NCBI GenBank assembly: GCA_021324945.1
Contig: JAJPID010000065.1
Coordinates: 85,720 to 149,719, forward strand
DNA: 64,000 nucleotides
Source: Lysobacterales bacterium
GTDB taxonomy: Bacteria > Pseudomonadota > Gammaproteobacteria > Xanthomonadales > Rhodanobacteraceae
Direction: 5' to 3'
The notes beneath the pieces are model-generated. The model had not been told where the DNA came from, searched no databases, and saw only the letters and a program-made list of their open reading frames with translations. Of the stretch, positions 1 to 64,000 are shown one piece after another. Numbering within the stretch: the first letter of the stretch is position 1; each line of letters starts with the position of its first letter. Both the position numbers and the translations under genes were made by a program.

Positions 1-900
1 CAGGCGCAATCCGAATTCGACGTCGGACAGGCCCGAGCCGATGCCGCGCTGCGGATCGTCCTTGCCGTAGGCGTTCACCTCGAACTTCGGCTGCAGGATC
101 AGCTGCTGGGTCAGCAATTGGTCGTACTCGAATTGTACGCGCGCGGCGGTGCGGCCATTCTGGCCGGCATATAAAGTCGCTTCGGTTTCGAACCGGTATG
201 GCGCCAAGCCTTCAATGCCGAATGCAGCCCAAGTGCGGGTCGGCCCTTCGCCAGAATCGTGGCGCAGCCCGAGTTGCGTGCTCCAATAGGCGGCGATGGC
301 GTGGTTCCAAAGCGCCTCGGCGCGCAGGTCTGCGAGTTTCCCGTGCGCGGATTCGCCTTCGGCCTTCAGCCAGAGCTTGTCGAAGTCCTGGCCGTACCAG
401 AATTCGCCATCGAGAAACGCCGCATCGTTGCCGTGGTTGTCGTGCGAATATTCCAATTGATCAAGCAGCACCATGTCGGTGCTGAAGTGATCCATCATCG
501 TCATGCCCGGCATGTCGGTATAGCGATAGCCGTCCGAATAGTCCGGACTGCGCGCATCAGGCGGTGCCTCGCTGTCCCGCATCGAGGACATGTCCATGCC
601 ATGCATCGAAGACATCGTGCCTTGCGTGCCTTGTGCGATTCCCTTCGATTGCGGCCTTTCGCCGATCATGTTGCCGAAGTGCAAAACCTGCATTTCGGTG
701 GAGGGCGCGCGGCTCACCGACATCTGCTTGCCTTGCGTTGACGCAGGTATCGGCGCTGCGGCTTCCCGTGCAGCTTGCTGCGGCATTTGCATTCCCCGCA
801 TGTCGTCCTGTTGCGCCAAGGCCGGAAAGGCCGCGGTCAGACCGAGGCAAACCACAGCGCCGCAAAACGCTCGAACGCGAAGCGCATTACCTGTGCTCAT
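1..900 (-). CDS. copB: Copper resistance protein B (CopB), C-terminus beyond the window
   Basis: Outer-membrane copper resistance protein of the CopB family (beta-barrel, binds or sequesters copper). The 300 visible residues begin with a signal peptide ending near AFPALAQ. A Met-rich region follows (MHGMDMSSM, MPGMTMM) of the kind that binds Cu(I). The barrel domain contains the family-typical stretches EFWYGQDFDKLWLK and LLTQQLILQPK. The ATG at 900 overlaps the copA stop as ATGA, so the two genes are translationally coupled. The reading frame is open to base 1, so the 3' end lies outside the window. The family assignment is firm from motifs and from the copA neighbour. Confidence 0.93.
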   Translation of the reverse strand, partial: MSTGNALRVRAFCGAVVCLGLTAAFPALAQQDDMRGMQMPQQAAREAAAPIPASTQGKQMSVSRAPSTEMQVLHFGNMIGERPQSKGIAQGTQGTMSSMHGMDMSSMRDSEAPPDARSPDYSDGYRYTDMPGMTMMDHFSTDMVLLDQLEYSHDNHGNDAAFLDGEFWYGQDFDKLWLKAEGESAHGKLADLRAEALWNHAIAAYWSTQLGLRHDSGEGPTRTWAAFGIEGLAPYRFETEATLYAGQNGRTAARVQFEYDQLLTQQLILQPKFEVNAYGKDDPQRGIGSGLSDVEFGLRL

Positions 901-2594
901 GCCGTCACCACCTCGCGGAACATGCCCGCTTCCATGTGGTAGAGCAGATGACAGTGATAAGCCCAACGGCCGGGGTTGCCGGCGGTGACCAAATAAGTCA
1001 CACGCTGCGCCGGCTGCACGTTGACGGTGTGCTTGCGCGCGATCACCTCACCGTGCCCGTTCTCCAGTTCGCTGAACATACCGTGCAGGTGGATCGGGTG
1101 ATTCATCATCGTGTCGTTCACCAGCACGATGCGGAGACGCTCGTTGAACTTGAAATGGATCGGCTTGGCATCTGCGTACTTCAGGCCGTCGAATGACCAG
1201 ACGAAACGCTCCATGTTGCCGGTGAGGTGCAGTTCGATTTCGCGTCCGGGCTCGCGCGAATCGGTCGGCGCCTCCACCGCGTGCAGATCGAAGTAGGTCA
1301 GCACGCGCCGGCCGTTGCCGCGCAGGCCGACGCCCGGATCGTCCAGATGGATACGCGGCATGTCCACGCGCATGTCCACACCCGGATTGCTGTATTCGGT
1401 GCGGGCGTGACGAACCCTCACATTGTCAACCGCCATGCCGCCCATGCGGTGTTGCATCGAACCCATCATGTCGGTCATCGTCAGCGTGGGCACTGCATCC
1501 ATCGGCGGCACTTCGGCTTGCATGCCGGGCCGTGGTGCCAGCGTGCCGCGCGCGTAGCCGCTGCGATCGATGGATTGCGCGAAGATCGTGTAGGCGCACT
1601 CATCCGGTTCCACGATCACGTCGTAGGTCTCCGCCACCGCGATGCGGAATTCATCCACTTCCACCGGATGCACGTCCTGGCCATCGGCCGAGATCACGGT
1701 CATCTTCAAACCGGGAATGCGCACGTCGAAATAGCTGTTGGCCGAGCCATTGATGAAACGCAAGCGCACGCGTTCGCCGGGCTTGAACAGCCCCGTCCAG
1801 TTGCCCACCGGGGGAACGCCGTTCATCAAATACGTGTAAGTGAATCCGCTGACGTCGATCACGTCGCGCGGGTTCATGCGCATGCGGTTCCACATCTCCC
1901 GCGCCTGCAAGGCGCCGCGCAATCCGAGCATCGAGGTATCGCGCAGAAAATCCGGCAATGTGAGCTGGTTGAAATTGAAGTAGTCGGATTGTTTCTTGAG
2001 CATCGCGAAGATTCGTGCTGGATCGAGATCGGTCCAGTCGTTCAGCATCAACACATAATCGCGATCGGCCGGATTGCGCACGCCGTTGGCCGGTTCGATC
2101 ACCAGCGGCCCGAAGGGGCCGTTCTGCTCCTGAAAGTGCGAATGCGAGTGATACCAGTAGGTGCCGCTCTGCCTCACCGGAAAGCGGTAAAGATAAGTTT
2201 CGCCCGGCGCGATGCCTGAAAAACTGATCCCCGGCACGCCGTCCATGTCCGCGGGCACGATGACGCCGTGCCAGTGGATCGAGGTCTGCACCGGCAGGCG
2301 GTTGGTGACGCGCAGCGTGACCGTGGTGCCTTCGCGCCAGCGCAGGATCGGCCCCGGCAACTGGCCGTTGATGGTGTGCGCAATGGTGGGATGGCCGGTG
2401 AAATTGGCGGGCTTCGCGCCGATTTCCAGATCAAACTCGACGCCTGAAAGCACCTGCGGCTGGCCGGGGCCGGACGCCGCCCAAAGCGGTTTTTTCCAAC
2501 TCCCGAGCGCTGCGGCAGCACTGCCCAACGCCAAACCTTGCACGAAACGCCGGCGCGACAACTCTGGCGAGTCGCACGAAAAACGATTCTTCAT
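897..2594 (-). CDS. copA: Copper resistance multicopper oxidase CopA
   Basis: Periplasmic multicopper oxidase of 565 residues that oxidises Cu(I) and confers copper tolerance. A Tat signal lies at residues 13-20 (SRRRFVQG). Type-2/3 copper ligands are visible as IHWHG (about 106-110) and WYHSHSHF (about 137). The C-terminal block holds HPIHLHG and HCHLLYHMEAGM, which carries the type-1 Cys, His and Met ligands. A Met-rich segment (MTDMMGSMQHRMGGM) lies before the last domain, as in other CopA proteins. The frame extends upstream to 3050, but the ATG at 2594 gives the Tat leader directly and is the sensible start. It is the second gene of the copL-copA-copB unit. Confidence 0.96.
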   Translation of the reverse strand: MKNRFSCDSPELSRRRFVQGLALGSAAAALGSWKKPLWAASGPGQPQVLSGVEFDLEIGAKPANFTGHPTIAHTINGQLPGPILRWREGTTVTLRVTNRLPVQTSIHWHGVIVPADMDGVPGISFSGIAPGETYLYRFPVRQSGTYWYHSHSHFQEQNGPFGPLVIEPANGVRNPADRDYVLMLNDWTDLDPARIFAMLKKQSDYFNFNQLTLPDFLRDTSMLGLRGALQAREMWNRMRMNPRDVIDVSGFTYTYLMNGVPPVGNWTGLFKPGERVRLRFINGSANSYFDVRIPGLKMTVISADGQDVHPVEVDEFRIAVAETYDVIVEPDECAYTIFAQSIDRSGYARGTLAPRPGMQAEVPPMDAVPTLTMTDMMGSMQHRMGGMAVDNVRVRHARTEYSNPGVDMRVDMPRIHLDDPGVGLRGNGRRVLTYFDLHAVEAPTDSREPGREIELHLTGNMERFVWSFDGLKYADAKPIHFKFNERLRIVLVNDTMMNHPIHLHGMFSELENGHGEVIARKHTVNVQPAQRVTYLVTAGNPGRWAYHCHLLYHMEAGMFREVVTA

Positions 2595-2704
2595 GTGAGC
2601 TCCCTCACAGCGCGACCACGCGCTGAGGACGATCAGGACGCACGCCCGCCGCGAATTCGATTCGCGGGCAAGCGCGGGTGAGCGGCAAGCGCCGCGATCG
2701 GGAG

Positions 2705-3115
2705 TCAGGCGATAGGGGGTCGGAGCGGCGGCGCGGAATGCGCCATCGCTGGTTCGGAACATACCCGACGCAGCGAGACAGTGTGTGCCGGTCGCAAGCT
2801 GAAAGCGTCGAGCGGTAGAGTCGCGATGCCGCTGCATGACGAAGCGCAATGACAACCGTGCTGGCAGCAGCCGCCAGCATGGCCGTCCGGGCGCGCAGGC
2901 GCGGAATGTGATGCGTGCGATGAAAAAGCCATTCTCATGCCACCGCAATGCGAGTGCGCCGTTTTGCCCATCGTCATTGCCGATTTGGCGGCGCCAGCGC
3001 CGAGCATCGCAAGCGGATGGGCAAACAGATCGAACGCCGGCGTCGCCCACGCCAGCAGCGCCAAAATCAGGACGAGGCGAAAACCGCGGGAATGTGGATG
3101 GAGCAGATGTCGCAT
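2705..3115 (-). CDS. copL: CopL-like metal-binding regulatory protein
   Basis: Protein of 136 residues at the head of the copper operon, in the place of Xanthomonas copL, a small Cys/His-rich gene needed for copper-induced copAB expression. It has an N-terminal hydrophobic segment (about residues 12-30). It then has a His/Cys-rich centre (HSHCGGMRM, GGCCQHGCHCASSC) that looks like a metal site. The reading frame also opens upstream (to 3172), but that extension would run through the apparent promoter, so the ATG at 3115 is preferred. The -10 element lies about 7 nt before this ATG, so the mRNA may be leaderless or nearly so. The role is inferred from position and composition. Confidence 0.75.
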   Translation of the reverse strand: MRHLLHPHSRGFRLVLILALLAWATPAFDLFAHPLAMLGAGAAKSAMTMGKTAHSHCGGMRMAFSSHASHSAPARPDGHAGGCCQHGCHCASSCSGIATLPLDAFSLRPAHTVSLRRVCSEPAMAHSAPPLRPPIA

Positions 3116-3121
3116 GCGATC

Positions 3122-3150
3122 AGCATAGTCTTGTGGCGGGCGTGCCACAA
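3122..3150 (-). promoter_or_regulatory. Putative promoter and dyad operator of the copLAB operon
   Basis: On the minus strand TTGTGG (3150-3145) is followed after exactly 17 nt by TATGCT (3127-3122), a plausible sigma-70 promoter. The -35 and most of the spacer are covered by a perfect 7-bp dyad, TTGTGGC then 6 nt then GCCACAA (3131-3150). The layout suggests a repressor or MerR-type site controlling copL. The rlmJ start lies only 37 nt away on the other strand. Inferred from sequence only. Confidence 0.5.
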
Positions 3151-3186
3151 CTCGCACCTCTGAGCGCGACACCGCACAATGCGCGC

Positions 3187-4020
3187 ATGAATTACAAACA
3201 CGCCTTCCATGCCGGAAATTTCGCCGACGTGTTCAAGCACGCCGTAGTGCTGGCTCTGCTGGACGCACTCACGGCCAAGGACAAGCCGCTCTGCTATTTC
3301 GACACGCACGCGGGTTCCGGCCGCTACCTGCTGAATGACGAGCCAGCGCACAAGACCGGCGAATGGCGTGAGGGCATCTTGCGTCTGTTCGACTTGCCGG
3401 ATGCACCGCCACCGTTGCAACGCTACGTCGACGCGATGCTTGCGTTCAATCCGGATGGCGATCTGCGGATCTATCCGGGCTCGCCACTGCTGGCGGCGCA
3501 CGCCCTGCGCGCGAACGATCGATTGGTCTTGTGCGAATTGCAGGACGATGAAGCAATCGCGCTGCGCGCGCTGTTCCGCAACGATCCGCGTGTACACGTG
3601 CATCAACGAGACGGTTACGCGGCATTGAAGGCATTGCTGCCGCCCGCCGAGCGCCGCGGTCTGGTGCTGATCGACCCGCCGTTCGAGCGGCAAGCCCAGG
3701 AATTTCGTGTGATGGAAGCCGCACTGGGCGAGGCGCACGCGCGCTTTCCCGGGGGCGTCCATGCGGCCTGGTACCCAATCAAGCAGCGCGCGGCGATCAA
3801 ACCGTTCGAGCGCTGGCTGGCATCACGTGCGTTCAAGAACGTGCTGCTCGCGGAGCTGCTGGTGCGCGCGGACGACTCACCGCTGCGTTTGAACGGATGC
3901 GGCATGGCGATCGTCAACGCACCATGGCGGTTCGATTCAACGCTTGCGTCGATCTTGTCTGTGCTGCAACCGCTGTTGGCGCAAGGCAAAGGCGCATCGC
4001 GCCGATTGCAGAAGCTTTAG
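3187..4020 (+). CDS. rlmJ: 23S rRNA (adenine2030-N6)-methyltransferase RlmJ
   Basis: SAM-dependent methyltransferase of 277 residues that makes m6A2030 in 23S rRNA. The N-terminus MNYKHAFHAGNFADVFKH is characteristic of RlmJ. It is followed by the SAM-binding YFDTHAGSGRY motif and the catalytic IDPPFE motif near residue 164. The length fits the family (about 280). The open frame starts far upstream at 2836, but the ATG at 3187 gives the conserved N-terminus. It is divergent from the copper operon. Confidence 0.96.
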   Translation: MNYKHAFHAGNFADVFKHAVVLALLDALTAKDKPLCYFDTHAGSGRYLLNDEPAHKTGEWREGILRLFDLPDAPPPLQRYVDAMLAFNPDGDLRIYPGSPLLAAHALRANDRLVLCELQDDEAIALRALFRNDPRVHVHQRDGYAALKALLPPAERRGLVLIDPPFERQAQEFRVMEAALGEAHARFPGGVHAAWYPIKQRAAIKPFERWLASRAFKNVLLAELLVRADDSPLRLNGCGMAIVNAPWRFDSTLASILSVLQPLLAQGKGASRRLQKL

Positions 4021-4035
4021 GCTCCAGCCGCCACA

Positions 4036-4587
4036 TCAACGAGCAGTGGAGCTCGCCCCAGGTCGGATCGGCTGCGACTGCGGGGTGTTTTTCGCCATGC
4101 GCAGCACGCCGATGTAATAAAAAACGTAATAACCGATCAACAGACCGAAAAGCGCCAGCGTCAACGGGCTGTTGGGATATGGCGGAGGTTGCGAAGCTGC
4201 ATGCGCGGCCTGCATCGCCGGCCACAACACGGTGAAGCGGTACGCCAGACGTGCCAGCAAGAGCACGGTGATGGCAATACCGAACCAGCTATGCGGGATG
4301 TAATGCACGCCGTCGGCGTGGCGCTCGAACCGCGTCAGCTTCAAGCCCCACCAGCCCAGCGCGAGACCGGCGGCCAATCCGCCCGCCATCGTCGCGGCCA
4401 TCAACGAATTCAGGGCCGAGCTGCCAAGCAGCAGCACCCCGATCACACAGAGGATCACCACGCGCACGGTCATGCGCGTGGGCTGCACAGGCTGCCGCCC
4501 GAAGTTGCGACGGAAGCGGCGGTAATACATCAAGGCGATCAGCGCGATGATGCCCGCGGTGGAAAGCGCATGAGGCGAGAGGGTCAT
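4036..4587 (-). CDS. DUF1453/CcdC-like integral membrane protein
   Basis: Membrane protein of 183 residues with about five hydrophobic segments. They include ALSTAGIIALIALMYY at the N-terminus and LTLALFGLLIGYYVFYYIGV near the C-terminus. The RRFRRNFGRQP segment after the first helix and the overall layout resemble DUF1453 (CcdC domain) proteins, whose function is not established. The ATG at 4587 precedes the first helix; the frame extends further upstream without membrane-like sequence. It is divergent from the Slp lipoprotein gene. The family call is moderate and nothing in the context gives a role. Confidence 0.65.
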   Translation of the reverse strand: MTLSPHALSTAGIIALIALMYYRRFRRNFGRQPVQPTRMTVRVVILCVIGVLLLGSSALNSLMAATMAGGLAAGLALGWWGLKLTRFERHADGVHYIPHSWFGIAITVLLLARLAYRFTVLWPAMQAAHAASQPPPYPNSPLTLALFGLLIGYYVFYYIGVLRMAKNTPQSQPIRPGASSTAR

Positions 4588-4707
4588 GGACTGGAATCCG
4601 AACCAAAGGCTGAACCATTCTAGCGACGCGGCGGCCGGGCTTCGAGTTACATTCGTCACCTTGACGCAAGCTGCGGTATAAACAAGGCGGATCGCAGGAG
4701 ACGCGTC

Positions 4708-5226
4708 ATGCGCATGCAGAATTTCGTTTTTCCGCTTCGTCATTTCATCGCACCGTTCGCTCTGGCCGCGCTGCTGGCTGCGTGCGAACCCGCGCCGCTG
4801 TACAAACCCGATGCCGCGGCCGTCACCGCCGCCCCTTCAACGGTGGCCACTGCGCCTGCGAACTACACCGGTCACGAAGTGATCTGGGGCGGCCGCATCG
4901 TCGGCGTGCACAACTTCCCCGATCACAGCGAAATCGAAGTGCTCGGTTACCCGCTGGATTCCTCGCAGCGCCCGCGCTTCGACCAACCTGCCAACGGACG
5001 TTTCATCGCGTTGATGCCGGGCTACGTCGAAAGCATGGATTATCCGCTTGGCGCGCCGATGACCCTGCTCGGCCGGATCGAAGGCACGCGCAGTGGCAAG
5101 GTCGGTGAAGCCGACTACGTGTTCCCGCTGGTAGCGGTGGAGCAATCGCACCGCTGGACGCCCGACGAAATGACCCGACCGCACGTGAGCTTCGGTGTGG
5201 GCGTGGGAGTGATCGGGATTCATTGA
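4708..5226 (+). CDS. Slp/YeaY-family outer membrane lipoprotein
   Basis: Lipoprotein of 172 residues. The N-terminal hydrophobic segment ends in a lipobox ALLAAC, with the lipidated Cys at residue 26. The mature part carries Slp-family features: VIWGGRIVGVHNF, EIEVLGYPLD, NGRFIALMPGYVES and LLGRIEGTRSGKVGEADYVF. Slp is a starvation-induced outer-membrane lipoprotein in E. coli; its molecular role is unclear. It stands alone between a divergent DUF1453 gene and a convergent CDF transporter gene. Confidence 0.9.
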   Translation: MRMQNFVFPLRHFIAPFALAALLAACEPAPLYKPDAAAVTAAPSTVATAPANYTGHEVIWGGRIVGVHNFPDHSEIEVLGYPLDSSQRPRFDQPANGRFIALMPGYVESMDYPLGAPMTLLGRIEGTRSGKVGEADYVFPLVAVEQSHRWTPDEMTRPHVSFGVGVGVIGIH

Positions 5227-5379
5227 AGCAGGAGCAGGGATGAGGGCTTGGCAGCGAGGACGCGAATGTCGGCGACTGGGGCCGGTCTTCAGTGCTGCGA
5301 CCAAAAGCGGAAAGCTTCTCGTACGCTTGAAACTACCGAAGCCAATCGGTTTTGGCGCTCTCACTGCCAATCCCTGCCC

Positions 5380-6297
5380 CTAGTCTTCCGTATCCGCCTC
5401 GAAAAAACTCCAGCGCACCGCCGGGAATTTCTCTTTCAATTCGCGCTCGACGCGGTTGACGGCATTGATCAAATCGTTGGCACTGCCGTTTGCGTCGCTG
5501 ACCTTCATGCGCGCCTTGATCGCCAGCATGATGTCGTGCCCGAGTTGCAGCGTGATCATGTGGTAGAGCTTCGAAACTTCGGAATGGCCTTCCAGGAACT
5601 CGCGCAATTGCGCGCGCACGGCGGGTTCCGCGCTGGAGCCCACCAGCAGACTTTTTACTTCGTTCGCCACGGCGACGGCGACCACCACCAGCAATGCGCC
5701 GATCACCAGGGACCCGATCGCATCAAACAATGGATTGCCGGTGAGGAGGGTCGCGCTCACCGCGATCAGCGCGAATGACAGGCCGAGCAGCGCGGCCAAG
5801 TCTTCGCCGAAGATCACCAGCAGTTCGCTTGAACGGCTGACGCGGAACCAGCGCCACAATCTCATTCCACCGCGCGCCTTGTTGATCTCGCGCAACGCAC
5901 CCCACATCGATACCGATTCCGCGGCAACACCGAACGCCAGCACCAGAATCGCGAGCCACGCCCAGCGCAGCGGCTCGGGATGTTGCAGCTTATGGATGCC
6001 CTCGTAGATCGAATACATGCCGCCGACCGAAAACAGCAGCATCGCGACGAGAAAGGACCAGAAGTACAGCGCATTGCCTTCGCCCAGCGGATGTTCTACC
6101 GAGGGCGGCCGCCGCGACTGCCGCATGCCGAGCAGCAGCAGACATTGATTGCCGCAATCGGCCAGCGAATGCACCGCTTCGGCCGCCATCGAACCGGAAC
6201 CCGTGATCAACGCGGTCGCGAACTTGGTCAGGAAGATCGCGAAGTTGGCACCCAGTGCCAGCAGGATCGCACGCAGCGAATGCGGTTGTTCTGACAT
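5380..6297 (-). CDS. Cation diffusion facilitator (CDF) transporter
   Basis: Inner-membrane divalent cation/proton antiporter of 305 residues. The transmembrane region holds the CDF metal-site motif HSLADCGNQ in helix 2 and a matching polar set around FGEDLAALLG in helix 5. Residues from about 210 form the cytoplasmic domain (AQLREFLEGHSEVSKLYHM). The branch resembles the group with a long loop between helices 3 and 4 (residues about 100-150) and no His-rich loop. The metal cannot be read from sequence. It is divergent from mfd. Confidence 0.9.
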   Translation of the reverse strand: MSEQPHSLRAILLALGANFAIFLTKFATALITGSGSMAAEAVHSLADCGNQCLLLLGMRQSRRPPSVEHPLGEGNALYFWSFLVAMLLFSVGGMYSIYEGIHKLQHPEPLRWAWLAILVLAFGVAAESVSMWGALREINKARGGMRLWRWFRVSRSSELLVIFGEDLAALLGLSFALIAVSATLLTGNPLFDAIGSLVIGALLVVVAVAVANEVKSLLVGSSAEPAVRAQLREFLEGHSEVSKLYHMITLQLGHDIMLAIKARMKVSDANGSANDLINAVNRVERELKEKFPAVRWSFFEADTED

Positions 6298-6415
6298 GCG
6301 TTTTCCTCGTGCGCCGACGCAAGTCTAACGGCGAGTCGCGGTGAATCCGATAAAATGAGTATCTCTCTGCTGGCCGTAAGGCGCGTCCGGCAGTGTCTTC
6401 TATTGTACGCACGCA

Positions 6416-9400
6416 ATGACCAGTCCCCTCCTTCCCCTGCCGCCGCTGCCGCGCAGCGCCAATCAGCGCAAGACTTGGGCTGCACCGGCGGGTTCTTCAC
6501 TTGCTCTGCTGTTGTGCGAAACCGCGCGTGCGCATGACGGCGTGGTGGTCGCGATTGCGCGCGACACGCATGGTGCGCGCACGCTGGAAGACGAGTTGTC
6601 GGTGTTTGCGGGCAACCTGCCGGTGCTGCATTTTCCGGATTGGGAAACCCTGCCCTACGATCTGTTCGGCCCGCACCCGGATATCGTTTCGCAGCGCATC
6701 GCGACGCTGTATCGACTGCCGAGTGTCAAGCGCGGCGTGCTGGTGGTGCCGGTCGCAACGCTGATGCAGCGCCTGGCGCCGCGCTCGCATATCGCCGGTT
6801 CCGGCCTATCGATCGCGCGCGGACAGCAGCTCGATCTCGCCGCCGAGCAACGCCGCCTGGAAGCCTGCGGCTATCGCAACGTGCCGCAAGTCAACGAGCC
6901 CGGTGATTTCGCTGTGCGCGGCGCGCTGATCGACATTTTCCCGATGGGCACGCGCGAGCCGTACCGCATCGAGCTGTTCGACGAAGAAATCGATTCGATC
7001 CGCAGCTTCGACCCGGAAACCCAGCGCTCGCTGCAACAGGTGGATTCATAGAGCTGCTGCCTGCACGCGAATTCCCGCTGACGGATCAAGCAACCAGGGT
7101 TTTCCGCGAGCGCCTGCGCGAGCGTTTTCCGATCGACGTGCGCCGCTGCCCGCTGTATCAGGACATGAGGGCTGGCGTGACACCCGCGGGCATCGAATAT
7201 TACCTGCCGCTGTTCTTCGACCAGACCGAAACGCTGTTCGATTATCTGCACGAAGGCGCACTGTTCGTGGTCGGCGAAGGCGCGCTGGAATCTTCCGAAC
7301 ACTTCTGGGTGCAAGTCGGCGAGCGGTTCGATCAGCGCGCGCACGACATCGAGCGGCCGATTCTGCCGCCGATGGAGTTATATCTGTCACCGCAATCCCT
7401 GCGCGAGCACTTGAACAAGGTATTGCGCGTCGATTTGGACACGAACGATCAGGGCGCGGCGGATACCGGCACGCGCACCGCTCCCGATTTGCGCGGCGAT
7501 CACCGGCACGCCACGTTCGCGCAGAAGTTGCGCGAATACCGCGATGCGAATCCTCAGCAGCGCGTGCTAATCGCCGCGGATTCGGCCGGTCGGCGCGAGA
7601 CGTTGATCGAACAACTGGCCGCCTCTGAATTGCGGCCGGAAGTGGTCGCAGGCTGGCAGACATTCGTTCGACCCGAAACGGAATTCGCCATCACCATCGC
7701 TCCGCTCGAACGCGGTTTCCTTCTCGAACAACCGCGCATCGTTGTTTTCACCGAGCGCGAGCTGATCGGCGAGCGAGCGCGCAGCGAACGCCGGCGGCGC
7801 GTCAGTGAACGCGACCCCGAAGCGATCGTGCGCGATCTGTCGGAACTGGCGATCGGCGCGCCGATCGTGCACGTCGATCATGGTGTCGGCCGCTATCTCG
7901 GCCTGATCACGCTCGACGCGGGCGGCAGCCCCGGCGAGTTCCTCGCCATCGAATACGCCAAGGGCGACAAGCTCTACGTGCCGGTTGCGCAATTGTCGTT
8001 GGTCAGCCGCTATTCCGGCACCGCGCCGGAGCTGGCGCCGCTGCACTCACTGGGTGGCGACGCCTGGGAACGCGCCAAGCGCAAAGCCGCCGAGAAAGTT
8101 CGCGACGCGGCGGCGGAATTGCTGGCGATTCACGCGCAGCGCGCGGCGCGTCCGGGCGTTGCGTTGAATTACGACCGCGCAATGCTGGCGCAATTCGCTG
8201 ATGGCTTTCCATTCGAGGAAACGCCCGATCAGCAAGCGGCGATCGACGCGGTGCTGGACGATCTCTCATCCCCGAAACCAATGGACCGCGTGGTCTGCGG
8301 CGATGTCGGTTTCGGCAAGACCGAGGTCGCGCTGCGCGCAGCCTTTGCCGCTGCGAGCGCCGGCAAGCAGGTTGCGCTGCTGGTGCCGACCACACTGCTG
8401 GCGCAGCAGCACTACGACAACTTCCGCGACCGGCTGGCGGATTTTCCGGTGCGTGTGGAATTGCTCTCGCGTTTCCGCACCAGGAAGGAAAGCAACGAAG
8501 CCCTGGAGAAACTCGCCGAAGGCAAGCTCGACGTGGTGATTGGCACGCACAAGCTGTTGCAGCCGGACGTGAAGTTCAAGGATCTCGGCCTGTTGATCGT
8601 GGACGAGGAACACCGTTTCGGCGTGCGCCACAAGGAACAATTGAAGAAGCTGCGCGCGGAGGTCGACCTGCTCACCCTCACCGCCACGCCGATCCCGCGC
8701 ACGTTGAACATGGCAATGGCGGGTCTGCGCGATCTCTCGATCATCGCCACACCGCCGGCTCACCGCATGGCGGTCAAGACATTGGTGGCGCAGTACGATC
8801 CGGCGCTGATCCGCGAGGCTTTTCAGCGCGAGCTGACGCGCGGCGGCCAGGTGTATTTCCTGCATAACAGCGTCGACACCATCGAGCGCACCGCGCGCGA
8901 GCTGGAAAAGCTCGTCCCGGACGCGCGCATCCGCATCGCGCACGGCCAGATGCACGAACGCGAATTGGAACAGGTGATGCTGGACTTTCACCGCCAGCGT
9001 TTCAACGTGCTGGTGTGCACGACGATCATCGAATCGGGCATCGATGTGCCGACTGCGAACACGATCATCATCGATCGCGCCGACCGTTTCGGCCTGGCCC
9101 AGTTGCACCAGTTGCGGGGGCGCGTCGGGCGTTCGCATCATCGCGCCTACGCCTATCTGATCGTGCCGGATCGAAAGGCGATGACCGCGGATGCGGAAAA
9201 GCGTCTGGAAGCCTTGTCCGCGCTGGAAGAACTGGGCGCTGGTTTCACGCTGGCCACGCACGATCTGGAAATTCGCGGTGCAGGCGAACTGCTGGGCGAG
9301 GAACAGTCCGGCCAGATCGAGGAGATCGGTTTTTCGCTTTACACTGAATTGCTGGAACGCGCGGTGCGCGCGCTGAAATCCGGCAAGGTGCCGGATTTCG

Positions 9401-9921
9401 ATTTGAGCGACGAGCGCGGCACCGAAGTCGAACTGCACCTCCCCGCGCTGATTCCGGACGATTACCTGCCGGACGTGCATGCGCGGCTCACCTTGTACAA
9501 GCGCATCGCCGGCGCGCGCGACGAATTCGCGCTGCGCGAATTGCAGGTCGAGATGATCGACCGTTTCGGCCTGTTGCCGCAGCAAGTCAAAAACCTGTTC
9601 GCGATCGCCGCGCTGAAACTGCGCGCCACCCCGATGGGCATCCGCAAGCTCGATCTCGGTCCGAACGGCGGCCGCGTGCTGTTCCGCGACATGCCGGACA
9701 TCGAACCGATGACCCTCCTGCAGCTGATCCAGCAACAGCCGCGCGTTTACAAGCTCGAAGGTCAGGACAAACTGCGCGTGACGATGGAACTGCCCGGCGC
9801 GACTGAACGCCTGCGCGCCGCGAACGACCTGCTGGATGCGCTGGCGGTCAAGGGCGAAGGCGGCGCAGCGGCGCAAATCTCCTCTGTCGTCATTCCGAGG
9901 CTGTCGAAGGCGAAACCCTGA
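6416..9921 (+). pseudogene. mfd: Transcription-repair coupling factor Mfd, broken by a one-base frameshift
   Basis: Superfamily-2 DNA translocase that removes stalled RNA polymerase and recruits UvrA. The first frame (6416-7051, 211 aa) covers the UvrB-like N-terminal domain (PDWETLPYDLFGPHPD, GDFAVRGALIDIFPMG) and stops at TAG 7049-7051. Homology resumes at once in the next frame (IELLPAREFPL) and runs to 9921. The second part has the polymerase-interacting domain (GAPIVHVDHGVGRYLGL), Walker A GDVGFGKTE, the DEEH box (VDEEHRFGV) and the C-terminal TRCF domain. A single missing base near 7046-7048 explains the break. The last ten or so codons come from an inserted repeat. It may be a real lesion or a sequence error. 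Confidence 0.93.
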
Positions 9922-9988
9922 ATCCAGTGACTTCTTGCGGAGCGTCCGAATATCAAAGACACCGGATTCCCGCTTTGCGGAAATGACG
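9888..9988. repeat. Dispersed intergenic repeat with CGTCATT/AATGACG ends, overlapping the mfd 3' end
   Basis: About 100 bp bounded by inverted termini CGTCATTCCG and CGGAAATGACG. Similar termini occur at 15522-15692, which suggests a family of short dispersed elements. The mfd stop codon (9919-9921) lies inside it, so the protein ends in residues encoded by the element. Not recognised as a named element. Confidence 0.5.
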
Positions 9989-10072
9989 CTATTCTGCAAC
10001 CAGAATCCCGGAACCCGCGTGCCTTTCTGAAGCATCCCGGATTCAGCATCGTTTCGGTCACGAGCAATCGCA

Positions 10073-10480
10073 ATGATCCCCCGCTTCACCGACTACGCCG
10101 CCAACGAACGCACGTACCTCGCGTGGGTGCGCACGGCCGTGGCGATCATGGCGTTCGGGTTCTTGGTCGAACGTTTCGATCTGTTCCTCGCCTATCTCGG
10201 CCGCGACAATCCGGGCGCATCGAGCAACGTGGTGGCATCGGCGGCCGCGCCGCATCACCTGCACTCGACGCAGATCGCAGGCCTTGCGCTGATTGCGCTT
10301 GGGATAATGATCACCTTCGGCGCGACTATCCGCTTCATCCATCACCGCAAGACCATCGCACGCGATGAAACGGTCGACTACGGCACCGCGCTCGGTGACG
10401 TGATGCTGGCATTGCTGCTGATCTGCTTCGCGGCTTTCCTCGGTGTGTACGTCTACCACCAGTTGCTGACGCTGGATTGA
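10073..10480 (+). CDS. DUF202 (YidH-like) membrane protein
   Basis: Small integral membrane protein of 135 residues. The N-terminal motif DYAANERTYLAWVRTAVAIM is the DUF202 signature. It is followed by two more hydrophobic helices (about 67-88 and 107-130) with an ArgPheIleHisHis stretch between them. DUF202 proteins such as E. coli YidH have no established function. It is followed 38 nt later by a GNAT gene on the same strand. Confidence 0.88.
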   Translation: MIPRFTDYAANERTYLAWVRTAVAIMAFGFLVERFDLFLAYLGRDNPGASSNVVASAAAPHHLHSTQIAGLALIALGIMITFGATIRFIHHRKTIARDETVDYGTALGDVMLALLLICFAAFLGVYVYHQLLTLD

Positions 10481-10518
10481 TACGCTGCACACTTCCAGTT
10501 AGGGCCAGGAAAACGTGA

Positions 10519-10974
10519 ATGAGCGCGCCTTGCAGTGTCACCCTAGCCACCTTGAATGACGTCAACGCACTGACGCCGCTGTTCGACAGCTATCGCGTGT
10601 TCTACAAGCGCGCATCCGATCCCGTCGCTGCGCGTGAATTCCTGCGCGAGCGGCTCGCCTTGCGCGAATCGGTGATTTTCATCGCCCGAAACGAACAAGG
10701 CGAAGCACTGGGATTCACACAACTCTATCCGTGCTTCTCCTCGGTTTCCGCACGACGGCTGTGGATCCTCAACGATCTTTTCGTCGCGGAATCCATACGC
10801 GGTCGCGGCGTGGCGCGTGCGTTGATGGATGCCGCGCGCAGGCACGCGCTGCAAACCGGCGCGATCCGGCTCACCCTGCAAACCGCGCACGACAACGCAC
10901 GTGCGCAGGCGCTGTACGAATCGCTGGGTTATGTGCGCAGCGAGGGGATGTTCGAGTATTCGCTGGAGCTATGA
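10519..10974 (+). CDS. GNAT-family N-acetyltransferase
   Basis: Acetyl-CoA dependent acyltransferase of 151 residues. The GNAT core is clear: GFTQLYPCFSS (beta 4), LNDLFVAESIRGRGVARALMDAA with the RGRGVA pyrophosphate-binding loop, and NARAQALYESLGYVRSE at the C-terminus. The substrate cannot be told. It probably shares a transcript with the upstream DUF202 gene. Confidence 0.88.
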   Translation: MSAPCSVTLATLNDVNALTPLFDSYRVFYKRASDPVAAREFLRERLALRESVIFIARNEQGEALGFTQLYPCFSSVSARRLWILNDLFVAESIRGRGVARALMDAARRHALQTGAIRLTLQTAHDNARAQALYESLGYVRSEGMFEYSLEL

Positions 10975-10978
10975 TTTT

Positions 10979-11662
10979 TTAGACGCGTTGCGCCCGCACC
11001 GCTTTCGACATCCGCCGCTGATAGACGAACACATTGGCCGGCGGCACGTTGCGCCAGGCCGTCCCGGCGCGCCTTACTTTCAGATCCAGCTCGCGCAGCA
11101 GCGCCCGCGGCACGGGGCCGATCGGCCCGTAGGTAAATTGCACAAAGCGGCCCTGCGGCCCGAGCACCGCGAACGCGGCACGCAGGATTTCGCGTTGCAC
11201 GCTGCGCGGCATGTACAGCAACCCAAGGCCGCTGACCACCGCGTCCACCCACCCCTTTTGGTCCAGCACACCACAGCGGCGAGCGATCGTCTGTGCGTCG
11301 CGCGCATCGCCTCGCTCCACGTGCACGCCGGGAAAGCGCTCGCTCAGGAATTGATGCAGGGCTTCGTTGAGCTCGATGACGAGCAGGTTGCGGGGAGCGA
11401 TGCCGCGTTCCAGCAACGCGCGAGTGAACGCGCCAGTCCCCCCGCCGAATTCGATCACGCGTTGCGTCTGCGGCGGCAGTTGCTCGACCATCAGGCTCGC
11501 AAGCTGCCGGCCGGAAGGCGATACCGCCGCCGTTGCGAAGGGATTGCGCAGCCACTCGCGGAAGAATGTCAGCGCCGGATGGACGTCTGCCGCCAGATCG
11601 GCGGTGCGGCTTTGCAGATGCGAGCGGCTCATTTCGCGCGTTGTATCAAGCAGGGAGTCCAT
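10979..11662 (-). CDS. Class I SAM methyltransferase, PmtA-like (phospholipid N-methyltransferase type)
   Basis: Methyltransferase of about 227 residues. The start FFREWLRNPFATAAVSPSG and the SAM motif VIEFGGGTGAFTRALLERG resemble Rhodobacter-type PmtA and related rRNA-dimethylase-fold enzymes that methylate phosphatidylethanolamine. FVQFTYGPIGPVPR near the end fits this group. Three starts are possible: GTG 11677, ATG 11662 and ATG 11632; 11662 was chosen as the first ATG. It converges on the GNAT gene with a 4-nt gap. Lipid substrate is inferred from family resemblance only. Confidence 0.7.
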   Translation of the reverse strand: MDSLLDTTREMSRSHLQSRTADLAADVHPALTFFREWLRNPFATAAVSPSGRQLASLMVEQLPPQTQRVIEFGGGTGAFTRALLERGIAPRNLLVIELNEALHQFLSERFPGVHVERGDARDAQTIARRCGVLDQKGWVDAVVSGLGLLYMPRSVQREILRAAFAVLGPQGRFVQFTYGPIGPVPRALLRELDLKVRRAGTAWRNVPPANVFVYQRRMSKAVRAQRV

Positions 11663-11728
11663 GCGCGAGACCGGCACACGCGCGCGAAAACGGGCGGCGA
11701 TCGCGCCGCCCGTCGATCTCCACGGAGA

Positions 11729-12106
11729 TCAATGGTGATAGTAGCCACCTTGGCCGCGATAGCCGTCGTGGTCATGCCAGCCGCGATCATGGTCGCGCCA
11801 GCGCCAATCGTCGCGATCGTGCCAGTGGTGGTAGTAGCCGCCGTCGTAATACCCGCCGATGTACACCGAGCCGTATGCCGGATAGGGGTCGTAATATGCG
11901 GGCGCCGGCGGCCCGTAGTAGTACGCCGGCGCCGGCGCATAGTACGTCGGATAGTAGCCGTCGTAATAGCCGACGCTGACGCCTGGGGAATAGAAACCCA
12001 GCCCGATGCTGACGTGCGTACGCGCGAACGCGGCGGGTGTCGCGATCAAGCCGGCCACGACCAGGCCGGCGGCAATCAGGCTGCGGCGGAGAATTCGGGT
12101 GTTCAT
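11729..12106 (-). CDS. Exported Tyr/Gly/His-rich protein
   Basis: Protein of 125 residues with a clear Sec signal peptide (LIAAGLVVAGLIATPAAFA, cleavage near residue 28). The low-complexity mature part is rich in Tyr, Pro, Gly, Asp, His and Trp, for example YYAPAPAYYYG and HHWHDRDDWRWRDHD. A strong GGAGGT ribosome site lies just before the ATG at 12106. Such short aromatic-rich secreted proteins are common in Xanthomonadales and uncharacterised. The His/Asp-rich tail could bind metal, but that is a guess. Confidence 0.7.
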   Translation of the reverse strand: MNTRILRRSLIAAGLVVAGLIATPAAFARTHVSIGLGFYSPGVSVGYYDGYYPTYYAPAPAYYYGPPAPAYYDPYPAYGSVYIGGYYDGGYYHHWHDRDDWRWRDHDRGWHDHDGYRGQGGYYHH

Positions 12107-12203
12107 GGTTACCTCCCGAAGCAGGGACGCTTCATGGACAATGTTGGGACGCAACCGATGAATATCTACTGAGCATGTTGCACCAGTTTCGTGTGCGCGC
12201 CGT

Positions 12204-14360
12204 TCATCTTTTCGGACGCAGCAGCCAGCAGCCGTGGATGTTCGCCCGCCGCGCGAAATCGGGCGGGATGCTGGCGCGCGTAAAATCCTCGATTTCCAAG
12301 CGATCACTAAGTTTTTCGGCATCGAGACGGAAGCGCCGCGCGTTGTTGGAGAACACGATCACGCCGTCGCGCTCCAGTCTTTCGGCGCAAGCGAGCAACA
12401 GGGCAACGTGATCGCGCTGGACGTCGAAATCGTTCGCGCGCTTGGAGTTGGAAAACGTCGGCGGATCGACGTAAATCAAACCGTAGCGATTGCGATCAGC
12501 GCGCAGGAAAGTCATCGCATCGGCTTGCGCGAGTTTGTGGCGCGTGCCGTCGAAGCCGTTCAATGCGAGATTGCGCGAGGCCCAATCAAGGTAGGTCGCG
12601 GAGAGATCCACGCTGGTGGTTTCGTCAGCGCCGCCCGCCGCCGCGTACACCGAACCCGCGCCAGTGTAGGCGAACAGGTTCAGGAACCGCTTGCCTTGTG
12701 CGAGTTCGCGCAATTTCGCGCGCACAGTGCGATGATCGAGAAACAGACCGGTATCCAGATAATCGGCGAGATTGACTTCGAAGCGCAGTCCGCCCTCTTC
12801 GACGACCAGCGTTTCGCAGCGCGTGTCGAACCGGCCGTATTTCGAACCGCCTTTCCCTCTGCGCCGCACCTTCAGTGCGATACGCCCACGCGGCACCTCC
12901 AGCGCTTCCGCAGCCGCACGCAGCAGTTCCCGCAGCCGCGTTCGCGCGGCGTTCGCATCCACTGTCGCAGGCGGCGCGTATTCCTGCACGTGCAAATGCG
13001 TTTGCGTCGACTCAACGTCGCGATAGACATCGATGGCCGCGGCGTATTCCGGCAGGTCGGCGTCGTACACGCGGAAGCAGGTGATGTTTTCGCGCGCCAG
13101 ATATCTTTTCAGATGACGCAGATTCTTGGCGATGCGGTTGCGCACCATCTCCGCACCGGGCGACAGCGGTTTGCGTTCGCTCGCGGCTTGGTCGCGTGCC
13201 GCGATCTTGCAGATCAAAAGCTCGCAGGGGATCGCGCCGTTGTAAAGCGTGTAACGTTTGTCCGCGCGCAGACCGAGCGCGTGCGCGGGATCAGGCTCAT
13301 TGTGTTGCGGCTGCGCAACCAGAATCGCCGCGCGCCAGCCGGAAAAATCCGCACGCATTCGATCGCCCAGCGTGCGATACAGCGCGCGCACTTCTTCGCG
13401 CTCGCCCATGCGCTCGCCATAAGGCGGATTGGTGATCAACAGGCCGTGTTCGAAACCTTGCGGCCGTTGCAGGTGCGCGACATCGTGCTTCTGCAATTGG
13501 ACGAAGCCCGCCACACCTGCGCTCTGCGCGTTCCTCTTCGCGATCTCTATCATCAGCGGCGCCGAATCGCTACCGAAGTAGACGTCGCGCAACCTGCGCA
13601 AGCCTTCCTGCGCGCGCTCTTGCGCTTCATCATGCAACGTTTGCCACAGCGCGGCATCATGGCCGCGCCAGGCGAGGAATCCGAAATGCGCGCGGCGCAA
13701 ACCTGCCGCGACATCCGCCGCCATCAGCGCCGCTTCGATCAACAGTGTGCCGGAACCGCACATCGGATCGAGCAGCGCGCCGCCTTGCGCATAAATTTCC
13801 GGCCAATGCGCACGCAACAACATTGCGGCGGCCAGGTTTTCCTTTAGCGGCGCTTCGCCTTGATCGCGTCGCCACCCGCGCCGGTGCATCGGCTCGCCGG
13901 AGAGATCCAGCGAAAGCGTGGCGCGATCCTTGTGCAAATGCAGATTCAAGCGGATCGCCGGGTTCCGAAGGTCGATCCGCGGGCGCGTGCCGAAGCGCTC
14001 GCGGCATTGATCGACGATCGCGTCCTTGACACGCTGGGCGGCGTAGCGGCTGTGTGCGATCGCGCTCTTCGACACGCTCGCATCGATCGCCAGCGTCACA
14101 TCCTGCGCGAAGTGCCGCGCCCAGTCGATCGCAGATGCACCGGCGTACAGAGCGTCCGCATTCGGTGCGTCGAATTGGCTCACAGGCATCAATACGCGGC
14201 TGGCCAGCCGCGAATGCAGACAGGCGAGATACGCATGCCGCAATTCGCCTTCGAAATACACGCCTGCCAGCGTCTCACGTGCCGACGCGCCCAAGGCGGA
14301 GAGTTCATCGCGCAGCAGATATTCGAGGCCTTTCGGACAGGTGGCGAAGAATGTGCTCAC
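12204..14360 (-). CDS. rlmKL: Bifunctional 23S rRNA methyltransferase RlmKL
   Basis: Fused enzyme of 718 residues that makes m2G2445 (RlmL half) and m7G2069 (RlmK half) in 23S rRNA. Order: THUMP domain after FFATCPKGLEYLLRDEL, the RlmL SAM site LLDPMCGSGTLLIEAA with catalytic ITNPPYGERMG, then the RlmK half with LFAYTGAGSVYAAAGGA and VDPPTFSNSK. The GTG at 14360 overlaps the upstream stop as GTGA and begins directly at the conserved VSTFFATCPKG, so it is chosen over the longer open frame to 14507. Length is normal for the family. Confidence 0.96.
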   Translation of the reverse strand: MSTFFATCPKGLEYLLRDELSALGASARETLAGVYFEGELRHAYLACLHSRLASRVLMPVSQFDAPNADALYAGASAIDWARHFAQDVTLAIDASVSKSAIAHSRYAAQRVKDAIVDQCRERFGTRPRIDLRNPAIRLNLHLHKDRATLSLDLSGEPMHRRGWRRDQGEAPLKENLAAAMLLRAHWPEIYAQGGALLDPMCGSGTLLIEAALMAADVAAGLRRAHFGFLAWRGHDAALWQTLHDEAQERAQEGLRRLRDVYFGSDSAPLMIEIAKRNAQSAGVAGFVQLQKHDVAHLQRPQGFEHGLLITNPPYGERMGEREEVRALYRTLGDRMRADFSGWRAAILVAQPQHNEPDPAHALGLRADKRYTLYNGAIPCELLICKIAARDQAASERKPLSPGAEMVRNRIAKNLRHLKRYLARENITCFRVYDADLPEYAAAIDVYRDVESTQTHLHVQEYAPPATVDANAARTRLRELLRAAAEALEVPRGRIALKVRRRGKGGSKYGRFDTRCETLVVEEGGLRFEVNLADYLDTGLFLDHRTVRAKLRELAQGKRFLNLFAYTGAGSVYAAAGGADETTSVDLSATYLDWASRNLALNGFDGTRHKLAQADAMTFLRADRNRYGLIYVDPPTFSNSKRANDFDVQRDHVALLLACAERLERDGVIVFSNNARRFRLDAEKLSDRLEIEDFTRASIPPDFARRANIHGCWLLRPKR

Positions 14361-14902
14361 GCGACGTGCGCAGACAGCCGCTGCAGGAACAGGCGGAACT
14401 GCTGACCGATCAACTCGACATGATTTGCCAAACGATGATCGTCCGGCAGCAGCAATGCCGAAATGCCGCGCGCGCTGGCGAATTGCGCAGCCGCGGTGAC
14501 GGGACACAATTCGTCTTTGAAGCCGTGCACCAGCATCGCCGGCACGTTCGCCATGTCAAAACGCTGCGACCAGCGCGGGATCATTGTCGGCAATGCGATC
14601 AGGAAAACGCCCGCGCATGGCAGTTGCAGCGAGGCGAGTCCCGACACGAACGCACCCATGCTGGAACCGGCCAGCACCAGCGGTTGTGCGGTTTCCCGCG
14701 CCACCGCGACCAGTTTTTCCACGCGGGGTTGCACCGAGCCGGCGTGCCCGAATTTGTCCGCTTCGCGGAAATCCGGCCGCTGCGTTTGCCAGCCGATTTC
14801 TTCTGCCACCTTCGCCAAGGCGCTGACCTTGGTCGCGTCGGGACCGCTGTCGGAACCGTGGGAAAGGATGACTGTGCCAAGCATGTCGAATTCCGCATTC
14901 AT
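14357..14902 (-). CDS. Small alpha/beta hydrolase
   Basis: Alpha/beta hydrolase of 181 residues. It has the oxyanion region TVILSHGSDSGPDATK, the nucleophile elbow LAGSSMGAFVSG, an acid-residue segment VHGFKDELCP, and the late His in PDDHRLA. The size and early HGSDSGPD resemble short YcfP-like esterases of unknown substrate. It sits directly upstream of rlmKL with a 4-nt overlap. A second possible ATG lies six codons in. Enzyme class is firm, substrate unknown. Confidence 0.8.
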   Translation of the reverse strand: MNAEFDMLGTVILSHGSDSGPDATKVSALAKVAEEIGWQTQRPDFREADKFGHAGSVQPRVEKLVAVARETAQPLVLAGSSMGAFVSGLASLQLPCAGVFLIALPTMIPRWSQRFDMANVPAMLVHGFKDELCPVTAAAQFASARGISALLLPDDHRLANHVELIGQQFRLFLQRLSAHVA

Positions 14903-14942
14903 GATTCGACAATGTTAGCAAGCTTCATGCGACACTCCGCGC

Positions 14943-15509
14943 ATGTCGCACCCGGCGCTTCACGACTGGCCTCTGCCTTATTCGCAGCATCTGCGCGAGC
15001 GGGCGCTTGCCGATATCGATCTGGTCGTGATCCATTGTACGGAGCTGCCCGATCTGACGATGGCGCGCGAATACGGCGAGCGCGTGCTGCACGACGACGA
15101 CACCGGCAACAGCGGGCACTTTTATTTAGACCGCGACGGCACGTTGCATCGTTTCGTTCCGGAAACGCGCATCGCGCATCACACGCGTGGTTACAACGAG
15201 CGATCGATCGGCATTGAATTGGTGAACACGGGGCGCTACCCCGACTGGTTCGATGCGCGCAAACAGGTCATGACCGAGCCGTATCCGCGCGCGCAGATCC
15301 ATGCGTTGCTTTCGTTGCTTGCAAGGCTGCGAAAGGAGTGTCCGAATCTGAGCTGGATCGCCGGCCACGAAGATCTCGATACTGGCAAGGTACCTGCCAG
15401 CGACGATCCCTCGCAAAGCGTGTTCCGCAAGCGCGATCCGGGGCCGATGTTTCCGTGGAATGAAGTGCAGCGCGAATGCGGGTTGCAACGGCTATCCACC
15501 AACACGTAA
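14943..15509 (+). CDS. N-acetylmuramoyl-L-alanine amidase (AmpD-like, Amidase_2)
   Basis: Zinc amidase of 188 residues that cleaves the lactyl bond between MurNAc and the stem peptide. Zinc-ligand regions are visible as VVIHCTELPD, IAGHEDLDTG and the C-terminal RKRDPGPMFPW; IAHHTRGYNERSIGIELVN is the family core. No signal peptide is seen, which fits a cytoplasmic AmpD-type role in recycling anhydro-muropeptides. Its length and the long YPDWFDARKQVMTEPYP insert are typical of the AmpD-like group rather than AmiA/B/C. It is divergent from the hydrolase-rlmKL pair. Confidence 0.88.
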   Translation: MSHPALHDWPLPYSQHLRERALADIDLVVIHCTELPDLTMAREYGERVLHDDDTGNSGHFYLDRDGTLHRFVPETRIAHHTRGYNERSIGIELVNTGRYPDWFDARKQVMTEPYPRAQIHALLSLLARLRKECPNLSWIAGHEDLDTGKVPASDDPSQSVFRKRDPGPMFPWNEVQRECGLQRLSTNT

Positions 15510-15521
15510 GCTCAACCAGAT

Positions 15522-15692
15522 CGTCATTACGGGCGTGCGAGGCACGGTATCTGGAATCTGCTTTTCAGTGCTCTCAGAGAGCAGATTGCAAAGCCCATCC
15601 ATGGACTTTGCCCTTCGGGCCAACCTTCGATCGTGCAGTCTTTCCAGACGAATTTTGTCCGGATCGCCGCTGGCGCGGCGTCCGGGATGACG
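15522..15692. repeat. Intergenic repeat element with CGTCAT/ATGACG ends
   Basis: The 235-nt gap between the amidase and tesB is filled mostly by this segment, which starts CGTCATTACGGGC and ends GTCCGGGATGACG. The termini match those of the element at the mfd 3' end. Internal self-complementary stretches (CTCTCAGAGAG near 15571) point to a folded RNA or DNA element. No open frame of note. Confidence 0.45.
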
Positions 15693-15744
15693 AAGGAATT
15701 GGCAACGCGGATATACTCGCGCGTTTTCATCAAGATCGAAATCC

Positions 15745-16614
15745 ATGCTCAATCCCCGCGTCGCCGAGCTAATCGAGCTGCTGAAACTGGAGCGGCTGGA
15801 AGACAATCTGTTTCGCGGCGCCAGCCGCGACATCGGCACCCGTTACGTGTTCGGCGGACAGGTCCTCGGTCAGGCACTCTCCGCTGCGCAGCAGACGGTC
15901 GATCCCGCGCGCGCGGCGCATTCACTGCACGGGTATTTTCTGCGCGCTGGCAACATCGATGCGCCGATCGTTTATTCGGTGGAACGCGCGCGTGATGGTT
16001 CCAGTTTCTCCTCGCGACGCGTGGTGGCGATCCAGCACGGCCAGCCGATCCTCAATTGCGCGGTATCGTTCCAGATCGATGAGTCCGGCATGGAGCATCA
16101 ATCCACCATGCCGGACGTGCCGAAACCTGAAGACCTGGCGCCACTGCAACCGCTGCCTCCCGACGAGTTGGCCAAACTTCCGGTGAAGTTGCAGCGCTGG
16201 CTGGGCCTGGACGGGCCATTCGAGTTCCGCTACGTCTGGCCACGCGACGAACTGCATCCGGCCAAGCGTCCTGCATATCAACACATCTGGTTTCGCCTGG
16301 TCGATCGCATCGGGGATGGCCAATCGCTGCAGCGCGCGCTGCTCGCGTACGCTTCGGATTTCCATTTCATCGGCACCGCGCTGCTGCCGCACGGCGTGTC
16401 GTATCTCACGCCCAATTTGCAGATGGCCAGCTTGGATCACGCGTTGTGGTTCCATCGGCCGTTCCGCGTGGACGAATGGCTGCTGTATTCGTGTGACTCG
16501 CCCACCGCGCAAGGCGCACGCGGCCTGGTGCGCGGGCAAATCTTCAACCGCGAAGGCGTACTGGTGGCATCCACCGCGCAGGAGGGGTTGATCCGTTTGA
16601 GAACGCCACGCTAA
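15745..16614 (+). CDS. tesB: Acyl-CoA thioesterase II
   Basis: Double-hotdog thioesterase of 289 residues that hydrolyses medium and long acyl-CoA. TesB motifs are present: RYVFGGQVLGQALSAAQQTV, HSLHGYFLRAGN, the Asp of LLAYASDFHFIGTAL, SLDHALWFHRPFR and the late Gln of VASTAQEGLIR, which together supply the Asp-Thr-Gln active site. Length equals E. coli TesB. It is monocistronic or leads into the small gene 35 nt downstream. Confidence 0.95.
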   Translation: MLNPRVAELIELLKLERLEDNLFRGASRDIGTRYVFGGQVLGQALSAAQQTVDPARAAHSLHGYFLRAGNIDAPIVYSVERARDGSSFSSRRVVAIQHGQPILNCAVSFQIDESGMEHQSTMPDVPKPEDLAPLQPLPPDELAKLPVKLQRWLGLDGPFEFRYVWPRDELHPAKRPAYQHIWFRLVDRIGDGQSLQRALLAYASDFHFIGTALLPHGVSYLTPNLQMASLDHALWFHRPFRVDEWLLYSCDSPTAQGARGLVRGQIFNREGVLVASTAQEGLIRLRTPR

Positions 16615-16649
16615 CGGACCTATTTCGCGGCACATCGTAAAATCCCGTC

Positions 16650-17045
16650 ATGCGCCAGATCTACACCTCGCCCCGCCAGCAAAACATCGAGCGCGTGGTG
16701 GCGCTGATGGCCGAGCACGGCATCGCCACCACGGTGACCAACAAGCGTGTATACGTGCGGCCGAGTTATTCGCGCTTCTCCTATAGTCAGGCCAACGACA
16801 GCGAGGACTGGCCGAAGGTCTGGATCAACCGCGCGGAGGACCAGACCCGCGCGCGGCAGATTCTGCGCGAAATCGGCATCGAACCGGCCACGCGCTATGT
16901 CGATGCGCTGGCGGTGGCACGCGATCCCTCCATCCCCGACCCGGAGCGTCATCGCCGCGCGGCGACGCGCGTGCGCATGGCGGTGATGGCCGCCGTTGGC
17001 GCGGCATTCCTCTTGCTTGTATTGAAGATGCTCGCCGTATTTTGA
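16650..17045 (+). CDS. Conserved hypothetical protein, DUF2007-like with C-terminal membrane anchor
   Basis: Protein of 131 residues. The N-terminal 70 residues (QQNIERVVALMAEHGIATTV, then VWINRAEDQTRARQILRE) resemble the DUF2007 type of small alpha/beta domain. A single transmembrane helix closes the protein (MAVMAAVGAAFLLLVLKML). I recall similar Xanthomonas proteins carrying the old label pathogenicity-like protein, which is not a function. The role is unknown. Confidence 0.65.
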   Translation: MRQIYTSPRQQNIERVVALMAEHGIATTVTNKRVYVRPSYSRFSYSQANDSEDWPKVWINRAEDQTRARQILREIGIEPATRYVDALAVARDPSIPDPERHRRAATRVRMAVMAAVGAAFLLLVLKMLAVF

Positions 17046-17164
17046 GCCGGCATTTTTGAAAAATGCGGCCATGGATAGCCGCCTTGCTCGGTAGCCTGGA
17101 TGCTGGTGGCGATTTCAGCCCGGAACACGAATTGAGGTCCGCGAACACGGACATTCGCTAAACC

Positions 17165-17893
17165 ATGGCCCTTCGCTCAGAACGCGTACGCCTGTTCCAG
17201 ACCCTGCCTCACGCCTGCGGCTATTTCCACGCGCGCACCGCGCAGAATCTAGTGCTCGATCCGTCCGCGCCGGAACTGGCGCGGCTGTATTCGCTGGCGC
17301 TGGGCCGCGGCTTCCGCCGCGCCGGCGGGCACGTGTATCACCCGCACTGCCCGCGCTGTCACGCCTGCGAGCCCTGTCGCATCGATGTCGCCGCGTTCAA
17401 ACCGGATCGTAGCCAGCTGCGCTGCCTGCGCCGCAATGCCGATCTCGAAGTGAGCGAGCATCCGCCCGCATTGACCGAAGAGCGCCATGAGTTGTACGCG
17501 CGCTATCTGCGCGCGCGGCATCCGGGCGGCGGCATGGACGAAGCCAGCGGCGAGGATTTCACGCACTTTCTCGCGGCGCCGTGGAGCCCGACGGTGTTCC
17601 TGGAATTCCGTCTGCGCGGAAAATTGCTGGCACTGGCGGTCACCGACGTCTGCACGACCGGCGTGTCGGCGGTGTACACGTTCTACGATCCCTCGCATGC
17701 CGCGCGCAGCCTCGGCACTTACGCCATCCTCAGCCAGATCGAACTCGCGCGCGCCCGCGGCTTGCCGCATCTGTATCTGGGCTACTGGATCGCCAATCAT
17801 CCCAAGATGGGCTACAAGTCGCGTTTCGACGCCCTGGAAGTGTTGACTGCCGACGGCTGGTCGAAGCTCGCACGTTTGCGCGATGCGAAGTAA
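17165..17893 (+). CDS. bpt: Aspartate/glutamate leucyltransferase Bpt
   Basis: Leucyl-tRNA protein transferase of 242 residues that adds Leu to N-terminal Asp or Glu, making substrates for the N-end rule (ClpS/ClpAP). The Cys-rich ATE N-domain is clear (HCPRCHACEPCRIDVAAF). The C-domain has VYTFYDPSHAARSLGTYAI and LPHLYLGYWIANHPKMGYK, which are Bpt signatures. Length matches the family. Confidence 0.95.
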   Translation: MALRSERVRLFQTLPHACGYFHARTAQNLVLDPSAPELARLYSLALGRGFRRAGGHVYHPHCPRCHACEPCRIDVAAFKPDRSQLRCLRRNADLEVSEHPPALTEERHELYARYLRARHPGGGMDEASGEDFTHFLAAPWSPTVFLEFRLRGKLLALAVTDVCTTGVSAVYTFYDPSHAARSLGTYAILSQIELARARGLPHLYLGYWIANHPKMGYKSRFDALEVLTADGWSKLARLRDAK

Positions 17894-18048
17894 CGCATCG
17901 CGCGGAGACGGGGGATGTCGACTGCAAGATGCTCCTTCGACGGATGCTTGCGAAAGCACGCAAGCGGATGTCGTCTTCACCGACGTGTTCGTGCGCGGGC
18001 CAAAAGGCCGACGCGCTATCTCCGCGCAGAAGACGCCGCAGAAATCAG

Positions 18049-18315
18049 CTAGATGAAACCGAACTCGTGATCGCCGTGCAGCGACATCACGAGTTTGACC
18101 ATGGCGTGCGGCACCATCAATTCTATGTGGATGGCAGAGCCGTCCTTCTTCCTGCCGGGGATGTTCATCTGGAACAGGCTGCCGGATGCATCCACGTCGG
18201 TACAAACCAGCCGCGGGCCACCCTCGCCGTCGACGAAATACGGCTTGACCACCTCGCCCAAGGCTTCCGCCGCCTGCGGGAATAGGAACACCGCGTAAAG
18301 CTTGACATCGCTCAT
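18049..18315 (-). CDS. Conserved hypothetical protein of 88 residues
   Basis: Small soluble protein (MSDVKLYAVFLFPQAAEALG at the start, LHGDHEFGFI at the end) without signal or membrane segment and without a motif I recognise. It is divergent from the SPFH operon, and its start lies about 57 nt from the -35 of that promoter, so shared regulation is possible. The composition looks like a real folded protein, and the ATG at 18315 is the only good start. Confidence 0.6.
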   Translation of the reverse strand: MSDVKLYAVFLFPQAAEALGEVVKPYFVDGEGGPRLVCTDVDASGSLFQMNIPGRKKDGSAIHIELMVPHAMVKLVMSLHGDHEFGFI

Positions 18316-18371
18316 TGCGCGCTTCCGGCATGGAAAGCACGAATTGTAACGGTGCGCGCCGCTCGGCCCGC

Positions 18372-18400
18372 TTGTCAATTTGATATCATAATGATATCTT
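18372..18400 (+). promoter_or_regulatory. Promoter of the SPFH operon with a GATATCAT palindromic operator
   Basis: TTGTCA (18372-18377) and TATCTT (18395-18400) are spaced by 17 nt. Between and into the -10 lies the perfect inverted repeat GATATCAT-A-ATGATATC (18382-18398). A palindrome placed this way is a classic repressor site. The ribbon-helix-helix protein encoded at the end of the same operon (19496-19675) is the natural candidate for binding it. Element positions are read directly; the binding partner is inferred. Confidence 0.6.
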
Positions 18401-18426
18401 GATTCTAAACTGACCCGGAGCGTTCC

Positions 18427-19293
18427 ATGAACGAAACCCGTGCCACCTCGATCGCCGGCATTCCGACCGCCGGGGTTTTCATCGTGCTGCTTCTCGCCTG
18501 CGTGGCGCTGTTCCTGGGCGCACAGGCCAGCGGCCATCCCGGCCTCGTGCCAGTCGCCATCGCCGGTTTCGCGCTGCTGGTGTTTCTCTCGAAGGGCTTT
18601 TTCCAGGTGCAGCCGAACCAAGGCATGGTGATGCAGTTGTTCGGCCGCTATGCCGGCACTGCCCGCGAGACCGGGCTGCGCTGGACCAACCCGTTTTACG
18701 CCAAACGTCCGGTGAGCCTGCGCGTGCGCAATTTCGAATCGAGCAAGCTGAAGGTCAACGATTCGGACGGCAATCCGATCGAGATCGCCGCGGTAATCGT
18801 GTGGCAGGTCGTCGACACCGCCGAGGCCGTGTTCCAGGTGGACGATTACGAGAACTATGTGCACATACAGAGCGAATCGGCACTGCGGCAGATGGCGCAG
18901 AGTTATCCCTATGATTCGCACGACGATGCAAAACCGAGTCTGCGCAGCCACGGCGACGAGATCACCACACACTTGCGCGACGAGATCCAGGATCGCCTCG
19001 GCAAGGCGGGCGTGAAAGTGATCGAAGCGCGCATCAGCCATCTCGCCTATGCGCAGGAAATCGCGCAGGCGATGCTGCAACGCCAGCAGGCCGGCGCGAT
19101 CATCGCCGCGCGCACCAAGATCGTGGAAGGCGCCGTCAGCATGGTCGGGATGGCGCTGGAGCAATTGAGCCAGCGTGGCGTGCTGCAACTGGACGAAGAG
19201 CGCAAGGCGGCGATGGTGTCGAATCTGCTGGTGGTGCTGTGCAGCGAGCGCGGCACGCAGCCTGTGCTCAACACGGGCACCTTGTATCAGTGA
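18427..19293 (+). CDS. SPFH (band 7) domain membrane protein
   Basis: Protein of 288 residues with two N-terminal transmembrane helices (about 14-33 and 39-56). An SPFH domain follows ([62 protein letters not shown]). A coiled tail ends in a conserved [18 protein letters not shown]. It belongs to the YbbK-unrelated, Xanthomonad/pseudomonad SPFH group that sits with a small membrane protein and an Arc-like repressor, as here. SPFH proteins organise membrane microdomains and proteases; the partner here is not known. The upstream palindromic promoter suggests autoregulation. Confidence 0.88.
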
Positions 19294-19297
19294 TGCG

Positions 19298-19467
19298 ATG
19301 GCAAGGCAGATGACTTTCGTGATTGACGTAGTGGCATTGGCGGCCGTGATTGTCGGCGTGGATTTCGCGTTCTTCAGGGAGCGGTTTTAGGAACGGCTGA
19401 TCGCCAACGTCTGCATCGTCTGGTATTCGAAGCTCTTCACTGGCTCTTCTTCAGGTACTCATCCTGA
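19298..19467 (+). pseudogene. Small two-helix membrane protein, interrupted by a stop and a frameshift
   Basis: The ATG at 19298 opens 30 codons ending FFRERF and TAG (19388-19390). If TAG is read as Trp, the frame continues ERLIANVCIV. One missing base near 19413 then restores VFEALHWLFFRYSS and a stop at 19465-19467. The rebuilt product is about 56 residues with two hydrophobic helices (VIDVVALAAVIVGVDFAFF and the second half). It lies between the SPFH gene and its RHH gene. Reconstruction is my inference; a sequence error is possible. Confidence 0.45.
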
Positions 19468-19495
19468 TCCTTTTCAATTCCGATCGGATCGACTC

Positions 19496-19675
19496 TTGGC
19501 ACCGCCGGACAAGAAATCCTATCCGCTGCGCATCAATCCGCAGGTACTGGACGCGATGCAGCGCTGGGCCAACGACGAATTGCGCAGCCTGAACGCGCAG
19601 ATCGAATACATCCTGCGGGACGCACTCCGCAAGGCGGGGCGGGTCAAGTCCGAAGCCACGCGCCGCAAGGATTGA
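19496..19675 (+). CDS. Arc-family ribbon-helix-helix DNA-binding protein
   Basis: Short protein of 59 residues, likely start TTG at 19496, since no ATG or GTG lies in frame upstream. KSYPLRINPQVLDAMQRWAN is the beta strand and first helix of an Arc/MetJ-fold repressor, and ELRSLNAQIEYILRDALRKAG is the second helix. Such proteins dimerise and bind palindromes. The GATATCAT repeat in the SPFH promoter is the likely target, making this the operon repressor. There is no toxin-like gene beside it, so a toxin-antitoxin role is unlikely. Confidence 0.8.
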   Translation: MAPPDKKSYPLRINPQVLDAMQRWANDELRSLNAQIEYILRDALRKAGRVKSEATRRKD

Positions 19676-19741
19676 TCACATTTTTATCGAATTCTGATGT
19701 TGCGCATTTATCCTGCAACTCTCGCAACGAGGAGCCACGCG

Positions 19742-20236
19742 ATGAACAAGCACTTTCCCGCTCTCGCGCTGACTGGTCTCGCCGCGCTCGTGGTGAGCGC
19801 GCACGCACAAACCAGCGGAAACAAGACCACGACGCCGACGATCACGCCGCCGCCATCGATTAATGCGCTCAGCGCCCAAGCGTCGGCAGAGTTGATCGAA
19901 TCCTGCAACAACAAGATGCAGTCGCTGCTGGCCGCCTTGGACAAGGGCGACTACACCGGCGCGGAAATGGATTTCGACGACACCATGAAGGCTGGTCTCA
20001 CGCGCGACCAGTTGCAGCAGGCCTGGCAATCGTTGCCGGCGAAGTTCGGCCAGCCGCTCTCGCGCGGCGCGGCGCACAACAGCACCAGCGACAACTACAT
20101 CGTGATCACCGTGCCGATGCAATATCAGAGCGGCAATCTCGCCGCGCAGATCGCCTGCGGTGCGAACGGCAAGATCGCCGGCTTCCACGTGATGACGATT
20201 CCGGCAGCGGTGCCGGCTTCCACCGCAGGCGGATGA
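19742..20236 (+). CDS. Secreted DUF3887-like protein
   Basis: Protein of 164 residues with a Sec signal peptide (ALALTGLAALVVSAHAQ, cleavage near residue 23). A short Thr/Pro linker and a single domain follow (LIESCNNKMQSLLAALDKGD, DDTMKAGLTRDQLQQAWQSL, DNYIVITVPMQYQSGNLA). This pattern is that of DUF3887, found as an N-terminal module in some secreted hydrolases. Here it stands alone. A ribosome site (GAGGAG) precedes the ATG at 19742. It is followed after 4 nt by a peptidoglycan carboxypeptidase gene, so a cell-envelope role is plausible. Confidence 0.7.
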   Translation: MNKHFPALALTGLAALVVSAHAQTSGNKTTTPTITPPPSINALSAQASAELIESCNNKMQSLLAALDKGDYTGAEMDFDDTMKAGLTRDQLQQAWQSLPAKFGQPLSRGAAHNSTSDNYIVITVPMQYQSGNLAAQIACGANGKIAGFHVMTIPAAVPASTAGG

Positions 20237-20240
20237 CCGC

Positions 20241-20813
20241 ATGGCAATTGCCGCACCGCCATCCCGCCGTGCGGACGGAACGCAGCGCCGCGCACTGATC
20301 GAGCGAGCGCACGCGCTGGGCGTGCCGCGCGACTACGCGCGCGCGCATCGGCTGCGATTGCAGCGCGAACCCGCCCGATTGACCAGCATCGGCTTGGACA
20401 TCCACGGCCGCGAGCAGTGGCTCACACCTTCCGCCGCGCGCGCGTTCGCTGCCATGCGCGGCGCGGCGCTGCACGATGATGTCGACCTGCAAGTCGTCTC
20501 GGCATTCCGCTCGATCGAATACCAGCTCGGGATCCTGGAACGCAAACTGGCGCGTGGTTTGCCGATGGACGAAATCCTGCGCGTCAGCGCCGCGCCCGGC
20601 TACAGCGAACACCACTCCGGCCGCGCGCTCGATCTCACCACGCCCGGATTCGCGCCGCTGGAGGAGGAATTCGAACGCTCGCCCGCGTTCGCTTGGCTCT
20701 CGCGCAACGCCGCGCGATTCGGCTTCGCGCTTTCGTATCCGCGCGAAAACCCGCACGGAATCGCGTATGAGCCATGGCATTGGGTGAGCCGGCGCGCTTG
20801 GGCGATGCCTTGA
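20241..20813 (+). CDS. M15 (VanY-like) D-alanyl-D-alanine carboxypeptidase
   Basis: Zinc peptidase of 190 residues. The metal and catalytic region is clear: VVSAFRSIEYQLGIL, PGYSEHHSGRALDLTTPG with the His and Asp ligands, and the late His in YEPWHWVSR. VanY-type enzymes trim D-Ala-D-Ala peptides of peptidoglycan. No signal peptide is predicted from this start, so either the protein is cytoplasmic or export is not Sec-dependent. It is closely spaced after the DUF3887 gene. Confidence 0.85.
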   Translation: MAIAAPPSRRADGTQRRALIERAHALGVPRDYARAHRLRLQREPARLTSIGLDIHGREQWLTPSAARAFAAMRGAALHDDVDLQVVSAFRSIEYQLGILERKLARGLPMDEILRVSAAPGYSEHHSGRALDLTTPGFAPLEEEFERSPAFAWLSRNAARFGFALSYPRENPHGIAYEPWHWVSRRAWAMP

Positions 20814-20903
20814 TTACGCGCGCCGGAAGTGCGCGCGAACAGCGAAACCGGCCCCCAGCTCAGCGAATGGCGAGCGCCATGGATGGATGCTCGCCGGCTC
20901 CGT

Positions 20904-21593
20904 TCAATCTTGCGACCGTTTTACAGGCTCGCCGCTCCTCTTATTCGGTGCGTTCGCCGCTTCGACAATCTTCCACAGGTAGAAACTGGCGAGCGTGCGA
21001 TACGGCGCCCAGATTTCGCCGAATTCCTGCAACTCGAGCGGTTTGGGCATTTCCTTCATGCGGTGCACGATCTGCGCGCCCTTGCGGATGCCGAGATCGT
21101 GCACGGGCAGCACGTCGGGACGACCGAGACGGAACATCAGCAGCATCTCCACCGTCCAGCGGCCAATCCCGCGCACCTGGATCAGATGGTCGATCAGTTC
21201 CTGATCACCCATGCGCGCCAGTTGCGCGGGCTTCGGCACGATGCCGGCGCGCGCCTTCGCGGCCAGGTCGCGCAACGCCGCGATCTTGTTGCGCGACACG
21301 CCGGCCGCACGCAGCGCCTCATCGCTTGCACCTTCGATCCCCGCGACCGTGATCTTCCTGCCGCGCGGCATCAGTTTCTCGACCCGTCCGACGATCTTCG
21401 CAGCGGCCTTGCCAGAGAGTTGCTGATACAGGATCGCGCGTGCCAGCGCGTCCACAGGATCGAAGCGCGCGTTGAAGTCACGCTCGAGCGGGCCGATCTT
21501 CTTCATCCACGCGGCAAGTTTCTTGTCGCGCTTGCGAAGATGTGCCAGCGCCAGTTCGTGATCGAACCCGCGTGGAATGGAAGTCATCGCCAT
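20904..21593 (-). CDS. DNA-3-methyladenine glycosylase 2 (AlkA-like, HhH-GPD)
   Basis: Base-excision glycosylase of 229 residues. The helix-hairpin-helix is LIQVRGIGRWTVEMLLMF, and the catalytic Asp follows in VLPVHDLGIRKG. ARAILYQQLSGKAAAKIV is the conserved first helix pair. It lacks the extra N-terminal domain of E. coli AlkA, as many short AlkA homologues do. The ATG at 21593 starts 1 nt after the DUF423 stop; 21587 is an alternative. It is last in a minus-strand run that includes the GldG-type ABC genes. Confidence 0.9.
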   Translation of the reverse strand: MAMTSIPRGFDHELALAHLRKRDKKLAAWMKKIGPLERDFNARFDPVDALARAILYQQLSGKAAAKIVGRVEKLMPRGRKITVAGIEGASDEALRAAGVSRNKIAALRDLAAKARAGIVPKPAQLARMGDQELIDHLIQVRGIGRWTVEMLLMFRLGRPDVLPVHDLGIRKGAQIVHRMKEMPKPLELQEFGEIWAPYRTLASFYLWKIVEAANAPNKRSGEPVKRSQD

Positions 21594-21594
21594 T

Positions 21595-21978
21595 TCATTT
21601 TTCTCGATGCAAGCCGATACCCAGCGCGATCCAGCCGGCGACGAAAGCCGCTCCACCCAAGGGCGTGATCGCGCCCACCCAATGTGGCGCGTTCAACGCG
21701 AGCGCATAGAGGCTGCCGCAGAACAACAACAAGCCCAACGCGAACAGCAGTGCGGCGATGTCTGCCACCCGTCCGCGTATCCTCGCCGCAAAGCCGAACG
21801 CCAGCGTGTGCCAGAAGTGGTATTGCATCGCGGTGCGCCAGATTTCCATTTGCGCCGGGGACAACGCGCCGCGCAGCGCGTGTGCGCCGAAAGCGCCGAG
21901 CAGCACGGCGCTCGCACCGAAGATCGCGAGCAACACGCCGGCCCAACGGAAACGCCGATGCGCGGAATTCGCCGTCAT
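21595..21978 (-). CDS. DUF423 (YgdD-like) membrane protein
   Basis: Integral membrane protein of 127 residues with four hydrophobic helices. The family motifs are GASAVLLGAFGAHALRG near the N-terminus and YHFWHTLAFG in the middle. The last helix is AITPLGGAAFVAGWIALGIG. DUF423 has no assigned function. Its start overlaps the stop of the GldG-like gene by ATGA. Confidence 0.9.
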   Translation of the reverse strand: MTANSAHRRFRWAGVLLAIFGASAVLLGAFGAHALRGALSPAQMEIWRTAMQYHFWHTLAFGFAARIRGRVADIAALLFALGLLLFCGSLYALALNAPHWVGAITPLGGAAFVAGWIALGIGLHREK

Positions 21979-23804
21979 GCAAGTCGCCGCCGCGCGCCGC
22001 GCCTTCGCATGCGCCAGCCGCCGTAGATCAGCGCGACCAGCGTCAGCGCAATCGGCATCAGCAGGATGTCGATGAACTTCAGACGCGCGCCGAGGGTCTC
22101 GATGTCGGCGTCAAGTTGCCGTTGCACCTCGCGCAGCTCGCCGCGGATTTGCAGCTTGCGGCGCATGAATTGCTCCACCGCGCTCCTCTGCGACGCGTCC
22201 GCATTCGCGCCGCCGTGAGTCTGCAAGACGGACAATCGCGCCTCGGTGTCGGCCAGCTCGACCAGCAATTCGTTCTGTTTGGCCTTGAACTTCTCGTCTG
22301 CCGCGCGGCGCAGGTTGTCTACCGTGGTGAAGGGCCGATCCGCAACCGCGCGTCCGCGGATGGCGATCAGATCCGAAGGGCCGGCCAGATCGTCCACCGC
22401 GTTGAGAAAGAAATCACCGTTGTTGGCGAAGGCGTTGGTAATCGTCTGCCCGAACGAGGACGTCACCTGCACCCACAATCGATCCGAAAGCAGATCGGTG
22501 TCGGCAACCAGCAGCATCTGGCATTGCGTTTGCGCGCGCGCGAGATGACCCGCGTCCGCGCGTTGCGGAAATGCGGACGCGAAGCGTCCGCTGACGCGCG
22601 CGGCGATGGCGTAATGCTCGCCGGTCGGCGCGTAGCCGGTGTAGAGCGAAGCCGGATTCACCGCATCGCGCACGCGCTGCGCCGACACCGTCATCGCGCC
22701 GGCCGAACTCTGGATCAACGGAATCAGTTTCGTCTGTGATCCGCTCGCAAGTTCGAAATGTCCGGCGCTGGATACGTTGATTGTGTTGAGCGCGGCAGTG
22801 ACCGGATCATCGCGGTTCAAATCGCCGCCGGAAAAACCCAGCACCGCCGGATGCCGCACCGGCGCGGCATCCGGGGTCGGCTGAATCGTGAGCGCGCGGT
22901 CGCGATCCAGCACCACCTGGTCGGGAGCGAACAGCACGCCCCAAGCTCTGAACAGCCGCGGCAGATCGGATTCGCGGCCGGCGTCAATTTCAGAATCGGG
23001 GTCGACGAACGCGACCAGCTTGCCGCCATGCAACACGTATTGATCGATTGCATACGCCGCATCGTCCGGCAGATCCCGCGGGCCAATCAGAACCAGTACG
23101 CGCGTGCGCGCATCGATCGATTTCAGATCCCGCACTTGCAACAGATGCACTTCAAACAACTGCCGTAACTGCTGCAATGCGGTCCATGGCGGCTGCGGCT
23201 GCCGCGTCAGTGGATCGACGCCGCCGGCGATCGGCAGCGTGCTGAGGATGTCCACACGCGGTTTGCTGGTCTGACTCAAATCCAGCACCAGCTTGGCGAG
23301 GTCGTATTCCAGGAACGGTTCGCGATCCGGCAAAAAGAACGGGATCGACGCACTGCGGCCGTCGACGAGGTTGCGCGCGGCCAGGCCGAAGAACAATTTT
23401 TCATCGCCGTTGTTGCCGGGCATGGGAGTGAGGCCGGCGGCGGAAGCGCGATCCTCGTCTTCGGAATACGGCTGTGGATCGATCACCTGCAAATCGATCT
23501 TGCCGTGCGAACGGCGCACGATTTCCTCCAGCATGTCGCCGAGGCGTTGACGGTATGCGCGCAACTGCGGCAGTTCGCGGCTGAGACGATCGGAAAAATA
23601 CAGCGTCAACTGCACCGGCTGGCGCAGCGTCGAAACGATGTGCACCGTGCCGGGCGAGAGCGTGTACAGCTTGTCGGCCGTGAGATCGACGCGTGCACCG
23701 CGCAACCCGGCGGAACTGACCAGCACCAGCAGCACGTACAACGCCGCCAACAGCGTCAGCGCGGCGGACGAATTCAGACGCGGACGTTTTCCCCAATACA
23801 TCAA
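21975..23804 (-). CDS. GldG-like auxiliary component of an ABC transporter
   Basis: Protein of 609 residues anchored by one N-terminal helix (AALTLLAALYVLLVLVS) and one C-terminal helix (ILLMPIALTLVALIYGGW). The large extracytoplasmic region starts with RVDLTADKLYTLSPGTVHIV and contains VDILSTLPIAGG, as in GldG family proteins (ABC_transp_aux). With the permease and ATPase upstream it makes a Gld/CopNOS-type ABC system. In Bacteroidetes GldFG serve gliding; in proteobacteria the substrate is unknown. A coiled-coil stretch lies near residues 510-580. Confidence 0.88.
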   Translation of the reverse strand: MMYWGKRPRLNSSAALTLLAALYVLLVLVSSAGLRGARVDLTADKLYTLSPGTVHIVSTLRQPVQLTLYFSDRLSRELPQLRAYRQRLGDMLEEIVRRSHGKIDLQVIDPQPYSEDEDRASAAGLTPMPGNNGDEKLFFGLAARNLVDGRSASIPFFLPDREPFLEYDLAKLVLDLSQTSKPRVDILSTLPIAGGVDPLTRQPQPPWTALQQLRQLFEVHLLQVRDLKSIDARTRVLVLIGPRDLPDDAAYAIDQYVLHGGKLVAFVDPDSEIDAGRESDLPRLFRAWGVLFAPDQVVLDRDRALTIQPTPDAAPVRHPAVLGFSGGDLNRDDPVTAALNTINVSSAGHFELASGSQTKLIPLIQSSAGAMTVSAQRVRDAVNPASLYTGYAPTGEHYAIAARVSGRFASAFPQRADAGHLARAQTQCQMLLVADTDLLSDRLWVQVTSSFGQTITNAFANNGDFFLNAVDDLAGPSDLIAIRGRAVADRPFTTVDNLRRAADEKFKAKQNELLVELADTEARLSVLQTHGGANADASQRSAVEQFMRRKLQIRGELREVQRQLDADIETLGARLKFIDILLMPIALTLVALIYGGWRMRRRGARRRLA

Positions 23805-23864
23805 AACGCCTCGACAATCTGATCGGCTTGCGCCCTGAGCGGCACCCGGTTGCTTTCACACCCC

Positions 23865-23896
23865 CAATCGATCTCTTGCCTGCAAGGGATCGATTG
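23865..23896. repeat. Intercistronic palindrome inside the ABC operon
   Basis: The 145-nt gap between the permease and GldG genes holds a 32-nt near-perfect inverted repeat. The outer arms are CAATCGATC and GATCGATTG, the inner arms CTTGC and GCAAG. It has no T-tract, so it is more likely an mRNA-processing or stability hairpin, or a small inserted element, than a terminator. Confidence 0.5.
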
Positions 23897-23949
23897 CCCC
23901 CTTGACTCAAGCGGGCTGAAGATCGAGAGTCCCTGCGGCGTTCTCATTT

Positions 23950-24735
23950 TCAGACTCCCCGCTTGGTATCCAGCACGATCACGCACGCGGCGAGCCACAC
24001 CGCGATCGTCAGGATGAAGTAAACGAAATCGCGCAAATCGAGCACGCCGCGCGAGATCGCGTTGAAGTGCGCATACAGACTCAAATCCGCCAGCGCATCG
24101 GCGAGCGCCGGCCAGCCCAACGCGTGCAGCGGTCCTTGCACCAGCGGATAGCCCGCCATCAACAGCAGAAAACAGATCGCGACGGCGAGGATGAAGGCGA
24201 TCACCTGGCTGCGCGTGCACGCGGAGACGCATTCGCCGATCGCGAGGAATGCGCCGGCTAGTAGAAAGCTGCCGATGTAACCGGCGAGGATCACGCCGTT
24301 GTCGGGATCGCCGAGATAGTCTACGGTAAGCCACATCGGAAACGTCAGCGCCAGCGCCATGCCGACGCAGATCCACGCCGCGCAGAATTTGGCGAGCACC
24401 GCCTGCCACGGCCGGATCGGCAAGGTCAGCAGCAATTCCAGCGTGCCGCTGCGGCGCTCTTCCGCCCACAAGCGCATCGCCAGCGCCGGTACCAACACCA
24501 GATACAGCCACGGATGGAACTGGAAGAACGGTTGCAGGTCGGCTTGGCCGCGCTCGAAGAAACCGCCGAGATAGAAAGTGAGCGCGCCGGCCAGCAGCAG
24601 GAAAATCACGGTGAACAGCCACGCGACCGGTGTGATCAGATAGCCACGCAATTCGCGCAGCAGCACGCCGGCGAACGCGCTGCCGAGCAGGCGCCTGCCT
24701 CGGAAAACATTTTCTTCTGCGCAGCGATCGATCAT
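23950..24735 (-). CDS. ABC transporter permease (GldF-like)
   Basis: Permease of 261 residues with six hydrophobic helices. VLLRELRGYLITPVAWLF at the N-terminus, the WAEERRSGTLELLLTLPI cytoplasmic motif and AGYIGSFLLAGAFLAIGECVSA are typical of ABC2-type permeases that pair with GldG proteins. The ATG at 24735 overlaps the ATPase stop as ATGA. A start nearer residue 20 is possible. Confidence 0.88.
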   Translation of the reverse strand: MIDRCAEENVFRGRRLLGSAFAGVLLRELRGYLITPVAWLFTVIFLLLAGALTFYLGGFFERGQADLQPFFQFHPWLYLVLVPALAMRLWAEERRSGTLELLLTLPIRPWQAVLAKFCAAWICVGMALALTFPMWLTVDYLGDPDNGVILAGYIGSFLLAGAFLAIGECVSACTRSQVIAFILAVAICFLLLMAGYPLVQGPLHALGWPALADALADLSLYAHFNAISRGVLDLRDFVYFILTIAVWLAACVIVLDTKRGV

Positions 24736-25670
24736 GCGGCACGCGCCATCGCGGCGTCATCGGTAATGCGGCGAAACACTTCGTCCAGGCGGCCGCGTTC
24801 CAGTTGCAATTCGTCCACGCTCACACCCTGCGCTTCAAGCAGACGCTGCACTTCTCCCAGGATCCGTTTGCCTGCGCGCGGAAACACCGTGACGCGGCCG
24901 TCGGCCGGATCCACTTCCACGCTGTCCACATCCGGCAGTCGCGCCAGCAATTCGCGCAGCAGCGCATTGGCCGGCGCGTGGAAACTCACCGCTCCATGAT
25001 GGCGCGACTGCATTTCCAGTTCCGCCGGCGTGCCCTGCACGCGCAACCGACCGTTGGCCAGAATGGCTACGCGATTGCACACCGTGCGCACTTCGTTCAA
25101 GGCATGCGTGCAGAGGATGATCGCGCGGTCTCGTGCCATTTCGCGGATCAGCGCGTGCACTTCGCGCTGCTGGTTGGGATCCAGGCCGTCGGTCGGTTCA
25201 TCAAGAATTAACGCCGGCGGATCGTGCAGCAGCGCCTGCGCAAGACAAACGCGTCGGCGGAACCCCTTCGACAAGGTATCGATCGACTGCTCCAACACCG
25301 ACTGCAATTGCAGCAGCGCGATCATCTCGTCCAGCCGGCGGTTGCGCGCGATGCCGGTCAAGCCGCGCACACGCGCGACAAACTGCAGGAACTCGCGCAC
25401 GTTCATCTCGCCATAACTGGGCGCGCCTTCCGGCAGATAACCCAGCGCACGTCGTGCCGAAAGCGGATCGCGCACCACATCGTGCCCGCACACGCGCGCA
25501 CGGCCGGAACTCGGCAACAGAAATCCCGCGATCATGCGCATGGACGTGGATTTGCCCGCGCCGTTGGGCCCTAGCAGCCCCAGCACCTGTCCTGCCGCCA
25601 CGCGTAGATTCAAGTCGGCCACCGCCTGCAACGCGCCGTAGCGCTTGCTCAAGGCTTCCGTTTCGATCAT
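24732..25670 (-). CDS. ABC transporter ATP-binding protein (GldA-like)
   Basis: ATPase of 312 residues. Walker A GPNGAGKST is at residues 34-42, the signature is LSKGFRRRVCLAQALLHD, Walker B is ALILDEPTDGLDP, and the switch His is in ILCTHALNEV. The C-terminal 90 residues form the extra domain seen in Gld/Nos-type ATPases. It is first in the operon with permease and GldG. The frame opens to 25757, but that would run through a terminator, so ATG 25670 is used. Confidence 0.93.
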   Translation of the reverse strand: MIETEALSKRYGALQAVADLNLRVAAGQVLGLLGPNGAGKSTSMRMIAGFLLPSSGRARVCGHDVVRDPLSARRALGYLPEGAPSYGEMNVREFLQFVARVRGLTGIARNRRLDEMIALLQLQSVLEQSIDTLSKGFRRRVCLAQALLHDPPALILDEPTDGLDPNQQREVHALIREMARDRAIILCTHALNEVRTVCNRVAILANGRLRVQGTPAELEMQSRHHGAVSFHAPANALLRELLARLPDVDSVEVDPADGRVTVFPRAGKRILGEVQRLLEAQGVSVDELQLERGRLDEVFRRITDDAAMARAA

Positions 25671-25710
25671 GCGAGGATTGTAATGCCCGGGAGCGTTCGC
25701 GTAAGCGCAA

Positions 25711-25743
25711 ACGAAAAGCCCGCCAATGCGGCGGGCTTTTCGT
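25711..25743 (-). terminator. Rho-independent terminator after the SRPBCC gene
   Basis: Perfect 14-bp stem, ACGAAAAGCCCGCC and its complement, with a 5-nt loop. On the minus strand it ends GGCGGGCTTTTCGT. It lies 14 nt past the stop of the SRPBCC gene and upstream of the ABC operon, separating the two transcripts. It is near-symmetric and could act in both directions. Confidence 0.8.
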
Positions 25744-25756
25744 TTCGCGCAAGACA

Positions 25757-27130
25757 TCAGCCGTGCTTGCGTTTGGGCACCGGTTTCTTGACTGCGGGTT
25801 TATTGTTTGCGGCGGCGTTCTGCGCGGGCGCCGCGACGGCGGTTTGCCATGCGGCGGGATTCAGCGGCTGCAACGGCCCGACCTTGCCGGATGCCTGCTC
25901 CGGCGTCTGCGGCGGCACATCGCCCTGCAGCGGCAGGAACACGCGGAACTGCTGCTGGTCGTACGCGACGTTTGGCAGCGAGACCAGTTCATCGTAGTAA
26001 CGATGCGTGGTGTCATCGAAGGTGTAGCCGTGCGTAAGGCTGTATGCCTTCAGCGCCAGGCGCATCAGCGGAATGCCCGCAGGCGTGCCCTGCCAATCGC
26101 TTTCCAGCGCGGGGCCGCCAGGCAGCATCGCCGCGCGCACAGTTCCGTCCACCACCAGGTTACCCTTGGAATCGACGCTGCCCGGTGTCATCGCGGGCGC
26201 CGCACCGGCGGAACTGCCGCTGGCCGGCGCGGAGCTTGAGCCGGATGCCGGCGTGCTGCCCGGTGCGTTTTCCGCCTGCGCGGTGAGCCTGGTGAGATCC
26301 TGCGTCTGCCCGTTGACGTTGAGGCTGGTTGCATCGATCGGCACCGCCACGTCGAAGGTGTAGTTCTCGTCGCCGTAATCGGTGGTCAGCGTGATGCGCG
26401 GGCCGTTCTGATGCACGTTCAGTTTCTTCAGTGCCGCGTCGATCGCCTGCATCGCCTTGGCGGTGGCGGCGTCCACGTCGTCCAGCGTGCGCGGTGCCTG
26501 CGTGGAAACGAACAGGATCGGCTGCGCCTGTGTCTGCACGATGCGCATCGGCGTCTTGGTGTAATCGACGTTCGGAATCGACGCCAGCGTGTTCTGCAGG
26601 TCGTTCAAGCTGTAATTGATCAACGTGTCGGGATCGCCCCGCAGGAACAGGCGCGAGTAGCGGTCGATCAGGTTCCAGCCGTAATCGACGTCATAGGTCC
26701 ACGTGACCTTGGTGAGACGCTGGTTGTTCTGTGGTTCGAGCGTTAGCGTGAACTGCTTGTTGTGGCCGCGCCAGGTGCCATCCATGTCCCACACGATCTC
26801 GCCCTTGCCGGTGGGATCGAGATTGCCGGACTTGTTGGTGAGTGTGGCATGGCCGACCTTGTCGTCGCCGCTCCAGCTCACCTTGGCACCCGGGCCATAC
26901 GGTGCGCCGGACACGGTGATCTGCACGCGCGGATCCTCGGCCTTCAGTACCGGTCCGGAGTAATCCTGGAAGCGGCGGAAGTTGTTGAGCAGGTCGTAGG
27001 TCTGGTGCGGATCGTGGCTGATCGACAGCGAGCGCTGGATGCTGCCGTGCGAAGGCATCAGCAAGCCCACGACGATGGCCGCGATGAACACCAGGATGAT
27101 GGCCACGATGAATTCGAGCACTCGCGTCAT
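25757..27130 (-). CDS. Membrane-anchored SRPBCC (polyketide cyclase-like) protein
   Basis: Protein of 457 residues with one N-terminal helix (FIVAIILVFIAAIVVGLLM). An SRPBCC/START-like domain follows (SLSISHDPHQTYDLLNNFRR, SWSGDDKVGHATLT, EPQNNQRLTKVTWTYDVDYG) up to about residue 180. A second alpha/beta region runs to about 290, then a Pro/Ala/Ser linker, a shorter C-terminal domain and a Lys-rich tail. Similar two-domain proteins occur in Xanthomonadales without known function. A strong terminator follows. Confidence 0.75.
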   Translation of the reverse strand: MTRVLEFIVAIILVFIAAIVVGLLMPSHGSIQRSLSISHDPHQTYDLLNNFRRFQDYSGPVLKAEDPRVQITVSGAPYGPGAKVSWSGDDKVGHATLTNKSGNLDPTGKGEIVWDMDGTWRGHNKQFTLTLEPQNNQRLTKVTWTYDVDYGWNLIDRYSRLFLRGDPDTLINYSLNDLQNTLASIPNVDYTKTPMRIVQTQAQPILFVSTQAPRTLDDVDAATAKAMQAIDAALKKLNVHQNGPRITLTTDYGDENYTFDVAVPIDATSLNVNGQTQDLTRLTAQAENAPGSTPASGSSSAPASGSSAGAAPAMTPGSVDSKGNLVVDGTVRAAMLPGGPALESDWQGTPAGIPLMRLALKAYSLTHGYTFDDTTHRYYDELVSLPNVAYDQQQFRVFLPLQGDVPPQTPEQASGKVGPLQPLNPAAWQTAVAAPAQNAAANNKPAVKKPVPKRKHG

Positions 27131-27804
27131 GCAGATCTCCGCGTTTTCTGCTTGTCGTCATTGCGGGAGCGCCACGTGCGCTTGGACCCGCTGCCGCGCA
27201 CCGCGCGCGGCCGAAACGCGGATGGTAGCGGCTCCCGGGCTGCGGCGCTATCGTCATGAGAGCTTGGGTCCTCCAGACGCCTCGGTGCTATCAGCGTCCC
27301 AATCCCCACACCCCCATCAAATCCTGCTCGTCAGGTTTGATCGCCCCTGGGTCAAGGGGATCCAGCTCGCGCGCGGAATTGACTTGGGGTGCACGTTTTC
27401 GGCGCGAAAGTCGCGGCGCGACCCGTCGCCGCAAAGTCCGTTCCGCTTCACCCGCCGATGAGCCGCGTCTGCCGCTGGCCAAACCCGTGCGCGTGATTCC
27501 GCGCGGGCGCTTGTCGCAAATACGCCGCGAAGCAGCGGATTGCCGCGCGCGCCCGCGGTGGCGCAACGCCACTCAGGCCATCTTGGGGGATGTCCGCAAC
27601 GCGCAAAGGAAGACATCGAAGAGCGGTCGTTCATCGGCTGGCAGAATCAATCGACAGGCGATTTGCGAAAAGTGGCCGCGGCGGCAAAGCACGAAAATTA
27701 TCGTCGTCCCTGCCGCCCATCCATCCGCCGTTGCGGGCGACGCAGGCATCGTATACAGGCGCCAGCTGCTACAATGCGCATAACCCGACGGCATAGCTGA
27801 TGCC
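27131..27804. other. 674-nt intergenic region without a confident gene
   Basis: Long GC-rich gap between two divergent genes. Open frames on both strands have the composition of random GC-rich sequence. The one partial exception is the minus-strand end at 27291-27370, whose translation ends LDPGAIKPDEQDLMGVWGLG and stops. It could be the tail of a lost gene. A TACAAT box at 27771-27776 may be the -10 of the cysteine dioxygenase gene. No tRNA, 6S or SRP RNA pattern was recognised. Confidence 0.4.
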
Positions 27805-28383
27805 ATGCTCGCCATCGATTTTCCCGGCCGCCGCAAACTGATCGAATCGCTGGATGCGGCAGTGACGCAACCCGACACCGCGCAGGTGACGCGCGCTTTA
27901 CGCGACGCGCTCTGCCGCATGATCCGCGCGACCGATGTCGAACTGCCTGCGTGCGTTTTTGAATGCTGTGCGGATCACTACGCGCGCCGCGAGCTGTACC
28001 ACAGCGACGAGCACGGCTACTGCGTAGTGGCCATGACCTGGAGCCCGGGCCAAGGCACGCCGATCCACGATCACCACGGCATGTGGTGCGTGGAAGGCGT
28101 GTGGCGCGGCGAACTGGAAGTGGTGCAGTACGAACTGCTGGAACACGACGAGCGTCGCTACCGCTTCCGTCCTGCCGGCGCGATCCAGGCCGGGCCGGGT
28201 TCCGCCGGCAGTCTCATCCCGCCGCACGAATACCACACCATCCGCAATCCCAGCGATGCCGATGTCACTGTGAGCTTGCACGTCTATCAGGATCGCATGA
28301 CCTGCTGCTCGGTCTTTGAACCGCTCGGCGACGAGTGGTATGCGCGCGGTGAACGTGAGTTGCCGCAGGACAACACGAACTGA
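27805..28383 (+). CDS. Cysteine dioxygenase family protein
   Basis: Cupin enzyme of 192 residues, likely oxidising cysteine or a similar thiol (for example 3-mercaptopropionate) to the sulfinate. The iron site is formed by His residues in GTPIHDHHGMWCVEGVW and IPPHEYHTIRNPSD. SLHVYQDRM is also family-typical. A Cys replaces nothing obvious, and a Tyr (VYQ) is present near the site. Whether it prefers cysteine or mercaptopropionate cannot be decided. Confidence 0.88.
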   Translation: MLAIDFPGRRKLIESLDAAVTQPDTAQVTRALRDALCRMIRATDVELPACVFECCADHYARRELYHSDEHGYCVVAMTWSPGQGTPIHDHHGMWCVEGVWRGELEVVQYELLEHDERRYRFRPAGAIQAGPGSAGSLIPPHEYHTIRNPSDADVTVSLHVYQDRMTCCSVFEPLGDEWYARGERELPQDNTN

Positions 28384-28429
28384 TCGATCACGTGCGCAGG
28401 CGGATGCTTCACCGCCGGACGAATGATCA

Positions 28430-28513
28430 TGCCGAAGGTGGGACTCGAACCCACACGCTTTTAAGGGCGGCGGATTTTGAGTCCGCTGCGTCTACCAATT
28501 CCGCCACTTCGGC
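28430..28513 (-). tRNA. tRNA-Leu (CAA)
   Basis: Minus-strand 84-nt tRNA. The acceptor GCCGAAG pairs with CTTCGGC. The D-arm is TGGCGGAATTGGTAGACGCA, the anticodon stem GCGGA/TCCGC carries the loop CTCAAAA (anticodon CAA), a variable arm follows, and the T-arm is GTGGGTTCGAGTCCCAC. The class-II variable arm fits leucine. CCA is not encoded. Confidence 0.95.
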
Positions 28514-28611
28514 GCAGCCGCGCAGTATGCTCGATTGCGCCGCTGATGCCAAGCGCGACAGACGCATGCCGCGACCGTCGGACGGACGCGGCGCCCTCGA
28601 TCAGATCGCCG

Positions 28612-28983
28612 TCATTGCTGAGCAGGTGACGCCTGCGCGCAATTGACGAATTCGGCGCGGCTCAATTTTCCGTCGCCGTTGGCATCGCAACCGGCAAAGC
28701 GCTGACCGGAATCGCCGTTCACCATGAACTCGCTCTCGTCGACATAACCGTCGTGGTTGGTGTCGAGACGGTCGAAAGTGCGGTTGGCGTCGCGTGGGCT
28801 CATGCCCCATTGCAAGCCATTACCCATGTTGCCCGGTTTGCTGGCCTGCGGATTTGCCGGTTGCAGATTCGGATTCTGCGCGGCTGGCACGTTCTGCTGG
28901 GTGCCTTGATCCTGCTGCGCCTGGCCGCAGGTCGCGCACAGCGCCAGCGCCGCGCCAGCGAAGACGATCGTGATGGTTCTCAT
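28612..28983 (-). CDS. Secreted EF-hand domain protein
   Basis: Protein of 123 residues with a Sec signal peptide (ending near TCGQAQQ). A Gln/Asn/Pro-rich linker is followed by two calcium-binding EF-hand loops, DTNHDGYVDESEF (about residues 73-85) and DANGDGKLSRAEF (about 99-111). Such small periplasmic EF-hand proteins are frequent in Xanthomonadales and have no defined role. A second in-frame reading start downstream would remove the signal, so ATG 28983 is preferred. Confidence 0.85.
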   Translation of the reverse strand: MRTITIVFAGAALALCATCGQAQQDQGTQQNVPAAQNPNLQPANPQASKPGNMGNGLQWGMSPRDANRTFDRLDTNHDGYVDESEFMVNGDSGQRFAGCDANGDGKLSRAEFVNCAQASPAQQ

Positions 28984-29095
28984 ATGAGCTCCTGCTCCGT
29001 GGAGTAGATGCGCCGGTTTTTCCTCGACCCGTGCGCCGCGTTTCATGTTGCGCGAACGACTGTAAAATTTTCGCCAACGAAATGGCACAGCCCCG

Positions 29096-31021
29096 TCACA
29101 ACTCGCGCACGACGCGGAAGCCCACGCGTCCGCTGCGCGCATCAGCGGGTGCCGCCTGGCGGAAAGCCGAACGGTCTTGATCGGGGGCGCTGCCCCAGGA
29201 GCCGCCACGGATCACGCGCATGACGCAACCTGGATTCACCCACGCGCTGCCGTCGCGCGGCGCGCGCGTGTAATTGTCGTGCCAGCAATCCTCCACCCAC
29301 TCGGAAACGTTGCCGTCGATGTCGTATAAACCGAACGGATTGGGCGCGAAACTCATCACCGGCGCGGGTCCCCACCAGCCGTCGTCGTAGTCGTTGAACG
29401 CGTTCGACCAACTGCGGTGCGAAGGGGACCGGTCGCCACTGCCGGTGAGATTCTCGACCAGTTTTTTCGGCGTGCCTTCGCCCCACCAGTAAGGCGTTGT
29501 GGTGCCGCCGCGCTCGGCGTATTCGAATTCCGCTTCGGTGGGCAATCGATAATGCTTGCCGGTGCGTTGCGACAGCCACTCTGCGTAGGCGCGCGCGTCA
29601 TTCCATGACACATTCACCACCGGATCGTCCTCGCGCGCGCGCCTGCCGGCATAGTCGTCGCGCCAATCCGCATTGCTCTGAATCTGCATGCGGCCGCTGG
29701 CCTCGTCGTACACCGATGCGCCGCCCAGCCTGTCGGCATCGGGCGTGTAACCGGAAGCGCGCACGAATTCGCGGAATTGCGCAACGGTGACCTCGCTGCG
29801 GCCCATCGCGAAACCATGCGCGATGTCGATTTCGTGCTGCGGTTGTTCCGCGCTGTAATGCCCGCGCTCGTTGCCGGGGGCGCCCATCTGGAAATGGCCA
29901 AGCGGGATCACCACCATCGCCGGCGCGTTGCCGACGATGTCCAGATAAGGATCCGAAATCACCTGTCCCGGACGATAGCTGGAATAGGCGCGCGCATCCT
30001 GCACGTGCTTGAGGAACGCCTGCACTTGCACGCTGTCGCCCAATGCCTGCGCCTGCTGCGCCAGTTTTTCCGCGAGTTGCAGGTTGCCCGCATCCAGCGC
30101 TGATTGCGCCTGGGAGAGCAGACTCGCGCCGCGTTGACTGCGCATCGCTAGAATGCGCGAGCGCGTGTCCGACAAAGCCGCCGAAGAAGGCAGGATCCTC
30201 GCTGCATCGGCCAGCGCCGCATCGGCATTGGCGTCGTCGTTCTGTGCCGCTGCGCTCAGCGCACGATCAAGCGCCGCGTGCTGCACCTGTTCAAGTCCCT
30301 GCCGCGCGACCGCGTTTTCGGGATCGAGCGTCAGCACCTCGCGATAGATCGCCAGAGCGTTGTCCTCGCCGGCGCCTTCCATGCGACCGGCCTGCATCGC
30401 CGCCGCGGCCTGCTCCAGCAACGGGCGCACGCGATCGGCCGCCTCGATGCGCGCAGTGAGGTTCCGTGCATCGTCATCCGCATCGGGCAATTTCTTCAGC
30501 GCGGCAAGATCGATGCGAGCACTGTCGATGTCATTGGTCGCCAGCGCCTGCTGCGCATCAGCGAACAAGCGCGCATGCAGATTCGACAACGCCGCGCGCA
30601 CGTGGGTGTCTTCGGGAGCCAGCTCAGCCGCCTGCAGCACCAACGCGATCGCAGTGTCACCGCCTTCCCCGGTGAGCTTGCCCTGCACTGCGGCTTCGTC
30701 CGCTTTCGTCAGCAGCGCGCCGATTCTTTCATTGCCGTCGCGCGCAGCCAGCACGCGTCCGCGCGCACGCGCTGCGATCACGCTGGCGGGTGCCAATGAA
30801 ATCGGCGGCCCGGCCTGCAGTTCCGATTCGGTTGAGGTCAAAGCGTGCACTGCGGCCGGCGCGGGCGCGGCAAGCTGCGTGCTCGCGCGCGCAGGCGCAT
30901 GAGCAGGCGTCATGTGCAGGGCCTGCGGAAAGAAGCGATACACCAGCGCAAATACCAGCAAGGCCACGCCGATCGCGCCACCGATTGCGTGCTGTCGGGT
31001 GAAGGTGGGCGGCGGGGGCAT
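29096..31021 (-). CDS. Formylglycine-generating-enzyme family (SUMF1/EgtB/PvdO) protein
   Basis: Protein of 641 residues. One membrane helix lies near residue 13-30. A long Ala/Leu-rich helical region with TPR-like repeats follows (about 85-345). The C-terminal SUMF1 domain contains FQMGAPGNERGHYSAEQPQHE, DDPVVNVSWNDARAYAEWLS, RLPTEAEFEYAERGG, NVSEWVEDCWHDNY, and RGGSWGSAPDQDR with GFRVVREL at the end. The conserved Cys pair of formylglycine synthase is not evident, so it may be a ligand-binding or structural version. It is possibly linked to signalling, but no partner lies nearby. Confidence 0.85.
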   Translation of the reverse strand: MPPPPTFTRQHAIGGAIGVALLVFALVYRFFPQALHMTPAHAPARASTQLAAPAPAAVHALTSTESELQAGPPISLAPASVIAARARGRVLAARDGNERIGALLTKADEAAVQGKLTGEGGDTAIALVLQAAELAPEDTHVRAALSNLHARLFADAQQALATNDIDSARIDLAALKKLPDADDDARNLTARIEAADRVRPLLEQAAAAMQAGRMEGAGEDNALAIYREVLTLDPENAVARQGLEQVQHAALDRALSAAAQNDDANADAALADAARILPSSAALSDTRSRILAMRSQRGASLLSQAQSALDAGNLQLAEKLAQQAQALGDSVQVQAFLKHVQDARAYSSYRPGQVISDPYLDIVGNAPAMVVIPLGHFQMGAPGNERGHYSAEQPQHEIDIAHGFAMGRSEVTVAQFREFVRASGYTPDADRLGGASVYDEASGRMQIQSNADWRDDYAGRRAREDDPVVNVSWNDARAYAEWLSQRTGKHYRLPTEAEFEYAERGGTTTPYWWGEGTPKKLVENLTGSGDRSPSHRSWSNAFNDYDDGWWGPAPVMSFAPNPFGLYDIDGNVSEWVEDCWHDNYTRAPRDGSAWVNPGCVMRVIRGGSWGSAPDQDRSAFRQAAPADARSGRVGFRVVREL

Positions 31022-31124
31022 ATATAAAAGCGTGGGCGGATGCTGTTATCTTGACCGGCTCACCATAGCAAAGTCGCATGAATCGGCAACCTCCAACTTT
31101 CGGGCCCAGCCGTGGAATTTCCGC

Positions 31125-32207
31125 ATGAGAGCCGCATGGATCGCGGATGCGCAGACATTCGCGCAGTGGATCGAACGCAGCGGCGAGCGGGCGATCGGAC
31201 TGGACACCGAGTTCATGCGCCGCGACACATTCCATCCGAAACTCGCGCTGATCCAGATCGCCGCCGACGGCGAGTGTGCGCTGATCGATCCGCTGGCGAT
31301 CGATGCCGCGTCCGGCATGCGGCGGCTGGCCCAAAACCGCCCGTGGGTGATGCACAGCGCCAGCGAAGACATGGAAACGCTGTCGCCGTTGCTGGAGGGC
31401 ATTTCGCTACAGCTTTTCGATACGCAGATCGCCGCCGCGATGTGCGGACTCGGTTTCGGGTTGAGTTATCGCAATCTGGTTTCGACGCTGCTCGGCGTGG
31501 AAATTCCCAAGGACGAAACGCGTTCGGACTGGCTGCGCCGGCCGCTGAGTGCCGCACAGATCGAATACGCCGAGCAGGACATCGCGCATCTGCATGAATT
31601 GCATGCGCTGCTGGAGGCGAAACTCGCGCAGCGCGGACGTCTGGCTTGGCACGCGGAGGATTGCGCGCGCTTGGCCTTGCGCCTGCGCCGTGCCGAGCCC
31701 GATCCGCAGCCGCAGCGCGCGTTTCGCAACGCCGCGACATGGCCGCGCGACAGGCAGGCGTTGCTGCGGCGGATCCTGTGCTGGCGCGAACGCGCCGCGC
31801 GCGCGCTGGACAGGCCGCGGCCCTGGCTGCTGGATGATGCGGGTGCGTCGTCGCTGGCCGCTTCACCGCCGGCGTCAACGCATGAATTGTTCGAACGCAC
31901 GCGCGGTTTGCGTGCGCTGCGCGGGCCGCAACGCGCGGAATTGTTCGAACTGCTGCGCGCGCCGGTGAGCGATGCGGAAATCGCCGAGACCGCGCTGATC
32001 CTGCCTCCGCCGTCGGGCGAAGCCAAAGCCGGGGTGACGGCGATGAAGCGGTCCGTCGATGCGATCGCGTTGAAACTCGACATCCCTGCCGGCTTGCTCT
32101 GCCCGCGTCGCCTGCTGGAGGAATACGCGGTCACGCGCGAATGGCCGCAGGCGCTGCAAGGTTGGCGACGCGAGGCGCTGGAGTCCGAGTTGAGCGGATT
32201 TTTGTAG
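31125..32207 (+). CDS. rnd: Ribonuclease D
   Basis: 3'-5' exoribonuclease of 360 residues for tRNA 3' maturation. The DEDD active site is visible: GLDTEFMRRDTFHPKLALIQ (Exo I), LQLFDTQIAAAMCG (Exo II) and EYAEQDIAHLHELH (Exo III with Tyr). HRDC-like helical sequence follows (WPRDRQALLRRILCWRERAA). ATG 31125 was chosen because the conserved WIADAQTFAQWIE starts there; the frame runs open back to 30912. Confidence 0.93.
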   Translation: MRAAWIADAQTFAQWIERSGERAIGLDTEFMRRDTFHPKLALIQIAADGECALIDPLAIDAASGMRRLAQNRPWVMHSASEDMETLSPLLEGISLQLFDTQIAAAMCGLGFGLSYRNLVSTLLGVEIPKDETRSDWLRRPLSAAQIEYAEQDIAHLHELHALLEAKLAQRGRLAWHAEDCARLALRLRRAEPDPQPQRAFRNAATWPRDRQALLRRILCWRERAARALDRPRPWLLDDAGASSLAASPPASTHELFERTRGLRALRGPQRAELFELLRAPVSDAEIAETALILPPPSGEAKAGVTAMKRSVDAIALKLDIPAGLLCPRRLLEEYAVTREWPQALQGWRREALESELSGFL

Positions 32208-32239
32208 AAAATTGCCTACGGCACCGCGTCCTCTCGCCG

Positions 32240-32309
32240 TTCGGGTGCAAGCTGGAATCCAGTTTCCCTTCCGGATGAAAATCTGGTTCCAACTTTCGTC
32301 GGGATGACG
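32240..32309. repeat. Possible short dispersed repeat after rnd
   Basis: The stretch GCTGGAATCCAGTTTCCC is followed by CTGGTTCCAAC and ends GTCGGGATGACG, similar in wording to the termini of the elements at 9888 and 15522. The left terminus is not clear. The gap between rnd and tRNA-Ala contains no gene. Confidence 0.3.
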
Positions 32310-32414
32310 GCTCAGCAATTGCGGCGTGGGCGAGCCGCTTGGCGCACGCCTCGCAGCCCGCTACCATAAGAGGTTCGCGCTGACGCAGTTTCGATCGGCG
32401 CCGGAGTCAAAAGT

Positions 32415-32490
32415 GGGGCGGTAGCTCAGCTGGGAGAGCGCTGCGTTCGCAATGCAGAGGTCGAGGGTTCGATCCCCTTCCGCTCCACCA
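32415..32490 (+). tRNA. tRNA-Ala (CGC)
   Basis: 76-nt tRNA. The acceptor GGGGCGG pairs with CCGCTCC, the D-arm is AGCTCAGCTGGGAGAGC, the anticodon arm is CTGCG-TTCGCAA-TGCAG (anticodon CGC), the T-arm is GAGGGTTCGATCCCCTT, and CCA is encoded. An integrase gene follows 179 nt downstream, so this gene was the integration target of the neighbouring island. Confidence 0.96.
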
Positions 32491-32535
32491 TTCGATACAT
32501 CCAGCGCAATCCCGAGAAGTCCCGAATTGAACCAT

Positions 32536-32562
32536 AACCCAGCGTAATTGCTGGGTTTTTTT
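32536..32562 (+). terminator. Rho-independent terminator of tRNA-Ala
   Basis: Stem AACCCAGC/GCTGGGTT with loop GTAATT, followed by a run of seven T. It lies 46 nt past the tRNA CCA and before the integrase promoter region. Confidence 0.88.
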
Positions 32563-32617
32563 ATGACTTTTGCGTCCATTTTGGTCCCGATCCGCCCTTT
32601 GACAGCGCGCGTCCGGT

Positions 32618-32665
32618 GACAGTAACTTTGACAGTAACTGCCCTTTCGCAAAGTGAGTTACTGTC
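32618..32665. promoter_or_regulatory. GACAGTAACT repeats in front of the integrase
   Basis: Two direct copies of GACAGTAACT (32618-32627, 32630-32639) and one inverted copy AGTTACTGTC (32656-32665), with the last ending 3 nt before the integrase ATG. They look like sites for an integrase regulator or arm-type integrase sites. No excisionase or AlpA-like gene remains in the island. Confidence 0.55.
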
Positions 32666-32668
32666 AAA

Positions 32669-33760
32669 ATGGCACTGACCGACACGATGATTCGCAGCAC
32701 GAAGCCGCCGCTGCGCCGATCCGACTCAGCGACAGCAGCGGCCTGTATCTCCTGCTCAATCCGAACGGCTCGCGCTGGTGGCGTTTCGACTATCGCCATG
32801 CCGGCAAACGCAAGACGCTCTCGCTCGGCACGTATCCCGACACCGGCCTGAAGCTCGCGCGCGAGAAACGCGACGACGCGCGCAAACTGCTCGCCAGCGG
32901 AATCGATCCGAGCGCGAAGCGGCAGGCCGAGAAGGTCGCCGTCGCCGACACGTTCGAGAGCATCGCACGCGAGTGGTTCGCGAAGTTCGCGCCCGGCTGG
33001 GCCAAGGGCCACGCCGACAAGATCATTAGCCGACTCGAACGCGACCTGTTCCCGTGGATCGGCAGCAAGCCGATCGCGAGCATCGAGCCGCCCGAACTGC
33101 TTGCATGTCTGCAGCGCATCGAGAAACGCGGCGCGCTCGACACCGCGCACCGCGCCCACCAGAACGCCGGCCAGGTGTTTCGCTACGCCGTCGCGACCGG
33201 CCGCGCGCAGCGCGATCCGTCCGGCGACCTGCGCGGCGCACTGCCGCAGGCGCGGCATGTTCACTACGCCACGATCACCGAGCCGGCGCGCGTCGGCGAA
33301 CTGCCGCGCGCCATCGATGGCTACCGCGGCGGACTCGTCGTGAAGTGCGGGCTGCGGCTCGCGCCACTCGTGTTCACGCGACCCGGCGAACTGCGCAAGG
33401 CGGCGTGGTCCGAGTTCGACCTCGACAAGGCCGAGTGGCGCATTCCGGCGCAGCGGATGAAGTCGCGTGTGAAGCACTTCGTGCCGCTCAGCAAACAAGC
33501 GCTCTCGATCCTGCGCGAACTGCAACCGCTGACCGGCGCCACTGACATCCTGTTCCCCGGTCGAGATCGACGGAAACCGATGTCCGAGAACACGCGCCAA
33601 CGCTCGCGCTGCGCCGCCTCGGATACGACGGCTCGGAATTCACCAGCCACGGTTTCCGGAGCATGGCCTCCACCCTGCTCAACGAGCAAGGCTGGCCGCG
33701 CGACGCCATCGAGCGACAACTCGCCCACGGCGAGCGCGACAAGGTGCGCGCCGCGTACCC
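32669..33760 (+). pseudogene. P4-type tyrosine integrase, frameshifted and 3'-truncated
   Basis: Starts MALTDTMIRSTKP, the DUF4102 N-terminus. One missing base near 32710 moves the frame; the next part has SDSSGLYLLLNPNGSRWWRF, the core-binding domain and the catalytic region FTRPGELRKAAWSEFDLD (first Arg) and RMKSRVKHFVPLSKQA. A second one-base loss near 33600 leads to TSHGFRSMASTLLNE (His-x-x-Arg) and HGERDKVRAAY with the nucleophile Tyr. The usual last 25 or so residues after Tyr are absent; helicase sequence begins directly. The enzyme cannot be functional as read. Confidence 0.88.
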
Positions 33761-34768
<1,008 letters not shown>

Positions 34769-34808
34769 CTACCCGGCGATACCTTCGAAAGAAGAAAGCA
34801 CCGGACCT

Positions 34809-35657
34809 ATGAACATCTACTTCTCCGACTTCTTTGGTGTCGACCCTGTGTTGGTGGATGCGCACGGCGCATTCAACGTGTCGCTGATAAATGACCTCCC
34901 GGTATTTATCGATCCCTTCTTGCTGTTCAACAGCGAGAAGCCTGAGTACCGTGCGCTGCACGACGAAATCATCCGGTACATCCGATTTCTGCGAGACGTT
35001 TCGAACAGCGGTCAGGTTAACGCCGGTCTCCTCGATAGCTGGTACCGTTTTCCGGAGGTCAAGCAGAACTGGCTTGGTTACAGCCGCGTCGGAAACAAAG
35101 GGTCGGGGCTCGGCCGGAAATTCGCTGCCGCGCTGAACGAAAACCTGAACTCCCTGTTCAATGACTTCGGCCAAGAGAGCATCACGCGGGGAAGCCACCT
35201 TGAGAAGCTGTGCCTCATCAAGGACAAGGTTGGAAAGGACAACATCAGCGACTTCACGACCAACCTCGTGAAGGGCTTCCTGTGTCGCTACACACAGGAG
35301 TTCGCCCAAGCTCACATCGATGGCGCACGACTCAAACGAGTACCAGTGAGGCACGTTGAATTCAATTACGAAACGAGGAGTTGGGCGACGGGGCACTTCA
35401 CGTTGCCATTCATCGATGACGACTTCGTCTTGCTCACTCCGAAGGAGATACTGACCAAAGATGATGCATGGATCAACAAGCACGACCTGATCGGCGATTT
35501 TGACGACATTGCGAGCAGCATTCCGAACGATGAGCTTCGGGCACAGATCAATGACTACTTCCTGCGCATGTTGCCCGATGACGCTGGCAAGAAGGAAACT
35601 GGTGGCCTTTGGTGTAGGTGCTCTGGCCAGTGTAGATGTCGCCTGCAGCATTGGTGA
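34809..35657 (+). CDS. Island protein of unknown function, 3' end replaced
   Basis: Begins 40 nt after the helicase fragment and is probably its operon partner. About 263 residues look authentic (MNIYFSDFFGVDPVLVDAHG at the start, NDYFLRMLPDDAGKK at the end). The final 20 or so residues (from about 35600) are encoded by the anti-sense strand of the chromosomal gene into which the island is fused, so the true C-terminus is lost. It is a soluble alpha/beta-like protein with no recognised catalytic motif. Base composition is lower in GC than the flanks, which fits transfer. Confidence 0.6.
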   Translation: MNIYFSDFFGVDPVLVDAHGAFNVSLINDLPVFIDPFLLFNSEKPEYRALHDEIIRYIRFLRDVSNSGQVNAGLLDSWYRFPEVKQNWLGYSRVGNKGSGLGRKFAAALNENLNSLFNDFGQESITRGSHLEKLCLIKDKVGKDNISDFTTNLVKGFLCRYTQEFAQAHIDGARLKRVPVRHVEFNYETRSWATGHFTLPFIDDDFVLLTPKEILTKDDAWINKHDLIGDFDDIASSIPNDELRAQINDYFLRMLPDDAGKKETGGLWCRCSGQCRCRLQHW

Positions 35658-36171
35658 CCGTGGTGTCGTGGGTGAAGGTGCCGTTGGCCGCGCTGCTGCT
35701 GGCATCGTAGGTTCCCTTCGCACCGCTTGCGGTGGTCTGCGAGCTGCCACTGATCGAACCATCGCTGGCGCGCGACCAATTGCCGTCGTGATCGTATGTG
35801 CCGCCGTTGACGTTCTTGCCGGAAGCCGTATCGGTCCATTGCGACGAACCATCCGCGTTGCGTGTATAACTGTTGCGTCCGGTGAAGCTGCCGCCGTTGG
35901 CGCCCGTCACGTTGGTGCCGCCGTTGTGGGCGATGCTGCCGTCCGCGTAATACGTGGTTCTGCTGGCGTGGCCGGCGGTGCCGCGCGCGCCGCTGATGCG
36001 CGTGCCGCGCACATGCGTCAAGCCGCCCTCGCCGTTGCCATAGGTCGCGCCGATATGGCCCGCGTGCGCGCCGCGAAAGCCGTGCACGGCGGCCCGCGCC
36101 GGCATGCTGAAACCGGCCGCCGCGGCGCAGACCAGCGCGAATGCGATCGTGCCGGAAAGTTTGCCGTTCAT
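35548..36171 (-). CDS. Exported Gly/Ser/Thr-rich repeat protein, 3' end replaced by island
   Basis: Signal peptide (GTIAFALVCAAAAGFSMPARA). It is followed by a Gly/Thr/Ser/Asn-rich body with loosely repeated units such as TGANGGSFTGRNSYTRNADG and TYDHDGNWSRASDGSI, the type seen in secreted or cell-surface proteins. From about 35610 downward the frame runs into island DNA (residues after STYTKG), ending at 35548. The native C-terminus is therefore missing. ATG 36171 is preceded by GAGGAG on the minus strand. Confidence 0.6.
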   Translation of the reverse strand: MNGKLSGTIAFALVCAAAAGFSMPARAAVHGFRGAHAGHIGATYGNGEGGLTHVRGTRISGARGTAGHASRTTYYADGSIAHNGGTNVTGANGGSFTGRNSYTRNADGSSQWTDTASGKNVNGGTYDHDGNWSRASDGSISGSSQTTASGAKGTYDASSSAANGTFTHDTTVTNAAGDIYTGQSTYTKGHQFPSCQRHRATCAGSSH

Positions 36172-36362
36172 GCCGAACTCCTCGTGTGATGCCGCGGATC
36201 GCGGCGGTGACGTCAGTGTCGCGCACCGGTCGCTGCGAGTTGTTTCCGACGGCTGCGCAAATGTCAGCGAATTTTTCCGTGTCGAGCGCCGGAAACATCT
36301 GCTTGCAAATGACCGACCGGCGCGCTTGCCGGGCTGCATCGCGGCACGCATAGTGCGCGCCC

Positions 36363-37085
36363 ATGGAAGCCTCGCCGCATATTTTGATCGTCGACGACGA
36401 CCTGCGCCTGCGCGATCTGCTGGAGCGCTATCTGGTGCAGCAGGGTTTTCGCGCGCGCGGCGCGGCGCACGGCGCGGCGATGCGGCGCGAACTGGCCACG
36501 CATCACTTCGACCTGATCGTGCTGGATCTGATGCTGCCCGACGCGGACGGCTTGGAGCTGTGCCGCGGTTTGCGCGCCGAAGGCATTACCACGCCCGTGA
36601 TCATGCTGACGGCCAAGGGCGACGAAGTGGATCGCATCGTCGGGCTGGAAATCGGCGCTGACGATTATCTGGCCAAGCCCTGCAATCCGCGCGAGCTGGT
36701 GGCGCGCATCCGCGCGGTGCTGCGGCGTCAGCAGAAACCGGCGATCGGTGCGCCGCAACCGGAGCAGGCCAGCGTGCGCTTCGGCCGTTTCACCTTCGAT
36801 CCGGCCACGCGGCAATTGCTCGACGGCGCTACGCCGGTGAAGTTGACCAGCGGCGAATTCGCGGTGCTGGCGACGCTGATCGCGCATCCATTCGAAACGC
36901 TGTCGCGTGAACGCCTGATCTCGCTGGCGCGCGGCCGCGAGCACGACGCGTTCGACCGCAGCATCGACGTAATGGTGTCGCGCCTGCGCCGCTATCTGGA
37001 AGACGATCCGCGCCAGCCGCGCTGGCTGCAGACCGTGTGGGGCAAGGGCTACGTGTTCGTGCCTGACGGCAGCGAAGCGTCATGA
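36363..37085 (+). CDS. ompR: Two-component response regulator OmpR
   Basis: Response regulator of 240 residues. The receiver domain has the acidic pair in LIVDDDLRLRDLLERYLVQQGF, phospho-acceptor Asp55 in LIVLDLMLPD, and the late Lys in DDYLAKPCNPRELVARI. The C-terminal winged helix contains TSGEFAVLATLI and RSIDVMVSRLRRYLEDDP, very close to OmpR. It overlaps envZ by ATGA. Confidence 0.93.
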   Translation: MEASPHILIVDDDLRLRDLLERYLVQQGFRARGAAHGAAMRRELATHHFDLIVLDLMLPDADGLELCRGLRAEGITTPVIMLTAKGDEVDRIVGLEIGADDYLAKPCNPRELVARIRAVLRRQQKPAIGAPQPEQASVRFGRFTFDPATRQLLDGATPVKLTSGEFAVLATLIAHPFETLSRERLISLARGREHDAFDRSIDVMVSRLRRYLEDDPRQPRWLQTVWGKGYVFVPDGSEAS

Positions 37086-38365
37086 GCCGCGCACCGAAAA
37101 CCTTCACGCTGGTGCTGACGCTGGTTGCGCTCGCCTTGGCGCTGGCGTTGAGCGTGGTCGCCACGATGTACGCGCGCATGGGGCGACACGTCACCAGCGA
37201 CATCTACGGCCATCTCGCCGCGGCGACGGCTTTGGCGGCGGACGATCTTTCCTCGCGCGACGATGCGCAATCTCGGCAGACGCTCGCGGCCTTGCGATCG
37301 ATCGGCGTTGAAATCGAAACCGGCGCGCCGCCTGCGGCGGCCGAGCACGTCACGCCGGCGGTGCGCGAAACCGGCGAAGTCGTGGGCCGTCTGCTCGGCG
37401 ACCCTTCGCGCGTGCGCGTGATGCAGACGCCGGTGCCGCGCATCTGGGTGCGCAGCGCGCACGATCCGCACCGCTGGATCGTGCTGCGCGCGGCCAGTTA
37501 TCGCCGCCAGGTGATCGATTCGGGCATCCTGCTCACTGCCCTCGCCGGATTGATCGCATTGATCTTTGCCGCCTGGATGGCGCGACTGCTAACGCGTCCA
37601 TTGGAGCGGCTCTCCGCGCACACCGGCGAATTGCTGGCCGGCGATTCGATGGATGCGCAACTGGATGGCGCACCGCGCGAAGTACAGGGACTCGCGCGCG
37701 CAATCGCCGGCGCGGGCGAACGCCTGCGCGAAGCGGCGCGCGAACGCGAGCTGATGCTGGCCGGCATCTCGCACGATCTGCGTACGCCGCTGGCCCGGCT
37801 GCGAATCGCCCTCGAACTGGGCGATGCGGACGATCCGGAGCGGCGCGAGGCGATGGTCGCCGATCTTCAGCAACTGGACGACGCGCTGGAGCAGTGCCTG
37901 GCCTTCGTGCGCGACGGCCGCGACGAAGCATGGCGCGAACTCGATCTCGCCACGCTGACGGGCCAATTGCTGGCGCTGCGCGCGCACCCGGATCAATGGC
38001 AGTACGACGGCCCGGCTTCCCTGCCCGCGAACGTGCGCCCCACCCTGCTGCGGCGCGCGCTCGGAAATCTGCTCGACAACGCCGAACGCTACGGCGCCGC
38101 GCCCTATCGCGTTTCCTTGTCACGGGATGCGCATGGCATTCGCGTGTGCGTGGAAGACCGCGGCCCCGGCGTGCGCGATGAACTGTTGGCGAAACTCGGC
38201 AAGCCTTTCGTGCGCGGCGATGCCGCGCGCGGCGGCATCGGCAACGGCCTCGGTTTGAGCATCGTCGCGCGCGCGGCAGAACTCCACGGCGGCACACTGA
38301 CTCTACGCAACGGCAACGGCGACGGCGGTGGCTTTGTTGCCGAGTTGCGGCTGCCGTGCACTTGA
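37082..38365 (+). CDS. envZ: Sensor histidine kinase EnvZ-like
   Basis: Membrane kinase of 427 residues. There are two transmembrane helices (about 9-30 and 145-166), with a periplasmic domain of about 110 residues between them. A HAMP segment includes LLTRPLERLSAHTGELL. The HisKA box LAGISHDLRTPLARLR has His231. An HATPase domain follows with NLLDNAERYGA, DRGPGV and GIGNGLGLSIVARAAELHGG. The osmosensor identity is inferred from the OmpR pairing and domain order. The partner gene is immediately upstream. Confidence 0.9.
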   Translation: MSRAPKTFTLVLTLVALALALALSVVATMYARMGRHVTSDIYGHLAAATALAADDLSSRDDAQSRQTLAALRSIGVEIETGAPPAAAEHVTPAVRETGEVVGRLLGDPSRVRVMQTPVPRIWVRSAHDPHRWIVLRAASYRRQVIDSGILLTALAGLIALIFAAWMARLLTRPLERLSAHTGELLAGDSMDAQLDGAPREVQGLARAIAGAGERLREAARERELMLAGISHDLRTPLARLRIALELGDADDPERREAMVADLQQLDDALEQCLAFVRDGRDEAWRELDLATLTGQLLALRAHPDQWQYDGPASLPANVRPTLLRRALGNLLDNAERYGAAPYRVSLSRDAHGIRVCVEDRGPGVRDELLAKLGKPFVRGDAARGGIGNGLGLSIVARAAELHGGTLTLRNGNGDGGGFVAELRLPCT

Positions 38366-38459
38366 GCATCAGGACACGCTTCGTGGTGAGGTATCGAAGC
38401 AAAAAAGATCGCGCCAGGCTCGCCAATCAGCGCGAATGGATCGACATTGGAGAAGGTTC

Positions 38460-39314
38460 ATGTCTGCCTTGAAAAGTATTGTGCTCGCGTGTTGCTCGCT
38501 GGGGCTGTTCGGCGTCGCGCACGCGCAACAGTCCGTTTCGGTCACACGCGCGGACGGCGCGCAAACACCGCTGATGGTCTACGAGCCCGTGCACACGAAT
38601 GGCTGCCCGCCATTGGCATTGATTTCGCCCGGTGCCGGGGGCGATCAGAACGGATTGAAATATCTCGGCGGCGCGCTGAGCGCGGATGGCTGGCGCGCGA
38701 TCGTGATCGGCCATCGCGAAAGCGGCATCGGTCCGCTGAAACAGGATATCCGACAAACGCGCAGCATCCACGGCGGCGTGCAGGAACTGGTGGACGACGC
38801 GAACGCCTATCGCGCGCGCTTCATGGATATCGATGTCGCGCGCAGCTGGGCGCAGTCTCGCTGCCGTGCGCCATTCACAGCGTTGCTCGGGCATTCGATG
38901 GGCGCGCGCACGGTCCAGATGGAAGCCGGTGCACGCAACAACCTGGACCTGCACGCCGATGGCGGTTTCGACGCGTATGTCGCGCTCTCGCCGGCGGGTC
39001 CCGATCAAGTGTTTCCGCCGCAAGCCGAGCGCGGCATCCGCGCGCCGATGCTGATGATCACCGGCACGCGCGACAGCGGCTTGGACGGCGATTACCGCTG
39101 GCGCACGCTGGCTTTCGATGCGCTGCCCGCGAGCGGCTGCAATCGGCTCGCCATCGTGGATGGCGCCACGCACATGAATTTCGCGGGGATCGGCTTCGCA
39201 CGCAAGACAAGAGAGGCCGTGGCACCGCTGGTGACGGGCTGGCTGGATGGCTTGCGCGCTGGGCGCTGCGCGATCGCGCCGTCGCTGGCAGGCGTCGATG
39301 TCACGACGAAATGA
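38460..39314 (+). CDS. Secreted alpha/beta hydrolase (dienelactone hydrolase/PAF-AH type)
   Basis: Protein of 284 residues with a signal peptide (LACCSLGLFGVAHAQ). Alpha/beta hydrolase features are PLALISPGAGGDQNGLKY (oxyanion loop), ALLGHSMGARTVQME (nucleophile Ser), ITGTRDSGLDGDYRW (acid) and DGATHMNFAGIG (His). The ribosome site GGAGAAGG lies before ATG 38460. No neighbour indicates a substrate. Confidence 0.8.
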   Translation: MSALKSIVLACCSLGLFGVAHAQQSVSVTRADGAQTPLMVYEPVHTNGCPPLALISPGAGGDQNGLKYLGGALSADGWRAIVIGHRESGIGPLKQDIRQTRSIHGGVQELVDDANAYRARFMDIDVARSWAQSRCRAPFTALLGHSMGARTVQMEAGARNNLDLHADGGFDAYVALSPAGPDQVFPPQAERGIRAPMLMITGTRDSGLDGDYRWRTLAFDALPASGCNRLAIVDGATHMNFAGIGFARKTREAVAPLVTGWLDGLRAGRCAIAPSLAGVDVTTK

Positions 39315-39345
39315 AGTTCGGCGTGCGTTTGAGCAAGCCGAAAGA

Positions 39346-41013
39346 TCATCCGTGCCGCATCTGCGATTTCGAGCCGACCGATCCTTGCCGCTCGGTCGCT
39401 TGCCGCCACTGCTCGGTTTTCTCGCGAAGCTGCGCGCCGAGTTGCGCCTTGGTTTCCTTCTGCCTTCCGCGCTGCGCTTCCTGGCGTCCGGCAAGTTGCG
39501 ATTCCACTTCCTGCATCTGCTCGTGCAGGTCTTTCACCACCTTCAAGTCTTTCTCGTCCAGCGGCGCACCCTTGGCGGCCGACAGACGTTGCTCCATCGC
39601 GTCCTGGCTGTAATCTAACGCCGCCATGATTCGGCGCACCGACAACGACAAGCCCTGCTCGTAGCCAGAATTGCGCGCAGCGAGATCGTTGATGTCGAGC
39701 TTCTGGTTGGCCTCGAAGAGCCGCAGGCGTGCATTGGCTTCCGCGGTTTGGTTCTTCGATATGACCGCCTCGTTGACGGCCTGTGCAGCCTGCCGACGCT
39801 CCACGGAGAGCCGCGCTCGATCCTGCGCCAGCATGACGCCCTCTTCCGGCGTGAGCGCGCGCGGCTTGTTGGCGACGGCCTGCGCCAGGCGTTCGCCGGC
39901 CTGCGGATCGGCTTTCAGGGTCGCGGCGGCCTTGTCCCAGATCTGCCCGTAATCGCGCTTGCCGGCCACGTGCAGTTCATCCAGTCCGCGCTCGGCGCGC
40001 TCGGCGGCGACCTGCGCGTTCTTGATGCCGGTGGAAGGCTCTGCCCCGGGGCCGCTGGCCCCGCGGCGTTCTACGCCTGCGCGGTCTTGTGTTGTGCGGC
40101 TGTAGGCGATGTCGGAACTGCGAGGATCCGCAGTGTCGGTTAAGGCGTTTCCGTCCCCGCCAACGCGTTTCGGTTGAGGTTGTCCACCACTTTCTGCGCG
40201 CTCGCGTGGCGATCCGACATTTCCTTCGGCGTCATTGTCCAAGTGCCCGTTCTCGCTTGCTCTGCCAGCCTGCGCTGACGAACCTTCTCGCCCTCCGAAA
40301 GCAGCGTAGAGCCTGTCGTTGATTTGACCTTTGGTTCTTGCTGATTCGAGGGCGCTGCGAAATGCGTCATATGCTGCTTCTCGGTTGCCATCTGGGATTC
40401 CCTCCACAGGCATCAGGTGAGCCTGTTCGCGCGCCCCGTCGTTCCAGATCGCGCTGATCTTCACCCTGGGGTTGCCATTGTACTCCTTTGCCAAGGCCCT
40501 GATCACCGCCGGCGCGTCCGCGTGCGCTGCGGCAAGGGCTTCAATGGGAACCGGGCGTCCTTTTTCGACGGCGCGTCGGATTGCGCCAGCGGCTGAATTT
40601 TTCGGTGAGCGGTAGACGTACGTGATATGCACGTCTCGCCCAGATGTCAAAGCGGCACGGACATCCTCTCTCGCACGCTCTAGATTCGAGAGCGTGCCGT
40701 CATAAATGATGTCTGGATTCAAATTACCGAGCACATCGCTGGCCACGGTGGACTTACCCGAGCCGCCGCCAGCGAGGAATTGCACAGCCGCGTTCCTGCC
40801 AGCCGCGACGGGTTTCGCCAACATTCGCGTGAACCGCTCGCGCGTCCACGCTGATGCGGCCCGATGAATGCGTGCGGATTTCGCCGGGTCAGCAACATAC
40901 TCGCGGTTGAGTTCTCGCACCTTGTCCGTATCGAGGATTCGCCCACTATCCGTTCCATCGAGCCGGTCGTATTCCCGGTCGAGTTCTTCCGTCGATCTGC
41001 CGCCGAAATCCAT
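39346..41013 (-). CDS. Zeta-toxin-like kinase with long C-terminal extension
   Basis: Protein of 555 residues. A zeta/PezT-type P-loop kinase lies in the first 260 residues, with Walker A in [17 protein letters not shown] (GGGSGKST about 82-89) and the family-like [18 protein letters not shown] and [12 protein letters not shown]. The second half is a polar linker and a helical Ala/Arg/Glu/Gln-rich region ([33 protein letters not shown]), not part of standard zeta toxins. Zeta toxins phosphorylate UDP-GlcNAc. No epsilon-like antitoxin gene is adjacent. It sits directly 3' of tRNA-Arg, which suggests an inserted element. ATG 41013 was preferred over upstream codons that overlap the tRNA side. 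Confidence 0.7.
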
Positions 41014-41084
41014 ATCGCCACCATGCTGTTCGGTTCCGCGCGGCCGGCGTGCTGTGGCGGATCGGCAGAACATCTGACGAGAAG

Positions 41085-41161
41085 TGGCGGCCCCGACAGG
41101 ATTCGAACCTGTGACCTCGCCCTTAGGAGGGGCGCGCTCTATCCATCTGAGCTACGAGGCC
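41085..41161 (-). tRNA. tRNA-Arg (CCU)
   Basis: Minus-strand 77-nt tRNA. The acceptor GGCCTCG pairs with CGGGGCC (one G-U pair), the D-arm is AGCTCAGATGGATAGAGC, the anticodon loop CTCCTAA gives CCU, the T-arm is ACAGGTTCGAATCCTGT, and CCA is encoded. The zeta-like gene begins 71 nt past its 3' end. Confidence 0.96.
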
Positions 41162-41247
41162 GCATCGCTGAGGGGCCGATTGTATGCGCTGTTACAATGC
41201 GCGGCTATCTCGCGCGTGTTCGGCGCGCACGCAAGTTCGGAGTCCTC

Positions 41248-42780
41248 ATGTCGCACGCAATCTTGAAAGCCCTCGGTTTGGGCGAGAGTCATTCCGGCGC
41301 TTACCTCGGTAATGGCGAGTGGTCGCATACCACCGGGGTCGGCACGATCGAGCCACGCAATCCGGCCAACAATGAAGTTTTGGCGAAAGTGCACGCGGCG
41401 GATGCGGACGATTACGAACACATCGTCAATCGTGCCCGCGCAGCGTTCGACGTGTGGCGCGATACGCCCGCGCCGCGCCGCGGCGAAGCGGTGCGGCTGT
41501 GCGCCGAAGCGTTGCGCGCGCACAAGGATGCGTTGGGTTCGCTGGTTGCGCTGGAGATGGGCAAGATCAAACCCGAAGGCGACGGCGAAGTGCAGGAGAT
41601 GATCGACATCGCCGACTTCGCGGTTGGCCTGTCGCGCCAGTTGTACGGCCTGACGATGCATTCGGAGCGTCCCGGCCACCGCATGTACGAGCAATGGCAT
41701 CCGCTGGGGCTGGTCGGCATCATCAGCGCGTTCAATTTTCCGGTCGCGGTGTGGAGCTGGAACGCCTTCATCGCCGCGGTGTGCGGCAACGTCTCGATCT
41801 GGAAGCCCTCGCCAAAAACGCCGCTCTCCGCGATCGCCGCGATCAGGATCTGCGTTGACGCGCTGAAACGTGGCGGCTTCCCGGACATCTTCTATCTGTT
41901 CAACGACGCCGGCAACGAACTCGCGACGAAGTTCGTGGACGATCACCGCATCGCGCTGATCAGCTTCACCGGTTCGACCGCGGTGGGACGCGAAGTCGGC
42001 GCGCGCGTGGCGCAGCGCATGGGCCGTTCGCTGCTGGAACTGGGTGGCAACAACGCGATCATCGTGGACGAATCGGCGGATCTGAAACTGGCCATTCCCG
42101 CGATCGTCTTCGGCGCGGTCGGCACCGCCGGCCAGCGCTGCACCACCACGCGGCGGCTGTTCGTGCACCAGAAAATTTACGACGAAGTGTTGACGAAATT
42201 GCGCAACGCCTACGCGCAGGTCGAGAGGAAAATTGGTGATCCGACCCATCCGAACACGCTGATGGGACCGCTGATCGATCAGTCCGCGGTGCAGCGCTTC
42301 AAGGATGCGGTGGAGAAAGCCAAAGCTGCGGGCGGCAAGGTGGAATTCGGTGGCGCGGCGATCGAAAGCCAGGGCAATTTCGTGCAGCCGACGATCATCA
42401 GCGGCGTGCGCAACGATTCGGAAGTGGTGCGCACAGAAACCTTCGCGCCGATCCTGTACGTGATGAAGTTTGACACGCTGGACGAAGCGATCGAAATGCA
42501 AAACGCTGTGCCGCAAGGTCTGTCGTCGGCGATCTTCACCACCAACGTGAAATCCTCGGAGCGTTTTCTCTCCGCCAAGGGCTCCGATTGCGGCATTGCC
42601 AACGTCAACATCGGCACCAGCGGCGCAGAGATCGGCGGCGCGTTCGGCGGCGAGAAGGAAACCGGCGGCGGGCGCGAATCCGGCTCGGACGCGTGGAAGG
42701 CCTACATGCGCCGCCAGACCAACACCATCAACTGGTCCGACGCGCTGCCGCTCGCGCAGGGGATCAAGTTCGACCTTTGA
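41248..42780 (+). CDS. amaB: Aldehyde dehydrogenase, ALDH7 type (L-piperidine-6-carboxylate/aminoadipate semialdehyde dehydrogenase)
   Basis: NAD-dependent dehydrogenase of 510 residues. Motifs are [50 protein letters not shown] (catalytic Glu) and [16 protein letters not shown] (catalytic Cys). These are close to antiquitin/AmaB, which oxidises the lysine catabolite aminoadipate semialdehyde. The glutaryl-CoA dehydrogenase encoded at 52.7 kb could belong to the same pathway further on. ATG 41248 fits the conserved start; a TACAAT box lies at 41193-41198. The stop overlaps the pyrD start. Confidence 0.88.
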
Positions 42781-43820
42781 TGTACGACCGCCTGCGCCCG
42801 CTGCTGTTCTCGCTGGAACCGGAAGCCGCGCACGGATTGACCTTGTATGCGCTGGGCGTAGCGCAGCGCAGCGGATTGATGCGTTTTGCCGCGCATCCAC
42901 CGCCGCAAGATTTTCCGATACGCGCGTTCGGGATCGAGTTTCCGAATCCGGTCGGATTGGCGGCGGGTTTGGACAAGAACGGCGAGCACATCGACGCGCT
43001 GGGCGCGCTCGGTTTCGGCTTCATCGAGATCGGAACCGTGACACCGCGGCCGCAACCCGGCAATCCCAAACCGCGCATGTTCCGTCTGCCGGATCATGAA
43101 GCAATCATCAACCGGTTGGGTTTCAACAATAACGGCGTGGATGCCCTGCTGCGCAACGTGCAGCGCGCAACCTGGCGCGGCGTGCTGGGCATCAATATCG
43201 GCAAGAACTTCGACACACCCAACGAACGCGCTGTCGACGACTACCTGTTCTGTCTGGAGCGCGTGTATCCGCTGGCCTCTTATGTCACGGTGAACATCTC
43301 CTCGCCGAATACGACCGGTCTGCGCGACCTGCAAGGCGCAGACGAACTGCCGCGCCTGCTGGGCGCATTGCGCGAACGCCAGGAACGATTGTCGGCGCAG
43401 CATCGCGCGCACAAACCACTGCTGCTGAAGATCGCGCCCGATCTGGATGAAACACGGATGGAAGCGATCGCGCACGCGGTGCTGGATGCACAAATCGACG
43501 GTTTGATCTGCACCAACACCACCATCGATCGCTCCGCGATCGCGGACGATCCTGTGTCGAAGGAAACCGGCGGACTCTCCGGCCGGCCGCTACTCGAAAA
43601 ATCCACCGCCGTGCTCCGTGGCATGTCGCAACGGCTCGGCAACAAAATTCCGCTGATTGGCGTGGGCGGCATCCTTTCCGGCAGCGACGCGGCGGAGAAA
43701 TTGGATGCCGGCGCAACGCTCGTGCAAATCTACACGGGACTGGTCTATCGCGGGCCGTGGCTGCTGAATGAGTGCGTGGAAGAGATTCGGCGGCAATACG
43801 GAAAGGACGATGGCGACTGA
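42780..43820 (+). CDS. pyrD: Dihydroorotate dehydrogenase (quinone)
   Basis: Class 2 enzyme of 346 residues that oxidises dihydroorotate with quinone in pyrimidine synthesis. Class-2 features are the N-terminal membrane-associating [39 protein letters not shown], the catalytic Ser in [27 protein letters not shown], and [20 protein letters not shown]. It overlaps the aldehyde dehydrogenase stop (TGATG) and murB start. Confidence 0.97.
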
Positions 43821-44874
43821 TTCTCTGGCAGCTGTCGATTTCGGCGGCTACACGCTGCTGGAAAACGCCAGCTTGCGCGCGCGTAACACGCTGCGGGTGG
43901 ACGCGCGCGCAGCCTTGCTCGCCGAAGTCCGCGACATCCATGCATTGCCTGCCTTGCTGGACTGGCCAGCCATCAGAAACATGCCTGCACTCGCGCTCGG
44001 CGAAGGCAGCAATGTGCTGTTCACCGGCAATTTCGGTGGCCTGATCGTCACGTTGAAAACACGCGGCATTGAAATCATCGGCGAAGATGGACGCACCGCA
44101 CGTGTGCGCATCGCCGCCGGCGAGCACTGGAACGATGTGGTGCGCTGGTCGCTCGCGCATAACTTGTGCGGACTGGAAAACCTGAGCCTGATCCCGGGCA
44201 CTGCCGGCGCGGCACCGGTGCAGAACATCGGCGCATATGGCGTGGAACTGGAAGAATTCGTGCACCTGGTCGAGGCATTCGACCTGCGCGAAAGGCGTCT
44301 CGAAACTTTCAGCAAGAACGGCTGCGAATTCGCTTACCGCGATTCGCGTTTCAAGCGCGAGCCGGATCGTCAGCTGATCACGGCACTGGAATTGAATCTA
44401 CCGAAATCGCGCGAGCCGGTCATCGACTATGCCGGCGTGCGAGAGGAACTCGCAACCATGAAGATCGAAGGCAAGCCGACTTCCCCGCAGATCGCCGAAG
44501 CCGTGGTGCGGCTACGCACGCGCAAGCTGCCCGATCCTGCGTTGATCCCGAACGCCGGCAGCTTCTTCAAAAATCCGATCCTGCCAATTGAATTCGCGAA
44601 CGAACTGAAGCGCGAGCATCCTGCCCTGCCGCTTTGGGCCATGGATCAAACGCATGCGAAACTTTCAGCCGCCTGGTTGATCGAAGCCGCGGGTTTCAAA
44701 GGCGCGCGTGAGGGCGACGCGGGCATTTCGGAACGCCACGCGCTGGTACTGGTCAATCACGGCAACGCGACCGGGGCGCAGTTGTGGGCATTGGCGCAGC
44801 GGGTGCGGGAAGGGGTACGTGAATATTTCGGAGTCATGCTGGAACCGGAGCCGCGAGTGATCGGCTCCGCGTAG
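43810..44874 (+). CDS. murB: UDP-N-acetylenolpyruvoylglucosamine reductase
   Basis: FAD enzyme of 354 residues that makes UDP-MurNAc. Type I MurB motifs are [40 protein letters not shown] and the proton-donor Ser in [11 protein letters not shown]. The C-terminal Glu is near [14 protein letters not shown] 43810 overlaps pyrD by 11 nt and is preceded by GAAAGGA. Confidence 0.96.
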
Positions 44875-44957
44875 GGCGGCATTGCTGCCGCCGATGGCCG
44901 GTCGAAGAAGGCTGACGGAGCCCGGTCCACTCTCACACGAAGTAAAAGGAACACGCG

Positions 44958-47636
44958 ATGAAATTCCGCATTCCCACGCTGCTCGTAATCGCGCTACTGC
45001 TCAGCATCATGTCATTCGACTGCTTGGCAAAAGGAACAAGCGAAAGCAACGTCACTCGCGCCACGCTGGACAACGGCCTGCGCGTGGTGATCGTGCGCGA
45101 CACCCTGGCGCCGATGGTGACGACGCAGATCACGTATCTCGCCGGTGGGTACGAAACGCCGAAAGGCTTTCCCGGCACCGCGCATGCGCTGGAGCACATG
45201 ATGTTCCGCGATGCGAAGGACTTGACCGGCGCGCAGTTGAACGAGATGACCGGCAAGATGGGCGGCGACAACAACGCCTTCACAACCGCGGATGCGACGC
45301 AGTACTACTTCGTCGCGCCGGCGCAGTATCTGGACATCCTTCTGCACATCGAAGCCCTGCGCATGCGCGGCGCGCTGCTGACCGCCAAGGATTGGCAACT
45401 CGAAAAGGGTGCGATCGAGCAGGAGGTCTCGCGCGACATCTCCGATCCTGGCTTTCTCGCGTACGAGAAGGCCGAAGCCGCGCTGTATGCGGGAACCGGT
45501 TACGAATTCGATCCGCTCGGCACGCGGCCGTCGTTCGATCGGACCACTGCCGACGTGCTGCATTCTTTCTACGACACCTGGTACGTGCCCAACAACGCGA
45601 TCCTGGTGATCGCGGGCGATGTCGACAGCCAAGCCACACTCGCGAAGGTGAAGGAGTTGTTCGGCAAGATTTCCTCGCGCACCACGCCCGAGCGCACGCC
45701 GGTGGCGCTGCAACCGGTGAAACCGCAGACGATCCGCAGCAGCACGCCGCAGGGCACGGGCACGGTGCAATTCCTTTATCGCATGCCGGGGATGCGTAGC
45801 GACGATTTCGCCGCCGTGCAGATTTTGATGGACGTGCTCGGCAATCCACGCAGCGAATTGTCGGAACTGGCAGCGAGCGGCAAGGTGCTCAGCGCGGATG
45901 CGCAACTGCAACCGTTCACGCGCGGCGGCATCGCCGCGTTGGAAGTCGGTTTTCCGAAAGGCGGTGAGGCGAAACAGGCGCAGCAGTATCTCCAGGACAC
46001 GATCGATGCACTGCGCAAGAGCGGCGTTTCGCCGGAACTGGTGGAAGCGGCCAAGCGTCAAGAAGCCGCGCAAGCCGAGTTCCAGAAGAACAGTGCGGTA
46101 ACGCTGGCGAGCGCGTGGTCGCAGGCGCTCGCCTGGCAAGGTCTGGATTCGCCGGAAGAGGCGCTCGCACAGTTGCAGAAGGTCACGCCCGCCGACGTCG
46201 ATCGCGTGGCGCGGCAATATCTGAAGGACGACGCACGTATCACCGTGATCCTGACGCCCAGCGAGAACGGCGAACGTCCGCCGGAGAGTTCCGGTTTCGG
46301 CGGCAGCGAAAAGTTCGCCGGCAACGACAAGCTCGATGTGCCGCTCCCCGACTGGGCAACGAAGGATCTGGGCAAACTCGAAATGCCGCACTGGACACTG
46401 GATCCCGTGACCATGAAGCTCGACAACGGCATCACGCTGGTGGTGCAACCGGAGACGATCAGCAAGACCGTCACCGTGGTCGGCCATGTGGATCACGACG
46501 ACGACTTGCAGGAACCGAAGGGCAAGGAGGGAGCGGGCAAATTGCTGGACGCGCTGTTCGACTACGGCACGCAAACGTTGGACCGCAGCGCGTTCCACAA
46601 GGAACTGGACGCGATCGCCGCCAGCCAATCGGGCGGCGCGGATTTCGCACTGGCCGTGCCGAGCGACGCCTTCGACCGCGGCATGCAATTGCTCGCCGAC
46701 AACGAGCTGCATCCGGCTTTGCCGCAGTCCGCATTCGCGATCCAGCAACAGACGTTGGCGCGCACGCTGGCGGGCGAGTTGCAATCGCCCGAATACAAAA
46801 TGTTCCGCGCGCTGAAGACCGGCCTGTTGCCGAAGGGCGATCCTGGCCTGCGCGAAGCCACGCCCAACACGGTGAATGCGCTGACGTTGAAGGACGTGCA
46901 CGATTACTACGCGCTGACTTATCGTCCGGATCTCACCACGATCGTGATCGTCGGCGATGTCACCCCTCAGCAGGCCAAAGCGGCGGTCGAAAAGTATTTC
47001 GGCGCATGGAAGGCAACTGGACCGAAGCCTGATGTGATTCCGAAACCTGTGCCGCTGAATCCGCCGGGCTACACAGTGGTGCCCAATCCGTTCGCATCGC
47101 AGGATCAGGTGCTGATGGGACAGACGCTGGATTTGAATCTGCACAACTCGGATCGCTACGCGCTGACGCTCGGCAATGACGTGCTAGGCGGCAATGGTTT
47201 CGCCTCTCGACTGATGGTGGACGTGCGCGTCAAACATGGCTATGCCTACGGCGCCGGATCGGGTTTGCAGATCGACCGCTCGCGCTCGGTGTTCTTCGTG
47301 CAGTACGGCAGCGATGCGGACAAGGTCGCGCCAGTGGATGCGCTGATCCGCAAGAACCTCGCCGACATGCAGAACGCGCCGGTTTCGCAAACCGAGCTGG
47401 ACAACGCGCGGCAGTACGAAATCCGCTCGATCCCGGTGGAGGTGTCCTCGGTGAACCGCATCGCGCGTGCGCTGCTGAACTGGAGCTACAAGGGCGAACC
47501 GCTGAACCAGCCGATGATCGCGGCCGATCACTATCTGCACCTCACTCCGCAGCAGGTACAGGACGCTTTCAGCAAATACCTGCAACCGGAGCACCTCGTG
47601 CAGGTGGTACAAGGCCCGGCACCGGCGGAGCATTGA
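44958..47636 (+). CDS. Secreted M16 family metallopeptidase (two-repeat, pitrilysin type)
   Basis: Protein of 892 residues. A signal peptide spans about 1-24. The inverted zinc motif HALEH is at residues 76-80, with the third ligand Glu in KGAIEQEVSRD. The second half is a related but catalytically silent repeat (from about 475, WTLDPVTMKLDNGITLVVQP), with the late RYALTLGNDVLGGNGFASRL and VKHGYAYGAGSGLQ typical of M16 C-domains. It probably degrades peptides in the periplasm. GGAACACGCG precedes the start, and a hairpin terminator follows. Confidence 0.92.
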   Translation: MKFRIPTLLVIALLLSIMSFDCLAKGTSESNVTRATLDNGLRVVIVRDTLAPMVTTQITYLAGGYETPKGFPGTAHALEHMMFRDAKDLTGAQLNEMTGKMGGDNNAFTTADATQYYFVAPAQYLDILLHIEALRMRGALLTAKDWQLEKGAIEQEVSRDISDPGFLAYEKAEAALYAGTGYEFDPLGTRPSFDRTTADVLHSFYDTWYVPNNAILVIAGDVDSQATLAKVKELFGKISSRTTPERTPVALQPVKPQTIRSSTPQGTGTVQFLYRMPGMRSDDFAAVQILMDVLGNPRSELSELAASGKVLSADAQLQPFTRGGIAALEVGFPKGGEAKQAQQYLQDTIDALRKSGVSPELVEAAKRQEAAQAEFQKNSAVTLASAWSQALAWQGLDSPEEALAQLQKVTPADVDRVARQYLKDDARITVILTPSENGERPPESSGFGGSEKFAGNDKLDVPLPDWATKDLGKLEMPHWTLDPVTMKLDNGITLVVQPETISKTVTVVGHVDHDDDLQEPKGKEGAGKLLDALFDYGTQTLDRSAFHKELDAIAASQSGGADFALAVPSDAFDRGMQLLADNELHPALPQSAFAIQQQTLARTLAGELQSPEYKMFRALKTGLLPKGDPGLREATPNTVNALTLKDVHDYYALTYRPDLTTIVIVGDVTPQQAKAAVEKYFGAWKATGPKPDVIPKPVPLNPPGYTVVPNPFASQDQVLMGQTLDLNLHNSDRYALTLGNDVLGGNGFASRLMVDVRVKHGYAYGAGSGLQIDRSRSVFFVQYGSDADKVAPVDALIRKNLADMQNAPVSQTELDNARQYEIRSIPVEVSSVNRIARALLNWSYKGEPLNQPMIAADHYLHLTPQQVQDAFSKYLQPEHLVQVVQGPAPAEH

Positions 47637-47646
47637 ACGATTTGAA

Positions 47647-47672
47647 ACAAGGCCCGGTGTGCCGGGCCTTGT
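47647..47672 (+). terminator. Hairpin terminator after the M16 peptidase gene
   Basis: Eleven-bp stem ACAAGGCCCGG/CCGGGCCTTGT with a TGTG loop, 10 nt past the stop. It is followed by only a weak T-run (TGTCTG), so efficiency is uncertain. Confidence 0.65.
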
Positions 47673-47689
47673 TGTCTGCCGGTCAGCCG

Positions 47690-47880
47690 CTACCCGTCGT
47701 CGGTAAAGGATCCGACCACGGCGGGCAATCCGTTGTCCGACATGAACTGCTGCAAGTCGTTCCATCACGTTGCTCGTATCGCCTTTGCTGATCATGCTCA
47801 CAGGTATCGAGGAGGCATCCGTGATGTCATCGTCTCCGTAAATGGCCTCGAGTTCCCTCGGGTTGTGTCCGGTCACCGCG
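47690..47880 (-). pseudogene. Possible gene relic (PA-domain-like tail)
   Basis: In the 468-nt gap the minus strand reads NPRELEAIYGDDDITDASS then IPVSMISKGDTSNVM in one frame. After a one-base shift it reads NDLQQFMSDNGLPAVVGSF and a stop at 47690. The IPVSMISKGD stretch resembles the protease-associated domain pattern. There is no intact start. It is best treated as remains of a lost gene; the rest of the gap (47881-48104) shows nothing. Confidence 0.3.
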
Positions 47881-48104
47881 CAGGTGCGCGCACTGCGTTC
47901 CCTGCCGGTCAACCGTTTCCGGCGAACGGCCCGGCGCGCCGAGCGCATCGCTCCCGCCGACCTCCAGACGAAAGCCAGCGCGACCGTAGTACCCCGCGCG
48001 CGAATGAATTTCGTCAGCAGAAAGTAAACAAAAGATTTCGCAGCGCGCACGCCGTTGCATCGCGTATTGGCGGCAGCATTTTCATGAAACGCTTGCGCCA
48101 GAGG

Positions 48105-49340
48105 CTAAGTGGATTCTGAATTCACGCGTATCGCGCGCGCGGGTGGCCGGATGTCGGGGAGAAACACCGCCAGCACGCCAAGCAACGGCAAGAACGCGCA
48201 CACCTGATAGACGAATACGATGCCGTAGTGGTCTGCGATCACGCCCAGCACCGCTGCGCCGATGCCGCCCATGCCGAAAGAAAAACCGTAGAACAATCCG
48301 GACATCACGCCGATACGGTGCGGCACCATGTCCTGCGCGTAAACGATGATCGCGGGAAACGCCGAAGCGATACCGAGGCCGATCACCACGCTGAGCGCGG
48401 TCGTCCAGATCAGTCCGACGTGCGGCAGCAGCAGCGTGAACGGCGCGACACCAAGGATGGAAATCCAGATCACGGTCTTGCGGCCGATGCGGTCGCCGAT
48501 CGGGCCACCGATCATGCTGCCCACCGCCACTGCCGCAAGATAGACGAACAGGTGGATCGTCGCGCTTCGCGCGCTCAGGCCGAATTGGTGGATCAGGTAG
48601 AACTCGTAATAACTGCTGATGCTTGCGAGATAGAAATATTTGGAGAAGAGCAGCAGCAGCAGCACGCCGATCGTGCGCGCCACCAGCGGCTTGGGATAAC
48701 GCGCGCCCTCGGCGACGCGACGGTGCTTGCGCTCATTGAGATGCGCCTGATACCAGCGTCCGACTTGCAGCAGAACCACGATCGCGAGCAACGCAATCAA
48801 TGTTGCCCAGCCCACACTGCCGCGGCCGTCGCGCAGCACCACCCAGCCCGCCAGCAGCGGCCCCAGCGCGGAACCGACATTGCCGCCGATCATGAAAACT
48901 GATTGCGCGAATCCGTAACGGCCGCCGGACGCCAGCCGCGCCACGCGCGAGGATTCGGGGTGAAACACAGACGAGCCGCAACCGATCAGCGCGACCGCAA
49001 TCAACAGGATCGCGTAACTCGGCGCCACCGAAAGCAAAGCCAAGCCGCATAAGGTGAAGCACATGCCGATTGGCAGCGAATACGGCATCGGCCGTTTGTC
49101 GGTGACCATGCCGACTACCGGTTGCAGCAGCGATGCGGTCAACTGGAAAGTCAGCGTGATCGCACCGATCTGGAAGAAGCTGAGCTGGAAATCGCCCTTC
49201 AGCAGCGGATAGATCGCAACGATCAGCGACTGCATCATGTCGTTCAAGAGGTGCGCGAGGCTGATCGCGCCGAGCACACCGAAGCGGGTGGCCTCTTCAT
49301 GCTGGGATTGGATGGCCTCGGCCGGAGAGATTTCGTTCAC
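48105..49340 (-). CDS. fsr: MFS transporter, fosmidomycin-resistance (Fsr) type
   Basis: Twelve-helix exporter of 411 residues. Fsr-like features are SLAHLLNDMMQSLIVAIYPLLK near the N-terminus, GCGSSVFHPESSRVARLASGGRYG, the FMIGGNVGSALGP helix and GGPIGDRIGRKTVIW after the sixth helix. These place it with fosmidomycin/DMT-type exporters. It overlaps the E1 gene by 4 nt (ATGA), so it is the last gene of the run. The natural substrate is unknown. Confidence 0.85.
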   Translation of the reverse strand: MNEISPAEAIQSQHEEATRFGVLGAISLAHLLNDMMQSLIVAIYPLLKGDFQLSFFQIGAITLTFQLTASLLQPVVGMVTDKRPMPYSLPIGMCFTLCGLALLSVAPSYAILLIAVALIGCGSSVFHPESSRVARLASGGRYGFAQSVFMIGGNVGSALGPLLAGWVVLRDGRGSVGWATLIALLAIVVLLQVGRWYQAHLNERKHRRVAEGARYPKPLVARTIGVLLLLLFSKYFYLASISSYYEFYLIHQFGLSARSATIHLFVYLAAVAVGSMIGGPIGDRIGRKTVIWISILGVAPFTLLLPHVGLIWTTALSVVIGLGIASAFPAIIVYAQDMVPHRIGVMSGLFYGFSFGMGGIGAAVLGVIADHYGIVFVYQVCAFLPLLGVLAVFLPDIRPPARAIRVNSEST

Positions 49341-51604
49341 TTCATCGCTTCCGCCGCCGCGACGACATCGTTCTCACCCGGCAAAACCAGCAGCGCGGCA
49401 CCGGCCAACGGCGTGTACGTGTCGGCGCCAACCACCCGTTGCGATGGGATCTCGCCGAGACCCGCTTCAACGATCGCCGTGATGATGCCCTCACCCACGC
49501 CGGCGCTGCGCCGACCTTCATCCAGCACAATGATGCGCTTGGCCGACTTCGCCTGTTCGGCGATGAACTGCTCGTTCAATGGCACCAGCCAGCGCAAATC
49601 GATCACCCGCGTTTGCCATTTCAGCTTCTTTTCGATCTCGCGCGCGGCGCGCAGCGCCATCGGCACGCCATTGCCGAACGTGAAGATCACCAAGTCCTTC
49701 GCGTCTTCGTTGTAGATGCGGCCTTCTCCCAAAGCCATCGCTTCGTTCGGCGGCGGATAGGCGAACTGCCACGCGCCGTCGCCCGCTTCGTACAGATCCT
49801 TCGTCATGTAGAGCGCGATCGGTTCCAGGAATGCGCACACGCGGCCGTCCACCTTGCAGAGCGCGGCCATGGTGCGCAGCATCATGGCGGCATCGTCCCC
49901 GCGTGACGGACAACCGACAATCAGGCCGGGAATGTCGCGCAGCGCAGCGATCGAGTTGTCGTTGTGGAAATGCCCGCCGAACCCTTTCTGATAACCCAAT
50001 GAGGCGATGCGCAGCAGGATCGGATTGCGGTACTGGTCGTTGGAGAAGAACTGCAACGAACAGGCCTCGCCCCGGATCTGGTCGCAGGCGTTGTGGAAAT
50101 AGGCGAGATATTGGATTTCCGGGATTGGCAACATCCCCATGTTGGCGTAGCCCTGCGCCAGACCGAGGATGATCGTTTCGTCCAGCAGCGTGTTGAACAC
50201 GCGCGCACCCTTGAACGCCTTGTGCAAGCCTTTGGTGACGGTGTAGACGCCACCCTTCTGCGCCACGTCCTCGCCGAACAACAGCGATTCGGGATATTTC
50301 GCCAGCAGATCATGCAGTGCCTGATTGATCTGGATCGCCAGATGTCGCGGCGGCAATTTTTCCGGAAGCTTTTCTTCACCGCCGAAAATCGCGCTGCGCT
50401 TTTCCGCATAGTCCGCGCGCTGCGCTTCGGCTTGCACCGCTTCCGGCGTGTACGGCGCCAGCGGCTTCATCACTTCATCGAGCGTCTTCAAACGCGGCCG
50501 ACGATCGGCCTCTTCCGCGGCCGCAAAACATTTCCCACGGATCGATTCGTATTGCTCCAATAACGCGTCGCGCGAATACAAACCGGATTCCAGCGCGATC
50601 GCTGCGGAGCGCAACAGCGGATCGGTGGCTTCCAGCGCCACCAGTTCCTCGATCGAGCGCCATTCGATTTCGAAATCCGTGCCGGCATGGCCCATGGCGC
50701 GCATCGTGCGCAGATGCAGGAAGGTCGGTCGGCGCGTGGTGCGGCAATGCTCGACTGCGCGCGCGACATCGGCATAGCCTTGCGCCAGATCCAGGCCGTC
50801 TGCATAAAAATAATCGAGATCGCGCCGCTCCGAAAAATTGCGCGCGATCCAACCACTGGGTGTCTTCACCGAAATTCCGATGCCATTGTCCTCGCACACG
50901 AACAGCACCGGCGCCGGCAATTTCTGATAGGCCGTCCACGCCGCGGCGTTGAACGCGGTCTGCGCCGTGGCGTGATTGCTGGAGGCATCGCCGAACGAGC
51001 AAATCACGATGGAGTCTTTCGGGACCGGCAGTTCGCGGCCAAGACGCGGCGCCTGCTCGATCGCGACCGCCGTACCGAAGGCTTTCGGTAAGTGCGAGGC
51101 AATGGTCGAGGTCTGCGGCAGTACCCACAGCGGTTTCGATCCCCACACCTTGTGCCGTCCACCGGAAGCCGGATCTTCCTTGCTGGCTGCGAACGAAAGC
51201 GCGGAATCCATCACCGGATCCATGCCGGGAAGTTTGCGGAAACGCTCGGCCATGAACGCGCCGCTGCGATAGTGCAGGAACGCGGGATCGGTATGCCGCG
51301 TCAAACGCGCCACCATCGCGTTACCTTCGTGGCCGGAGGAACCAATGGTGTAGAACACCTTGTTCTGCACGCGCAGCACGCGCGCCATCAGATCGAGGTG
51401 CCGCGAGATCAATTGCGATTCGAACAGTTCGCGAAAATCACGCGCGGTGCAGGCGCTGCCGGGCAGCACGGGTTCGCCGTCGTTCGGCGCGCAGCGCGGC
51501 TGACCAATCCACTCGCGCACGAACTCGATGAAGTTCTGATCGACGACCTCGGCGCGGTTGAAGCCCTTGTGGCGCGCGGCAATGGGTTTATGGATATGGT
51601 TCAT
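49337..51604 (-). CDS. Thiamine-dependent E1 dehydrogenase, fused alpha and beta subunits
   Basis: Protein of 755 residues. The alpha half has FYTIGSSGHEGNAMVARLT, FLHYRSGAFMAERF, and the TPP site SFGDASSNHATAQTAF with CEDNGIGISV. The beta half starts about 400 with LAIQINQALHDLLAKYPESL and has LFGEDVAQKGGVYTVTKGL and GFGGHFHNDNSIAALRDIPG. It resembles branched-chain 2-oxo-acid dehydrogenase E1 with both subunits in one chain. No E2 or E3 gene lies beside it. ATG 51604 overlaps the GNAT stop. Confidence 0.87.
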   Translation of the reverse strand: MNHIHKPIAARHKGFNRAEVVDQNFIEFVREWIGQPRCAPNDGEPVLPGSACTARDFRELFESQLISRHLDLMARVLRVQNKVFYTIGSSGHEGNAMVARLTRHTDPAFLHYRSGAFMAERFRKLPGMDPVMDSALSFAASKEDPASGGRHKVWGSKPLWVLPQTSTIASHLPKAFGTAVAIEQAPRLGRELPVPKDSIVICSFGDASSNHATAQTAFNAAAWTAYQKLPAPVLFVCEDNGIGISVKTPSGWIARNFSERRDLDYFYADGLDLAQGYADVARAVEHCRTTRRPTFLHLRTMRAMGHAGTDFEIEWRSIEELVALEATDPLLRSAAIALESGLYSRDALLEQYESIRGKCFAAAEEADRRPRLKTLDEVMKPLAPYTPEAVQAEAQRADYAEKRSAIFGGEEKLPEKLPPRHLAIQINQALHDLLAKYPESLLFGEDVAQKGGVYTVTKGLHKAFKGARVFNTLLDETIILGLAQGYANMGMLPIPEIQYLAYFHNACDQIRGEACSLQFFSNDQYRNPILLRIASLGYQKGFGGHFHNDNSIAALRDIPGLIVGCPSRGDDAAMMLRTMAALCKVDGRVCAFLEPIALYMTKDLYEAGDGAWQFAYPPPNEAMALGEGRIYNEDAKDLVIFTFGNGVPMALRAAREIEKKLKWQTRVIDLRWLVPLNEQFIAEQAKSAKRIIVLDEGRRSAGVGEGIITAIVEAGLGEIPSQRVVGADTYTPLAGAALLVLPGENDVVAAAEAMK

Positions 51605-52185
51605 GCGGATGCGGTATGCGACGCGCGTTGCGCGAGCCAATCCTCGCGCGACTGAGTCCAGATTTCGATCGGCGCGTCCTGATGTGGCGGCGGGAGGCGA
51701 CCTGGCCCGCGCTTGCGCGAACCCAATCGCTGTGCAAGACGTTGCGAAGCCGTGTTTTCCGGATCGATGCAGTGGATCACTTCATCCCATCGCAGTGTCG
51801 CAAAGGCCCAATCGATCGCCGCGTGCGCGGCCTCGGTGGCGTAGCCGCAGCCCCAAGTATCCGGGTGAAAAGACCAGCCGATCTCGTTGCCGGGCCATCC
51901 TTCGGGCTTCCAGGGACCCGCCTGACCCAACCACCGCCCGCTGGCTTTGTCGATTACGGAAAACATCGCGAACCCCTGTACCGTCCATGCGCCGGGCATT
52001 TGCAAGAAACGCCGCCACGCGGCGGCGCGCACGAGCGGTCCGCCGATGTAGCGCGTGGCTGATTCGTCGGCGAAGAGCTCGGCGTAGCGATCGAAATCTT
52101 CCGCGCGCGGTACGCGCAGGATCAGCCGTGTAGTTTCCAACACCGGTCCGGTCGATGAAACCGGTTCGACGTTAACCGCGCTCAC
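51601..52185 (-). CDS. GNAT-family N-acetyltransferase (RimJ/RimL-like)
   Basis: Acetyltransferase of 194 residues. ETTRLILRVPRAEDFDRYAELF is the usual N-terminus, GNEIGWSFHPDTWGCGYATEA is the acetyl-CoA loop (WGCGYA), and CIDPENTASQRLAQRLGSR is the C-terminal helix. The group modifies amino groups of proteins or metabolites; the substrate is unknown. It is tightly coupled to the downstream E1 gene (ATGA overlap). Confidence 0.87.
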   Translation of the reverse strand: MSAVNVEPVSSTGPVLETTRLILRVPRAEDFDRYAELFADESATRYIGGPLVRAAAWRRFLQMPGAWTVQGFAMFSVIDKASGRWLGQAGPWKPEGWPGNEIGWSFHPDTWGCGYATEAAHAAIDWAFATLRWDEVIHCIDPENTASQRLAQRLGSRKRGPGRLPPPHQDAPIEIWTQSREDWLAQRASHTASA

Positions 52186-52188
52186 GCA

Positions 52189-52620
52189 TCACTTCCGCGG
52201 CACATAGGTGCAGTTCTGCGCAACCTTTGCGATATCCGGAATGTTCGGGCTGCTGCAAGCGAACTCGATCGCATCACCGCCCTTGGGACCTTTCACCCTA
52301 TGCGGCACCAATTGCACCAGCCCGTGATCGGTGCCGGTCACCGGCGCGAGATGGATATCGATCACCCCGCCCGGCGCCACTACGATCGAACTGATCTCTG
52401 GCGTGATCATCGTATTGGGCATGCCCAAGCCCGCTTCGGTATTGTTGGAAGGCGGCTTGCCGTTTCTGTTCATCGCGTTGACCACCGACATCTTGCTGCT
52501 GGCAACCAGCAGAGAATCCAGCGCGAGGTGGATTGCATCGGAATTGATCGCCGCGGACGCGGCGCTCGCGAATAGCGCAGACGCGACAAGCGCAGTAGAG
52601 AATCGAATGATGCGTTTCAT
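52189..52620 (-). CDS. Exported pilin-like protein without a type IV leader
   Basis: Protein of 143 residues with an ordinary Sec signal peptide (STALVASALFASAASA). The mature part reads like the globular domain of a type IV pilin: NRNGKPPSNNTEAGLGMP, ITPEISSIVVAPGGVIDIHL, and a final Cys pair (EFACSSPNIPDIAKVAQNC) like the pilin D-loop. The usual pilin leader and hydrophobic N-terminal helix are absent, so it is probably secreted on its own. It is separated from the GNAT gene by 3 nt. Confidence 0.7.
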   Translation of the reverse strand: MKRIIRFSTALVASALFASAASAAINSDAIHLALDSLLVASSKMSVVNAMNRNGKPPSNNTEAGLGMPNTMITPEISSIVVAPGGVIDIHLAPVTGTDHGLVQLVPHRVKGPKGGDAIEFACSSPNIPDIAKVAQNCTYVPRK

Positions 52621-52680
52621 CGGGAAGCTCCAGCAAAAACCAGCGGACGATTTTGCGCAATGAGGCTGAATGCAGCGGGA

Positions 52681-53856
52681 TCAAAACGCGTTGATGCCCG
52701 TCACTTCGCGGCCGACCACCAGTTGATGCACGGTTTCCGTGCCCTCGTAGGTGATCACAGATTCCAGATTCAGCGCGTGACGGATGGGGCAGTGCTCGGT
52801 GGTAATGCCCGCGCCGCCGAGGATGTCGCGCGCCTCGCGCGCGATGTCCAACGCCATGCGCACGTTGTTCCACTTGGCCAACGACACCTGCGTCGGATGC
52901 AGCTTGCCGGCGTCCTTCAACCGACCCAGTTGTAACGACAGCAATTGCGCGCAGGTGATGCGCCGCGCCATGTCGGCGAGTTTCAACTGCACCGCCTGCG
53001 TGCCAGCCACCGGCTTGCCGAACAGAATCCTTTCCCTGGAATAGTTCAATGCTTCGCGGAAGCACGCGATCGCAGCGCCGATCGGACCCCAGGTGATGCC
53101 GTAACGCGCCTGACTCAAACACGACAACGGCCCTTTCAACCCCTTCACGTTCGGCAGGCGGTTGGCTTCCGGCACGCGCACGTTGTCGAAGAACAACGCG
53201 GACGTGACCGAAGCGCGCAGGCTCATCTTGTGCTTGATTTCCTGCGCAGAGAAACCCGGCATGCCTTTTTCGACGAGGAAGCCGTTGATGCCGTCGTCGG
53301 TCTGCGCCCAGACAATGGCCACGTCGGCGAGATTGCCGTTGGTGATCCACATCTTGCCGCCGTTGATCAGCCAGTCGCCGCCGTCTTTCTTGGCATTCGT
53401 CTTCATGTTGGCCGGATCGGAGCCGCCCTGTGGCTCGGTCAGGCCGAAGCAGCCGATCACTTCGCCGCGCGCCATCGGCGGCAGCCAACGCTGCTTCTGT
53501 TCCTCGGAACCAAACGCGAAGATTGGATACATGCACAGCGAGGTCTGCACCGAGACGAAACTGCGCACTCCCGAATCGCCGCGCTCCAGTTCCTGGCAGA
53601 TCAATCCGTAACTGACGCCGTTCATGCCGGCGCAGCCGTATTCCTCGGGGAAATAACTGCCGAGCAGACCGAGTTGCGCCAGTTCTCCGATCAGCTCCTT
53701 CGGAAACACCGCCCTGTCGAAGCACTCGCCGATGATCGGCAGCACGCGCTCGTCGACGAAACGCGCGACGGTGTCCTGCACCATGCGCTCCTCGTCGCTG
53801 AGCAGCGAACGCACATCGTAGAGATCGAACGGATCGAGAGCGGCGGCCATGGGCAT
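52681..53856 (-). CDS. gcdH: Glutaryl-CoA dehydrogenase-like acyl-CoA dehydrogenase
   Basis: FAD enzyme of 391 residues that oxidises and decarboxylates glutaryl-CoA to crotonyl-CoA, late in lysine/tryptophan breakdown. Features are VRSFVSVQTSLCMYPIFAFG, IGCFGLTEPQGGSDPANM, MWITNGNLADVAIVWAQTDD, ITWGPIGAAIACFREAL and ITYEGTETVHQLVVGRE, in the GcdH order. The catalytic Glu is in YEGT. The start could be the first or third codon. It is alone in its transcript region. Confidence 0.87.
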   Translation of the reverse strand: MPMAAALDPFDLYDVRSLLSDEERMVQDTVARFVDERVLPIIGECFDRAVFPKELIGELAQLGLLGSYFPEEYGCAGMNGVSYGLICQELERGDSGVRSFVSVQTSLCMYPIFAFGSEEQKQRWLPPMARGEVIGCFGLTEPQGGSDPANMKTNAKKDGGDWLINGGKMWITNGNLADVAIVWAQTDDGINGFLVEKGMPGFSAQEIKHKMSLRASVTSALFFDNVRVPEANRLPNVKGLKGPLSCLSQARYGITWGPIGAAIACFREALNYSRERILFGKPVAGTQAVQLKLADMARRITCAQLLSLQLGRLKDAGKLHPTQVSLAKWNNVRMALDIAREARDILGGAGITTEHCPIRHALNLESVITYEGTETVHQLVVGREVTGINAF

Positions 53857-54020
53857 TTCGGCAAGCGAGGTTAAGCCTTACATTGTAGCCGGGGACGACG
53901 GGAGGAGTGGCGAGTGCGCAAAATCGGACGCCCGTACAATCGCCGTCCCAAGACAAGAAGCAACCGCGCAGTCCGCCCCAAAGTTTCCGACTGAACGCCC
54001 TGCCTACTCGGCCCTCATCC

Positions 54021-54941
54021 CTAGCTGTTCGCGACTCCGTGGGGGACATGACCCGTCGCGACATGCTTGCGCGCGGACTCCACGTTTATGCGCGAATCGT
54101 CAAAGAAAATGTCGGCGCCGAAGGCTTCCAGGAACGGCCCCTTGTCGCGGCCGCCGAGGAACAGCGCCTCGTCGATGCGCACGCCCCATTGGCGCAACGT
54201 CAAGATGACGCGCTTGTGCGCCGGCGCTGAGCGGGCGGTGACCAGCGCCGTGCGGATCGGCGAATCCTCGGCGGGGAACGCAGCCTGCAAACGGTGCAGC
54301 GCGGCGAGGAAGCCGCGAAACGGGCCTCCTGAAAGCGGTTCGTTCCAGCGTTCCGATTCGTTGCGGTAGAACGCGTCCACGCCCTGCTCCTGCGACACCC
54401 GTTCGGACTCGTCGCCGAACACCACCGCATCGCCGTCGAAGGCGATGCGCAACTGCTGGGGATGCACCGCGCCCGCTCGCGAAGGCAGGATTGTCGCCGC
54501 CGCCACGCCGGCCTTCAGCGCGCGTCCGACGTTTTCCGCATTGGCGGAAAGAAACAGGTCCACGCGGAACGGCGTGATGTATTGCGAAGTCGGTTCGCCG
54601 GACGTGAACGCCGCGCGCGTAATGTCCAGACCGTAATGCTGGATTGAATTGAAGATACGCAGGCCGGTGTCGCCGGAATTGCGCGAGAGCAGCACCACTT
54701 CCACGCGCGGCACTTCCGGCGCGGACGCATTCAACGCCAATAGCTTGCGCACCAGCGGGAACGCCACGCCGGGTTCCAGAATGTCGTTCTCGTGGGCGAT
54801 CTGGTAGGCACGGTAGGCCTCCAGCCCTTCACGCTCGTACAACTCGTGCGGTTCGGAGAGATTGAACAGCGCGCGCGAGGAAATCGCGACGACCAGACGC
54901 TCGTCGTCCACCGACAATTCGCGCTGCGCGTTGCCGCTCAT
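54021..54941 (-). CDS. 5'-nucleotidase (cytosolic NT5C1 family)
   Basis: Protein of 306 residues with NT5C1-type features: VVAISSRALFNLSEPHELYE, GVAFPLVRKLLALNA, VVLLSRNSGDTGLRIFNSIQ, DLFLSANAENVGRALKAGV and RIAFDGDAVVFGDESERV. This is the family that hydrolyses 5'-nucleotides. It precedes the acyl-CoA dehydrogenase gene by 13 nt in the minus-strand arrangement. Confidence 0.88.
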   Translation of the reverse strand: MSGNAQRELSVDDERLVVAISSRALFNLSEPHELYEREGLEAYRAYQIAHENDILEPGVAFPLVRKLLALNASAPEVPRVEVVLLSRNSGDTGLRIFNSIQHYGLDITRAAFTSGEPTSQYITPFRVDLFLSANAENVGRALKAGVAAATILPSRAGAVHPQQLRIAFDGDAVVFGDESERVSQEQGVDAFYRNESERWNEPLSGGPFRGFLAALHRLQAAFPAEDSPIRTALVTARSAPAHKRVILTLRQWGVRIDEALFLGGRDKGPFLEAFGADIFFDDSRINVESARKHVATGHVPHGVANS

Positions 54942-54954
54942 GCGGGATATTGAA

Positions 54955-56115
54955 TCACCGCAGCCCCGTCTCGTTCCGCGCGATCACGAGTCGCTGGATT
55001 TCCGACGTGCCTTCGTAAATCTCCGTGATCTTGGCATCGCGGAAATAGCGCTCCAGTGGCATTTCTTTCGAATAACCCATTCCGGCGTGCACCTGCACGG
55101 CCTGGTGGGTGATCCACATCGCGGCCTCCGAGGCGGTAAGTTTGGCGACCGCAGCTTCGGTGGAAAAACGGCCGTTGTTCTTCGCGGCTTCCTGTTTCGC
55201 CCACGCCGCGCGCAGTGTCAGGAGCAACGCCGCATCCAGCTTGCATTTCATGTCCGCGATCTTCTGCTGGATCATCTGGAACGAACCGATCGGCGCACCG
55301 AAGGCCTTGCGCTCGCGCGCGTACTCCAGCGCGGCTTCGTACGCGGCACGCGCCAAACCTACGGCTTGCGAGGCGATGCCGATGCGTCCCGCGTCCAGCA
55401 CGCCCATCGCGATCTTGAAGCCGTGGCCTTCTTCGCCGATCACTTCATCCGGGGTCGCGCGGTAGTCGGAGAACTCGATCTCGCAGGTAGCAGATGCGCG
55501 GATGCCGAGCTTGGGCTCCGTCTTGCCGCGATGAAAACCCTCGCGCGCCGTGTCGATCATGAAAGCCGTGATCCCCCGCGCGTGCTTGTCCGGGTCGGTC
55601 ATCGCGAACAACAGAATGTATTTCGCCACCGGGCCGGATGTGATCCAGCTCTTTTTGCCGTTGATGATGAAACTGCCGTCCGGTTGTTTGACCGCGCGGC
55701 AGCGCATGGCGGTGGCATCGGAACCGGATTGCGGTTCGGTCAGCGCGAAGGCGCCGATGGCTTCGCCCGATGCAATCGGCGTAACGTACTTGTTTTTCTG
55801 CTCCTCGCTGCCGAATTTCAGCAGGCCGTTGCAGTAAAGCGTATTGTTGACGCTCATGATGGTGGAGTGCGCGCAGTCGGCCGCCGCGATTTCGATCATC
55901 GCCAGCACATAACTGATCGAATCCATGCCGGCGCCGCCGTATTCGGTCGGCACCTCGATGCCCATCAGGCCGAGCTTGCCCATCTCCTGGATATTTTCCA
56001 GCGGAAACTCGCCGGACTTGTCGAACTCCGCCGCCACCGGTGCGATGCGTTTTTGCGCGAAGTCGCGCGCGATGGATTGGATCTGTAACTGCTCTTCGCT
56101 GAAATGGAAATCCAT
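54955..56115 (-). CDS. Acyl-CoA dehydrogenase (short-chain type)
   Basis: FAD enzyme of 386 residues. Features are EEQLQIQSIARDFAQKRIAP, IGAFALTEPQSGSDATAM, SFIINGKKSWITSGPVAKY, GMGYSKEMPLERYFRDAKI and TEIYEGTSEIQRLVIAR. The catalytic Glu precedes the late Tyr/Gly region as in butyryl-type enzymes. The length and KSWITSG motif suggest a short-chain or branched acyl-CoA. ATG 56115 begins the conserved MDFHFSEEQ. Confidence 0.9.
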   Translation of the reverse strand: MDFHFSEEQLQIQSIARDFAQKRIAPVAAEFDKSGEFPLENIQEMGKLGLMGIEVPTEYGGAGMDSISYVLAMIEIAAADCAHSTIMSVNNTLYCNGLLKFGSEEQKNKYVTPIASGEAIGAFALTEPQSGSDATAMRCRAVKQPDGSFIINGKKSWITSGPVAKYILLFAMTDPDKHARGITAFMIDTAREGFHRGKTEPKLGIRASATCEIEFSDYRATPDEVIGEEGHGFKIAMGVLDAGRIGIASQAVGLARAAYEAALEYARERKAFGAPIGSFQMIQQKIADMKCKLDAALLLTLRAAWAKQEAAKNNGRFSTEAAVAKLTASEAAMWITHQAVQVHAGMGYSKEMPLERYFRDAKITEIYEGTSEIQRLVIARNETGLR

Positions 56116-56167
56116 GCGGCGTTCTCCGCTGCAGCACCGTCGAGTTCGGCAAACATGCGATTTTAGC

Positions 56168-56971
56168 TCAGTTTGGAGCGGCGGCCGGACAACTCGTATC
56201 CGCGTGTCCACGCCGCTGCGCCAACATCCAGTCGAGCAGCCCAGGAGTTGCATATGCACGCGGCCAGATCACGTGCGGATCGGGATCGACCGGTCCGTGC
56301 AGATACTCGGTGTAACACGGATGGCCTCCGGCTTCGCGCAACGCGCGCACCACCGCGCGCGAACCGACCATCGCGCCGCCCGCTCCGGTCTCGACGTTGG
56401 TGTCGTCGTCGTCCGCGGCGTGGAACACCCATTCTGGCACCCGCGCGATCGAAGCGAGTCCTGCGCGTTCGGTCATTCCCGACATCGGCACCAGCGCGGC
56501 AAATCGATCCGGCCAGGTTTTGGCGACATCCCACACGCCCGTCGCGCCGCTTGACAAGCCCGTCAGCACGACGCGATCAAGATCCACCGGCCAGTGCTTT
56601 TCGATGTCCGCGATCACCGCCATGACTTTTGCAGGGACCCAGTAATCCTGCGGCGATTGTGGCGCGGCAAAGAGGATGCGTTTGTGCTCCGCACGGGCCG
56701 CGTCCAGCAACTGCATCGCACCGTTGGCGCCGTCGGCGATCTGGTCTCCATTGTTGTCGCCGTTCTGGCCGGAGCCGTGCAGGAACACGATCAGCGGCAG
56801 CTTCTCATGCGGATCGATGTGCAGCGGTACGTACAAGCGATACGGATAGCCGCCGATCGGTGCGGCGCGGCGGAGAAACAGTTTCGCATCGGCATCCCAA
56901 TGCGTATCGGCCAGCGCGCATGGCATGGCCGCCACGCCGAGGCAAAGGATCAGCCAAACCCAGGCACGCAT
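56168..56971 (-). CDS. Secreted esterase (PHB depolymerase/feruloyl esterase-like)
   Basis: Protein of 267 residues with a signal peptide (WLILCLGVAAMPCALA). Alpha/beta hydrolase motifs are LPLIVFLHGSGQNGDNNGD, VVLTGLSSGATGVWDVAK (nucleophile Ser) and WVFHAADDDDTNVETG (acid); the late His is probably in DPHVIWPRAYATPGLLDW. It resembles peptidase S9-like or PHB-depolymerase-like esterases. It is divergent from the ArsR-type gene. Confidence 0.82.
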   Translation of the reverse strand: MRAWVWLILCLGVAAMPCALADTHWDADAKLFLRRAAPIGGYPYRLYVPLHIDPHEKLPLIVFLHGSGQNGDNNGDQIADGANGAMQLLDAARAEHKRILFAAPQSPQDYWVPAKVMAVIADIEKHWPVDLDRVVLTGLSSGATGVWDVAKTWPDRFAALVPMSGMTERAGLASIARVPEWVFHAADDDDTNVETGAGGAMVGSRAVVRALREAGGHPCYTEYLHGPVDPDPHVIWPRAYATPGLLDWMLAQRRGHADTSCPAAAPN

Positions 56972-57053
56972 CGGGGCATCCGCCGAAAGTGCAAAGCATA
57001 GCGCGAGCGCGCTCTCCGCTTGCTTTATCTTTTCATCCTGATATAAAGATGCA

Positions 57054-57992
57054 ATGCTTGGCCTGAGTGAAGCCACGTCATTGTTGCGCCTGCTCTCCGA
57101 CCCGACACGGATGCGGCTGCTGGCGCTGTTGCGCCGCGAGGAACTGACCGTGGCCGAGCTGTCGTCCGTGCTCGGTCTGGCGCAGCCGCGTGTTTCCACG
57201 CATCTCGCCAAACTCAAGGAAGCAGGCCTCGTGCGCGACCGCCGTGCGGGCGTTTCGGCGTATTACCGCATCAACGATGCCGACGCGGACGGCGCCGCGG
57301 AACTGCTGCACGCACTGGAACAAGGTGTCGACGATGCGCTGCTCGCGTCCGACATGCAGCGATTGCCCAGCGTGTTGGCGCGCCGTGCGCGCGAACGTGG
57401 CTGGGCCGACAGCGTAGCCGGCGACATGGAACGCCACTATTCGCCTGGCCGAACCTGGGAGACGCTGGCGCGCACACTGCTGCAACTGCTCGAGACCGGC
57501 GACGTACTGGACATCGCTTCGGGCGACGGCGTGCTGGCCGAATTGCTGGCGCCGCACGCACATTCGATCGTATGCGTGGATTCCAGCGAGCGCGTGGTCG
57601 CGGCCGCACGCGAAAGGTTGAGATCGTTTCGCAATGTGGAGGTGATCGAAGGCGACATGCATGCCCTTGATCTTGGAAAGCGCCGATTCGATCTGGTGCT
57701 GATGATGCACGCGTTGACCTACAGCGAACAGCCTGCGCAAGCGGTAGCGGAAGCGGCACGCGTGCTGAAGCCCGGCGGCCGCCTGCTGGCCGTGACATTG
57801 GCGAAGCACGCCCATCGCGCGGCCACCGTGCCGTTCGATCACCGCAACCTCGGCTTCAAACGCGAAGAATTGATTGGCTTCGCGCGCAAGTCAGGACTGG
57901 AAGTGCTGCATTGCGTGAAAGTGGCACGGGAAACACGGCCGCCGCATTTCGAGGTGTTGAGTTTGCTGGCAAGGTCGAAGTTGACGCGCTGA
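57054..57992 (+). CDS. ArsR-type regulator fused to SAM-dependent methyltransferase
   Basis: Protein of 312 residues. The N-terminal winged helix is LSDPTRMRLLALLRREELTV with LGLAQPRVSTHLAKLKEAGL and residues to about 85. The C-terminal methyltransferase has VLDIASGDGVLAELLAPHA and ARVLKPGGRLLAVTLAKHAH. The fusion is typical upstream of metH in Xanthomonadales and suggests control of methionine or SAM metabolism, perhaps with SAM as effector. An imperfect dyad, CTTTATC with GATATAAAG (57023-57048), lies just before the ATG. Confidence 0.87.
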   Translation: MLGLSEATSLLRLLSDPTRMRLLALLRREELTVAELSSVLGLAQPRVSTHLAKLKEAGLVRDRRAGVSAYYRINDADADGAAELLHALEQGVDDALLASDMQRLPSVLARRARERGWADSVAGDMERHYSPGRTWETLARTLLQLLETGDVLDIASGDGVLAELLAPHAHSIVCVDSSERVVAAARERLRSFRNVEVIEGDMHALDLGKRRFDLVLMMHALTYSEQPAQAVAEAARVLKPGGRLLAVTLAKHAHRAATVPFDHRNLGFKREELIGFARKSGLEVLHCVKVARETRPPHFEVLSLLARSKLTR

Positions 57993-58016
57993 CGCGATGC
58001 CTTGAATGGCATCGCG
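57993..58016 (+). other. Hairpin between the ArsR-type gene and metH
   Basis: Nine-bp perfect stem CGCGATGCC/GGCATCGCG with a TTGAAT loop, starting right at the ArsR-methyltransferase stop. No T-run follows, so it is more likely a stability or partial attenuation element. GAGGAGG follows at about 58028. Confidence 0.45.
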
Positions 58017-58091
58017 TGCGTCAACTGAGGAGGAGGCATGGATGCCGACTGGAAGACGCGCCATGGATGGATTGGACCATTGGAGCAATCA

Positions 58092-59173
58092 ATGAATACA
58101 TTGCCTTATCTTAATCCCGACCGCGTCGCCAAGCTCGAACAAGCGCTTTCCCAGCGCATCCTCGTGCTCGACGGCGCCATGGGCACGATGCTGCAGGCGC
58201 ACGCACTGAACGAGTCCGGTTATCGCGGCGAGCGTTTCGGCGCGGGCTGCGATTCGTACCATGATCACGAACACGGCGAGCACTGCGCACGCGATCTGCG
58301 CGGCAACAACGACCTGCTCTCGTTGACGCAGCCGCACCTGATCCGGGACGTGCACCTCGCGTATTTACGCGCCGGCGCGGATCTGGTCGAAACGAACACC
58401 TTCAATTCGACTTCGATCAGCCAGGCTGATTACGGCTTGCAACATCTGGTGCGCGAGTTGAACCGTGAAGGCGCGAAACTCGCGCGCGCCGCGTGCGATG
58501 AAATCGAAAAGGAAAACCCGGATCGTCCGCGCTTCGCGATCGGCGTGCTGGGGCCGACCAGCCGCACCGCTTCGCTCTCGCCCGACGTCAACAATCCCGG
58601 TTTCCGCAACGTGGATTTCGACGAATTGGAGAGCGCCTATGCCGAGGCCGCGCGCGGCCTGATCGACGGCGGCAGCGACGTGCTGATGGTGGAAACCATT
58701 TTCGACACGCTCAACGCCAAGGCCGCGCTGTTCGGCATCGCGACGGTGTTCGACGAGATCGGCGCGCGCCTGCCGATCATGATCTCCGGCACCATCACCG
58801 ACCGCTCCGGCCGCACATTATCAGGCCAGACCGCCGAAGCGTTCTGGTATTCCGTGGCGCACGCGCAGCCTTTATCCGTCGGCTTGAATTGCGCGCTGGG
58901 CGCCAAGGATTTGCGCGAGCACGTGGAAACGCTCGCCCGCGTGGCAGATTGCTACGTCAGCGCGCATCCCAATGCCGGCTTGCCCAACGCTTTCGGCGGC
59001 TACGACGAGACGCCAGATGAAATGGCGAAGACGCTGGCCGAATTCGCGCGCGACGGTCTGTTGAATCTGGTCGGCGGCTGCTGCGGCACCACGCCCGCGC
59101 ACATCGCCGCGATCGCTCAAGCCGTGCGGGATGTACCGCCGCGCGCACTACCGCAAGCGGAGCGGATCGCAGC

Positions 59174-59177
<4 letters not shown>
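58092..59177 (+). CDS. metH: Methionine synthase, N-terminal (homocysteine-binding) part
   Basis: Protein of 361 residues, the homocysteine-binding zinc module of cobalamin-dependent methionine synthase as a separate chain. Features are [30 protein letters not shown], the first zinc Cys in [15 protein letters not shown], and the Cys-Cys pair in [16 protein letters not shown]. It is followed by the rest of MetH with a 4-nt overlap (GTGA). The split form is known in Xanthomonadales. The start at ATG 58092 fits the module. Confidence 0.94.
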
Positions 59178-61870
<2,693 letters not shown>

Positions 61871-61871
61871 C

Positions 61872-62201
61872 TCAGCTTTCTTCCGAGCCCCCCGGCGCCA
61901 CCGTTTCGCGCTCTTTGTGCCGCAGGTGCACGCTGACGTTGTAGAGCGAAACGAACAGCGGGAAGAAATTCGAAACAATGCCGACCGAGTCGTTCTTGCC
62001 GAAGATGAAGTACGCCAAAAGCAGCACGCTGCCGAATACCGACAGGTACCAGAACGACATTGGCATCACCACTTTCTTCTGCTTTTTTGTGGCATAGAGC
62101 TGCACGAACCAGCGCGCCGTGAAGGTGAAGGTGCCGATGAAACCGACCAGTTTCCACGGGGTGATTTCAAAATCACGCAAGGCGTGCACGATAGGGTCCA
62201 T
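61872..62201 (-). CDS. Membrane protein with lipid-A-disaccharide synthase N-terminal-like (LAB_N) domain
   Basis: Protein of 109 residues with three hydrophobic helices. WKLVGFIGTFTFTARWFVQL, VVMPMSFWYLSVFGSVLLLA and GIVSNFFPLFVSLYNVSVHL match the LAB_N (PF07578) pattern. Such free-standing proteins are small and of unclear role; some are called YgjV-like. The start is ATG 62201; the codons upstream are not membrane-like. It converges on metH with 1 nt between stops. Confidence 0.8.
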   Translation of the reverse strand: MDPIVHALRDFEITPWKLVGFIGTFTFTARWFVQLYATKKQKKVVMPMSFWYLSVFGSVLLLAYFIFGKNDSVGIVSNFFPLFVSLYNVSVHLRHKERETVAPGGSEES

Positions 62202-62319
62202 GATGCGATCCCGGCGCGAAGGAAGGACGATTGTAGACCGGGACGCGGGAACACACGCGCGGCAAGACCTTCGCATTGACCAGTGTGGCGCGGGCCTTTA
62301 GACTTCCGCGGCTAAGCTG

Positions 62320-62394
62320 GGGCGCGTAGCTCAGCGGTAGAGCACTGCCTTCACACGGCAGGTGTCACAGGTTCGATCCCTGTCGCGCCCACCA
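62320..62394 (+). tRNA. tRNA-Val (CAC)
   Basis: 75-nt tRNA. The acceptor GGGCGCG pairs with CGCGCCC, the D-arm is AGCTCAGCGGTAGAGC, the anticodon stem CTGCC/GGCAG has the loop TTCACAC (anticodon CAC), the T-arm is ACAGGTTCGATCCCTGT, and CCA is encoded. Three imperfect copies of its 3' half follow in tandem. Confidence 0.96.
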
Positions 62395-62635
62395 ATTCTT
62401 GCGCAGCGATCTGCGCACAGCAGCGACCCTTCACACGGCAGGTGTCACAGGTTCGATCCCTGTCGCGCCCACCAATTCTTACGCAGCGATCTGCGCATAG
62501 CAGCGACCCTTCACACGGCAGGTGTCACAGGTTCGATCCTGAGTCGCGCCCACCAATTCTTACGCAGCGATCTGCGCATAGCAGCGACCCTTCACACGGC
62601 AGGTGTCACAGGTTCGATCCTGAGTCGCGCCTACA
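62395..62635 (+). repeat. Three tandem copies of the tRNA-Val 3' half with spacer
   Basis: Units at about 62395-62474, 62475-62555 and 62556-62635 (periods 80, 80, 81). Each has a spacer (ATTCTTxCGCAGCGATCTGC, including the CGCAG-CGAT-CTGCG hairpin) and then the tRNA sequence from the anticodon region through the T-arm to the end. Copy 1 keeps a perfect T-arm and CCA; copies 2 and 3 share a T-arm change (CTGAGT), and copy 3 loses CCA. It is not a CRISPR: spacers are near-identical and repeats are tRNA. It recalls the 3'-tRNA repeats of the E. coli tyrT (rtT RNA) locus. Confidence 0.85.
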
Positions 62636-62677
62636 GCTGCTTCGCTTTGAGGCCTTCCCTGGCCGCTTTTCCTGCCA

Positions 62678-64000
62678 TTACTTCTTGGGCACCGTCACTG
62701 CCACGAAACGGCTGGCGCCATCGCGGGAGACGAGCAGCAGCACGGTATCACCGGGTTTGAGGCCGGCCGCGGCGGATTTGAACTCGGCGACGTTATTCAC
62801 GGCCTTGCTGCCCACGCGCAGGATCACGTCGCCCGGTTGCAGGCCGGCCTGAGCCGCGGCGCCGCGTACGTCGGTGATCGCCACGCCCTCGTTGTCCTTC
62901 AGGCCGAGTTGCTGACGCATCGCCGGGGTGATCGTCTGCACGGTCAAGCCGAGCGCGGAACTGCCACCACCGCCTTGCGGGCCGAAGCGCATGGCCTGCG
63001 CCGCGCTCTGGTCGCGCGGCAACTCGCCGACTTTCACCTTGACGTTTTGTATTTTTCCGTCGCGCGAAATCTGCACGGTCGCTTCGGAGCCTGGCTGCGT
63101 TTCGCCGACCAGCGGCGGCAGATCTGCCGCGCTGTCGATGGGATGGCCGTTGTAGGCGAGGACCACGTCGCCCACCTGGATGCCCGCCTTGGCCGCGCCG
63201 CTGTCCGGCGTGACGCTGGCCACCAGCGCGCCACGTACCTGAGAAAGGTGCAGGTTCTGTGCCTTGGCGATTTCCGCGGTGACATCCTGGATCTGCACGC
63301 CCAGCATGCCGCGCGACACATAACCCTTGGTCTTGATCTGCTGCACCGCGTTCATCGCGATGTCGATCGGGATTGAGAACGAGATGCCCTGATAACCGCC
63401 GGTGCTGGAGAAGATCTGCGAATTCACGCCGACGACTTGTCCTTGCAGGTTGAACAGGGGGCCGCCGGAATTGCCGCGATTGATCGGCACGTCGGTCTGG
63501 ATGAAGGGCACGTATTGTTGATCGGCCTGGCCGAAGCTGCGGCCCACCGCGCTGACGATGCCGGCCGTAACCGAATGATCGAACCCGAACGGCGAGCCGA
63601 TCGCGACCACCCATTGACCCGGTTTCAGCGAGCGCGAATCGCCGATCGTCACGACCGGCAGGCTGTCGGCATTGACCTTCAACAACGCAATGTCGTACTG
63701 CGGATCGGTGCCGACCACTTTCGCCGTCAGTTCGCGGCGGTCGGACAAACGCACCGTCACAGTGTCGGCGTGGTCGACCACGTGATTGTTGGTGAGGATG
63801 TAGCCGTCGGCGGAAATGATGAAGCCCGAACCGATCGATTCGGCGCCTTGGTCGGGGCCCTGATCCGGCGGCTGGATCGGCATGCCGAAGAAACGCTTGA
63901 AGATGTCTGGAATCTGCTGATCGTCCGGCATGCCGTTGTCGTCGCCAATCTCGCTGGCGTGGTTGTAATGCGCCTGCACGTTCACCACGGCCGGGCCGTA
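62678..64000 (-). CDS. Deg/HtrA-family periplasmic serine protease, N-terminus beyond the window
   Basis: At least 440 residues, open at base 64000. The sequence at the edge (GPAVVNVQAHYNHA) is the start of the protease domain, so signal and first residues are outside. The triad is His in LTNNHVVDHAD, Asp in YDIALLKV and Ser in INRGNSGGPLFN. Two PDZ domains follow (MLGVQIQDVTAEIAKAQ and LGLTVQTITPAMRQQLG). It resembles MucD/DegQ-type proteases. It is convergent with the tRNA-Val array. Confidence 0.93.
   Translation of the reverse strand, partial: YGPAVVNVQAHYNHASEIGDDNGMPDDQQIPDIFKRFFGMPIQPPDQGPDQGAESIGSGFIISADGYILTNNHVVDHADTVTVRLSDRRELTAKVVGTDPQYDIALLKVNADSLPVVTIGDSRSLKPGQWVVAIGSPFGFDHSVTAGIVSAVGRSFGQADQQYVPFIQTDVPINRGNSGGPLFNLQGQVVGVNSQIFSSTGGYQGISFSIPIDIAMNAVQQIKTKGYVSRGMLGVQIQDVTAEIAKAQNLHLSQVRGALVASVTPDSGAAKAGIQVGDVVLAYNGHPIDSAADLPPLVGETQPGSEATVQISRDGKIQNVKVKVGELPRDQSAAQAMRFGPQGGGGSSALGLTVQTITPAMRQQLGLKDNEGVAITDVRGAAAQAGLQPGDVILRVGSKAVNNVAEFKSAAAGLKPGDTVLLLVSRDGASRFVAVTVPKK

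Follow-up and report, generated by a model that had tools for sequence, protein, structure and literature searches.

Why would an intact tRNA gene be followed by a row of copies of its own 3' half? The question is raised by the tRNA-Val(CAC) gene of the window, the 64,000-nucleotide stretch of a Rhodanobacteraceae genome analysed here. ARAGORN and Rfam both call the gene at 62320, with an end at 62394 that includes CCA, and three tandem units (as assembled in 67 contigs) of 80, 81 and 81 nt follow on its 3' side, at 62395-62636 (Table 1). Each unit consists of a 33-nt spacer and then of tRNA-Val from the anticodon loop onward (CCTTCACAC...). The original prediction had described a tandem tRNA-Val 3'-half array with units of 80-81 nt behind an intact tRNA-Val(CAC), and ARAGORN, Rfam, TRF and a repeat search all agree with it. 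TRF reports a period of 80 with 3.4 copies and 97% match at 62348-62620, and the repeat search finds the 32-nt segment CCTTCACAC...GATCC four times (62348, 62428, 62508 and 62589; spacing 80, 80 and 81). The best 47-nt match to the 3' part of tRNA-Val in the trailing DNA is 47/47, against a maximum of 26 in 500 dinucleotide shuffles.

Table 1. Features of the array and its surroundings in the window.
Feature	Position	Strand	Basis and remarks
Promoter-like site TTGACC, 17 nt, TAGACT	62276..62304	+	Consensus scan 9/12, predicted only; sole one in 62150-62800
Intact tRNA-Val(CAC), encoded CCA	62320..62394	+	ARAGORN; RF00005 69.4 bits
Unit 1 spacer	62395..62427	+	Leader core TGCGCACAGCAGCG at 62412-62425; aligned with relatives
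Unit 1 tRNA-Val 3' half	62428..62474	+	Equals 62348-62394, 47/47; T-arm and CCA intact
Unit 2 spacer	62475..62507	+	Leader core TGCGCATAGCAGCG at 62492-62505
Unit 2 3' half	62508..62555	+	T-arm changed (CCTGAGT), CCA present
Unit 3 spacer	62556..62588	+	Leader core at 62573-62586
Unit 3 3' half	62589..62636	+	T-arm change as in unit 2; CCA absent, ends CCTACAG
Gene with lipid A biosynthesis N-terminal domain, flanks array	61872..62201	-	PF07578
Protease-like gene, trypsin and PDZ domains, convergent with array	62678..63988	-	PF13365, PF13180

The three units are not equally well preserved. Unit 1 has the perfect T-arm and CCA ascribed to it, being identical to the gene at all 47 positions. Units 2 and 3 share the predicted T-arm change (CCTGAGT replaces CCCTGT) as well as two spacer changes, and the 81-nt stretches 62462-62542 and 62543-62623 are identical. 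This supports the proposed stepwise origin: because units 2 and 3 share changes and are identical over 81 nt, the final expansion step was probably a duplication of one or the other. The copies had been said to run to the CCA end, which is true of units 1 and 2 only, because unit 3 ends CGCGCCTACAG and has lost CCA. The hairpin predicted for the spacers fared worse: its fold shows no excess of stability over shuffled sequences (z -0.70 in copy 1, +0.25 in copy 2), and it has 5 pairs in copy 2 against 7 in copy 1. The half of unit 1 alone (62430-62474) forms an extended hairpin with a z of -2.63, which 0 of 200 shuffles equalled. No second array was found in the window's own genome, where the five other matches span 71 to 78 bases.

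The predicted likeness to the E. coli tyrT locus holds for the layout and fails for the sequence. At tyrT-tyrV, as here, a tRNA is followed by three 3'-end repeats on the same strand (rtT/RttR, RF00391), each of which reproduces the final 19 nt of tyrV from the T loop onward, at a spacing of 178 nt. Both loci thus have tandem tRNA 3' ends plus spacers on the strand of the gene and behind it, but the repeats in E. coli are 19 nt of tRNA-Tyr from the T loop with a period of 178 nt, and those of the window are 47 nt of tRNA-Val from the anticodon loop with a period of 80-81 nt. Unlike rtT, the array also carries a leader with relatives in six genera. With E values of up to 10 allowed, RF00391 did not match 62200-62800, and at the gathering score it was absent from four relatives; no Rfam family other than tRNA came above the cut-off in the window or in four relatives. 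Judged by sequence, this is an array laid out like an rtT-type tRNA-tail array, yet no member of the rtT family. Open reading frames of 132 and 136 aa also cross it (62362-62852, forward strand) and read as Arg/Ser/His-rich repeats; they are probably due to chance, and may be compared with E. coli tpr, annotated as protamine-like, which sits within the rtT array.

Distribution of the array and constancy of its leader

To the authors of the original prediction no valine example was known, and they proposed a search of related genomes. A sequence model that combines leader and half was built from 18 units (16 genomes, with units 1 and 2 of the window among the 18). It gave 49 leader-bearing units at 32.6 bits or more, the window's included, in 26 of the 233 family genomes and 6 of the 26 genera, at tRNA-Val(CAC); 10 of the 26 carrier genomes had contributed nothing to the model. 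The next matches listed are the window's own tRNA (27.1 bits) and a fifth unit of G124 with a leader and a broken half (26.7 bits), and further ones below 26.7 bits, among the matches listed, cover the tRNA part of the model only. An initial pattern had produced 18 matches in 9 of the 233 genomes, all of them behind tRNA-Val(CAC) in the 9 loci viewed; pattern matches in Planctomycetia and Akkermansia were rejected, with no tRNA-Val within 8 kb. The leader pattern with one mismatch matched 30 genomes, 16 at these arrays and 14 elsewhere only, the latter with no tRNA half behind, and the reversed pattern, used as a control, likewise matched many genomes. A 15-mer of the commonest leader had 16 matches in 8 genomes among 398 of the order, all at the tRNA-Val(CAC) locus, and neither this search nor the model in the 233 family genomes found a unit away from that locus. 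A literature search found no description of a tRNA-Val tail array among the papers listed.

Of the 23 genomes of the Luteibacter genus 8 are carriers, as are 13 of the 45 Rhodanobacter-genus genomes, both genomes of the Dyella genus, one of the 16 from the window's genus and the sole genome of each of two further genera. All carriers but one (25 of 26) have at least one unit on the contig of the tRNA. G192 has its units, and G033 one of two, on contigs that lack the tRNA, and in G176, G182 and G219 the unit stands behind an element or its remnant. Arrays with several units have periods of 80-81 (window), 116, 117, 125-128, 132 and 146 nt, and decayed units occur in five genomes (G017, G184, G196, G217 and G218). 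In G036 and in loci of the Luteibacter genus the tRNA has a neighbour that appears by eye to be the same lipid A-domain gene. Within genera presence is scattered, about as in shuffled labels: 8 of 22 loci with 6 changes against a mean of 6.7 in the Luteibacter genus, and 12 of 32 loci with 9 changes against 9.8 in the Rhodanobacter genus. These figures exclude G145 beforehand (tRNA at a contig end) and ten short Rhodanobacter-genus loci, and count G182 as lacking an array (its unit 3 kb downstream was found later) and G196 as having one though the half is lost. Two copies of other kinds were seen. G021, from another genus of the family, carries tRNA-Val(CAC) twice in tandem, both copies whole and about 28 nt apart (1501-1678 of its locus). 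G181 has a tRNA-Val-like copy (43/49) about 2.2 kb behind tRNA-Val(CAC), preceded by GGAGCAC and reaching further in the 5' direction than a plain half, which we left out of the counts.

In relatives of other genera the unit runs from the half (TTCACAC to CCA) through a GC-rich hairpin with a short T run and a variable spacer to the leader, most commonly AGCGTGCGTGTAGCAGCG or ...CAACG, after which 4 or 5 variable bases precede the next half. A GC-rich hairpin with a short T run also lies between the tRNA and unit 1 in these relatives; the window's units have no T-run hairpin. The aligned leader types have TAGCARCG or CAGCAGCG in common, from which the decayed G217 deviates. The leader of the window is a diverged form, with 11 (unit 1) or 12 (unit 2) of 14 positions identical to the commonest core TGCGTGTAGCAGCG and no match to it within one mismatch.

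Within ten arrays, 3 of 180 leader columns vary, against 68 of 546 in hairpin plus spacer (Fisher p 2e-6, to be taken as a guide only, because columns are non-independent and the units were picked by leader match, which favours constant leaders). In the half, variable columns number 16 of 200 in the 5' part and 34 of 282 in the T-arm part; the anticodon loop is altered in several units and the T-arm drifts among them. When halves were sought by their own sequence at 86 loci, the leader stood on 36 of 38 downstream copies, a count that joins two scans (at least 17/20 and 16/20 matches) reaching 1300 nt downstream where the locus allowed and omits the chance leader matches of G035 and G213. The two leaderless copies are that of G212 and the intact tandem tRNA of G021. 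Across several genera the leader is alike while the adjoining spacer diverges. The alignments thus describe a leader that has relatives in six genera and stays constant within arrays. Its base pairing is little conserved: RNAalifold retained only a 2-pair helix over 35 aligned units, from which eight decayed or odd units had been omitted by hand and six dropped in parsing, with identical ones merged. A pairing between leader and anticodon loop, drawn by eye, was rejected, as it fits the commonest leader type and fails in those of the window, G154 and G026.

Integrases, displaced halves and the origin of the units

Integration leftovers are a known source of partial tRNA genes, as stated in a passage of PMC9897764, and the anticodon loop is one crossover sub-site of tRNA integrases in the Islander account, of which we draw on parts (PMC4383910). 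As far as these parts describe them, attR fragments resemble the units in being the 3' part from the anticodon loop onward, downstream of the gene and in its orientation; units 1 and 2 moreover reach CCA. The differences from attR as described there are the 33-nt gaps, the tandem units and the lack of an integrase between copies. The method described in the same parts discards candidates of less than 2 kb. In the window the gap between tRNA and fragment is 33 nt and holds no integrase, and the five integrase-domain matches of the genome all lie elsewhere, the nearest about 29 kb off (33343-33746).

Integrases do use this gene in relatives. Behind the tRNA of G014, G193, G214 and G219 lie 8.0 to 12.4 kb that end in an integrase gene and a displaced half, which starts TGCCTTCACAC, 80 to 120 bp past the integrase. 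G183 has 3.9 kb with a frameshifted integrase before its displaced half, and in G012 the contig that carries half and integrase lacks the tRNA; PF00589 is present in the integrases of G014, G219 and G012. At least 14 genomes have a second, leaderless tRNA-half match among the matches listed, most of them known as matches alone. Neither integrase nor half was found within 10 to 19 kb in G213, G191, G210, G201 and G019, and the regions of G180 and G216 were too short for this test. The four intact element ends read TGCC ahead of TTCACAC and not the leader, so no known element would leave this leader. In G219 the leader unit follows the displaced half and is therefore probably older than the element. 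The unit of G182 lies 3 kb behind the tRNA, with no integrase match there. A C-terminal integrase fragment abuts spacer and leader in G176, as if joined by deletion. TACGGA/TACGGC pairs a few bases apart, perhaps integrase arm sites of elements, occur within about 140 nt behind tRNA-Val(CAC) at 9 of 86 loci.

Neither viral contigs nor the element ends of the relatives provided a known element end before the fragment. The leader-half pattern had 0 matches in viral contigs, and viral and phage searches gave no leader at a tRNA; matches of the leader by itself came from three viral contigs of one unrelated sequence and were set aside. The best phage and plasmid matches of the array were single stretches of 45 to 86 bases, one tRNA or part of one in the four regions inspected; we rejected them because several query copies matched one tRNA stretch, with no array. 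Within the window's genome, 41 distinct tRNAs were tested for 3'-part copies within 800 nt, two of them with just 3 and 14 bases downstream, and only tRNA-Val and tRNA-Lys showed any. About 165 nt downstream of the tRNA-Lys(TTT) gene (1501-1575 of its locus) lies a single, exact copy of its 3' part, 32 nt long and beginning within the anticodon loop. Elsewhere in the window, at 32415-33746, an integrase-like region stands behind tRNA-Ala(CGC), spread over two frames and interrupted by one stop; its PF00589 pieces span 33343-33603 and 33408-33746, and it is probably a decayed element at that tRNA.

From the sequences we lean, by a little, towards mobile-element integration as the source of the first half: an integrase would displace a tRNA half, which would end up close behind the gene. 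Recombination between identical halves would then add and remove units. Changes of copy number by recombination between the 47-nt halves are very probable, as they fit the stepwise copies, the varying numbers of units and the scattered presence.

These steps might be all there is. The arrays could be a by-product, a displaced half amplified by unequal recombination in which neither halves nor leader have an RNA role. The recurrence of displaced halves of tRNA-Val (G014, G183, G193, G214 and G219), the leaderless second matches in at least 14 genomes among those listed, the scattered presence, the decayed copies and the T-arm drift all agree with such a history. A neutral leader would nevertheless not be expected to be the most constant part of the unit, nor to be alike in several genera while the spacer next to it diverges, and we consider this explanation unlikely, though it deserves to be kept in mind. 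A more improbable idea makes the units mini-cassettes, moved at the anticodon loop by a tyrosine integrase in trans with the leader as its binding arm. It would account for halves that start at the 5' edge of the anticodon loop, for integrases that use the same tRNA segment as attachment site, and for some genomes in which the hairpin behind the tRNA differs from that behind the last unit. Yet leader and loop are separated by 4 nt in part of the units and by 5 nt in others, and the searches located no unit outside the tRNA-Val(CAC) locus. Integrases require a matching overlap, and the loop is changed in several units.

The units might also have begun as whole tandem tRNA-Val copies whose 5' half eroded into the leader. 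The intact tandem pair of G021 gives an example of a starting point, and TAGC-AGCG resembles the D-arm region by eye. In the five leaders tested, however, similarity to the tRNA 5' half is within that of shuffles (p 0.07 to 0.36), so that we rejected the leader as an eroded 5' half and regard such decayed duplications as quite improbable. Finally, an assembly artefact of a repeat, named beforehand as a refutation and conceivable in a 67-contig assembly with several tRNA genes at contig ends, is extremely unlikely, because copies carry distinct variants and arrays of this kind are also present in single-contig assemblies, G036 and G143 among them.

The array as a proposed transcribed tail

Since units are easily lost and the leader is yet constant, the sequences argue that the leader is maintained for something. 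We favour a role in a transcribed tail because the units lie on the strand of the tRNA and the arrays scanned (window, G143, G036 and G203) contain no promoter-like site. In the window this holds for a simple consensus scan of 62150-62800, in which a simple scan for terminator-like sites found none either. G143 has a single terminator-like site on the strand of the tRNA, positioned after the last unit, and five on the opposite strand; no such site was found in G036 and G203. Read-through could be cut in relatives of other genera by the hairpin and short T run that separate the tRNA from unit 1.

On our prediction one transcript would cover the tRNA and, as its tail, the array, and small leader-plus-half RNAs would be released from it. 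The available passages on comparable RNAs describe RtT as released from tRNA transcripts (PMC4986893), RrA/B/F as made between the dual terminators of rrn operons by read-through, and 3'ETS-leuZ as a tail RNA of a stable-RNA operon (Lalaouna 2015, as cited in PMC8144298, the source for RrA/B/F also). In the part of PMC8144298 concerned, RrA/B/F and 3'ETS-leuZ are released from the transcript beyond a stable RNA gene, which for the array is only proposed. The transcribed-tail role, favoured by analogy with RtT and the rrn read-through RNAs, is the weakest step of the argument. From the sequences we suggest, with some diffidence, that the leader is kept for this role, small leader-plus-half RNAs being released, and not because it acts as DNA.

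Overall, the reading we prefer, and still hold as tentative, is that of an rtT-like tail: a half that an integrase displaced, an array that recombination between halves lengthens and shortens, and transcription of this array along with the tRNA. Against it stand the unsupported fold of the leader, the lack of an element that ends in the leader, the decayed units and the scattered presence. One may go further and take leader plus half as a new class of tRNA-tail RNA gene in Rhodanobacteraceae, which with rtT would make two independent cases of domesticated integrase scars; this we think rather doubtful. Under such domestication, scars at the two known crossover sub-sites, the anticodon loop here and the T loop in rtT, would have been amplified, and expression would come only from read-through of tRNA-Val(CAC), scaled by copy number.

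What is new here is the tRNA-Val tail array with its leader; the rtT-type layout was already known. E. coli rtT is the array of this layout available for comparison, and the tRNA-Val kind adds a second one, unrelated in sequence. With a constant leader amid drifting surroundings in six genera, two questions become testable: whether small RNAs arise from the tails of tRNA transcripts, and whether the raw material comes from integrase scars behind tRNA genes. Relatives with 0 to 4 units provide a natural dosage series for this purpose.
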